From NCBI GenBank assembly GCA_016195275.1, contig JACPZZ010000011.1:1-42237 (forward strand): DNA of 42,237 bases, read 5' to 3'. The notes beneath the pieces are model-generated. The model made no database searches and was not told where the DNA came from. It saw only the letters and a program-made list of their open reading frames with translations. Positions within the stretch are counted from its first letter, which is position 1. Each line of letters begins with the position of its first letter. Of this stretch, positions 1 through 42,237 are shown piece after piece. This DNA comes from Candidatus Aenigmatarchaeota archaeon. GTDB lineage: Archaea > Aenigmatarchaeota > Aenigmatarchaeia > JACPZZ01. The position numbers were made by a program, and so were the translations under genes.

Positions 1-4
1 CGAG

Positions 5-41
5 AGCCCTATCAATAACTAAATGCATGAATGATAGGGCT
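5..41. repeat. Inverted repeat, 10-bp arms (agccctatca / tgatagggct)
   Basis: Perfect arms at 5-14 and 32-41. Confidence 0.6.
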
Positions 42-94
42 GATTCGTTCCCTGTCAGTTTTTTATTTTTTCTCAGAATAAGCGTGAGCAATTC

Positions 95-118
95 ATCTAC
101 TGATTGAAATCAGTAGAT
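95..118. terminator. Perfect 10-bp hairpin atctactgat-tgaa-atcagtagat, possible terminator
   Basis: Perfect palindrome in an intergenic region just downstream of the minus-strand ORF ending at 125. Confidence 0.45.
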
Positions 119-124
119 TTCTTG

Positions 125-358
125 TCACCCGATTAAAAAAATCCCAAACAATACCCATTTTATTTCATTTTTTATATATTCTTTTGTAACTTCTGCCCAT
201 GCCTTTATCGTTTGAGGTTTATCTTTTCCTTTTATTAGTAAAGGTTGCAAAAGAGAACGGTATGCAGAACTCATATTTGCTATACTAAAAGCAATTATTA
301 TTCCCATTAAAGAAGCCGTGATAATAACTACTAAATTTATAATTTCTAATCTTATCAT
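125..358 (-). CDS. Small membrane protein, hypothetical
   Basis: 77-aa ORF with N-terminal hydrophobic segment. Confidence 0.5.
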   Translation of the reverse strand: MIRLEIINLVVIITASLMGIIIAFSIANMSSAYRSLLQPLLIKGKDKPQTIKAWAEVTKEYIKNEIKWVLFGIFLIG

Positions 359-379
359 TTTTCAACACTAAATTTTCTT

Positions 380-520
380 TTAATCTTTTTTGGTTTTTTC
401 TTTGGTTGGTATAAGTTTACTAATTTTTATATCCCCCTTCTTTATATCTTTAGGCATAAGTTTACTAATTCTCATGTCTCCTAATTCCTGAATAAACTTT
501 ATTTTCTTTTTTTCCTCCAT
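380..520 (-). CDS. Small basic protein with internal duplication (RISKLMPKDIKKGD / KISKLIPTKEKTK)
   Basis: 46-aa ORF read manually: MEEKKKIKFIQELGDMRISKLMPKDIKKGDIKISKLIPTKEKTKKD. Confidence 0.35.
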   Translation of the reverse strand: MEEKKKIKFIQELGDMRISKLMPKDIKKGDIKISKLIPTKEKTKKD

Positions 521-661
521 TTGAAATCATCTGTATAATTTTTTTCTAACTTTATTATTAAATAACTTGTCTGATTTTGCCTTTTGTTTTAAATATCACA
601 GCTCATTCCTCTTAATCCCAAGTTTTTTCCTATAGATTTCTTAATGCTCATATCTTTCAAC

Positions 662-1066
662 CTACCATAAAAACCATTTGATTAAAAAAATGGCTATGAA
701 TGAAGAGAAAAAAGTTATGATGAAGATGTCACTACTATTTACATATTGAAAAATGTATGTTGCCAAAAGTAAAGACGCTGTTATTTGACTAGAACCGACA
801 ATTCTTGCTATATCCCTCACAAGAAAAATGCTTAGAGCAATCATTACAAAACTAAGGATTATCAAACTAATTGGTAAAAAACTCCATAATGAATTTATCG
901 GTGGGTGAGCAATTGGAATAATAAACATTGATACTCCAGTAACAAACAATGCAAAAAAGTTCCAGATACCAGTCCAAAAGGATGTATAATATTTCTCAAC
1001 AAATATTGCAAATATAATGGTTGGTATTAATGCTATCAAGTTTATTGCCAGACTATCAATTGCCAT
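662..1066 (-). CDS. Multi-pass membrane protein, hypothetical
   Basis: 134-aa hydrophobic ORF. Confidence 0.55.
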   Translation of the reverse strand: MAIDSLAINLIALIPTIIFAIFVEKYYTSFWTGIWNFFALFVTGVSMFIIPIAHPPINSLWSFLPISLIILSFVMIALSIFLVRDIARIVGSSQITASLLLATYIFQYVNSSDIFIITFFSSFIAIFLIKWFLW

Positions 1067-1155
1067 GAAAAATTCTTGATATTCTCTGTTGATAAGTATT
1101 ACGATATCCTACCTTTGTTCAATAATTTGGAGATATCTATATCCCCGGAATTGGA

Positions 1156-1245
1156 TGCTCCCAACGGGATTTGAACCCGTGTTTTCGGCCTGAGAAGCCA
1201 ACGTCCTATCAGTTCTTGCGATTGACCGGGCTGGACGATGGGAGC
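1156..1245 (-). tRNA. tRNA-Glu (CTC) with an unusually long D-loop (probable intron)
   Basis: Acceptor GCTCCCA/TGGGAGC, anticodon arm TTGGC-TTCTCAG-GCCGA, T-arm ACGGG-TTCAAAT-CCCGT; D-loop of 26 nt. Confidence 0.85.
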
Positions 1246-1555
1246 TGTTACTGCTGTTATGGATTTCTATACCCTTTAGAAGCATATCATTCTTTTTATA
1301 ACCTTTGTATTTCTTGCTTCTGCACACTTTGACATTTTCCGGAAAAAGTGGCTCTGTCCTTCTCTATTATTTGCTAGTTGTGGATGGGCGCAAGCTCGGT
1401 ATTGGACCACAGTTGGTAACAAGTCGCGCTTACTTCACTTCCGTAAGATTAGAATGCTTTGCAAAAGTTTTCTTGCGCCATTCGCAGTTGTGCTAAATGT
1501 ATCCAAACGATCCACCGAGTAATATGTTTAAATACCTAACCGATGTTAGAAGTGT

Positions 1556-2242
1556 ATGACGCAACCAGGAGTTCCAATGTTTGAACATATTGTAGGCCCT
1601 CACGTTTCTGATGGATTGGAAGGAAGATACGTGCTGGTTTCCGCAGGAGTCCCGACAGGTTCAGAGCATCCATTCGAAATTACGGATGCTGTGGTTGCCG
1701 CGGCCAGTGCGATATTTTCCCACGGTGGGCGTATAATTTCCAGGGACTATCCAACGAAGTCCTCATTAACGTATCTTATGGCTCATGTTGGGAACGATTT
1801 TACAAACGGCATTCAGGTTTCGAGATTGCCTCTCGTGCGGAAACTTCCGGCTTATACTGACGAAGCGCAACTTGAGATTAAAAAATTAGATCCGGTTGGC
1901 GCGATTTTCATAGGGGGCAACAACGACGTGTATGAAGAATTCCGCAGATACAGGGCCGCGTTCCCGGATAAACCGGCTTATCCGATAGCGGGAACAGGCG
2001 GCGCGGCAAAGACGCTTCTAAAAGCTGCGGCGGAATCGAGGGAAGATCTGAGAACACAGCTTCCACACGATATGCTAAAACGACCTTGGTACCCATACAC
2101 ATTATCTGTTTATTTCTGGTCGCAGGCTAGTAACCCGTTGATTAAAAAACGCAACGCAAGAATCGCTAACACGACCGCGGTTATCTTGGGCAGGTACGGT
2201 TGTATGTTTGAGAATTTGCGCTTGAACAGGCCAAAACTTTGA
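1556..2242 (+). CDS. SLOG-superfamily-like nucleotide/ligand sensor protein
   Basis: VLVSAGVPTGSEHPFEITDAVVAAASAIFSHGGRIIS ... GAIFIGGNNDVYEEF ... PIAGTGGAAKTLL resembles SLOG motifs; TTTAAATA box upstream at ~1528. Confidence 0.6.
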   Translation: MTQPGVPMFEHIVGPHVSDGLEGRYVLVSAGVPTGSEHPFEITDAVVAAASAIFSHGGRIISRDYPTKSSLTYLMAHVGNDFTNGIQVSRLPLVRKLPAYTDEAQLEIKKLDPVGAIFIGGNNDVYEEFRRYRAAFPDKPAYPIAGTGGAAKTLLKAAAESREDLRTQLPHDMLKRPWYPYTLSVYFWSQASNPLIKKRNARIANTTAVILGRYGCMFENLRLNRPKL

Positions 2243-2301
2243 TACGCCAGCATTGTGACGCTGAGCATGGAAAACATTACCGCGAGCGAATATGCGGCCA
2301 T
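2110..2301 (-). CDS. Small membrane protein, hypothetical
   Basis: Hydrophobic ORF (MAAYSLAVMFSMLSVTMLAYQ...); start trimmed from 2409 to avoid the tRNA. Confidence 0.4.
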   Translation of the reverse strand: MAAYSLAVMFSMLSVTMLAYQSFGLFKRKFSNIQPYLPKITAVVLAILALRFLINGLLACDQK

Positions 2302-2356
2302 GAGCAAAACCGGATATAAACCACTGTTTAAGTTAAAAATATGCAATATCTTTGCT

Positions 2357-2446
2357 GGGGGGATGGTCCAGCCTGGTCTAAGACATAGCCTTGGGGTTTG
2401 TGAAAACAAACTGGCTATAACCCGTGTTCAAATCACGGTCCTCCCA
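2357..2446 (+). tRNA. tRNA-Pro (GGG) with a ~15-nt intron after position 37
   Basis: Acceptor GGGGGGA/TCCTCCC, anticodon stem TAGCC/GGCTA, loop TTGGGG-[TTTGTGAAAACAAAC]-T, T-arm CCGTG-TTCAAAT-CACGG. Confidence 0.87.
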
Positions 2447-2636
2447 TATTTGAATTCCATTATATCCCGCCCCCGCAGTGCCGGCGGCTTGTATTAAATA
2501 GCCGCTGATAAGACGGGATAAGTAATAGATATTCACAACTTTCTATAAACCAAACCTGTGCAATCGGGTCATTTGAATCAAAAAAGGTTCCGTCATTCGC
2601 AGAGGCATCCGCATTTTTGAAAAGCTTTTATATATA

Positions 2637-2646
2637 AGAATATTCT
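2637..2646. promoter_or_regulatory. AGAATATTCT palindrome overlapping the TATA region of the ArsR gene; candidate operator
   Basis: Perfect 10-nt palindrome 11 nt upstream of the arsR start, next to tttatatataag. Confidence 0.4.
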
Positions 2647-2657
2647 AATATGTTATT

Positions 2658-2972
2658 ATGAGAGAGTTATATAAAATTCACGCTGAAATGTGCAAGGTTT
2701 TTTCAAATTCGACCAGGTTGGAGATCTTGAACTTACTGAGAAATAAAGAACTCTCGGTTACCGAATTAATAGGGAAGACAAAATTAAGCCAGGTGAACAT
2801 TTCCCAGCATCTGTCAATTATGAAGTCTAAAAACATTGTTACATCAGATAGAAAAGGCAAAAACGTCTATTACAAGCTTACAACTCCAAAAATCATCAAG
2901 GCATTTGACATCATCAGAGAAGTCTTGGCTGAAAGACTTCGAAATAATGGAAAAACCATTGAAGAACTGTGA
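2658..2972 (+). CDS. ArsR-family winged-helix transcriptional regulator
   Basis: FSNSTRLEILNLLRNKELSVTELIGKTKLSQVNISQHLSIMKSKNIV, classic ArsR HTH. Confidence 0.9.
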   Translation: MRELYKIHAEMCKVFSNSTRLEILNLLRNKELSVTELIGKTKLSQVNISQHLSIMKSKNIVTSDRKGKNVYYKLTTPKIIKAFDIIREVLAERLRNNGKTIEEL

Positions 2973-2981
2973 GGCGAAAAG

Positions 2982-3518
2982 ATGAAAAAAATATTATTGG
3001 TTATAAGTTTGGTTTTGTTGTTGAATCTGGGTTTAGCTGGTGCAATTGCTAATCAGGAGATCAACAAAGCCAGAGATTTGATTGATCCAAAAGTCGGCTG
3101 TGATAAAATGACAAATGAACAGTTGGAAATAATCGGGGAATACTACATGGAGCAAATGCGTCCCGGTGAGAGTCATGGGCTAATGCATAAAATGATGGGG
3201 CTCGAAGAAGGCTCTGAAGCTGAAAAACAGTTTCACGTCATCATGGCTCGAATATTTTATTGCAATGAAGTTGGAGCGGGTAGTTCCGGGTACATGATGG
3301 GGATGATGCCTATGATGATGAACATGATAAGCGGCAATATGATGGGTGTACAAAGCCCGCAAGCGAATATTATGCAGGGAATGATGGGTAATTGGGGGTA
3401 TTCCGGTTATTGGAATTTTTCAAACGTACTTTATACAATACTGCTGATCGGATTAATAATTTTGGTTTATCTTTGGATTACAAAATTATGGAGAGATTTT
3501 CATGGCAAGAAAAAATAA
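2982..3518 (+). CDS. Secreted/membrane Met-rich protein, possibly metal (Cu)-binding
   Basis: Signal peptide, YMMGMMPMMMNMISGNMMG...MQGMMGNWG, C-terminal TM; directly after arsR. Confidence 0.6.
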   Translation: MKKILLVISLVLLLNLGLAGAIANQEINKARDLIDPKVGCDKMTNEQLEIIGEYYMEQMRPGESHGLMHKMMGLEEGSEAEKQFHVIMARIFYCNEVGAGSSGYMMGMMPMMMNMISGNMMGVQSPQANIMQGMMGNWGYSGYWNFSNVLYTILLIGLIILVYLWITKLWRDFHGKKK

Positions 3519-3606
3519 ACTATGGGCGGAATGATGTTTTTCGGGCCCGTTTTTATGATATTGGTTCCGGCCTGGACAGAGCCGTAAACCAGCTTTTCAA
3601 ATAAAT

Positions 3607-3867
3607 CTACAGTCCGGTTGAAGTGCTGGATTCTAACCTACCTGTTAATTCGGCAGGTCTTTCTCCTGCAACGTATAACCGCACATCTGTACCAATAACT
3701 AATAGTTCGTTCAGATCACGTAAAAGATACCTCCTGAGATCTGATGCCTGCGTATCCAACATCCCCTGTTCTGCAAATTGAGTCGTTTCTCCCGATCGTC
3801 CAAGATGGCTTGCCATAATACGCTTAACATTATGCAGGTCTTCCTCACGCTTAATAGGGTCTCTCAA
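3607..3867 (-). CDS. Hypothetical protein; reading frame stays open upstream without ATG
   Basis: 86-aa ORF from TTG; protein-like sequence continues upstream (FKEYKRGHYRYDDRYEPPLRKNEQLFNVGIAFL). Confidence 0.4.
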   Translation of the reverse strand: MRDPIKREEDLHNVKRIMASHLGRSGETTQFAEQGMLDTQASDLRRYLLRDLNELLVIGTDVRLYVAGERPAELTGRLESSTSTGL

Positions 3868-4016
3868 GAATGCTATGCCAACGTTGAAAAGTTGTTCGTT
3901 TTTTCTGAGAGGCGGCTCATACCTATCATCATATCTGTAATGCCCACGCTTGTATTCTTTAAATAAAATTTCTGTGGTAATAGGAAGAGTTCACGAAACA
4001 AAATAAATAACTTTTA

Positions 4017-4472
4017 TCACCGTGTTATCGCGGCCCTGAGCCCTGTGTCAATGTCGAAATCCACAATAGAAGTTACGCCGGCCTTGATTTCTGCCTGTCT
4101 GGGAAAGGCGATCCCATACCGGGATCTGAACCCCAACAAGTAATCGTCTATGGACATTTCATTTCCTTTGCCGTCTGTGACATCCACAATATACTTTCCG
4201 GGCTTTAAGGAAAGGCTGTATTCTCCCTTCGGGTTAAGGTTGACCCCAGCAACTTTTGTTTTTGTGTAATTATCATACACGACGACTTTGCGCGCTTCAT
4301 AAAACTTGGCTACTTGCTCGGCCGAGAAGTTGCAGGGCTCTATGGCGCACAACGGCCCTATACTAACCCTTCCCTGCAAAAAGCCTTTTTCAGGATAATC
4401 AGCGCTTTGCTGTGTAAAGACGCTTACCAAAATTACGCCCAGAAGCAGCCACATTAAAATTTGCCTATACAC
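4017..4472 (-). CDS. Secreted protein with carboxypeptidase-regulatory-like (beta-sandwich) region
   Basis: Signal peptide, then VAGVNLNPKGEYSLSLKPGKYIVDVTDGKGNE. Confidence 0.55.
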   Translation of the reverse strand: MYRQILMWLLLGVILVSVFTQQSADYPEKGFLQGRVSIGPLCAIEPCNFSAEQVAKFYEARKVVVYDNYTKTKVAGVNLNPKGEYSLSLKPGKYIVDVTDGKGNEMSIDDYLLGFRSRYGIAFPRQAEIKAGVTSIVDFDIDTGLRAAITR

Positions 4473-4474
4473 AT

Positions 4475-4810
4475 TTACTTCCCGGACGCCATTTCATAGA
4501 TCGCTTTCAGCGCCACGATCACGGCTGCAGGCGCGACGAATATGCCGATGTTCCGCAAAATGTTCTGCAGCTGTCCGCCGGCCAAAGGAACGATGTTAAG
4601 ATTTGCGTTGCCGGCCGCGGCTAACGCTATAACAGCCACGAGGAAATGCGTTGTGTCCTTATCCCTTACGTTAAGCAGCCCGACTATAACCCCCAATAAA
4701 ACAAGCATGGTTGTTACCAAGCCTGCTTCTATTGACAACAGGGAAACAAGAATAACTATAACAACACCTGCTATGAAAGACCATGCGCCCAGTTTTTCAG
4801 GTTCTATCAA
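4475..4810 (-). CDS. Multi-pass membrane protein, hypothetical
   Basis: 111-aa hydrophobic ORF in a close-packed minus-strand gene series. Confidence 0.6.
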   Translation of the reverse strand: MIEPEKLGAWSFIAGVVIVILVSLLSIEAGLVTTMLVLLGVIVGLLNVRDKDTTHFLVAVIALAAAGNANLNIVPLAGGQLQNILRNIGIFVAPAAVIVALKAIYEMASGK

Positions 4811-4858
4811 TGCTACACCTGTATAATATTTAAGTTTTGATCTTATAAAGTTTGTGAT

Positions 4859-6238
4859 TTACAGCTTGTGATGATGGCGCAGGAATAAAACTGTTGCTAT
4901 GACCATGAATGCTGTTACAAGGGCGATAGACACAAAAATATTTTCTGCTGTTTTCGGCTTTTCAACCGTTTTGTGCGCCACTATGGCAAACAATGAAAGG
5001 CCCGGTGATTTTGCCTCGTAGCCTGTTTTTACATAAATGTCCCATTTTATGAATGCAGGCTTATCAACGCCTATTTTTTTGGTTAACAAATCTTTCCAGA
5101 CATCGGATTCCAGCCGTTTTAGCACAACCAGATCCGAATCCAGATTGTTACCGGAAAGCCAAGAGTTTTCCACTGTGAACACCAATGTCACTTCGGATAT
5201 GTCATTGTCTTTGATGTTTTCCTTGTCTATTTTCAGGTACTTGTAAACTACTCCTGTTTCGTTGCCGGCTGATATGGCCGGTTCTGATACAACTGATGCT
5301 GTTATCTTGGCGTTGGTTACTTCGCCCAAGGTTTTCACTATTATTTCCGTCACGGACAGGGTGCTGTCATCGAACCTAAAAGTAATTGGTTCTTTGCCGC
5401 CGCCTGATGCCGTGGCTTCGTTTTTGCCAAGTGTTGTCGTGGTCGTTGTCGTGGTTGTCGTTGTCTTGGTTGCGCCCCCACTCCCGCCGCTGCTAGAACT
5501 GCTGGATGATCCGCTGCTTCCCGAGTCGCTGCTTGCGGCCGGGTTGGTAACACTTCCAGACTTCGATGTCGAAATGCTAACTGCGCCTTTTGTGCCTGTT
5601 GCCGTTACAGTGTATGAGCATGTAGAAGAGCCCATGGTAATCTGCCATGAGGCAGAGCCTGCCGCGTTATGCGACAGCGAACCAAGGTTCTTTGAGGATG
5701 TTTCGCCGGATTTCAGCGAACATGATGAAAGCGACACAGACAGGGTGACATCAAGGTTGCCGCCGATCAGCACGTTGGCGAAAATTGTTACGGTTGATCC
5801 TGTTGTTGCCGATGACTCGGATGAGGTTGTTAAAGATTTGAAATCAACAACGTTCACGGTTGTGTCTGCAACGAATGTGTCCCTGACCGAATCAATGAAT
5901 ATGGAGCTGAAGCTGTTTAAACCGGAGCTGGTCGGACGGATCCCGCTGAACGCTGCTGTGGTGGATGTGCCGGCGCTCACTGTTGTTGAAAAACCGGATG
6001 CGGAATAGGTGCTGTCCTCCAGCCAGCTGCCTGTGGGATAAAGCGTTACAGCGCTTATGGATGCGGCGCTGTTATCAGGGTTGTTAACAGTGGCCTGGCA
6101 AACCATTGTGCCGCCGTTCTCAATGTTTACGGTGCCGGTCTGGCCGTTGCATGTGAAAGCCGTTATCTGCAATGCGGCCTGTGCGCTCGGTATTAACAAC
6201 ACCGAAATTAAAAACCCGATTAAAATTTTTCCTTTCAT
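4859..6238 (-). CDS. Secreted surface protein with Thr/Ser-rich linker, PGF-pre-PGF-like domain and C-terminal TM
   Basis: Signal peptide; SSGSSSSSSSGGSGGATKTTTTTTTTTTTLG; C-terminal GVVYKYLKIDKENI...KSPGLSLFAIVAHK then TM and basic tail. Confidence 0.7.
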   Translation of the reverse strand: MKGKILIGFLISVLLIPSAQAALQITAFTCNGQTGTVNIENGGTMVCQATVNNPDNSAASISAVTLYPTGSWLEDSTYSASGFSTTVSAGTSTTAAFSGIRPTSSGLNSFSSIFIDSVRDTFVADTTVNVVDFKSLTTSSESSATTGSTVTIFANVLIGGNLDVTLSVSLSSCSLKSGETSSKNLGSLSHNAAGSASWQITMGSSTCSYTVTATGTKGAVSISTSKSGSVTNPAASSDSGSSGSSSSSSSGGSGGATKTTTTTTTTTTTLGKNEATASGGGKEPITFRFDDSTLSVTEIIVKTLGEVTNAKITASVVSEPAISAGNETGVVYKYLKIDKENIKDNDISEVTLVFTVENSWLSGNNLDSDLVVLKRLESDVWKDLLTKKIGVDKPAFIKWDIYVKTGYEAKSPGLSLFAIVAHKTVEKPKTAENIFVSIALVTAFMVIATVLFLRHHHKL

Positions 6239-6242
6239 GAAA

Positions 6243-9200
6243 TCATCCCTGGTCCGAATTGTTTACACGGAACGTGAAATTCGAATTTGCCCAAGCTGAC
6301 AAAGATGCGTTTGTTGAGCCTGTGCAGTAAGTGTTCCATATATAGCTTCCATTGCGCAGGTTAAGGGTTGGCGCAAAGTAGTTTGTCCCTGATGACAGCG
6401 AGTTGTTTGTTGCGTTTGCCTGGTAGGTTCCTGTGAAATTACCGTGCAGTGTGCAATTAGCTGAAACAGTCACGTTAAAGCTGAACGACGGGTTTTTATT
6501 GGCTGCCACAGAGTTGTGCAATGGCGTTAAAAGCGTGACGTTTATTGATGCGGCCGACGCTGTTGTTATGTTCACGTACAATGTCCTGTTTGAAGCGCCC
6601 CAGCCCAGGTTGCTTGAATTTGTTGCCTGATAGCACTTTACGTTCCAAATGTATGTGCCGTTTTGCATGGTCAGCGAGAAGTTGTTCGATTTTTGCGACA
6701 CCAGTGTGGAGGCTGCGCTGGATGTCCATGTGCCTGATGAGTTGGTGTACAGGTCGCAATTAGACACAGGACCTGTAAGATTGTATTCGAATAACACAGA
6801 AGATGTGTTCTTGACCGCGTTGTTCGCAGGGCTTGCCAATGTGACGTTTACAGGCTGCGTGACGTTTGTTGCATTGACTTTGAATACGGTTGCGCCGAAC
6901 GCTTGGTTCCAGTCCGCATCGTAGCACCAGGTGTACAATGCGTAATGCTGTGTGGGCATGCCAGATGTTGACAATGTGTATGTGTGGTTGGTGCCGCCGG
7001 TCAGGAAGCTTGAATCAGACCATCTGCTTGCGTACTGGTAATAATTTGATGAACCGCTGAAGAGTGTGTTGTTGCAGGTGTACAAATAGTTGGCGTTGCT
7101 GGTGTTGCTGATATAACTGTTGCAGTACCATGAATAGTAATTGTCGTAACTTGCAACATTGATGCTGCATGTAGAATCTTTTGTGGTTGTTGCGTTGAAC
7201 AGGAATGTCGACGCGTTAATTGTTGAATTGAACGCCGGGCTTAAAATGGTAATGTTGGGCGCTGTTGTGTCTTTAACCCAGAAATAGCCGGATTTCAGGG
7301 TTGCGGAGCCTGACGGGCCGTTAACATCAACCCTTACAACGTGCTCGCCGCGCTGCCAGCCTGCGGACGGCTTGACAATCCTGATCACAGAGCCTGCTGC
7401 GCTTGTTTCATTTGGTTTGTTTGTGCTGGCGTTTATTATTTCCCAGTTTGCATTTACGAACGTCCTGCAGTAATCACTCCAGCAGTTGGAACCGGATTCA
7501 GCGTACTGGACCCTGGTTATATTGACAACCTGGCCCACATAATTCGAGTTTACCGCCTGCAGCTTTGTGCTTGCGTTTTCAGCAAAACCGAAATAATACT
7601 TCCACACATTGTTTTCATCATAATTCGAAAATTGGCCGGTATACGCCTGCGTAACCCTGAACCACGTGCTTCCGCCGGATAATTTTGACGACTTGTCATC
7701 TGTAGTTGTAAATTCAAATTCCGGGTAATGCCAGCCTTCTGTCCAGCCGGCTGAAGGAACGTGTATTGTCACGTTCTGCGTGCCTGTTATTTTGCACGAA
7801 CCGCTTGTTGCAGACGAACAAGTTCCCACTGTGAATGCATACTCGTTTTGAGTCGGCCAGATCCATTCGAATATGCGTGATATGTTGCCTGACACAGCGG
7901 AATTGTTGCGGGAGCTTGTGATTGTTACAGGAACTGTGACGTTCTGCGTAGAGCTGATCGAATACTGGTTGACTGGCGTTCCAATGCTTATCTGCATGGG
8001 CATTGCCCTGAAAGACAACCATGCGTCCTGTGTGGAGCCTGTGTTGCTGTCTTCAACGGTTATGGTCAGATAATGATACCCGCCATTAGACAACGACCAC
8101 TTGTTGCTGGATGTGGCTCCGACAGGCGATATGTTCAGCTGCGTTTCATTGGTGAAATTGCGCGGCGTGTACGCAGTATATGTCACATAGTTGTTGCCTG
8201 TGCCTGTCCACTGTGTCTCGGATATTTTTTTGATCGAATAGTTTCCTGTGACAAGCCTACTGTTTCTCCAGTCCGGCTCGAAAACCGACAACGTGGCTGT
8301 AACATTGGAATCATAATCTATCTGGTATGCTGATGCGAGTGCCTGCACACGGAATGGCTGCACATTGAAGTAAATATAGCCTGTGGCCGAATCACCCGAG
8401 CTGTCCCCGGAAACGCTTCTTAGCTTTAGATCGCCCGAGTACCAGCCTGATGGCCAACTGCTTCCGAGGAATGTGACGTTCAAAATCGCAGACCCGTTCA
8501 CAGCGCGCGATGCGCTGTTAACAACAGTTACATTGATATCCTCAGGGTAGTTGTATTCATATGTCTCCCATTTGTTCCCAACCTGCCTCCATGTCCTTAT
8601 TGTCATGTCCTCAAATGTTGCGTTGATATAATCTGACGCTGCTGTGTAGTAGCCTTTCCAGCTTTTGGTTGCGCTCACATTGAAGTAAACAGGCCCCCTT
8701 CCTGTTGTGCTGTAAACATAATTTGTGCCGTTTGCGTCTGTGGGTTGCGTCTGAACTGCGAAAGACAGCACATTAAACCAGCCCCATCCCGTGTCTGTGC
8801 CGTTGATGTCCAGTACAGTGTTATAATACCCGCTTTCCCATTTTCCGCCTACCGGATAAAGGGTCATAATATAGTTGCTGTAAGTGTCCGCATTCGCTGT
8901 CCAGTACCAAGGGCTTGATTTATTTACGCTTATGCCAATGCTGCCATATGTGCTGGAATTAACCTCTTTGGCCGGCCAGGTAACGAATTGTTCCAGCCTT
9001 TTCACTTTTATGCTGACGTTGCCGCCTAAGCTCGTACCGCCAGTGTCGCTCCAGTCGCCGGCGTTCGTTACCCTGGCGTATAAGGAAACGTTCTCCCGCG
9101 GGTTGAACGAATATTTATAATTGAATGTGCTTCCGGATTTTTCAACAGGCGATGCGTAGACATCCCATCTTTTGATTTCAAACCACACTTCCCCGTAATC

Positions 9201-11744
9201 GCTGTCGCCGGACGCGCTGTCCGTGGCTTTTACCAAGACAGAATACGAACCTGCATCCCACACTCCTTTAGATGTCCTGGTGTGTTCTAACCTGAACGAG
9301 CCCGTGCCTGATGTTATGTTAGAAGCGTTAACGCCTGTTTTGTTGTACGGGTATTCGATAGGCGGCCAGATCCATTCACCGGCTTTTCCGAAATACTGAA
9401 CCTTTTCAATTGTCGCAGAGCCTGTCAAACCGCCAGAGCCGTAATTGCCCCACCAGCTGGTTCCGGGCTTGTAAAGGTTGAGCGTGAATGATATGTTGCT
9501 TTCAGGCTTGTTTCCCCATGTGGACGGGTAGCCGTAAATGAAGAAATTGCGCGCCTCGAAAATTGCGATTACCTTGTCTGTTGTCTGCAGGTCCGGGCCA
9601 ACAATGCTGAATTCGACAAAGTTTCTGCCCGACTCCCATTTGGACAAGGGCTTCAGGGTGCATGTGTATGTTCCTTGGTTATCGTCGGCTTTGCACACGG
9701 ATTCGGTTGAGTTCAGACTGTTTGTAATGCCCGAGATCGAGTTGACAACCTTTTGTACTGTGATTGTGGCATTGGTTACGACCTGCTGTTTTGTTGTGTC
9801 CACCTGGCACGCAGAACCCATGCCGAAGTTGGTCTCGTTTTTCACAGACGATGAGTTAGCCTTTCCAACAGGATTGTTTGCCTGCGTGGCCTTTAATTCA
9901 AAGTATACTGCATCGGTTGTCTTATACTGCCACACATAGAAGCTTGTCGATGAGTCAACAGAGCCTGCTGTTGATTTTGCGACAACGCACACGTCATAAG
10001 GGTTTATCACGAAAGCCGTGGTTGTGATCGCGGCATTCGAATTCGCCTCAATCCTTACTGTGTACACGCCGCCCAACTTTGGCGGATCAAGCTTTAACTT
10101 CTGTTCTGTGGTGTTCCATGCCCATTGAAGCGCGCTGTCGGTCACATTTACATTGAACCATGTTGTGTTCGTATAAGAAAATTCTGTCCCATTCTCGTAT
10201 GTTACCGCAATAACGGACGCGTTGGTAAGATTAACCGGAGAGGTCGTGTTAAAGGCTGTCACTTTCAGGTACACGGGCTCTGTTGTGCCGAACAGATCCT
10301 TCTGGTCGCCGGTTTCACTTGTCGAGAAGGCTGAAAGCGTCAGGTCTGTCACAATGATTTTTCTCTCGCTGGTTTGCGTATCGCTGCTGTGATTCAAGGA
10401 CACAAATACTATATAACTTCCTGTTGAGGACGGGGAAGTCAAATTAAAGGTGTAGCATCCGCCTGTTCCGCAGGACGCATTCCAACTTGCGTTTCCTGCC
10501 TGAAGTATAGCTCCTATGGTGTTTTTCAATGTTATATTGAACTGGGATGCGTTTAACCCTGTAATTATGCTCCCGTTCTCCCTGTCCTTCGGGTATATCT
10601 CAAAGTTTAATCTCCTGTTCGGGAATGCCTGGTACTCGTACTCAAAACCTGAACCGGTCGACGCTTTATAAAAATTGAGGGTCCATTCCCTGACCTGGAA
10701 AAAGGCTGTGGCAGAGCGGGATTTACCGGTCTTGTCATAAACAGTGACAGAGGCCAGATAATTGCCTGCTGTGAACTGGTTGCTTATAGTAAATGTAAAT
10801 CTGTTCGTGTACGAGTTGTCGGTTTCCAAGCTTGTGGTTGTTATATTTACTACCACGTTATTGTTGGAATCCAGTATTGTGCCATTGAACGTGTAGTTTG
10901 TGGTCGGGGCTGAGCCTCTAACGTCTACGCGCACTTCCACGGACGCGTCTTCCCCTGTCTTAAATGTCTCCTTGTAGTTTTTTCCCAATCCGTCTTTCAT
11001 GTAAACCTGGATGTTAAAGGGTATTACATGGAAAGAGCTTGCGGCCAAAAAGTTTTTCGCTTCCAGCACGTATCTGCCTGCTGAAGAAGGCGCGGTCAGC
11101 GATACAGAGCACAAGCCCCTGTCATTGGTGGTGCAGTTGAATTGCTCGATAATTTCCAGGTTCGAGGATCTCAAAGAGCCGTTTAACGAGACGTTTGGCA
11201 CAGGGACGCTGTAACCGCCACTGCGCCTTAGCACTTCCATGAAGACCGCCACAGACTCGCCTGCGTAGTAACGGGATCTTGACGGCCTTATGATTATGTC
11301 GTCGATAACCTGGCCCAACACCACAAAATCGGTTTTGGTGCGCCACGAAACGCTGTCCGGGTCAATGTAGGACGCTTCTATAACATAATTCCCTGTTTCG
11401 TTCGGCGCCAGAACCGTTTTCTCGGTCAGCGAGTTTGAGCTGTTTGACCTGAAAACACCGTCCGAGCTCGTGTTTAATGTGTAATTCCTCTTGACGGTTC
11501 CGGTCGTGTTTTCGAATATTGTTATGTTTACGCTGGTATTTGCAACAGGCGCGTAAGACGTGTCTGTAGAACTTCGGTTTGACCGGGACAAATAACCGGT
11601 AAGCACTATTTGTTCATTGGCAGAGTATATAGGCTTTTCCAGCACCAGATGTATGCCAACAGCGTACGATGCGCTTCCAAAATTCGGCGTTAGCAAAACT
11701 ACAAAAACTGCTAAAAAACCGGCCAATAGGTTTATGCTTCTCAT
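6243..11744 (-). CDS. Giant (1833 aa) secreted repeat protein, Ig-like/beta-sandwich repeats, many N-x-S/T sequons
   Basis: N-terminal signal peptide; recurrent 'SGxYxxxLxVxxxDSxSG...WFxV' unit ends; C-terminal NVTLxSPxNN repeats. Confidence 0.8.
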   Translation of the reverse strand: MRSINLLAGFLAVFVVLLTPNFGSASYAVGIHLVLEKPIYSANEQIVLTGYLSRSNRSSTDTSYAPVANTSVNITIFENTTGTVKRNYTLNTSSDGVFRSNSSNSLTEKTVLAPNETGNYVIEASYIDPDSVSWRTKTDFVVLGQVIDDIIIRPSRSRYYAGESVAVFMEVLRRSGGYSVPVPNVSLNGSLRSSNLEIIEQFNCTTNDRGLCSVSLTAPSSAGRYVLEAKNFLAASSFHVIPFNIQVYMKDGLGKNYKETFKTGEDASVEVRVDVRGSAPTTNYTFNGTILDSNNNVVVNITTTSLETDNSYTNRFTFTISNQFTAGNYLASVTVYDKTGKSRSATAFFQVREWTLNFYKASTGSGFEYEYQAFPNRRLNFEIYPKDRENGSIITGLNASQFNITLKNTIGAILQAGNASWNASCGTGGCYTFNLTSPSSTGSYIVFVSLNHSSDTQTSERKIIVTDLTLSAFSTSETGDQKDLFGTTEPVYLKVTAFNTTSPVNLTNASVIAVTYENGTEFSYTNTTWFNVNVTDSALQWAWNTTEQKLKLDPPKLGGVYTVRIEANSNAAITTTAFVINPYDVCVVAKSTAGSVDSSTSFYVWQYKTTDAVYFELKATQANNPVGKANSSSVKNETNFGMGSACQVDTTKQQVVTNATITVQKVVNSISGITNSLNSTESVCKADDNQGTYTCTLKPLSKWESGRNFVEFSIVGPDLQTTDKVIAIFEARNFFIYGYPSTWGNKPESNISFTLNLYKPGTSWWGNYGSGGLTGSATIEKVQYFGKAGEWIWPPIEYPYNKTGVNASNITSGTGSFRLEHTRTSKGVWDAGSYSVLVKATDSASGDSDYGEVWFEIKRWDVYASPVEKSGSTFNYKYSFNPRENVSLYARVTNAGDWSDTGGTSLGGNVSIKVKRLEQFVTWPAKEVNSSTYGSIGISVNKSSPWYWTANADTYSNYIMTLYPVGGKWESGYYNTVLDINGTDTGWGWFNVLSFAVQTQPTDANGTNYVYSTTGRGPVYFNVSATKSWKGYYTAASDYINATFEDMTIRTWRQVGNKWETYEYNYPEDINVTVVNSASRAVNGSAILNVTFLGSSWPSGWYSGDLKLRSVSGDSSGDSATGYIYFNVQPFRVQALASAYQIDYDSNVTATLSVFEPDWRNSRLVTGNYSIKKISETQWTGTGNNYVTYTAYTPRNFTNETQLNISPVGATSSNKWSLSNGGYHYLTITVEDSNTGSTQDAWLSFRAMPMQISIGTPVNQYSISSTQNVTVPVTITSSRNNSAVSGNISRIFEWIWPTQNEYAFTVGTCSSATSGSCKITGTQNVTIHVPSAGWTEGWHYPEFEFTTTDDKSSKLSGGSTWFRVTQAYTGQFSNYDENNVWKYYFGFAENASTKLQAVNSNYVGQVVNITRVQYAESGSNCWSDYCRTFVNANWEIINASTNKPNETSAAGSVIRIVKPSAGWQRGEHVVRVDVNGPSGSATLKSGYFWVKDTTAPNITILSPAFNSTINASTFLFNATTTKDSTCSINVASYDNYYSWYCNSYISNTSNANYLYTCNNTLFSGSSNYYQYASRWSDSSFLTGGTNHTYTLSTSGMPTQHYALYTWCYDADWNQAFGATVFKVNATNVTQPVNVTLASPANNAVKNTSSVLFEYNLTGPVSNCDLYTNSSGTWTSSAASTLVSQKSNNFSLTMQNGTYIWNVKCYQATNSSNLGWGASNRTLYVNITTASAASINVTLLTPLHNSVAANKNPSFSFNVTVSANCTLHGNFTGTYQANATNNSLSSGTNYFAPTLNLRNGSYIWNTYCTGSTNASLSAWANSNFTFRVNNSDQG
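6246..7262 (-). repeat. Three C-terminal ~90-110-aa Ig-like repeats in the giant protein
   Basis: APNITILSPAFNSTINAS / PVNVTLASPANNAVKNTSS / SINVTLLTPLHNSVAANKN. Confidence 0.65.
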
Positions 11745-11811
11745 TCAGGTTCTTCATTAACATTTGTTTTCGGTCCCTTAAATTATTATAATAAGGCTTT
11801 CATGATTAATC

Positions 11812-12468
11812 ATGGAAGTGTTTCTGTACCATCTGGCAAAGAAAGGCGCGCACGAGAAATTCGTGCGCACGAACACCATAGAGCTGGCCAAGCTTTGCAA
11901 TACGTCCCAGCAAACCGCATCACGCAAGCTCATTGAGTTTGAAGCCGGCGGATTAATTGAAAGGAAAATCGACAGGCACGGCCAATCCATCCGATTGACA
12001 CAAAAGGCGCTGGCGGATTTAAGAAACGTGTACAAAAACCTACGGCCTGTTTTCGAAACCATCGCGAAAAAAATCGCCATAGAAGGAAAAGTTTTTTCCG
12101 GCCTTGGAGAAGGCGGATATTACGTAGGCCTGCCCGGCTACAGGAAACAATTTATACAAAAACTGGGGTTTGACCCGTATCCCGGCACATTGAACGTTAA
12201 GCTTGAAACAGAAAAAGACATCGAGGCCAAGGCGGAGTTGAAAAAACTCCAGGCTGTACAAATAGAAGGATTCAAAGACGACAAACGCACGTACGGCGGC
12301 GCGGACTGCTATAAAGCAGCGATTAACGGCGTGGACGCTGCTGTTCTTGTAATAGAAAGGACTCACCATCCGGCGGATGTGATCGAGGTCATTTCACAGC
12401 ATTTCCTGCGCAAAAAACTAAAATTAAAGGACGGCTCGGAAGTAAAAATTATACTCAAAAATGAGTAG
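11812..12468 (+). CDS. ribK: CTP-dependent riboflavin kinase with N-terminal HTH
   Basis: Winged HTH plus GKVFSGLGEGGYYVGLPGYRKQF..GFDPYPGTLNVKL. Confidence 0.93.
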   Translation: MEVFLYHLAKKGAHEKFVRTNTIELAKLCNTSQQTASRKLIEFEAGGLIERKIDRHGQSIRLTQKALADLRNVYKNLRPVFETIAKKIAIEGKVFSGLGEGGYYVGLPGYRKQFIQKLGFDPYPGTLNVKLETEKDIEAKAELKKLQAVQIEGFKDDKRTYGGADCYKAAINGVDAAVLVIERTHHPADVIEVISQHFLRKKLKLKDGSEVKIILKNE

Positions 12469-12970
12469 CAAGCTATTTATTGGTAACAACACAACGATTT
12501 CTGTGAGCTACAAGATAGGCGTTGTGGATACCACGTTTGCGCGCGTTGATATGGGAAAATACGCTATTGAAGAGCTGAAGAAATACGGCGGCGCAGAGGT
12601 TGTTCGCGTTACTGTGCCTGGTATGAAAGATCTTGCTGTTGCCTGTAAAAAACTACTGGACAATGGCTGTGACGTTTGCTTGGCTATTGCGATGGTCGGT
12701 TCCCACAAATTAGATGAAATTTGTGCCCACGAGGCGAACATGGGAATTATGCACGCCCAATTAATGACGAACAAGCACATCCTTGGCGTATTTGTCCACG
12801 AGATTGAGGCGAACAATGACAAAGAGTTATACAGCATTTGCGTTGACCGCGTTACGAAACACGCGCGCAATGCATACCTGTTTGTATCAAACCCTGAGGA
12901 GCTTACAAAGAATGCGGGCACAGGAAAACGGCAAGGCCGCGCTGATGCCGGGCCTTTGGTGGTTAAATGA
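12461..12970 (+). CDS. ribC: Archaeal riboflavin synthase
   Basis: IGVVDTTFARVDMGKYAIEEL...GSHKLDEICAHEANMGIMHAQLMTNKHILGVFVHEIEA. Confidence 0.9.
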   Translation: MSSKLFIGNNTTISVSYKIGVVDTTFARVDMGKYAIEELKKYGGAEVVRVTVPGMKDLAVACKKLLDNGCDVCLAIAMVGSHKLDEICAHEANMGIMHAQLMTNKHILGVFVHEIEANNDKELYSICVDRVTKHARNAYLFVSNPEELTKNAGTGKRQGRADAGPLVVK

Positions 12971-13377
12971 ACATCGGAATAGTCACGGGCGAATTTAATG
13001 ATGAAATAACTTCTGTGATGGAGCGGTATGCGATTAAAAAAGCCGAAGAGCTTGGAATCAACGTCATTAAATCCATTAAAGTTCCGGGCTCATTTGACAT
13101 GCCGATAATGGCCAAAAGGCTGCTTATGAGAAACGACATCGACGCTGTGATTACGCTTGGTGCGATAATCAAAGGCGGCACTAAGCACGACGAAATTATC
13201 GGCGAATCGGTTGCAGCCGCGTTAACTTCGCTGAGCGTTGAATTTGACAAGCCTGTAACTCTTGGTATAATAGGGCCTGGGGCGACCTGGAAGCAGGCTG
13301 AGGAAAGAGCAAAGGATTACGCTGAGCGCGCGCTGGTCGCTGCGGTAAAGCTTGTTGAAGAGCTTGAAAATATCTAG
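12967..13377 (+). CDS. ribH: 6,7-dimethyl-8-ribityllumazine synthase
   Basis: IGIVTGEFNDEIT...KVPGSFDMPIMAKRL...VITLGAIIKGGTKHDEII. Confidence 0.93.
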   Translation: MNIGIVTGEFNDEITSVMERYAIKKAEELGINVIKSIKVPGSFDMPIMAKRLLMRNDIDAVITLGAIIKGGTKHDEIIGESVAAALTSLSVEFDKPVTLGIIGPGATWKQAEERAKDYAERALVAAVKLVEELENI

Positions 13378-13385
13378 CGATTGAC

Positions 13386-13958
13386 ATGATAAAAACGGAA
13401 TTAATCTCGAAAGCCGAATTGCCAACCAAATACGGAGATTTTTTCATATACGCTTTTAAGGAAAACGACAAGGAGCATGTTGCGCTCGTTAAAGGCGAGA
13501 CGCGTAATAAACAAGTTAATGTCAGAATACACTCCAAATGCGTTACCGGCGATTCCCTGGGCTCTTTGCGCTGCGATTGCGGCGAGCAATTAAACGCATC
13601 GATGGATTACATGGGCAAAAACGGCGGGATTTTGATCTATCTTGACCAGGAAGGGCGTGGCATAGGATTGTTAAACAAGATACGCGCGTACGCGCTTCAG
13701 GACCGCGGCTTCGACACAGTAGAATCGAACGAAATGCTGGGTTTTGATCAGGATGCGCGCGATTACTCTGCAGTGCTTGAGATATTGAACTTACTTGGCA
13801 TACGCAATGTCAGACTGTTTACCAATAACCCCGAAAAGGTGGAATTTTTGCGAAAAAACGGGATAAAAGTAATCAGGGTCCCGCTAACAGTGAAACCGAA
13901 CAGGCATAACGCCTTTTATCTGGAAACGAAAAAGCTAAAAACCGGCCATTTATTTTAA
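13386..13958 (+). CDS. ribA: GTP cyclohydrolase II
   Basis: VRIHSKCVTGDSLGSLRCDCGEQL...GILIYLDQEGRGIGLLNKIRAYALQD. Confidence 0.93.
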   Translation: MIKTELISKAELPTKYGDFFIYAFKENDKEHVALVKGETRNKQVNVRIHSKCVTGDSLGSLRCDCGEQLNASMDYMGKNGGILIYLDQEGRGIGLLNKIRAYALQDRGFDTVESNEMLGFDQDARDYSAVLEILNLLGIRNVRLFTNNPEKVEFLRKNGIKVIRVPLTVKPNRHNAFYLETKKLKTGHLF

Positions 13959-14549
13959 AAATTCCTGCAACAGAGCGAAAACACGGGCGCCGTTTTTCTG
14001 GTCAAGAACGATGATTGTGTCTGTATAACATGAAATAAGTTCTCTGATGTTGACGCCTTTTGACGCGAAAAACTGCGTTAAGAATGCGATTACGCCCGGC
14101 GTGTGCTCTATCTTTTCAGGGCTGGTTATTACCAATGCTGCGAGGTCTTTTGATATTTTGATGTGCCTTGTTTCTGACAAATCCAGTTTCGTCTGGTCTA
14201 CCACATAGACGTTGTTCTGCGTTATCTCGCTCGCTATCAGTCTTGGGATGTTTAATTTGTTTTCGGAAATGACAACAGCTGTTTTGTCCTGTACACTTAT
14301 CCTGGATTTCTTCAGAAGCTCTATTACGCGGTTTTCGTCGTAGCCGCGAAACTTAACGGCGTTTTTGGTTTCGCGGGCGATTGCGACTTTGACCGTTTCA
14401 ACATTGCCGCCGATTTCCTTCTGCATTTTTCTCGCCAGCGCGGAATAATTCACGATACCTGCGGCAAGCATGTTAGAAATGAACGGGTGGTTTTCTATGT
14501 ACGACCTTACCCTGGAGTGCAATGTTCTATTTGTAACATTCTTTGTCAT
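13950..14549 (-). CDS. ACT-domain protein with N-terminal HTH-like region
   Basis: C-terminal GVIAFLTQFFASKGVNIRELISCYTDTIIVLDQKNGARVFALLQEFL, ACT-like. Confidence 0.65.
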   Translation of the reverse strand: MTKNVTNRTLHSRVRSYIENHPFISNMLAAGIVNYSALARKMQKEIGGNVETVKVAIARETKNAVKFRGYDENRVIELLKKSRISVQDKTAVVISENKLNIPRLIASEITQNNVYVVDQTKLDLSETRHIKISKDLAALVITSPEKIEHTPGVIAFLTQFFASKGVNIRELISCYTDTIIVLDQKNGARVFALLQEFLK

Positions 14550-14603
14550 AAATGATACATTTGTGAAGGCACATATTTAAGCCTGCGTTTTCAATATGGT
14601 TGA

Positions 14604-14999
14604 ATGGTAAAAATGGTGAAATATATCGATCAGTCATTGAAAACAAAGCCGTGGGTAAAGACGTTCGCAATAATTGATCCGCAAGATCAAAGAGCTGTTT
14701 ATTCGTGGGGTCGCAACACTGGCAATGCGCTTTACCATGCTGAATGCCTTATGGATCCTTCGAACAAATGGACAAACAAAACAGGCGCCTGGCATATCGG
14801 CGTATTCTCGGATGATGAAAAAAGCGAACTTAACATGGCTTTCGCAAGAAATGTAGGCGGCTATACTGTTCTGGTCGAAGCGGACATCCAAGATGGAGAT
14901 TTTGAAATGATGAAAAAAGGTGCAAAGAGCCTGGCACACGCTGCCAAACGCGCGTTGAAATCGTCTGGCTTATACCACGCGCTGTATCACCAGTGCTGA
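14604..14999 (+). CDS. Conserved-looking hypothetical protein
   Basis: 131-aa ORF, coding-like composition. Confidence 0.5.
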   Translation: MVKMVKYIDQSLKTKPWVKTFAIIDPQDQRAVYSWGRNTGNALYHAECLMDPSNKWTNKTGAWHIGVFSDDEKSELNMAFARNVGGYTVLVEADIQDGDFEMMKKGAKSLAHAAKRALKSSGLYHALYHQC

Positions 15000-15004
15000 T
15001 TCAC

Positions 15005-15157
15005 ATGCCTAGAAAAGCTTCTGTTGATGACGTGCCTGCGATAAAATCGCTGATCGATTATTGGGCCGCTGAAGGCGAAGTGCTGCCGAGAAGCGTGGAT
15101 GAAATAACCGGGCATGTCGCGGATTCTGGCGGAGATACGCAGCGTGTGTGTGGGTGA
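15005..15157 (+). pseudogene. N-terminal fragment of a GNAT acetyltransferase (N-acetylglutamate synthase-like)
   Basis: MPRKASVDDVPAIKSLIDYWAAEGEVLPRSVDEITGHVADSGGDTQRVCG* matches the N-terminus of archaeal NAGS-like GNATs. Confidence 0.7.
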
Positions 15158-15510
15158 CCTCCTCCCACCCATGAATGGCGTGGGCTTCCTTAACAGAGTC
15201 ACAGACTCCAATACGGAAGCGTCAGGTTATCTGTTCGCTGACAGATTTTAGGGCTATTAGAAAACCTTTGGTTTTCTAATTGAGAAAATCTAACGATTTT
15301 CTCAACGGTCACAATTATTGCTTGAACCATGTCGATTCATGGTCAGCCCGTTCCCAAAACGTATAATCTTGGGAAAATATTAGGTCGCAAACCTGTTGTT
15401 GCTGTTGGTAACATGAAAAAAGAAATATTTAAATACGAGGGTTTACAGCATTCCGATACGGTTCGCTTTCATCCCACTCCTCAAGGATGTGGGTTTTCCC
15501 GTTCACACGT
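15155..15510 (+). mobile_element. Putative non-autonomous IS200/IS605-type element splitting the GNAT gene
   Basis: Two subterminal hairpins of identical architecture (CCCAC...GTGGG with one 3'-side bulged nt) at 15164-15184 and 15473-15493; no transposase inside. Confidence 0.55.
15257..15305 (+). repeat. Tandem perfect hairpin pair
   Basis: ttagaaaacc-ttt-ggttttctaa directly followed by ttgagaaaatc-taac-gattttctcaa. Confidence 0.85.
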
Positions 15511-15777
15511 GATAAAGATTACCAGGGCAGGGGAATAGGAAAAAAGATGGTAGAAACTGAAATACAGGAAGCCGGAGAAAGGGGGTTAACCAGAGTCTTT
15601 GTTCTCACAAGGAAACCGGATTATTTTTCAAAGTTTGGTTTTGGCAAAGGTCCTGTTATAGAACAGAAAATATACAAAGACTGTATAGCATGCCCGAAAT
15701 ACGGAAACGGGTGCGATGAGATCTATATATGCAAAACTGTCCCAAATGCAACGGCAGTCTTAGCAGGGGTCCTGTGA
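15511..15777 (+). pseudogene. C-terminal fragment of the same GNAT acetyltransferase
   Basis: DKDYQGRGIGKKMVETEIQEAGERGLTRVFVLTRKPDYFSKFGF...KIYKDCIACPKYGNGCDEI. Confidence 0.75.
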
Positions 15778-15884
15778 CCAAGGAGAAAGACGGCACAGAG
15801 TATTTTGAATTGACCTGTGTGAAATGCGGCGGAAAATACGCAGACATAAAGATCCCTTATGACCAATTATGGAAATTTAAGTAA
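15729..15884 (+). CDS. Small zinc-ribbon protein (51 aa), absent from the ORF track
   Basis: MQNCPKCNGSLSRGPVTKEKDGTEYFELTCVKCGGKYADIKIPYDQLWKFK*, two CxxC pairs. Confidence 0.6.
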   Translation: MQNCPKCNGSLSRGPVTKEKDGTEYFELTCVKCGGKYADIKIPYDQLWKFK

Positions 15885-15972
15885 ATGCTGTATGTCGGTA
15901 AACAGAAATTATTTTTCAACCAACAACTCGATCTTTTTTCAAGTACAGATATTGCAGCGCTTTTGGCATATT

Positions 15973-18507
15973 TTAAACATTCGTAATACCTGAAATTGGT
16001 ATCTGGGCAGGTTCAGATTCTATAAACTCCTCAAGCATCCTTCTAGCAACGTCATCAGGAAATTGTTCGGCAGGATGCTTGCAGAAATATGCCGACGCCG
16101 CTGTTAAAGGGCCTGCGATTTTCCTGTCCAATGCGATTTTGCAGCATCGAATAGCGTCTATCACAACGCCTGCGGAGTTCGGCGAATCTTCAACGGATAA
16201 ACGAAGTTCAAGTTCTAAAGGAATGTCGCCAAAGTTACGGCCTTCGATACGGATGAACGCTATCTTGTTGTCGTTTAACCAGGGGACGTAATCGCTTGCC
16301 CCTATGTGGATGTTTTCATCTTCAAGACGTTTTGGAATATTCGATTGCACGGATTCCGTCTTCGAGATTTTTTTGCTTTGCAGGCGCGAGCGGTCGAGCA
16401 TGTTCCTGAAGTCTGTATTATGTACCAGAATATTAGAACAAACGAACCTCTCAAAAGGCTTGGTGCTAATATCATAAACATAAGAGTTACTTTCTTTAAT
16501 CTGCTTTACTTCCTTTACTCTAACAAAGTGAATGTCACCATTACAAATATTCTTGATTTTTTCTCTCTCAAAATCGTCTTTAACCTTCTCTAATTGATTA
16601 AGAACTATGTTTGCCTTTATTGAAGGGTTTTTATGCCATGTAGTAGATTTTATTCTCCATTTTTTGAATAAAGAAATGTTTGGCACTCTATTCCAATAAC
16701 CCTTCCTAATATTACCATGAGCCTCCATTAAGGCTTTGTTTTTAAACTCCTGCAGAAAACCTACTTTATTTACAAATAGATTTGTGTCTTCCTTAGAACC
16801 TATCATCCCGTGCCAACAATAACCCAAACGACTGGCATATATCCCTTTCCTATTCTCATTATAGGTTTCCTTGAAAATAGTAGAGTTTATTCCAAGACGT
16901 AAAAGCAGTGTTTGCACATCACTAATAAGGCCTTCTGAAACAGATGTCCATCGGATTTGTTTTCCGGTCACACCGCCATCGCCGCTTAAGTAACCTCTCA
17001 ACACCAGTGCGATTTGCCTGCCGGACAAATTAAAAACCCATTCCGGTACACGCTTGGCATGGCAATTACCTTGCAGACCGAGAGCCACTTTGAATATTTT
17101 AGACAGCGTTTTTGATGCAAGTCTTACACATATCCCATCATGTCTTACCGTGTAATTCATATTTAGGTTTTCGGTAAACTCGCTTACAATTTCCATACAT
17201 TCTGGTTCGTCGCCACAGGCCAGTTCTATATTTGATGAGGGTCCATTTCTGTCGAAATTGCCGTCTGCTAACCACAAGCCGACAATCTGAAGAAGCTCAT
17301 CTGTAACGGGAAATTTCACAGGAATTTTAATTTCCTGATTATGAATTTTTATATAACCGTCGGATACTTCTTTCACAAAAAAACTACCCAAAAACGGGGT
17401 TAAATCTATACTTTTAACTTCTTCTTGTGCGGCACATTCCAAAGATCTTGGAACAGCTATGTAAGTTTCATCTTCTTTTATTAACTTTACCGGAGTTTCC
17501 CTCAAATCACCTTGTTCGTCCATAACAAACACATTATGATCGCCGGTTATCTTTATTTTTCTTCCTTCCTCTGTAGTTATTTCATAAATTGGTCCGGAAA
17601 TTTTGTGTCTTATCAAGGCGTCTACATTGGACAATACCACATTATAATTATCGTCGATGGTAAAACATTTTATACCCTGCTTTGCTTCCTCCAAGATTAC
17701 GATATCCTTTCCGTCGGCTCTTTTTTTGCCGTAAACATCTATGAATGAATCCGTAAATTCTCCGATCTTTACCTTCCTTATCTTTCCGTTGACCAAAAAC
17801 ATTATTTCCTGGTCGCTGGTCACGCTATTTCCGCCCACGTTAAGCTGATACATCCTGTCAATCTTCACGCCTCTATCCGTGCAAAGCTTTGCAAGCGTTC
17901 TGTGAACTACTGTAGCTCCGAGCTGGCTTTTCACGTCGTCGCCGATTACCGGCAAGTTGCTTTGTTTGAATTTGGCAGCCCATTCGTTGTTAGACGCAAT
18001 AAACACCGGCATACAATTCACGAAAGCGCATCCCGCATCAATCGCGGCCTGTGCGTAAAATTCCGTAGCTTTTTGCGAACCCACTGGCATATAATTGATC
18101 AAAATATCGGCTTTTGCTTTTTCGAGTACATTGACAACGTCAACTTCCTTTTCTTTGGATACGGTGAATGAACTCCTTCCATTGTCTTCCATATGCTCGG
18201 CGACGCCGTCCAGAACAGGGCCTTTTTCAACCCTGACGCCCAGCGGCGGTACGTCTGCGAATATCTTTGTGCAGTTGGGCTCTGCAAAAATCGCTTCGCT
18301 TACGTCTTTGCCAACCTTTCTTGCGTCGATGTCAAACGCCGCCACGATTTCGATGTCGGATATTTTGTAACCGCCAAGGATGTTGTGCATTAAACCCGGC
18401 ACGGCCTCGTCATCGCTGACGTTCCTGTAATAAAACAACCCCTGCACCAAAGAGGATGCGCAATTGCCCACGCCCGCTATTGCTACGCGAACAGCCATTA
18501 TGATCAA
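15973..18507 (-). CDS. ino1: Inositol-1-phosphate synthase (archaeal type) interrupted by an intein
   Basis: Exteins VAIAGVGNCASSLVQG...NVGGN and TDFRNMLDRSRLQSKKISKTESVQS...; in-frame 470-aa insertion. Confidence 0.92.
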   Translation of the reverse strand: MIIMAVRVAIAGVGNCASSLVQGLFYYRNVSDDEAVPGLMHNILGGYKISDIEIVAAFDIDARKVGKDVSEAIFAEPNCTKIFADVPPLGVRVEKGPVLDGVAEHMEDNGRSSFTVSKEKEVDVVNVLEKAKADILINYMPVGSQKATEFYAQAAIDAGCAFVNCMPVFIASNNEWAAKFKQSNLPVIGDDVKSQLGATVVHRTLAKLCTDRGVKIDRMYQLNVGGNSVTSDQEIMFLVNGKIRKVKIGEFTDSFIDVYGKKRADGKDIVILEEAKQGIKCFTIDDNYNVVLSNVDALIRHKISGPIYEITTEEGRKIKITGDHNVFVMDEQGDLRETPVKLIKEDETYIAVPRSLECAAQEEVKSIDLTPFLGSFFVKEVSDGYIKIHNQEIKIPVKFPVTDELLQIVGLWLADGNFDRNGPSSNIELACGDEPECMEIVSEFTENLNMNYTVRHDGICVRLASKTLSKIFKVALGLQGNCHAKRVPEWVFNLSGRQIALVLRGYLSGDGGVTGKQIRWTSVSEGLISDVQTLLLRLGINSTIFKETYNENRKGIYASRLGYCWHGMIGSKEDTNLFVNKVGFLQEFKNKALMEAHGNIRKGYWNRVPNISLFKKWRIKSTTWHKNPSIKANIVLNQLEKVKDDFEREKIKNICNGDIHFVRVKEVKQIKESNSYVYDISTKPFERFVCSNILVHNTDFRNMLDRSRLQSKKISKTESVQSNIPKRLEDENIHIGASDYVPWLNDNKIAFIRIEGRNFGDIPLELELRLSVEDSPNSAGVVIDAIRCCKIALDRKIAGPLTAASAYFCKHPAEQFPDDVARRMLEEFIESEPAQIPISGITNV
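16417..17826 (-). other. Intein with LAGLIDADG homing endonuclease domain (470 aa; Ser1, C-terminal HN, +1 Thr)
   Basis: Block A SVTSDQEIMFLVNGKIRKV; block B KITGDHNVFV; LAGLIDADG-like LLQIVGLWLADGNF and VLRGYLSGDGGV; block F/G VYDISTKPFERFVCSNILVHN. Confidence 0.93.
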
Positions 18508-18557
18508 TTAATTATTCTACTCTTACCTATTTAACTATTTTATGGCGGTATAATAGT

Positions 18558-18866
18558 ATGAAACCCTCGGAAAGGCTGCGGAAATCGCTTACGGTAGACA
18601 ATTTGTGGCAGTATGCAATTAAGGCGTTGAAAAAGCCCAGATACGCCTATGAGCTGACCAAGCTGTTAAAACCATTGAACGCAAACATGGTGACAGTTTA
18701 TGCCGTTTTGTACAAATTGGAAGCGGGCGGCTACATAAGAAAAGCGTTTTCCAGAAAGGGCGGTGGGCCTGCAAGGAAGTATTACGTTGCTACTGCGAAA
18801 GGGCTGAAAGAATTAAACGCCGCAAAAAAAATGGTTGAAAAGCATCTGAAAGAACTCAGCGCTTGA
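18558..18866 (+). CDS. PadR-family transcriptional regulator
   Basis: LKKPRYAYELTKLLKPLNANMVTVYAVLYKLEAGGYIRKAFSRKGGGPARKYYVATAKG. Confidence 0.85.
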   Translation: MKPSERLRKSLTVDNLWQYAIKALKKPRYAYELTKLLKPLNANMVTVYAVLYKLEAGGYIRKAFSRKGGGPARKYYVATAKGLKELNAAKKMVEKHLKELSA

Positions 18867-19051
18867 ATCTTGCGACATCTTTGATCGTGTCCACGTGTGT
18901 CATGAACAATGCCCTGCAGCAATATCTTTCTAGGCCCAAATCGTCCAAAATCTTTGCTATTTTTTCGCCGTTCTTGACGCGCTCGTTGTATTTCTCCCAC
19001 AAATGGCCTAGCGGTTTTCCGCAGCTAAAGACAGCGGATTGGTATCATCAT
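18856..19051 (-). pseudogene. rpoN: RNA polymerase subunit N (Rpb10-like), readable only with a +1 frameshift
   Basis: SD-like GGAGGG then ATG ATG ATA CCA ATC CGC TGT CTT TAG C; +1 shift gives MMIPIRCL-SCGKPLGHLWEKYNERVKNGEKIAKILDDLGLERYCCRALFMTHVDTIKDVARFKR*. Confidence 0.88.
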
Positions 19052-19067
19052 TGTCCTTCCCTCCTCT

Positions 19068-19397
19068 TTACTCCTTAAGTTCTATTTCGATCTGCACGTT
19101 CTCGGGTATATTTACGCGCATTATCTGGCGCAACGCTCTTTCATTTGCTCCAATGTCGACGATGCGCTTGTGCACGCGCATCTCCCACTTGTCCCAAGTC
19201 GCGTTGCCGTGGCCTGTGCCGTCGCCGCATGGAGTCTTGAGAACGGTGACACGGAGTTTTTTCGTCGGCAGGGGTATAGGCCCGGCTATCGATACGCCGG
19301 TTTTCTCGGCTATCATTTTTATTTCCTTACAGATAACGTCCAGCTGGGACATATCTGTACTCGAAAGTTTTATTCGCGCTATTTGCATGGCCAACAC
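19068..19397 (-). CDS. rps10: Ribosomal protein uS10
   Basis: [16 protein letters not shown]...[23 protein letters not shown]...[12 protein letters not shown]. Confidence 0.93.
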
Positions 19398-19480
19398 ATG
19401 GTTTGTTACGATAGTTTAAATACACATACTGCGGGTATGTTTATTAAGCTTTTTAGAAAACATCCGGTTTAGATTAAGGA

Positions 19481-20224
19481 TCAGGAGAGTTCTGTTTCTA
19501 CAGATATATCGCTGCTTTCGATGGAAAAAGCTTCTGATATTCTAGGTAGGAAGAGGTCGTTCAACTCTTCTCTCATGGCAGCCCTGTACCTGCTTACTAC
19601 CTTTTTGACTTTTGCATCTGACGAAAGCATGCTGCTGACCCTTCTCATATGCTGATCATCCGTTTCGCCTTCGTTTTTAAGAAGATCTTTGGCGGTTCCT
19701 ATAGCTTTAAAAGAATACGGCGCTTCATCGAGATCGTGCCTTCTCTGGTACTCGGTTTTTATTATCGACTGGAAAGCCGGTGTTTTGCCCACGACCGAAA
19801 GGAATGTTCTGTTGCCTGAATTTCTACCTTCCGCATATTTAACGGCTTCCCGAAGATCATGCAGTTGTTTATCGCCGTTATCACGATAAACAATGTCACC
19901 GTCAACTTCCAACAAAACGGCATCGTCCATGCCAAGTCCGGTAAGAACCCGCTCGCTTCTTCGCAAGAAATCCTGAACAGAATAGGGCTCTGTTTGTGAT
20001 TTGAACATTCCAAGTTTTTCCGAGAGCCAACCAGCCAAGCCCGAATCCGGAGCCTCTATAGTGTATCCTTTGAATCTGGCCGTGATCTTGCCGCGTGTCA
20101 AAATTGTGGAATATTCAGGACGGTCGGCACCCCCGCTACCGTATAGATGAGATGCCATCAAAATCATTGGCGGCGCTATAAAAGCAGGCGAAGGGCAATG
20201 GGGTGCAGGGCTGCAATGGGCCAT
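19481..20224 (-). CDS. Hypothetical protein
   Basis: 247-aa ORF, no recognisable family; true start may be internal. Confidence 0.5.
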   Translation of the reverse strand: MAHCSPAPHCPSPAFIAPPMILMASHLYGSGGADRPEYSTILTRGKITARFKGYTIEAPDSGLAGWLSEKLGMFKSQTEPYSVQDFLRRSERVLTGLGMDDAVLLEVDGDIVYRDNGDKQLHDLREAVKYAEGRNSGNRTFLSVVGKTPAFQSIIKTEYQRRHDLDEAPYSFKAIGTAKDLLKNEGETDDQHMRRVSSMLSSDAKVKKVVSRYRAAMREELNDLFLPRISEAFSIESSDISVETELS

Positions 20225-20285
20225 TTGAATACCAAATTTAATTGGATAAACAAAGATTTAAATTTCTAAGAGGTCTGATAATTTC

Positions 20286-21038
20286 ATGGCTTACATAGGC
20301 CGCGTTGCCGGTGTCGGCGCTACAAATGAAGGCAATCCTGTTCTTTTGTACGGTTTATCGGGACGCTCGCCATCCAGCGTATCGAGAATGGCTGTTGTTC
20401 ACGGCGGTCGTGTGTCAATCGAGCCTTACGGCGTGATGACGCTGGAGCAGAAAGCCGAAGCTTCACGCCTTGTTTATGACGCGATACATACAACAAGACA
20501 GTGGACGCCAAGAGGGTTCGTACATTTTGGTATCGTCAGCAACGGAAGACAAACTGGTTCTATACACAGAGACTATACAGAGGCTATTCGCGAAGGGTCC
20601 TTTTTATCCCCCCCACAAAATATTATAAGCACAGCTCTTATGCGCTGGGGGCATGAAGGAAAAGTTGGCGACCGCTATGATACGCCAAGGATAGCGGGGA
20701 TGATAAACGTAGGATCTGCGACGGCGGCTTTAGGAATTATAACCGCAGAAAATGAAAACAGATCACAATTGCATATTGCCAGAGGCTTTCGAAATTTAAC
20801 CAGAGGGTCTATGATTTATTTATCAACTTATACAGGCGAAAGCGCGGAACCGGAAGCGCCTAAATTCGAAGCCGTGTCCGAAGCTGTCAAAACCCGCAGA
20901 ATCGAAGGTCGCACAGCGCGGGAGCTGGCCGAGGAAATGTACGCGTTCATGGATCCAGAATTTGTTGTTGCCTCGGCAGCTGCGTTATGGGTTCCGCAAA
21001 ACGAAATATGGAAACTGGCTGCCAAAAATAAAAATTAA
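20286..21038 (+). CDS. Archaeal IMP cyclohydrolase (PurO)-like protein
   Basis: YIGRVAGVGATNEGNPVLLYGLSGRSPSSVSRMAVV resembles the PurO N-terminus. Confidence 0.55.
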   Translation: MAYIGRVAGVGATNEGNPVLLYGLSGRSPSSVSRMAVVHGGRVSIEPYGVMTLEQKAEASRLVYDAIHTTRQWTPRGFVHFGIVSNGRQTGSIHRDYTEAIREGSFLSPPQNIISTALMRWGHEGKVGDRYDTPRIAGMINVGSATAALGIITAENENRSQLHIARGFRNLTRGSMIYLSTYTGESAEPEAPKFEAVSEAVKTRRIEGRTARELAEEMYAFMDPEFVVASAAALWVPQNEIWKLAAKNKN

Positions 21039-21039
21039 C

Positions 21040-21936
21040 CTAATTCAGCTTTTCTAAAAGATAATCGGTGCTTATGCCGGTTGCGCTTAACACTTTCCTG
21101 AAATTTTTGACGCAGAAATTTCTTTTTTTCAATTCCACATCGCGGATGTTTTCACGCCTCATGCCGATTTTGTTGCCCATTTGTTTCTGGGTTAATTTCA
21201 TTTCAAATCTTTTTTCTCTCAAAAACTTCCCTATTCGTTTTTCATTTGATAGGATTTTTATCCAGTCGTCTTCGGTAGGCCATTTGTCGCAGAAGAATCT
21301 TTCTCTGTGGTCTATGCCCTTCCGGCCAGTCGAACAATTCGAGATTTGTCTAGGGCATTCCAGTCCTATTGTTTGGAAGAATCGTAATGGGGTGCCATCT
21401 TCTACATTAGAGTATAACGCATACCCGCCGTCTTTGTCCTCGTTAAATCCGCTACCGCATTTATTGGCGTAAAAATTCAAGTTTTGTTCCTTTAATTTTT
21501 GCAATAGGAATTGTAGATCTTTTTCATCAAAACAATTCGTAGCTAGACAAATAGTCGGAACTCTATTTTCATCGTTCTTTCTTCTTACTAAACAACCGTC
21601 GCCAATATACCAATAAAATAAAGTTGTTGGGGTTAGTTCCAATTCGTCTGGCAATATTTTTTGTGTTTTTCCGTTTTGTTTTGTATACCATTCTTTGCGA
21701 AGATTCATGAACTCTTTATAAGGGCAGGTGTTAATGTAGAAGGCTAGTTTGAATATGCCCGGATTATCAACTGTAATCCAACATTTTATGCCGAATCTTC
21801 CAAGTTTTTCCTTCAAATTTTCCAAGAAATTTTTGTCCTTAGCTGTGTATTGAAATGTGAAATATTTTTCTTTGTCAGATTTTATGCATCCGTCTCCCAA
21901 CAGACTTCCATTGATTATATCAAGTAATTCCTGCAT
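21040..21936 (-). CDS. Free-standing LAGLIDADG homing-endonuclease-like protein with C-terminal XRE-type HTH
   Basis: LLDIINGSLLGDGCI ... LFYWYIGDGCLV (two LAGLIDADG-like motifs); KMKLTQKQMGNKIGMRRENIRDVE-like HTH (read as FEMKLTQKQMGNKIGMRRENIRDVELKKR). Confidence 0.8.
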   Translation of the reverse strand: MQELLDIINGSLLGDGCIKSDKEKYFTFQYTAKDKNFLENLKEKLGRFGIKCWITVDNPGIFKLAFYINTCPYKEFMNLRKEWYTKQNGKTQKILPDELELTPTTLFYWYIGDGCLVRRKNDENRVPTICLATNCFDEKDLQFLLQKLKEQNLNFYANKCGSGFNEDKDGGYALYSNVEDGTPLRFFQTIGLECPRQISNCSTGRKGIDHRERFFCDKWPTEDDWIKILSNEKRIGKFLREKRFEMKLTQKQMGNKIGMRRENIRDVELKKRNFCVKNFRKVLSATGISTDYLLEKLN

Positions 21937-22059
21937 AAAACTTGTTTCTGAAATGATAGTATATCACGCTTTTGATATCAGCGTGCCGATATGAATTATA
22001 GAAATTTTATAAGATTCAAAAAAAGTGCTCTAAACAGGCTCCGATTGACTCAAAACGGC

Positions 22060-22509
22060 TTATCGCTTGCTTCTCTGTTCGTGGCGGCGAGAACCGCGTC
22101 TCGATGCGCTCCCTGCGTGATGCGTTTCGTTCCTTCTTGGATCAATTACGAGAAGGTTTCTGTCGTAATCCATGAAACGCTGTTTTATTTCTTTTGTGCC
22201 TGCCTGCGCCAGACAACGGGCTATTGACTGGCGAACAGCTTCTGTCTGGCCGGAATAACCGCCGCCTTTTACCGAAACGCTGAAGTCAAAATCTTTGGAT
22301 AACTCCGACGCGATCATGATCGGCTCCTGTATCCGCATCCTCGAGAACTCCGTCCCCCAGATGCTGAGCGGCATTGAGTTAATTTTAACTCCGCCCCCGC
22401 CCGGCGTCATTGTTGCGCGTGCAACAGAGTCTTTCCTCTTTCCGAAATTGTGTATGGTTTTGACTTTCTTTTTCGGTTTCTGCTCCTTTGCACTGTTTTC
22501 GTCGGCCAT
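22060..22509 (-). CDS. rps9: Ribosomal protein uS9
   Basis: HNFGKRKDSVARATMTPGGGGVKINSMPL...KGGGYSGQTEAVRQSIARCL. Confidence 0.93.
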   Translation of the reverse strand: MADENSAKEQKPKKKVKTIHNFGKRKDSVARATMTPGGGGVKINSMPLSIWGTEFSRMRIQEPIMIASELSKDFDFSVSVKGGGYSGQTEAVRQSIARCLAQAGTKEIKQRFMDYDRNLLVIDPRRNETHHAGSASRRGSRRHEQRSKR

Positions 22510-22525
22510 TGATAATCACTTAACA

Positions 22526-22573
22526 GCGAAAATCCGTTGATTTTCGCGTGTAGGAAACTAAAAGTTTCCTACA
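22526..22573 (-). repeat. Tandem perfect hairpin pair in the rpl13-rps9 junction
   Basis: Minus strand: tgtaggaaact-ttt-agtttcctaca, then gcgaaaatc-aacg-gattttcgc. Confidence 0.85.
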
Positions 22574-22986
22574 ACGGGTTTTCTTCCCAGCTTTTTCGAA
22601 AGGTCATGCAGCGTGATGTGCTCGCTGGTCAGGCTGGATACGGTCTTCGTGTTCATTTCATCAACCTTTCCTCCAAACTCTTTAGGCGTTCCCACGAAAA
22701 CCTTGAGCCTTCGCAGGGCTTCGCGGCCGGAAGATTTTTTGTACGGTAACATCCCTCTAACCGTTCTTTTCATCATGCGGTCCGGCAGTCTGGAAACGAA
22801 AGGCCCCTTGTGTTTGTCGCCCCTGTCCAGGCGAACTTTATATAAACTGGTGATAGAAGCGAGGGATCCGGATATCACAGCCTTTTCAGCGTTGATTATG
22901 GAAACTTCCTCGCCGTTCAAAAGCATTTTAGCTACGGACGACGCCAACCGACCGCAAACCTTCCCCGTAGCATCTATGACCTTCAT
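22558..22986 (-). CDS. rpl13: Ribosomal protein uL13
   Basis: MKVIDATGKVCGRLASSVAKMLLNGEEVSIINAEKAVISG...RTVRGMLPYKKSSGREALRRLKVFVG. Confidence 0.93.
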   Translation of the reverse strand: MKVIDATGKVCGRLASSVAKMLLNGEEVSIINAEKAVISGSLASITSLYKVRLDRGDKHKGPFVSRLPDRMMKRTVRGMLPYKKSSGREALRRLKVFVGTPKEFGGKVDEMNTKTVSSLTSEHITLHDLSKKLGRKPVVGNF

Positions 22987-23269
22987 AAATATTGCCTCAA
23001 GGATACCACCAAATTTGTCCGGTGGAGGAATTGGGCGTATCGGAACGCTACAACCGGAATGTTTAAATTATCTAACATACCATTACCTTTTACTGTTCGG
23101 AGCGGATTAATCCAGTTTTCCGAACTATTCGGATGTCGGTCAACGCATCTTTGCGTTTCTGTGATGGCTTTGGCTAAAGGCGCTGTGCGCCGTTCCCTTT
23201 GCCTGATGAAATTTAAATTGTGCATCTTAAGACCACAAGCCGTTGGATTTATCCGATGGTAGTTGACGT

Positions 23270-23602
23270 TTACACCATAATTTTTACATTGGAGCACTTT
23301 GGATTCTGTTTGGCCAGCTCCCCGATACTCATGGCCTTGCCGCCCGCCTTTGTAATTTTTTCCCTGGCTGTTTTGGAGAAACGGAAAGCTGCGACGTCGA
23401 CCTTCTTTGTAAGGCTGCCTGTTCCCAGAACCTTGCCCGGTACCAGAACCGTGCCAGACTGGTGGCGATTAATATCGGACAGGTTGACCTCCCTGTTCCT
23501 TCTTGCAGGGCCTGCCAGCTCCTCAACAACGCGGCCCCAAACCGGCTCTTTCATTTTTTCCAGTTCACGGACAAGCTTTACACCGGTTATGTTGCTCTTC
23601 AT
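23270..23602 (-). CDS. rpl18e: Ribosomal protein eL18
   Basis: GRVVEELAGPARRNREVNLSDINRHQSGTVLVPGKVLGTGSLTKKVDVAAFRFSKTAREKI. Confidence 0.92.
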   Translation of the reverse strand: MKSNITGVKLVRELEKMKEPVWGRVVEELAGPARRNREVNLSDINRHQSGTVLVPGKVLGTGSLTKKVDVAAFRFSKTAREKITKAGGKAMSIGELAKQNPKCSNVKIMV

Positions 23603-23724
23603 AAGATCAGATTATAATATGACCGCAACGCTTATATTAATAGGCTCGCGATTTTCTGCGGCGTTCCGGTGAAATATAAAGGAATGTTCAGTAATTATAA
23701 ATAGAAGTCCTAAGGGCTGTTGAG

Positions 23725-24597
23725 ATGGCTGACAAACTTGTTACTGGCGGGGAAAAGAGGCTTTTCATCAGATATGTAGCGCCCAAGATATCCAGCGACA
23801 TGGATTCTGTTTACAACGCTGTCCGCGAACAGAACCAGATCGTCCTGATAAACACAAAAAGGCTCCGTAAGATCGATGCGGCAATGCTGAAGAGACTTCT
23901 TTTTAAGCTGCAAAGGGTTACGGAGACTAGCGGCCGCCTGGTGTTTACCATAGAGCCCGACCTTTACATAACAATACCAAAGACGGCAAGAACTCCGAAC
24001 AGGGACATGACCGAAGAAGAAAAAAGGATGCTGGACGAGTTTGAAAAGATCGAAATGGAAGAGGAGATGGAAGATGTCAAGAAAAAGCAGGGCAGTTACA
24101 AGAAAAGGCTGGAAGAGTTTGTCAAGAAAAAAGGTTCGATTGAAAAGGAGCCTTTGAATTTTGAAATCAAAAAAGACGGGATGAAGATCAAGGAAGCGAT
24201 AATTTCGATAAAAAGCCCGTTCAGCTCACGCGATGCCGGGGACAGGATGGCAGAATTGATGGAACTTAAAAGCCTTGTGTCAGGGCATATCCCATCTAAT
24301 GTCAGATCCGGCATAATCCAGAAAATAGAAACAGTAAAACAGGAGGAACGCACCATCAGGGAGGACCTGATGAAAAAGAGAAGGAAAGTTTTAAGAAAAC
24401 TGGAAGCTGTCAACGACCTCGTGGAAAGCAGCCAGATATCAAAGGAGCTGTTTTCGCGCATCAAAAAGGAGCTTACGGAAGAGCTTACCAGCCTGAATGA
24501 TATTGTTGTCGGCGTAGGCAGCCGGGGCGTTAAGGCTGTCGGTAAAAAATCGCAAGCTTCTGCAAAATACGCCCAAAAAAAGAAGGCTAAAAAATGA
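23725..24597 (+). CDS. SepF-like domain protein with long charged/coiled-coil C-terminal extension
   Basis: KRLFIRYVAPKISSDMDSVYNAVREQNQIVLINTKRLRKIDAAMLKRLLFKLQRVTETSGRLVFTIEPDLYITIP resembles SepF. Confidence 0.55.
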   Translation: MADKLVTGGEKRLFIRYVAPKISSDMDSVYNAVREQNQIVLINTKRLRKIDAAMLKRLLFKLQRVTETSGRLVFTIEPDLYITIPKTARTPNRDMTEEEKRMLDEFEKIEMEEEMEDVKKKQGSYKKRLEEFVKKKGSIEKEPLNFEIKKDGMKIKEAIISIKSPFSSRDAGDRMAELMELKSLVSGHIPSNVRSGIIQKIETVKQEERTIREDLMKKRRKVLRKLEAVNDLVESSQISKELFSRIKKELTEELTSLNDIVVGVGSRGVKAVGKKSQASAKYAQKKKAKK

Positions 24598-25379
24598 CAA
24601 GGATAATCGGCGTTGTTTCCGGAAAGGGCGGTGTTGGCAAGACAACATCGGTGACAAATTTGGGCGTCGAGCTTGTAACAAAATTCAAGAAGGACGTCGT
24701 AATCATAGACTGCAACATAACCACATCGCACCTCAGCATGGTAATGGGCATGCATTTTTTACCCATCACGCTAAACCAGGTTTTGAAAGGCAACGTGCCA
24801 ATAGAGAATGCGGTTTACACGCACCAGACAGGGTTGAAAATAATCCCGGCATCGCTTGCTGTAAAGGACGTGGAGGGCATCGAAGCGGCGGAATTGAAAA
24901 AGGCTGTGAAACACCTCTTAGGAAAGGTGGATTTGATACTCCTGGATTCCGCCCCCTGCCTCGGCAAAGAGGCGAAGATGACCCTGGAGGTGAGCGAAGA
25001 ATTGTTATTTGTCACAACGCCTTACGTGCCGTCGGTGATGGACACGATAAGGACAAAAGAAATGGTTGAGAAATCGAAGGCCAAACTGGGCATCGTATTG
25101 AATATGATCGAGAACGTGCGGCATGAATTAACAGTGAAAGAAATTGAAAATCTTACTGAAATGCCTGTGCTTGCGGCCATTCCCTATGACAGGAACATTT
25201 TGAAAAGCCTGGCTGCGAAGCAGCCTGTGGTTATTTACAACCCTTATTGCAAGGCCTCTAAGCAGTTCACCAAATTGGGCAAGGAGATCACCGGCGAGGA
25301 TCCTGTAAACCTTAACAAGGAAGACGTGGTAGGGAAATTAAAAAGCATGATCAAAGGCGTGAGCATACCGAGATTCTAG
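24594..25379 (+). CDS. MinD/ParA-family P-loop ATPase
   Basis: VVSGKGGVGKTTSVTNLGVEL (deviant Walker A), VDLILLDSAPCLG; 4-nt ATGA overlap with the upstream gene. Confidence 0.92.
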   Translation: MTRIIGVVSGKGGVGKTTSVTNLGVELVTKFKKDVVIIDCNITTSHLSMVMGMHFLPITLNQVLKGNVPIENAVYTHQTGLKIIPASLAVKDVEGIEAAELKKAVKHLLGKVDLILLDSAPCLGKEAKMTLEVSEELLFVTTPYVPSVMDTIRTKEMVEKSKAKLGIVLNMIENVRHELTVKEIENLTEMPVLAAIPYDRNILKSLAAKQPVVIYNPYCKASKQFTKLGKEITGEDPVNLNKEDVVGKLKSMIKGVSIPRF

Positions 25380-25422
25380 TGAGTTGTAAAGTAAACATCT
25401 GGAAATGTCGGCGCAATTTATT

Positions 25423-25953
25423 TTAGGGGGTCGGCGAGCGATAGACTGATTTGATAATCATAGGTTGAGCGATGGAAATAAATTTTCCAATTGAATCGTA
25501 GTTTTTAGAAATTTGCCCAGTTCCACCTCTTTTACGATGACCAATTCTTGAATCTAGAAGTAAGGCATCAACAGCATTACAAGCTTCATATTCTCTTGCG
25601 AGACCAACAGCTTCGTGTCCTGTAACATGAATAACTTTCACTATTACAAGTTCCGGCAACTCTCTTCTAATCCTTGTTATATCAGACGTTGAAACATCAC
25701 CCAATAATTGAATATGACTATTGCCGATATTTCTTGAATATCGAGTATTAGTTTCAGCATCATATTTGTCAGTAAGCAAAAATGTATCAGGGCGGTATGG
25801 TAATTTCTGAACAGCTTGAACTATTTCTCTTGCCCTTTCTTCGTATACAACATTTGGTGCTATATCTTGGTCAAAACCTACCGGTATCCCCAACGCATCC
25901 GGATACAATTCAGCAACTTTTGATGCTTCTTCTAAGGTTCTTATACCACAAAT
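25423..25953 (-). pseudogene. Truncated phosphoribosylanthranilate isomerase (TrpF)-like fragment
   Basis: ICGIRTLEEASKVAELYPDALGI...VDALLLDSRIGHRKRGGTGQ; preceded by in-frame TAG with no start codon before ICGIR; C-terminal barrel part missing. Confidence 0.65.
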
Positions 25954-25993
25954 CTAGGAATGTTTATAACACAAAAACCCCATCCAGATTCCA

Positions 25994-26533
25994 ATGAGAA
26001 CTTTGCTGCCTTTGCTGGTTATCGTCGCGCTGGTCAGCGGCTGCACAACCCAGCAATACTACGATAATGCCATCCCTACGACCACAATTTCCGGAGGCGA
26101 AGCAGCATCACAGGCTAAAGGCGGCGGGACAACGACAACCTTATTACCGCTTTCAGGGCCGGAGGCAATAACAGGTTTCTCGGGGCCAAAATATCTGCGC
26201 TTCAGCAAAACAGCTTACGAACAGTCTCTTTCAGAAGGGAAGGTCATTCATCTTTACTTTTACGCGAATTGGTGCCCCATATGCGCGGAAGAACGACCTA
26301 AGATTTTTGCCGCCTATAACAAGTTAAACTACACCGACGTTGTCGGATACGAAGTACACTACAATGACAACGAAGTTACGAATGACGACCTTTATGCTGC
26401 AAGATTGTTCCAGATACCCTACCAGCACACTACCGTAATACTAAACAAAAAGGGCGCCGTTTCGTTCAAGTCGTTTGCGGCCATAGGAACGGAAAGGCTG
26501 ATAAGCGAAATTGAGAGGGCCAGGGGTGTGTAA
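25994..26533 (+). CDS. Thioredoxin-fold lipoprotein (CPIC motif)
   Basis: Lipobox VSGC; VIHLYFYANWCPICAEERP. Confidence 0.8.
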   Translation: MRTLLPLLVIVALVSGCTTQQYYDNAIPTTTISGGEAASQAKGGGTTTTLLPLSGPEAITGFSGPKYLRFSKTAYEQSLSEGKVIHLYFYANWCPICAEERPKIFAAYNKLNYTDVVGYEVHYNDNEVTNDDLYAARLFQIPYQHTTVILNKKGAVSFKSFAAIGTERLISEIERARGV

Positions 26534-26578
26534 ATGCATTTTTAAATACCAGTTGTCAATTCTCTCTGCGTGATCGGC

Positions 26579-27502
26579 ATGGAAAAAGTGATGATACAGG
26601 CGCCTGAAGGCTACAAAAAGAAATTAATGGAATTCGCGGACAAGGAAGCGGAAAAGTATAAAGAGGTTTTCATATCCGTTGAACCATGCTACGGCGCATG
26701 CGACCTTCGGGACAGGGATGCGAAGCAGCTGGGTTGCGACAAACTCGTTCACTACGGCCACAACGATTTCGGCGTGAAACCAAGCATACCTGTTGAATAT
26801 GTGATCCTGCCGACAACGATAGACCCGGCGCCTGTTTTGAAAGATAATTTAGGTGCATTAAAGGCTTACAAAAAAATCGGTATCGTGTCCACTGTTAATT
26901 TCCTGTCGCTGATACCAAAAGTTAAACAATTTTTATCAGAAAATGGCAAACAGGGAATCGCAGGAGAACCGGCCGGCGGCAAATGGGGCGCCAGCGCGGC
27001 CGGCCAGATACTTGGCTGCGATGTGACAGCGGCGCAGGTTATTGAAAACAAGGTCGACTGCTTTTTGTACATTGGAACTGGTAAGTTTCATCCCACGGGC
27101 ATGAAAACGAAAAAGCCGTTTTTCATATTAGATCTTGAAAAAAATTCGTTGGAACGCCATGATATTGACCACGATAAAATCGAGAGGCAAAGATACGCCC
27201 GCATTGCGATTGCGAAGATGTCAAACAAGTTTGGTTTGCTTCTATCGACGAAAGAAGGGCAGTTTTACCTTAGCGTCGCGCGTCGCGCGCGCGACATACT
27301 GCAGAAAAACGGCAAGAAGGCTTACATACTGGTTGCCGACGAGTTCACGCCGGAAAAATTGATGGGCGTAGACGTTGATTGTTACGTTAACTGCTCGTGC
27401 CCGAGAATGAGCGACGACACGCAACGGTTCGGGAAACCGGTAATAACCGCTGCGGACGTCGAGGCGCTGGCGTCGGAAATAACACAAAAACAAACTTATT
27501 AG
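26579..27502 (+). CDS. dph2: Diphthamide biosynthesis radical-SAM-like subunit
   Basis: MIQAPEGYKKKL...SVEPCYGACDLRDRDAKQLGCDKLVHYGHNDF...VDCYVNCSCPRMSDD. Confidence 0.92.
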   Translation: MEKVMIQAPEGYKKKLMEFADKEAEKYKEVFISVEPCYGACDLRDRDAKQLGCDKLVHYGHNDFGVKPSIPVEYVILPTTIDPAPVLKDNLGALKAYKKIGIVSTVNFLSLIPKVKQFLSENGKQGIAGEPAGGKWGASAAGQILGCDVTAAQVIENKVDCFLYIGTGKFHPTGMKTKKPFFILDLEKNSLERHDIDHDKIERQRYARIAIAKMSNKFGLLLSTKEGQFYLSVARRARDILQKNGKKAYILVADEFTPEKLMGVDVDCYVNCSCPRMSDDTQRFGKPVITAADVEALASEITQKQTY

Positions 27503-27600
27503 TTGTTTTGCAAAATTATATGACATCAAAAGGTTTTTGGTATCACAAGATCTGAATTGTTTTGGGGTTTCAAAAGACCTTTTGTGAAAAGGGATTTTGT

Positions 27601-28323
27601 ATGAAGGCCGTAGAAGTAAACAATGTTTCTAAGAAATTCCGGGTATCAGGGAGGGAGTTTTATGCTTTGAAAGATGTTTCCCTTCACATCAGGGACGGGG
27701 AAATTTTTGGCTTGCTTGGCCCCAATGGTTCGGGAAAAACGACGCTGATAAATATCATCATCGGGCTGCTGATAGCGGACGAAGGAAACGTTAAAATATT
27801 CGGCAAGGATGTTGAAAAATTCCCGGAGATAACGGAGCGTTTGGGGTTAGTTTCAACAGACGCCCGCTTTCACTGGGCGCTGAGCGTTAACGACGTCTTC
27901 AGTTTTTTCGGCATGGTCTATGGTTTGGAAAGACGGGAGCGCGAGAAAAGAACGGCAGAGCTTGTTAATTTTTTCGGCCTGGAAAGCGTACTTAACCGGC
28001 GCGTTGATGGATTATCCACAGGCGAAAAAATGAGGCTGTCTTTTGCAAAGGCGCTGATGAATAACCCGAAAATACTCCTGCTGGACGAGCCTACGCTGGG
28101 TCTGGATCCCAGCATTTCCATAAAATTGCGCAAGGAGATAAAGCATATTAACAGGGAATTCGGCACGCCCATGCTTTTGACGAGCCATTACATGCGCGAG
28201 GTCGAGCAGTTGGCCGACAGAGTGGCGTTCATTTACAAAGGCAGAATAATGGATACCAGAAACGTGAAAGGCTTGGACCTGGAAAAATATTTTTTGAAAA
28301 TGGTGAAAACGAATGAAGATTAA
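27601..28323 (+). CDS. ABC transporter ATP-binding protein
   Basis: GPNGSGKTT; LSTGEKMRLSFAKALMNNPKILLLDEPTLGLDP. Confidence 0.93.
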   Translation: MKAVEVNNVSKKFRVSGREFYALKDVSLHIRDGEIFGLLGPNGSGKTTLINIIIGLLIADEGNVKIFGKDVEKFPEITERLGLVSTDARFHWALSVNDVFSFFGMVYGLERREREKRTAELVNFFGLESVLNRRVDGLSTGEKMRLSFAKALMNNPKILLLDEPTLGLDPSISIKLRKEIKHINREFGTPMLLTSHYMREVEQLADRVAFIYKGRIMDTRNVKGLDLEKYFLKMVKTNED

Positions 28324-29098
28324 CAGGGTCTTTGCGCTGATCTACTACGACATACTGGTTTTCTCAAGGGCCAAATGGCGCGTCATGGAGATGTTTTACT
28401 TTCCCATAACAACGGTGATAATGTGGGGGCTGTTTTCCGCTTACATGCGGTCGTTTGCCGTAGAGGCTGGCCTGATTGTTCTCGTGTTAAACATATTCTG
28501 GAACTTTGCCTCGGTCGCGCAAAGCAACACAAACATGCAGATCATGGACGACTCGTGGTCCGGAAGCATAAAACAGATGCTAACTTCCGGTATACGCGAA
28601 TCGGAATATATCTTCGCAAGGATAATTTCAACAACCGTCATTTCCGTCGCACTTCTCGGCATACTGCTTTTCATGTCGCTGCACATGTTTGATCTGCGCA
28701 TAATTTTCCAGACGCCGGGCGTTACTTCGGTTTTGTTTTTATCGACGCTTATAGCGTCGGTTGCAATGTCAATACTGATAGCCGCGTTCATAATAACAGC
28801 AGGCAAAGAATACGGATTTTTGTCATGGACTGTGCTGCAAATTTTTATACTTTTATCTGCGCCGTTTTACCCTGTTTCCGTGTTTCCGGAGTGGCTGCAG
28901 CCTTTCACAACGATAATGCCGTATACTGCGACTTTTGAAAATGCGAGGTCGTTGTCTGCGGGCGGGCTGATAAACAACAGCCTTCTGCTGCAGGGCCTTG
29001 CCGTCTCTTTGGTTTACCTTTTACTTTCGCTGCCAGTTTACTTCTACTCGTTCAGGCGCGCAAGAAAGACAGGGTATTTGGTTAAACTCGGATCTTAG
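28313..29098 (+). CDS. ABC-2 type permease
   Basis: 261-aa membrane protein overlapping the ATPase gene; ABC-2-like. Confidence 0.85.
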   Translation: MKINRVFALIYYDILVFSRAKWRVMEMFYFPITTVIMWGLFSAYMRSFAVEAGLIVLVLNIFWNFASVAQSNTNMQIMDDSWSGSIKQMLTSGIRESEYIFARIISTTVISVALLGILLFMSLHMFDLRIIFQTPGVTSVLFLSTLIASVAMSILIAAFIITAGKEYGFLSWTVLQIFILLSAPFYPVSVFPEWLQPFTTIMPYTATFENARSLSAGGLINNSLLLQGLAVSLVYLLLSLPVYFYSFRRARKTGYLVKLGS

Positions 29099-30189
29099 GG
29101 CGGTTCAGAGAACAATTCCTTTTGCATGCCGTTCCTGTTGTTGTCGTCGGGCGTTTTCCTGCTAGCCCTGAAAGCAAACATGAATCGCGGTCCAGTGAGG
29201 TCGAAATTCATTGGTTTCGAATGGTCTTCCAATACACCTATCCTTTCTGTATTATCCGTTTCCGCTATAACCACGCTTCCCTGTCTTGAAGCTCCAATTA
29301 TAGCAAATGTATCGTCCGGCACGCTGTCGCCGATTTCCAAAAAAACCATACCCTTGTTTTGCTGGCTGTTTGGCGGTCTTTTCAAACCCGCTACTGCAAG
29401 GGATATTATTCCATCCGATTCCTGAATGGTCTTTCTGTAGACCATTGCTATATGCCGTTCTCCCATTCCCGAAACTGTTACAGTTTCAGGCGAAATAATG
29501 CGTTCCATGAAGTAGTTGCCGTATTTTTTCATCCATAACTTGTCCTGAGCCTCCAGAAATTCAACTGCCTGCTTTATACCGTTCATGCCCTGGTATTTAT
29601 GATAAATTTCTCTTAGCTCGTATGTGGCTGTCCTGAAGCGTTCAACCGTCTCGCGCATGATTTCTTCGGTGGTTTGTACTTTTCGAACAGTTTCATTCAC
29701 TGTTGTTGGTTCGCCGGCCATCCAGTAAGGCCCGATATTCCTATCGTAATGCCTGATCCATCCCATCCGCTGCGCAAACCTTCGGAGCATGGGTGCTGCA
29801 TACGCCGGCCTGATATTGTTTGTGACGACATCTGTGAGCAGCACTTTACCCGTTGATGCCATCGCCTGCACGGCTGCCATTTCTATCTGTTCCCCGTCTT
29901 TTTGCGCAACGGATGCACCATTATGACTGGATATCAAAAGCTGTTCAGCAAAATTAAGAACTTTCTTATCCCGGATGCCCGCGGGCTCAAAATAAACGCC
30001 CCTTGAATCTGCGCCGCGCAGCAAACCCCACTCGGCGGCCATGGAATCCAGATACGTTATCACGTTCTTTTCCGGAAAACCCGCGCCGGCGGCAATGTCG
30101 CTGCAGTATGCTGCACCCTGTTCGTTAATCAGTTCTGACAATACAGTTTCCACTGCCCTGACAAAATAATGGCTTTGGCCCCGTGGCAT
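29095..30189 (-). CDS. Hypothetical protein with N-terminal winged-HTH-like region
   Basis: 364-aa ORF; ETVLSELINEQGAAYCSDIAAGAGFPEKNVITYLDSMAAEWGLL. Confidence 0.55.
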   Translation of the reverse strand: MPRGQSHYFVRAVETVLSELINEQGAAYCSDIAAGAGFPEKNVITYLDSMAAEWGLLRGADSRGVYFEPAGIRDKKVLNFAEQLLISSHNGASVAQKDGEQIEMAAVQAMASTGKVLLTDVVTNNIRPAYAAPMLRRFAQRMGWIRHYDRNIGPYWMAGEPTTVNETVRKVQTTEEIMRETVERFRTATYELREIYHKYQGMNGIKQAVEFLEAQDKLWMKKYGNYFMERIISPETVTVSGMGERHIAMVYRKTIQESDGIISLAVAGLKRPPNSQQNKGMVFLEIGDSVPDDTFAIIGASRQGSVVIAETDNTERIGVLEDHSKPMNFDLTGPRFMFAFRASRKTPDDNNRNGMQKELFSEPP

Positions 30190-30257
30190 GATATCCTGTA
30201 TAACCTATTTCCATGAAAGCTTTATAAGCGTGACAGTTAAAATTAGTCGTTGATGTC

Positions 30258-30527
30258 ATGAAGTTAAACGTTATCGAGAATTCTGACAAAAAGGTGAACA
30301 TAGAGCTTGCGGGCGAAAGCGAGACTCTTGCCAACCTTCTGCGCAAGAAAGCCTGGGAAGCGGGCGCGAAACAGGCCGCGTTCATGCGCGAACACCCCTA
30401 TCTGGCAATGCCGAAGATTATAGTTTACGGAAAAAATCCCTTAAAACTTCTTGACAACGCTGCACAAAAAATAATTGACCAAGCAAAGGAGTTCCAAACA
30501 GAATTCAGGCGCGCGCTTGGAAAGTGA
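30258..30527 (+). CDS. rpoL: DNA-directed RNA polymerase subunit L
   Basis: GESETLANLLRKKAWEAG.KQAAFMREHPYLAMPKIIVYGKNPLKLLDNAAQKI. Confidence 0.85.
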   Translation: MKLNVIENSDKKVNIELAGESETLANLLRKKAWEAGAKQAAFMREHPYLAMPKIIVYGKNPLKLLDNAAQKIIDQAKEFQTEFRRALGK

Positions 30528-31015
30528 TTGCCAGGAATTTTATTTTGGCGCCGGCTGTTTCAAAATTTGCATTTCAGAGAATGAGCATGAATGTCCGAAA
30601 AATAGCCTACTCAGGAACAACATTGGAAAATTACTTAATCTGCGCATATCTGCAAGACGGGCAAGTTTATTTTCAGAAGGGCAGGGAACCAAGGCACACG
30701 ACAGGCGCATTCTGGCCTGTCCCGAAAATCGAATCAGCTGCGCACTGGGCGATAAACAGAGCGGTTGAGCTGGGTCATACGCCTTTGATAATCGAATGCG
30801 ATATCGGAGACCGTCCCTTTGAGCCGATAAAACAGGATGAAGAGGTACCTGTTCAATATGTATGGCTGCCCAGGAAAAATGTGGGCATTAAATATTTAGA
30901 AGAAATTATATGGGAAACTTTTTCCGACCAGATGATTCCAGACCCGGAAAGATATTTTGAAAAGCATGATCCTGTGGAAGTTCTGGGTGTGACGGAGAAA
31001 AGTAATTGTTGTTAG
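30524..31015 (+). CDS. Hypothetical protein, coupled to rpoL (GTGA overlap)
   Basis: 163-aa ORF starting at GTG 30524; an internal ATG is possible. Confidence 0.5.
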   Translation: MIARNFILAPAVSKFAFQRMSMNVRKIAYSGTTLENYLICAYLQDGQVYFQKGREPRHTTGAFWPVPKIESAAHWAINRAVELGHTPLIIECDIGDRPFEPIKQDEEVPVQYVWLPRKNVGIKYLEEIIWETFSDQMIPDPERYFEKHDPVEVLGVTEKSNCC

Positions 31016-31224
31016 TAGAAACTTTTTACAGTCTCTGGTATGTTCTGCAATACGTGGAGATTTCCTGTATTCAGTATCTGGCCGAACAGATAGATTGTCA
31101 TAGACGGTCGGAAAAGTATTTAAGCAGGATTCAGGCAAGTCCGCCACATGCAGCTTGTTACAGAAACGGTTATATTAATCATGCGACACTTTTATTTTTG
31201 ATCATATTGATAAACCTGCGCTCT

Positions 31225-31797
31225 TTGAAGCCGGAAATAAGAATCATAGGGTGGGACGACGCGCCCTTTGACAAAAACGATAAAACTGTTCCTGTATTCG
31301 GCGCGATATTCCGCGGCGGCTTCTGGATGGACGGGCTGTTATCTGCCAAGGTACGAATAGACGGCGACGATTCGACTAAAAAAATTTCATCCAGCATCAA
31401 CAAGGCGCGGCACAAAAACCAGCTGAGGATAATAATGCTTGACGGCATAACATTCGGCGGATTCAATGTCGTCGACATTGAAAAACTGCACGAACAAACG
31501 GGCATGGGCGTCATCGCAATCAGCAGGAAAATGCCGGAATTTGAGAAGATAAAAAAAGCCCTGGACAACGTCAAAGACGGAAAGAAGAAATGGATACTGG
31601 TAGAAAAGGCGGGGATACCTTCCGAGATGCGCATAAACGGAAGAAGTATTTATTACCAGGCATGCGGTATTAATAGGAAAGACGCGGAGGATGTTATCAA
31701 ACTGTCTTCCACGAGGGCGCTGATACCAGAGCCTTTGCGAATCGCGCACCTTATCGCTTCAGGCGTAGTAAAAGGGGAATCGTATGGCAGAGCGTAA
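31225..31797 (+). CDS. DUF99 family protein (endonuclease V-like fold)
   Basis: IRIIGWDDAPFDKNDKTVPVFGAIFRGGFWMDGLLSAKV...IIMLDGITFGGFNVVDI. Confidence 0.85.
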   Translation: MKPEIRIIGWDDAPFDKNDKTVPVFGAIFRGGFWMDGLLSAKVRIDGDDSTKKISSSINKARHKNQLRIIMLDGITFGGFNVVDIEKLHEQTGMGVIAISRKMPEFEKIKKALDNVKDGKKKWILVEKAGIPSEMRINGRSIYYQACGINRKDAEDVIKLSSTRALIPEPLRIAHLIASGVVKGESYGRA

Positions 31798-32272
31798 GAG
31801 GAAATCCGGAAATATTTTCCGCGAATTGGTGGAAACTGCTGCATACGCTGTGCTTGGCGTTTTGGTAGCAATTTTTATTTACCAAGCCCTCATGTTTTTG
31901 CTAGGAACTAACAGGCCTGTAATAGATGTCGTGTCGGAATCTATGTATCCTAGCATTAAACGCGGCGATCTTGTGATAGTCAAGCGCGTTCAACCGCAGG
32001 ATATAAGAATCGGGGACGTCATTGTTTTTGACACGTTGTCGCAACGGTTACCGGTTATACACAGGGTTTACAAAATCAACGACGACGGCACATTCCAGAC
32101 ACTCGGCGACAACAACGGAGGGGCGCAACACGACTGGGAAAAACAGATAGAAGCAAATGATGTCGTTGGCAAAGCTGTATTAGTAATACCTTACGTGGGC
32201 TGGATAAAGATAATAATATGCGACTCCGCTCCGGTTGTGTGCAACGTGCTTTCGCCGATCGTGTACAGATAA
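31784..32272 (+). CDS. Signal peptidase I (archaeal SEC11-like)
   Basis: VVSESMYPSIKRGDLVIVKRV...IGDVIVF...PVIHRVYKIND...TLGDNN. Confidence 0.9.
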   Translation: MAERKRKSGNIFRELVETAAYAVLGVLVAIFIYQALMFLLGTNRPVIDVVSESMYPSIKRGDLVIVKRVQPQDIRIGDVIVFDTLSQRLPVIHRVYKINDDGTFQTLGDNNGGAQHDWEKQIEANDVVGKAVLVIPYVGWIKIIICDSAPVVCNVLSPIVYR

Positions 32273-32355
32273 CTAAGATAAATACATGATAACCGAAAAG
32301 GAACCAAGAACGATATCGTATTTAAACACTCTAATCGAATATCATTCTTGATTAA

Positions 32356-32697
32356 ATGGGGAATAAAATGGAATTTTGCCAAAAATGCTCTAGTATGATG
32401 ATGCCTCAAAAGAAGGACGGTAAAGCGTTGCTGGTTTGCCGCAGTTGCGGCTCGAAAAAGAATTTCCAGAAAAAATCCTTCAAGATATCAGAACACATCA
32501 CCCATGAAGAGCCGGATGTCATCGTAGTAGAAAAAGAATTTTTAAGTTTGCCCAAAACTGTAGTTACGTGCCCGAAGTGCGCCCATACAGAAGCGTTTTG
32601 GTGGCTGCAACAAACCCGCAGCGGTGACGAAGCTCCGACACTGTTTTTCCGTTGCACAAACCCGAAGTGCAAGCATTCGTGGAGGCAGTACAGCTAA
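32356..32697 (+). CDS. tfs: Transcription factor S (TFIIS-like)
   Basis: MEFCQKCSSMMMP..LVCRSCG...CPKCAHTEAFWWLQQTRSGDEAPTLFFRCTNPKCKHSWRQY. Confidence 0.93.
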   Translation: MGNKMEFCQKCSSMMMPQKKDGKALLVCRSCGSKKNFQKKSFKISEHITHEEPDVIVVEKEFLSLPKTVVTCPKCAHTEAFWWLQQTRSGDEAPTLFFRCTNPKCKHSWRQYS

Positions 32698-33507
32698 TCA
32701 TACATCAAGGTCTTTGATCAGTTCAGAAAATAATTTTTGTTTGTTAGTTCCATCGAATTGAACATCTATCATAGACCCTATGTCTTCACCTGTTCTCCTA
32801 ACCTGGGCTGCATAATGTTTCCAAAAATAGATGTCCCTTTCTGCGTATGCTATCAATTCCGGCGGCTCTACAGGTTCCCCTTTTGATCTTCTGATAATTA
32901 ACTCGTCCTTTGGAGGTATGAAAAAATCCGATAATAAAACCATTTCAGAATCATAACCCATTCTTTTCAATTCAAGTGTTATGAATGGCGCATGCTGTGC
33001 GCCGATTGAAATATGCACATCCGTTGCAGAAGATTTTGCCACTTTGCCTATTCTTTGGGAATCCAATTTATTCCTGTTTGTTCCTATGGATACCATTTTA
33101 TCGTAAATTGCCAGTATTTTTCCGATGTCTGGTGAATCAGAAGTTACCTCACTATAAAAATCATTGTCTACTTCGCTCGCTTTCATAAAAAGTCCGGGAG
33201 TTTCGAATGCAAAAGCTTGGAATTCCGGATACGATGCTCTGAGTTTACGCATACCAACGAATTGAGGCCGTTCCCTTTCTTTTACCTGGGTCCACTGGGA
33301 ATCGCTGAAATTAGTTTTAAATTTTACTCTAACTCTTTTCATCAGTTCATCATAGCTTAGCCTTCCAGCAACGTATTCTCCGATCAGGCCGCTGCTATTG
33401 GACGGGTATTCCACTCCAAGGCATCTGCAGGAAGATTTAACAAGATAGTCTGTTACTTCTTGGTATGAATTCTTATTGTGTCCAGACGCGATCGTCCAAA
33501 TTTTCAT
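32698..33507 (-). CDS. Hypothetical protein (weak TraB-like hint, HISIGAQHAPFITLELKRMGY)
   Basis: 269-aa ORF; family uncertain. Confidence 0.5.
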   Translation of the reverse strand: MKIWTIASGHNKNSYQEVTDYLVKSSCRCLGVEYPSNSSGLIGEYVAGRLSYDELMKRVRVKFKTNFSDSQWTQVKERERPQFVGMRKLRASYPEFQAFAFETPGLFMKASEVDNDFYSEVTSDSPDIGKILAIYDKMVSIGTNRNKLDSQRIGKVAKSSATDVHISIGAQHAPFITLELKRMGYDSEMVLLSDFFIPPKDELIIRRSKGEPVEPPELIAYAERDIYFWKHYAAQVRRTGEDIGSMIDVQFDGTNKQKLFSELIKDLDV

Positions 33508-33546
33508 AGAATCAAAATACTTCTCAAAAGTTAGCTTTAAATAAGG

Positions 33547-35154
33547 TTAACTGCACTCCATCGTTATTCTTAATTTGTTGCCGGCTTTTTGCGTCGAGAT
33601 TATTGTGCAGCCCCGCAGAGATTCGTTTTGCGTCGCTTCTGGTTGCTGCAATTCTTCAGGGACTTCGGCCCATTTGAACAATTTGACCTGCTCGCGTTTC
33701 GCGTCGACGACAGCGACACCGCGCAAAACCATCGATTCGAAGTCTCCGGAGTAGACGGGCACTACGTAAAAGTAACCGTCCCTGATTTTTTTGAACAAAG
33801 GCTGGAGAGGGTACCAGTTTTTGTAGATGCTTACCTCACCGCGGACGTCGTCCAAAGCGCGTTCAGGCCCTACCAATTCCAGCTTTCTTGAATCGTAAAT
33901 TGTGACGTTTCCGAAGTTTTTTCCCGACGATTCTATTTCGATGAAATGTGTTATTGATTTTCTTTCGCGGCCCTCTGGTTCCAACTGTATTAATGCATAA
34001 TTTCTTTTATTCTCTTTATCGTACTGGAAATAAAGGTCCTGCGCTATTTCGAACACGTTCTCGTGCTGGAAATAATAATTCAGGAAATCCTTCCAGTATT
34101 TGTATTTAGCCCATTTGTATACGCGTAATTCGCTGTAATCCTCGTCGATAAGAATCTGGTTTTCGAGCCACGCGGGCACGCTGCCTGACCTGATTTCTCC
34201 TGTTGAATAGAAGCTTACTGAGCCGTCGTTTTCAAGCGTTGCAACACCAGCCTGTTCCTGGTAGAATTTTACCAAGAAAATTGTCGGCAGGCCGATTTTT
34301 GCCGGCCGCAGCCATACAGGACCCTTTTCGTTGTGTGTCAGTATCGGATCGCCGAACTCGAAGAACGGGTATTTCAACCACATTATCAGCCCGATGTCCC
34401 TGATCTTTCCTGTCCACAGCTGGTACAGTATATCGGTTATTTTCCCGCGCTCCTCGGAATACTCTATGTTCTCGTAGATTTTTTTCCTGTCCGACGGGTT
34501 TTGCCCGTTGACCAGAACATAGGCCGGCGATGGATTGCCGCTGTTTATTATTGTCGAAGGTTCGTAACTGGAAACCCAGTACAATGTTCCGTTGATGGGA
34601 TAAACGCCGTCCCAGCTGTCTGATAATTTCCAGCCTGTCTCTGTCACGAGCGTTTTCGGTATTTGAAGTGCGTACTCTTGTGAAACCAAACGCATGCCCT
34701 TCACATCGTCCCACGTTATTTCCGATACGGTCGATGAAGGCTCTTCTGAAAGTTCAACCGGTTTGATGATATCCATCCCGTACCATCCGACTTCAAGGGG
34801 AGGGGATAAAATTGCTGCGATCGAGTAAAGCAGAGCCAATAAAATAATTGGCAAGATCAGCCAAACAATACTTCGGGTCTTCGGTTTTTTGGTATCCTCG
34901 AAAACGAATATGTGTTCTATCTCTGTTTTTGTCAGCTTCGACAAGCCGAAGGCAAATGTTCTGGTAAAAGCCGCGGCTACCAAAGAACCTGCAGGTGATA
35001 ACGAAATTAAAAACGCCCCGAACAGCCAGGACACAAAGATGTTGTAAACAAGCCCTTTCCTGAAAACGCCGAATATTGCGATCGCGCCAACAACGAAAGC
35101 CCATAACGTGTAGAAACCGGGGAAGCCGAGGGCCAGAAAGAAATCAATCCACAT
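33547..35154 (-). CDS. Large membrane-anchored protein, hypothetical
   Basis: 535-aa ORF; N-terminal TM segments and large extracytoplasmic-type domain. Confidence 0.6.
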   Translation of the reverse strand: MWIDFFLALGFPGFYTLWAFVVGAIAIFGVFRKGLVYNIFVSWLFGAFLISLSPAGSLVAAAFTRTFAFGLSKLTKTEIEHIFVFEDTKKPKTRSIVWLILPIILLALLYSIAAILSPPLEVGWYGMDIIKPVELSEEPSSTVSEITWDDVKGMRLVSQEYALQIPKTLVTETGWKLSDSWDGVYPINGTLYWVSSYEPSTIINSGNPSPAYVLVNGQNPSDRKKIYENIEYSEERGKITDILYQLWTGKIRDIGLIMWLKYPFFEFGDPILTHNEKGPVWLRPAKIGLPTIFLVKFYQEQAGVATLENDGSVSFYSTGEIRSGSVPAWLENQILIDEDYSELRVYKWAKYKYWKDFLNYYFQHENVFEIAQDLYFQYDKENKRNYALIQLEPEGRERKSITHFIEIESSGKNFGNVTIYDSRKLELVGPERALDDVRGEVSIYKNWYPLQPLFKKIRDGYFYVVPVYSGDFESMVLRGVAVVDAKREQVKLFKWAEVPEELQQPEATQNESLRGCTIISTQKAGNKLRITMECS

Positions 35155-35184
35155 AAGGATTAGATTATCAAATAAGGCTTAAAT

Positions 35185-35940
35185 TCAGATTTTTCCCTTG
35201 TAACGATCCCGTATAACCGTTTTCGCTGCGTACAGAGTGTCTGCGGTTTTTCCTTTCAGCAAACGGCCGCGCCTGATCGCGATCTGGATGAGAATATCCT
35301 GCGGATCACCGGATGTAAATTTGACGTCATAAAACTTTTCCAGTGTTGGTCTATCCTTTTGAAGTATTTCTTCCAGAATTTTGTGCGCTACGTATTCCGG
35401 ATTTTTCAGCTGATCCGCCTCGATTGCGCCTTTCAATGCGATTGAAACCTCGTCCCGCTCGTAACTTGGAACTATGCCCGGCGAATCCAAAAGCAGGATA
35501 TCCTCGTCGATACGAATCCACTGGACACCTTTCGTGTGGCCCGGTATCGGAGCGACGGATGCCGACCGCCGGCCTTTCAACAAATTGATTATAGTCGATT
35601 TCCCGACGTTCGGATAACCCACTATTGCGACGCGGGCGGGCTTTTCCGCCAGATTCGATTTTATAAACTCAAGGAGTTTTTTGCGGTCTTTGGGGTCCTT
35701 GGAAGATATTACGCAGGATTTTGGAAATTCCATGATGTCTTTTCTCTGTACAAGGTCGGCCTTGTTTATTACAAACAATAACTTCCTGCCAAACTTCCTG
35801 ACCATTTTTTCTAGGTCTGTGTTTCGGGTTCCGAATGTGTCACGCGCGTCCAGTATCTCAATAACCACGTCCGCGCACAGCACTATCTTTTTTATCATGT
35901 ACCGGAAGCCGGACGACTTGGCCAAAAATTTTCCTGCCAT
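35185..35940 (-). CDS. Circularly permuted GTPase (YlqF/RbgA-like)
   Basis: NKADL (G4) precedes GYPNVGKSTIINLL (G1) and LLDSPGIV (G3). Confidence 0.88.
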   Translation of the reverse strand: MAGKFLAKSSGFRYMIKKIVLCADVVIEILDARDTFGTRNTDLEKMVRKFGRKLLFVINKADLVQRKDIMEFPKSCVISSKDPKDRKKLLEFIKSNLAEKPARVAIVGYPNVGKSTIINLLKGRRSASVAPIPGHTKGVQWIRIDEDILLLDSPGIVPSYERDEVSIALKGAIEADQLKNPEYVAHKILEEILQKDRPTLEKFYDVKFTSGDPQDILIQIAIRRGRLLKGKTADTLYAAKTVIRDRYKGKI

Positions 35941-35945
35941 ACAAT

Positions 35946-36920
35946 TCACAACCCGACGGTTAAACGCAATCCGGCGCTGTTTATTTTTCTTTTTTCTTCT
36001 ATTAGTTCGTTAAACGACTGGTCCGTGTTGCTTAATCTTAACAGCCTGCCGTTTTCCATGTAATCGGGATCCACGTAGCGGAATTTTTTCTTCAGTACAT
36101 ACTGGGGGTTTTTTGAATCTTCGATTATCGCAAGGTTTTTGTTTGCCAGCATATTCAGGTATTTCTGCACGCCAACGTTATTGCAGCTTTTTAATTTACC
36201 TATTACGAAATTGTCATCCTTCAACAGATCTTCTGCGGTTATGATTTTGTTTTCTATCGCAATCCGCAAAGCCGAGGACAACAACGTATAGCGAACCGTC
36301 GCCTGCGGCCCGCCCCAGTGCACCATCTGGCATTTTAAAAACGCCTCGCCGAATTTTTTAGCCGCATCCTTTGAATTTAAAACGATGCGACCTTCATTCT
36401 TTGCGAGCGCGTTGACGCATTCCGCAACGATAGACGGCGCGGCCCAGTCCTTGAACTCGCGCAATGCGTAGTCGATTCTGTCTGCGCACAGTTTTGGCGT
36501 CGGTTGTTCTACCAGGGCGAAGTTCTTGTAATCAGATATTCGTTGCACGTCCAAACCGTGCTTTTCAAGTATCTCCGGCAATTCGGACTCGAAGAATATT
36601 TTTTTGTGTATGCTGTCCTGGTGGTCTTCGGTTTCGCCGCTTCCCAAAAGCCAGTCAACGACATGTGAAAAGGCGGTGTGCGAGACGTCATGAAGCAAAC
36701 CGGCGGCCTGCTCTTCAACGCTTGCGCCCAATTTTCGTACAAGCAACATGACCCCCAAAGAGTGCTCGTAACGGCTGTAATTCCTGTAAACGTAATACTC
36801 ATCAGGAATGCCGTATTGGGCTATCTTTTTCAGCCTCTGGACAGGTTTTGAGTTTATCAGCTCTGTCAAAACCTGTTCGTCCACGTTGAAAGAGCCGTAA
36901 ATCCTGTCGTTTAGTACCAT
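35946..36920 (-). CDS. HD-superfamily phosphohydrolase (dNTPase-like)
   Basis: RYEHSLGVMLLVRKLG...AGLLHDVSHTAFSHVVDWL. Confidence 0.88.
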   Translation of the reverse strand: MVLNDRIYGSFNVDEQVLTELINSKPVQRLKKIAQYGIPDEYYVYRNYSRYEHSLGVMLLVRKLGASVEEQAAGLLHDVSHTAFSHVVDWLLGSGETEDHQDSIHKKIFFESELPEILEKHGLDVQRISDYKNFALVEQPTPKLCADRIDYALREFKDWAAPSIVAECVNALAKNEGRIVLNSKDAAKKFGEAFLKCQMVHWGGPQATVRYTLLSSALRIAIENKIITAEDLLKDDNFVIGKLKSCNNVGVQKYLNMLANKNLAIIEDSKNPQYVLKKKFRYVDPDYMENGRLLRLSNTDQSFNELIEEKRKINSAGLRLTVGL

Positions 36921-36978
36921 AACAAGCCATTAAACACTGGAAAAATATATTTAAATTGGCGGGAACTATAGATTATTC

Positions 36979-37359
36979 ATGGTATTGAAGATGCTAGCGT
37001 CCCTGTTCCTTCTTCTGATACTAATAACAAGGATACCTGCCTTATTTTGGCCTAAAAAGGCCAAGGCGCGGATGAAAGACTTTTCAAAAACAAACAAAAA
37101 CTGGTCTTACGCCTTGAGTTTTGTTTTGCTGGCCGTTGGCTTGATAATGCTTTCGCTGGTTGCAAGGCTCACTAACCTGCAGACGGTTTTAGTTTCCATA
37201 TTCGGTTATGCACTGCTTGTCGGAAGCTTCTTAATGTACAATGAGATGCATAAGGACATAATCAAGGCTGTTCTGAAAAAGTCGGACAAGTGGCTCCAGA
37301 AGGTCGCATTGCTGAAGGTGGTTGTGGCTGCGATTCTTCTTTGGGTTCTGATGTACTAG
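36979..37359 (+). CDS. Small multi-pass membrane protein
   Basis: 126-aa hydrophobic ORF; TATA-like atatatttaaatt upstream. Confidence 0.55.
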   Translation: MVLKMLASLFLLLILITRIPALFWPKKAKARMKDFSKTNKNWSYALSFVLLAVGLIMLSLVARLTNLQTVLVSIFGYALLVGSFLMYNEMHKDIIKAVLKKSDKWLQKVALLKVVVAAILLWVLMY

Positions 37360-37469
37360 CCGTTATTTTTTTCTTTACTTTTCCCCAGTTCAGATTGCAG
37401 GCTGTCTACCTGCCTCTGCTGCTCTCTTACCACATACTCAAGGTCAATTCCAACAGTGTCATATCCAAT

Positions 37470-38207
37470 CTACTCCACCAATAGCAACAGATACATAACC
37501 GCTATGCCGGCTACAAACGACAAGAGCTGCATTGCGGATTTATCGCTTTTCTCCTTGTGAAGCTCCGGTATCAAATCCGATCCTGCGATGTAAACGAAGC
37601 TTCCTATTGTGAAGGGTACCATTATCGAAACAAAACCTTCTATGTAACCGCTGATTGCCATTGAAACCAAAAAACCCGCCACCGCTGCCAACGCTGAAAA
37701 TAGGTTAAGCATTATCGCCTTTCCACGGTTGACCCCGCCCTTCAAAAGTACGCCGAAGTCGCCTATTTCCTGCGGTATTTCATGGAAGACTACTGCCAAA
37801 GTGGTCGCCACGCCTAATGGAACATTAACTAGGTAGCTGGCGCCTATGACAAGGCCGTCTATGAAATTGTGCACGCCGTCGCCAATCAGGTTCATGAAAA
37901 CGAAAGGCTTTATGTGCGCGTTTGGGCCGGGTCGGCCGTGGGAGTGGTGCCAGTGTATTATCTTTTCGACCACGAACATGGTTACAATGCCGGATAGTAT
38001 ATAGACCGGTGTCGCGCCGGTGAAGCCCATTTCTATGGTTTGCGGCAAAAGGTGGATAAACGAGTCCCCGAACAACCCGCCTGCTGCGAAACTGACCGGA
38101 TAAATCAGGTTTTTTGATTTTGCCGGGATGGCCAAAATACCCACAAGGGATATTGCGCTGACTACCAAAACGCTTGCAAGCCCATACGCAAACACGTCCA
38201 GCGTCAT
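37470..38207 (-). CDS. ZIP family metal transporter
   Basis: FVFMNLIGDGVHNFIDGLVIGASY...VVFHEIPQEIGDFGVLL; start trimmed to MTLDVFAYG. Confidence 0.9.
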   Translation of the reverse strand: MTLDVFAYGLASVLVVSAISLVGILAIPAKSKNLIYPVSFAAGGLFGDSFIHLLPQTIEMGFTGATPVYILSGIVTMFVVEKIIHWHHSHGRPGPNAHIKPFVFMNLIGDGVHNFIDGLVIGASYLVNVPLGVATTLAVVFHEIPQEIGDFGVLLKGGVNRGKAIMLNLFSALAAVAGFLVSMAISGYIEGFVSIMVPFTIGSFVYIAGSDLIPELHKEKSDKSAMQLLSFVAGIAVMYLLLLVE

Positions 38208-38359
38208 CTCAAACCTTTCTCCCTGAGCAGTTTCATAACGTCGTGGTGGCGTACCGATGTTTTGTTGTGTATCATCAGATTCATATCCAGGTGTTTTCTG
38301 CCAAAGCCGCTGACCTTTTTTCCGCAGTCGCATTTTACCGTCATTTTCTGCCTAGCCAT
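38204..38359 (-). CDS. Small Cys/His-containing protein (51 aa), absent from the ORF track
   Basis: MARQKMTVKCDCGKKVSGFGRKHLDMNLMIHNKTSVRHHDVMKLLREKGLR*, overlaps the ZIP start by ATGA. Confidence 0.55.
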   Translation of the reverse strand: MARQKMTVKCDCGKKVSGFGRKHLDMNLMIHNKTSVRHHDVMKLLREKGLR

Positions 38360-38432
38360 GGATACATACCCTATATACCCTTACCACCCCTGGTAGTTAA
38401 GCTTTAATTGCACGGGCCTTGATAAAAAGGGT

Positions 38433-38591
38433 ATGGTTACTGTCAAATCGTTTGATGGAAAAGAGGTTTTCGCCTGCGACGAATGCGGATTCAAGTACGC
38501 CGACAAGGAAACGGCAACGGAATGCGAGCGTTTCTGCAAAACCCACAAATCCTGCAATCCAAAGATAACCGCACTGGCTTTAGCGAGATAA
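38433..38591 (+). CDS. Small zinc-binding-like protein (52 aa), absent from the ORF track
   Basis: MVTVKSFDGKEVFACDECGFKYADKETATECERFCKTHKSCNPKITALALAR*. Confidence 0.65.
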   Translation: MVTVKSFDGKEVFACDECGFKYADKETATECERFCKTHKSCNPKITALALAR

Positions 38592-38779
38592 TTTATTTTC
38601 TGTGGCCAACTTTTCCGGTCGGCCGGCACACTTTCGCGTTTATTACATTTTCGGATGTCTTGTACAATGAGGACGATAGGGATGATGGCCGGGGCATAAA
38701 TAACTTTAAGTCTCATAGCCGATACCTTTCATGCGGGATGAATCCTTCTTTTATTGCACAAAGACCAGATTAAGTTGGT

Positions 38780-40486
38780 ATGAAAAACGCCGAAATTGCA
38801 AAAATCCTTTACGAGATAGCGGACATACTCGAGATGCAGGCCGTTGAGTTCAAGCCGCGCGCTTACCGGCGCGCGGCGCAGTCCATAGAAACACTGCAGC
38901 GCGACATAACCGAGATCTGGCACGAAGAAAAATTAAGAACCATTCCCGGCGTGGGCGAGGCGATAGAGGAAAAGATTTCGGAATATCTGGAAACTGGGCG
39001 GTTGCCATACTACGAAAAACTGAAAAAATCGCTGCCTGTTGATTTGCAGTCGTTAATGGCTGTTGAAAGCCTGGGACCGAAGCGGATTGGCGTTCTATAC
39101 AGGAAACTCGGAATAAAAAATTTGGACGATCTGGAAAAGGCTGCGAAAGAACACTGCATTGAGAAACTGGACGGGTTCGGCGAAAAAAGCGAGAAAAAAA
39201 TACTGGACGGCATTGAATTTGCGAAAGGTTTCAAGGGGCGCATGCTGTTAGGCACGGCGTTTCCTATCGCGAACGAAATTGTTGACCGATTACGCAAACT
39301 GGATTTTGTTAACCGCGCCGAGTTTGCAGGATCTTTGCGAAGAATGAAAGAAACGATAGGCGACATAGATATTCTTGTAACTTCCAAAGATCACGATAAG
39401 GTGATAGATTTCTTTACCAAAATGGAAGATGTAGGCGAAGTTATTGCGCGCGGGCCGACGAAAGCGTCGGTGCGGCTGAAGGCCGGCGTGCAGGTTGACA
39501 TCCGGGTCCTTGAAGACAACGTGTTCGGCGCCGCGCTGCAGTATTTCACAGGGTCGAAAGAACATAACGTTGTAATGAGGAAAATCGCAATATCACGCGG
39601 CTTGAAATTAAGCGAGTATGGGCTGTTCAAAGGAAACAAATTGGTTGCCGGCAGGACCGAAGAGGATGTCTACAACAATCTCGGTTTGGATTTCGTAGAG
39701 CCTGAAATGCGCGAAAACACGGGCGAAACGGATGCTGCGAAAAATCATGCATTGCCTGATCTGGTGAAATACGGCTCGATAAAAGGCGACCTGCAGATGC
39801 ACACAAAATGGAGCGACGGCGCAAACGCGACCGAAGAAATTGCCGATGCGGCTGAAAAACTAAGCTACGAATACATCTGCATAACCGACCATGGAGGAAA
39901 TTTGAAAGTCGCAGGAAGCCTTGACGAATCGGAGTTCAGGAAACAATGGAAAGAGATCGACGAGGTTAATGAAAAAATGGGCGGGATAAGAATTCTCAAG
40001 GGCGTTGAAGCGAATATCGGGCCTGACGGAAAAATTGACATGCCGGACAAATTCTTGAAAGAGTTTGATATTGTCGTCGCGTCTATACATTCCTCATTCG
40101 GACTTACAAAAGAACAGACTACGAAACGGCTGATAGAAGCTATGGAGAATGAGAATGTTGACATAATAGGACATCCTACAGCAAGGAACATCGAAGAAAG
40201 GAAAGGCGTTGACATGGATTTTGAAAAAGTGTTCGGCGCAGCCAAAAGGACAGGAACGCTGCTTGAGATTAATGCACAGCCAAACCGGCTTGATTTAAAC
40301 GATGCCAATGCACGTTATGCGATCAAAACAGGCTGCAAACTTGTCATCAGCACGGACGCGCACAGCACTGAGCAGCTGGCGAACATGCGGTTTGGCGTGG
40401 GCGTAGCGAGAAGGGCGTGGGCGGAAAGCAAAAGTATTGTGAATACGCTGCCGCTGAAAGATTTTATGAAATGTTTGAAGAAATAA
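38780..40486 (+). CDS. polX: Family X DNA polymerase with PHP domain (PolX)
   Basis: AEFAGSLRRMKETIGDIDILV (pol X) and GDLQMHTKWSDGANATEEI (PHP). Confidence 0.93.
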   Translation: MKNAEIAKILYEIADILEMQAVEFKPRAYRRAAQSIETLQRDITEIWHEEKLRTIPGVGEAIEEKISEYLETGRLPYYEKLKKSLPVDLQSLMAVESLGPKRIGVLYRKLGIKNLDDLEKAAKEHCIEKLDGFGEKSEKKILDGIEFAKGFKGRMLLGTAFPIANEIVDRLRKLDFVNRAEFAGSLRRMKETIGDIDILVTSKDHDKVIDFFTKMEDVGEVIARGPTKASVRLKAGVQVDIRVLEDNVFGAALQYFTGSKEHNVVMRKIAISRGLKLSEYGLFKGNKLVAGRTEEDVYNNLGLDFVEPEMRENTGETDAAKNHALPDLVKYGSIKGDLQMHTKWSDGANATEEIADAAEKLSYEYICITDHGGNLKVAGSLDESEFRKQWKEIDEVNEKMGGIRILKGVEANIGPDGKIDMPDKFLKEFDIVVASIHSSFGLTKEQTTKRLIEAMENENVDIIGHPTARNIEERKGVDMDFEKVFGAAKRTGTLLEINAQPNRLDLNDANARYAIKTGCKLVISTDAHSTEQLANMRFGVGVARRAWAESKSIVNTLPLKDFMKCLKK

Positions 40487-40496
40487 TTCACAACGA

Positions 40497-41231
40497 TTAC
40501 TGGGCCTTGCCCAGTCTCGCTAGCTCTTGGTCGATTACCTTCTTGAATGCATTGTACGGGACTGCGCCCGGTATCACGATGTAGCCGTCTTTTTCATTCC
40601 CAACGAAGAATGTTGGAGTTCCCTGCACGCCGGCCGCTTGGCCGTCGCTCAGGTCCTTCTGAACCTCGGACTTGTATTTTTCCGAATCAAGGCATCCGTT
40701 AAATTTCGGCGCATCCAAACCTATTTCCGCTGCCCATGACTTCAGGTTATCTTTTGTGAATGTGATTGTTCCCTGACCCTGTTTGTTCTGCTCGTCGAAA
40801 ATTTTATCGTGCATTTCCCAGAATTTTTTCTGCTCGTCAGCGCATTCGCCCGCTTCGGCTGCGGGTAAAGCGGCCGGGTGTATCTGTACCAGCGGGAAGT
40901 CGCGATAGACGAATTTAACTTTACCTGTTGAAACATAATTGGTTTTTAATTCCGGCAGCACGTCCCTGTACGATGCGCGGCAAAAAGGACATTGGAAATC
41001 GGAAAATTCTACAACTGTAATAGGGGCGTTGGCGTCCCCAAGGGACGGGTCATCGTCTACGGAAATTGATGCGCGCTGCTGGACCGCTGTTGTCGTCGTA
41101 GTAGTTACGCCGCTGCTTTTGGGAACGAAAAACTGGCTGCCTAAATAAATCCCGATAATCAGCGTGAATAAAACAACAGAAACTGTGCGCAGGGTGGATT
41201 TCCTGATGGTGAACGTGTCTTTTTTGGCCAT
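40497..41231 (-). CDS. Membrane-anchored DsbA-like thioredoxin-fold protein
   Basis: VEFSDFQCPFCRASYRDVLPEL...GVQGTPTFFVGN; Thr linker after N-terminal TM. Confidence 0.9.
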   Translation of the reverse strand: MAKKDTFTIRKSTLRTVSVVLFTLIIGIYLGSQFFVPKSSGVTTTTTTAVQQRASISVDDDPSLGDANAPITVVEFSDFQCPFCRASYRDVLPELKTNYVSTGKVKFVYRDFPLVQIHPAALPAAEAGECADEQKKFWEMHDKIFDEQNKQGQGTITFTKDNLKSWAAEIGLDAPKFNGCLDSEKYKSEVQKDLSDGQAAGVQGTPTFFVGNEKDGYIVIPGAVPYNAFKKVIDQELARLGKAQ

Positions 41232-41284
41232 ATGCTCGACTAGTAATTATCATATTCTGTGGTATTTAAGCATTTTAAGCAAAG

Positions 41285-42022
41285 GTGAGAATATTCTTTG
41301 TGAACGCCAAAAAGAAAGCAAAAGAGCACATGGTGAAAGAGGCGGGCGGGCATACCGGTTCGCTGCTGCGCCAGGTGATATTGGGCGGGCAGGACGGGCT
41401 GGTTAATGTTCTGGGCCTGATACTCGGCGTTGCCGCGGCCACAAACGATACGAGGATAGTTATCATAGCCGGCTTGGCCGCAACAATGGCCGAATCGATT
41501 TCTATGGCCGCGGTTGCGTACACGTCTTCGAAGGCCGAGAAGGAATATTATTACAAACAACTGGGACAGGAGAAGAAAGAGATTGAAGAAGTGCCTGATA
41601 TCGAACGGGAAGAGATCAGGCTGATTTATTATAAAAAGGGTTTCCGGGGAAAGCAGCTTGATCAAATTGTGAAAAAAATAACTTCGGACAGAAAGGTGTG
41701 GCTTGACATAATGATGAGCGAAGAACTCGGATTGACAGAATCAAAATTGAAGAATCCCGTGATGGAAGGCGTTGTCGTGGGTGTGTCTGCGGTCATAGGC
41801 TCGTTAATACCGCTTGCCCCGTTCTTTTTCTTTCCTGTTGCGGCTGCGGCGGTGTGGGGATTGGCTGTTTCCGTCGTGTCTTTGTTCATTTTCGGTGCGA
41901 TAAAATCGAAACTGACAGCCGGCCACTGGGCAAGGAGCGGCATGGAAATGGCTGTTGTAGGAACTGTTGCCGCAATATTAGGTTACCTGATCGGCGTTTT
42001 CTTGGGTGGTGTGTATTATTGA
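41285..42022 (+). CDS. VIT1/CCC1-family transporter
   Basis: GGQDGLVNVLGLILGVAAATND...SISMAAVAYTSSKAEKEYY; hydrophobic C-terminus. Confidence 0.88.
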   Translation: MRIFFVNAKKKAKEHMVKEAGGHTGSLLRQVILGGQDGLVNVLGLILGVAAATNDTRIVIIAGLAATMAESISMAAVAYTSSKAEKEYYYKQLGQEKKEIEEVPDIEREEIRLIYYKKGFRGKQLDQIVKKITSDRKVWLDIMMSEELGLTESKLKNPVMEGVVVGVSAVIGSLIPLAPFFFFPVAAAAVWGLAVSVVSLFIFGAIKSKLTAGHWARSGMEMAVVGTVAAILGYLIGVFLGGVYY

Positions 42023-42038
42023 ACTGGCAAATGATTTT

Positions 42039-42237
42039 ATGAAGGGCATTACGCCTGTGATCGCACTGGTAATGCTGCTGCTCATTACGGTTGGGATTGT
42101 GGGCGGTTCGTATGCGTGGGTCAGCGGGCTGCTGTCAACATCCATAAGCAAGGCCGTATCAATTCCTGCCGGCGGCGCATATTGTTCTGGCGGAGATGTC
42201 AAGGTTTATGTCCTGAACAACGGGGATTCTGCTATAA
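42039..42237 (+). CDS. Type IV pilin/archaellin-like protein (partial, runs off window)
   Basis: MKGITPVIALVMLLLITVGIVGGSYAWVSGLLSTSISKAV..., class III-like N-terminus. Confidence 0.75.
   Translation, partial: MKGITPVIALVMLLLITVGIVGGSYAWVSGLLSTSISKAVSIPAGGAYCSGGDVKVYVLNNGDSAI

Follow-up and report, generated by a model that had tools for sequence, protein, structure and literature searches.

The window (the whole 42,237-nt stretch of DNA analysed) contained two copies of a family of double-hairpin elements (DHEs) of about 50 nt, which are very probably mobile elements. The two copies represented two subfamilies, DHE-1 and DHE-2, and belong to one DHE superfamily. The mobility of the DHEs was visible in orthologous sites that were filled in one genome and exactly empty in a relative, and the mobilising mechanism may be the insertion of a folded single strand. 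The genome (G000; 1.07 Mb, 34 contigs, 83% complete) was examined as one of five congeneric MAGs of Aenigmatarchaeota (G000–G004), with completeness values of 71–91%. Copies were counted at E ≤ 1e-5 by using R1, a covariance model built from 11 DHE copies, including the DHE-1 of the window (22524–22573) as one of the seeds. The features of the two window sites were as follows.

15148..15505 (approximate ends), + strand: host of DHE-2, about 350 bp, with IS605-type left-end and right-end hairpins; the ends recur genome-wide, and the boundaries were set by eye
15256..15280, + strand: hairpin A of DHE-2, ATTAGAAAACC-ttt-GGTTTTCTAAT, perfect 11-bp stem
15280..15305, + strand: hairpin B of DHE-2, TTGAGAAAATC-taac-GATTTTCTCAA, perfect 11-bp stem
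22060..22509, − strand: rps9 (ribosomal protein S9), the next gene downstream of rpl13; PF00380, E 6e-29
22524..22573, − strand: whole DHE-1, TGTAGG...CGCTG, 50 bp, inserted at the 3′ end of rpl13; R1 71.0 bits, E 4e-15
22526..22547, − strand: hairpin B of DHE-1, GCGAAAATC-aacg-GATTTTCGC, 9 bp
22549..22573, − strand: hairpin A of DHE-1, TGTAGGAAACT-ttt-AGTTTCCTACA, 11 bp
22558..22986, − strand: rpl13 (ribosomal protein L13); PF00572, E 3e-20

The tandem perfect hairpins described in the initial annotation at 15256–15305 (+) and 22573–22526 (−) were real to within a base and far beyond chance. The gapless join reported there held at 15256–15305, where hairpins A and B abut with one T in common, so that 11+10 or 10+11 bp can form together, but not at 22573–22526, where a single C separates the two hairpins. 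The predicted RNA folds had energies of −21.7 kcal/mol (z = −7.4) at 15256–15305 and −23.9 kcal/mol (z = −8.9) at 22573–22526, and no dinucleotide shuffle of either site folded equally well. Thirteen perfect hairpins with a stem of at least 9 bp were listed in the window versus 0.6 in shuffled sequence, nested alternatives being counted separately. A 370-kb genome sample contained 83 such hairpins (one per centre) versus 13 after shuffling, an excess of about six-fold, and its 18 tandem hairpin pairs mostly shared one consensus. The whole DHE-2 was detected by R1 with a score of 40.1 bits (E 4e-7 for the genome), and copies identical to its hairpin A were located at G000:C8:10470 and C15:38446. 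The host of DHE-2 at 15148..15505 is probably a MITE. By eye, a GNAT acetyltransferase-like coding region at 15006–15740 of the window was apparently split by this IS605-type element, and IS605-type right ends recurred widely in G000.

The DHEs were 47–51 bp in size and were composed of hairpin A (about 11 bp), usually a C, hairpin B (9–10 bp), and TG. The main consensus was CAYAGGAAATC-loop-GATTTCCTRTG, C, RCGAAAATC-loop-GATTTTCGY, TG. The DHE-2 subfamily, ATTAGAAAACC.. followed by TGAGAAAAYN.., was still picked up by R1 at 40 bits. The scan of the genome and its relatives with the covariance model gave copies in all five congeners, 29 in G000 and 12, 16, 15, and 22 in the other four. With 156 genomes of the phylum searched, matches outside the genus reached the threshold in only four genomes, and all of them were weaker. 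Three of the four were inspected (G112, G059, and G029), and their elements shared the same plan with different sequences, as in the G059 example TACAAGGTGAAGC-aaa-GCTTCACCTGTA followed by CAGGAGAATC-aaa-GATTCTCCTTG. From a reading of these matches, we take the elements to be related or convergent double-hairpin families.

In 62 distinct copies, 98.0% of the pair cells formed a pair, a value that leans upward because the alignment was fitted to the structure, although double changes are not created thereby. Two-sided changes were found at 15 of the 20 pairs, in both helices, and the double-change cells numbered 208 versus a shuffled mean of 49. When the partners were moved by 1–3 columns as a slid control, pairing dropped to 33–53%. 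G000 and G003 both carried a copy at one site upstream of a gene starting like nucleoside diphosphate kinase; there, a stem A-T pair in one genome was a T-A pair in the other, and the loops differed. The structured, covarying repeat that had been proposed from the two window sites was thus borne out. Of the conserved architecture claimed with it, the stems and the layout held, whereas the loop sequence was variable across the family.

Three insertions were resolved exactly by comparison between congeners. The sites G004:C7:44737 (50 bp) and G000:C2:24725 (47 bp) were filled and exactly empty in G003, and the site G004:C1:27667 (48 bp) was filled and exactly empty in G000. At all three, the flanks of the filled site summed to the empty site, and therefore no target-site duplication was present. 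The rpl13–rps9 site, filled in the window at 22524–22573, was empty in three relatives, L043 (contig JACQNZ010000008), L044, and L045, the spacers of which were too diverged for a base count. The palindrome GAAGCATATCGTATACTGTATCGATATGCTTC was uninterrupted in C8 and held DHE-2 at C15:66290, between GTA and TAC. Nesting took several forms: copies interrupted hairpin B of another copy between ACGA and AAAC in several places, a copy missing from G004 lay inside hairpin A at G003:C6:1095, and DHE-2 was nested in DHE-1 at C24:4858. Further copies occupied the loop of IS605-type left-end hairpins (C15:9778, C22:13968, C11:37016, and C9:2128). The empty rpl13 site in three relatives, together with the nesting, points to gain and not precise loss as the direction of change. 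Neither an excised form nor a within-species polymorphism was seen among the copies. The small structured repeat in unrelated contexts, possibly a mobile module, that the initial annotation had envisaged was therefore upheld by the many copies, the covariation, and the exact empty sites in relatives.

At 42 of the 51 CA-type sites, the insert had the same base on either side, almost always as A/A or T/T. No fixed target tetranucleotide was found, and the left-flank bases varied among 61 sites. When the flanks were joined, a palindrome with a stem of at least 7 bp spanned the junction at 37% of 59 sites, compared with 1.5% for random positions and 3.4% for positions matched in A/T; these values are descriptive and not fully independent, because the same kinds of palindrome recur. 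No clear palindrome was present at about half of the DHE sites. Where the stem was at least 6 bp, insertion was in the 5′ arm (element read A to B) at 25 of 26 sites, and this fixed arm suggests a reaction with the polarity of one strand.

Other repeats of the genome also formed hairpins. The family GAYNCAYAC-loop-GTRTGNRTC followed by agtcg was located at G000 C2:1006, C5:3599, C16:17827, and C20:6501. The family TGACCTTTT-loop-AAAAGGTCA followed by TCAAAA was located at G000 C2:6898, C15:11844, and C18:2213, and similar hairpins occurred among the DHE targets. Five contigs carried the hairpin ATCTACTGAT-tgaa-ATCAGTAGAT close to their start with shared flanks (window 95–118; C2:97, C11:99, C12:99, and C16:95); it is a repeat where the assembly breaks. 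The 16S rRNA match at L022 760–4093 (G000:C2) spanned 3.3 kb for a 1.48-kb model and had hairpins inside; this gene probably contains large insertions or introns.

The host genes were altered by several of the insertions. DHE-1 entered directly ahead of the stop codon that terminates L13, with no extension, in the relatives, and supplied the last codons of rpl13 and a new stop codon, TAG (22560–22558, within hairpin A). The ORF ends in L153, L163, L141, and L203 suggested the same gene-end pattern, with the TAG near the element start as the stop codon. In G004, a DHE added 16 residues in frame to Sua5/YrdC (PF01300) and was exactly missing from the G000 orthologue, and another added 16 residues in frame to an intein of a ribonucleotide reductase. 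Both orientations relative to the host gene were observed, sense in Sua5 and L13 and antisense in the intein. The ribonucleotide reductase of G000 (L031 4232–10333, C11) contained three intein-splicing stretches, and that of G004 (L215 4212–9095, C1) had apparently one intein fewer.

Interrupted tRNAs were not recovered by the first tRNA search, and three were obtained by ARAGORN with the intron option. The DHE-bearing introns were 88 nt in a Trp tRNA (G002), 102 nt in an Arg tRNA (G004), and 101 nt in a G000 tRNA that was called Leu by ARAGORN and whose anticodon was read here as CGG, Pro. The G004 orthologue of the last tRNA contained the intron without the DHE. One tRNA carried its DHE in antisense. 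In addition, different genes shared a recurring leader, ..tttttggggttctcaaagacct-DHE-ttttactaaaaagggatttga-ATG, in which the DHE preceded the start codon by about 20 nt, at C24:87687, C33:6514, and C6:5116 of G000 and C5:21540, C3:129296, and C3:30669 of G003. These leader copies may reflect insertion that happened repeatedly, an element of compound make-up, or the co-option of a leader. Selfish DNA of about 50 bp can thus lengthen proteins, reset stop codons, and extend tRNA introns in tiny DPANN genomes.

In the mechanism that we propose, one DHE strand would fold as two adjacent hairpins, and a trans-acting, strand-specific enzyme would recognise the folded single strand and insert it without target duplication. 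The usual target would be a palindrome in a folded or single-stranded state, with the element joined between two A/T bases of its 5′ arm. Replication forks are one example of the single-stranded places at which entry would occur. Copies would persist where the damage is smallest, as at the ends or in the 5′ leaders of genes, within tRNA introns or protein loops, and in other mobile elements. In this account, the family with its layout and covariation, the exact insertion free of target duplication, the preference for palindromes, and the fixed arm are observed, and the single-strand intermediate, the link to replication, and the trans-acting enzyme are inferred. The identity of the DHEs as mobile elements combined with this mode of insertion is a reasonably probable account, and the insertion mechanism on its own is advanced tentatively. 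It is conceivable, if doubtful, that the DHEs rank with the smallest mobile units known from Archaea, that their mechanism lies outside the known transposase classes in placing a folded strand of about 50 nt, free of duplication, into the 5′ arm of a palindrome, and that sequence-distinct DHE families exist in several Aenigmatarchaeota families.

No tested transposase, recombinase, or reverse transcriptase was common to all carriers, although such absences weigh little because the MAGs were 71–91% complete. A Y1 transposase was found in G000 (C8:16637) and G004, with no match in G001, G002, and G003. Among the five carriers, reverse transcriptase (PF00078) was found in G002 and G004 only, and serine recombinase in G000 and G002 only. 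TnpB was present in all five congeners and was not detected in G059 or G029. Since TnpB is a nuclease and was undetected in these two genomes, it was unconvincing as the mobiliser. The TnpB-domain (PF07282) matches numbered 19 in G000, versus one strong Y1 match, and 1–4 in the congeners.

A spread mediated by RNA, with a transcript of the double hairpin either ligated into other RNAs or converted to cDNA by reverse transcription and then inserted, appears rather unlikely. Such a route was suggested for the mitochondrial DHEs of Allomyces from the absence of duplications (PMC2800124), and the same argument applies to the duplication-free insertions of the archaeal DHEs. The copies in tRNA introns are also in line with an RNA route. 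The mismatches on the A-to-B strand comprised 22 G.T versus 10 A.C, which is only suggestive of selection at the RNA level because the model itself favours G.U. However, the antisense copies in the ribonucleotide reductase intein and in one tRNA would not be yielded by joining into a sense transcript, so the presence of DHEs in both orientations argues against joining solely at the RNA level. The reverse transcriptase, moreover, was detected in only two of the five carriers.

The Y1 transposase of G000 and G004 invites a REPIN-like transposition, in which both hairpins would be processed in trans by an enzyme of the IS200/RAYT type, as REPs are small palindromes that are moved although they lack coding capacity (PMC3733652, PMC3116915). 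The three DHE carriers without a Y1 match and the lack of an unpaired GTAG or CGTC tag at the hairpin foot make this transposition an unlikely route. The Y1 gene of G000 was adjoined by an IS200/IS605-type hairpin, and no DHE match was present in the 3.3 kb around the gene.

Template switching at stalled forks would need no enzyme, and would copy hairpins between palindromes and keep the stems perfect. It could account for the palindromic targets, for perfect stems beside variable loops, and for the lack of duplication, but not readily for the insertion of whole units, bounded by constant ends (CAYAGG... to ...TTG), at unrelated sites whose homology to the element is a base at most, and we judge it improbable. 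A very improbable reading, already largely refuted for the whole family, takes the hairpins for chance structures or for functional RNA signals or terminators that selection has retained locally: in two species, several copies in the recurring leader preceded start codons by about 20 nt, and others were located at gene ends, but orthologous sites were empty in congeners, copies were found in ORFs, introns, and other repeats and in both orientations, and chance hairpins were rejected by the excess over shuffled sequence and excluded by the pairing and double changes across the 62 copies.

Single copies could nevertheless be co-opted, and individual DHEs may have an RNA function. As the nature of the family, the RNA element, processing signal, or protein-binding site offered by the initial annotation was not supported. 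A mobile repeat at the DNA level fits better than a dedicated RNA signal, because copies occur in either orientation, in frame, in tRNA introns, and nested in one another. The family is a caution that not every conserved hairpin in such genomes is a regulatory RNA. The best matches to Rfam 15 scored 14.6 and 13.2 bits against gathering thresholds of 50 and 47, and none was located at 22450–22650. Viral spread was considered and rejected: of the six contigs retrieved from IMG/VR in a single pattern scan, none matched R1 credibly, the top score being 15 bits. A search of plasmids with the 129-bp conserved stretch around the window copy gave no match.

The DHEs were compared with known small repeats. 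Cyanobacterial small dispersed repeats (SDRs) are also very small, form hairpins, and are nested in other repeats and structured RNA genes, whereas they are single short repeats and bacterial. A classical MITE of a DDE transposase differs in its target-site duplication, which was absent at the exact DHE empty sites. The MITEs derived from IS200/IS605 have subterminal hairpins and no target duplication, and a probable MITE of this kind hosts the DHE-2 of the window at 15256. However, the DHEs lack both IS605 ends, are not tied to a fixed target tetranucleotide, and insert into IS605 end hairpins. The REP/REPIN elements resemble the DHEs as small palindromes of many copies, sometimes paired, in which the structure is kept while the stems vary. 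The DHEs differ in being two self-contained hairpins and not one hairpin or an inverted doublet, and in having the ends CAYAGG and RTTG without a GTAG/CGTC foot tag; GTAG occurs only within the stem of the TGTAGG and CGTAGG copies. A gene for a Y1 transposase, the class to which the RAYT enzymes of REPs belong, was detected in two of the five congeners, the other three MAGs being incomplete.

The Rickettsia palindromic elements (RPEs) share the in-frame insertion of palindromic repeats into unrelated protein genes (PMC10969869). The RPEs measure about 150 bp and terminate on one side in CGTC (PMC3733652), whereas the DHEs are 47–51 bp with two hairpins and no CGTC end. The GC clusters of yeast mitochondria (GC42) are likewise short mobile repeats that form hairpins, have constrained stems, and merge and nest, but they are GC-rich and have a putative target-site duplication (AG) (PMC4478555).

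The closest resemblance was to the mitochondrial DHEs of Allomyces, Schizosaccharomyces octosporus, and S. osmophilus, which are very small non-coding units of two adjacent hairpins, are optional between close relatives, lie in spacers and structured RNA genes, and produce no target duplication (PMC2800124, PMC10085805). Their mobility was argued from optional presence (PMC2800124, PMC10085805). Tandem hairpins, optional presence, and the lack of target duplication were all found in the archaeal DHEs, which differ in residing on an archaeal chromosome and not in an organelle, and in occurring also within tRNA introns and, in frame, within proteins. The archaeal stems are A/T-rich, whereas the DHEs of Schizosaccharomyces are GC-rich, and the likeness is one of layout and behaviour. 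Because REPs, RPEs, and GC clusters each fail a defining feature, the archaeal DHEs are placed with the mitochondrial DHEs as elements that work alike, not as proven members. No double-hairpin mobile element in archaea was found in a literature search of open-licence papers. To our knowledge, the way in which mitochondrial DHEs move has been open since their description in 2000. With their exact empty and filled sites, the five related archaeal genomes allow direct tests of how ends and targets are chosen and of the strand polarity.
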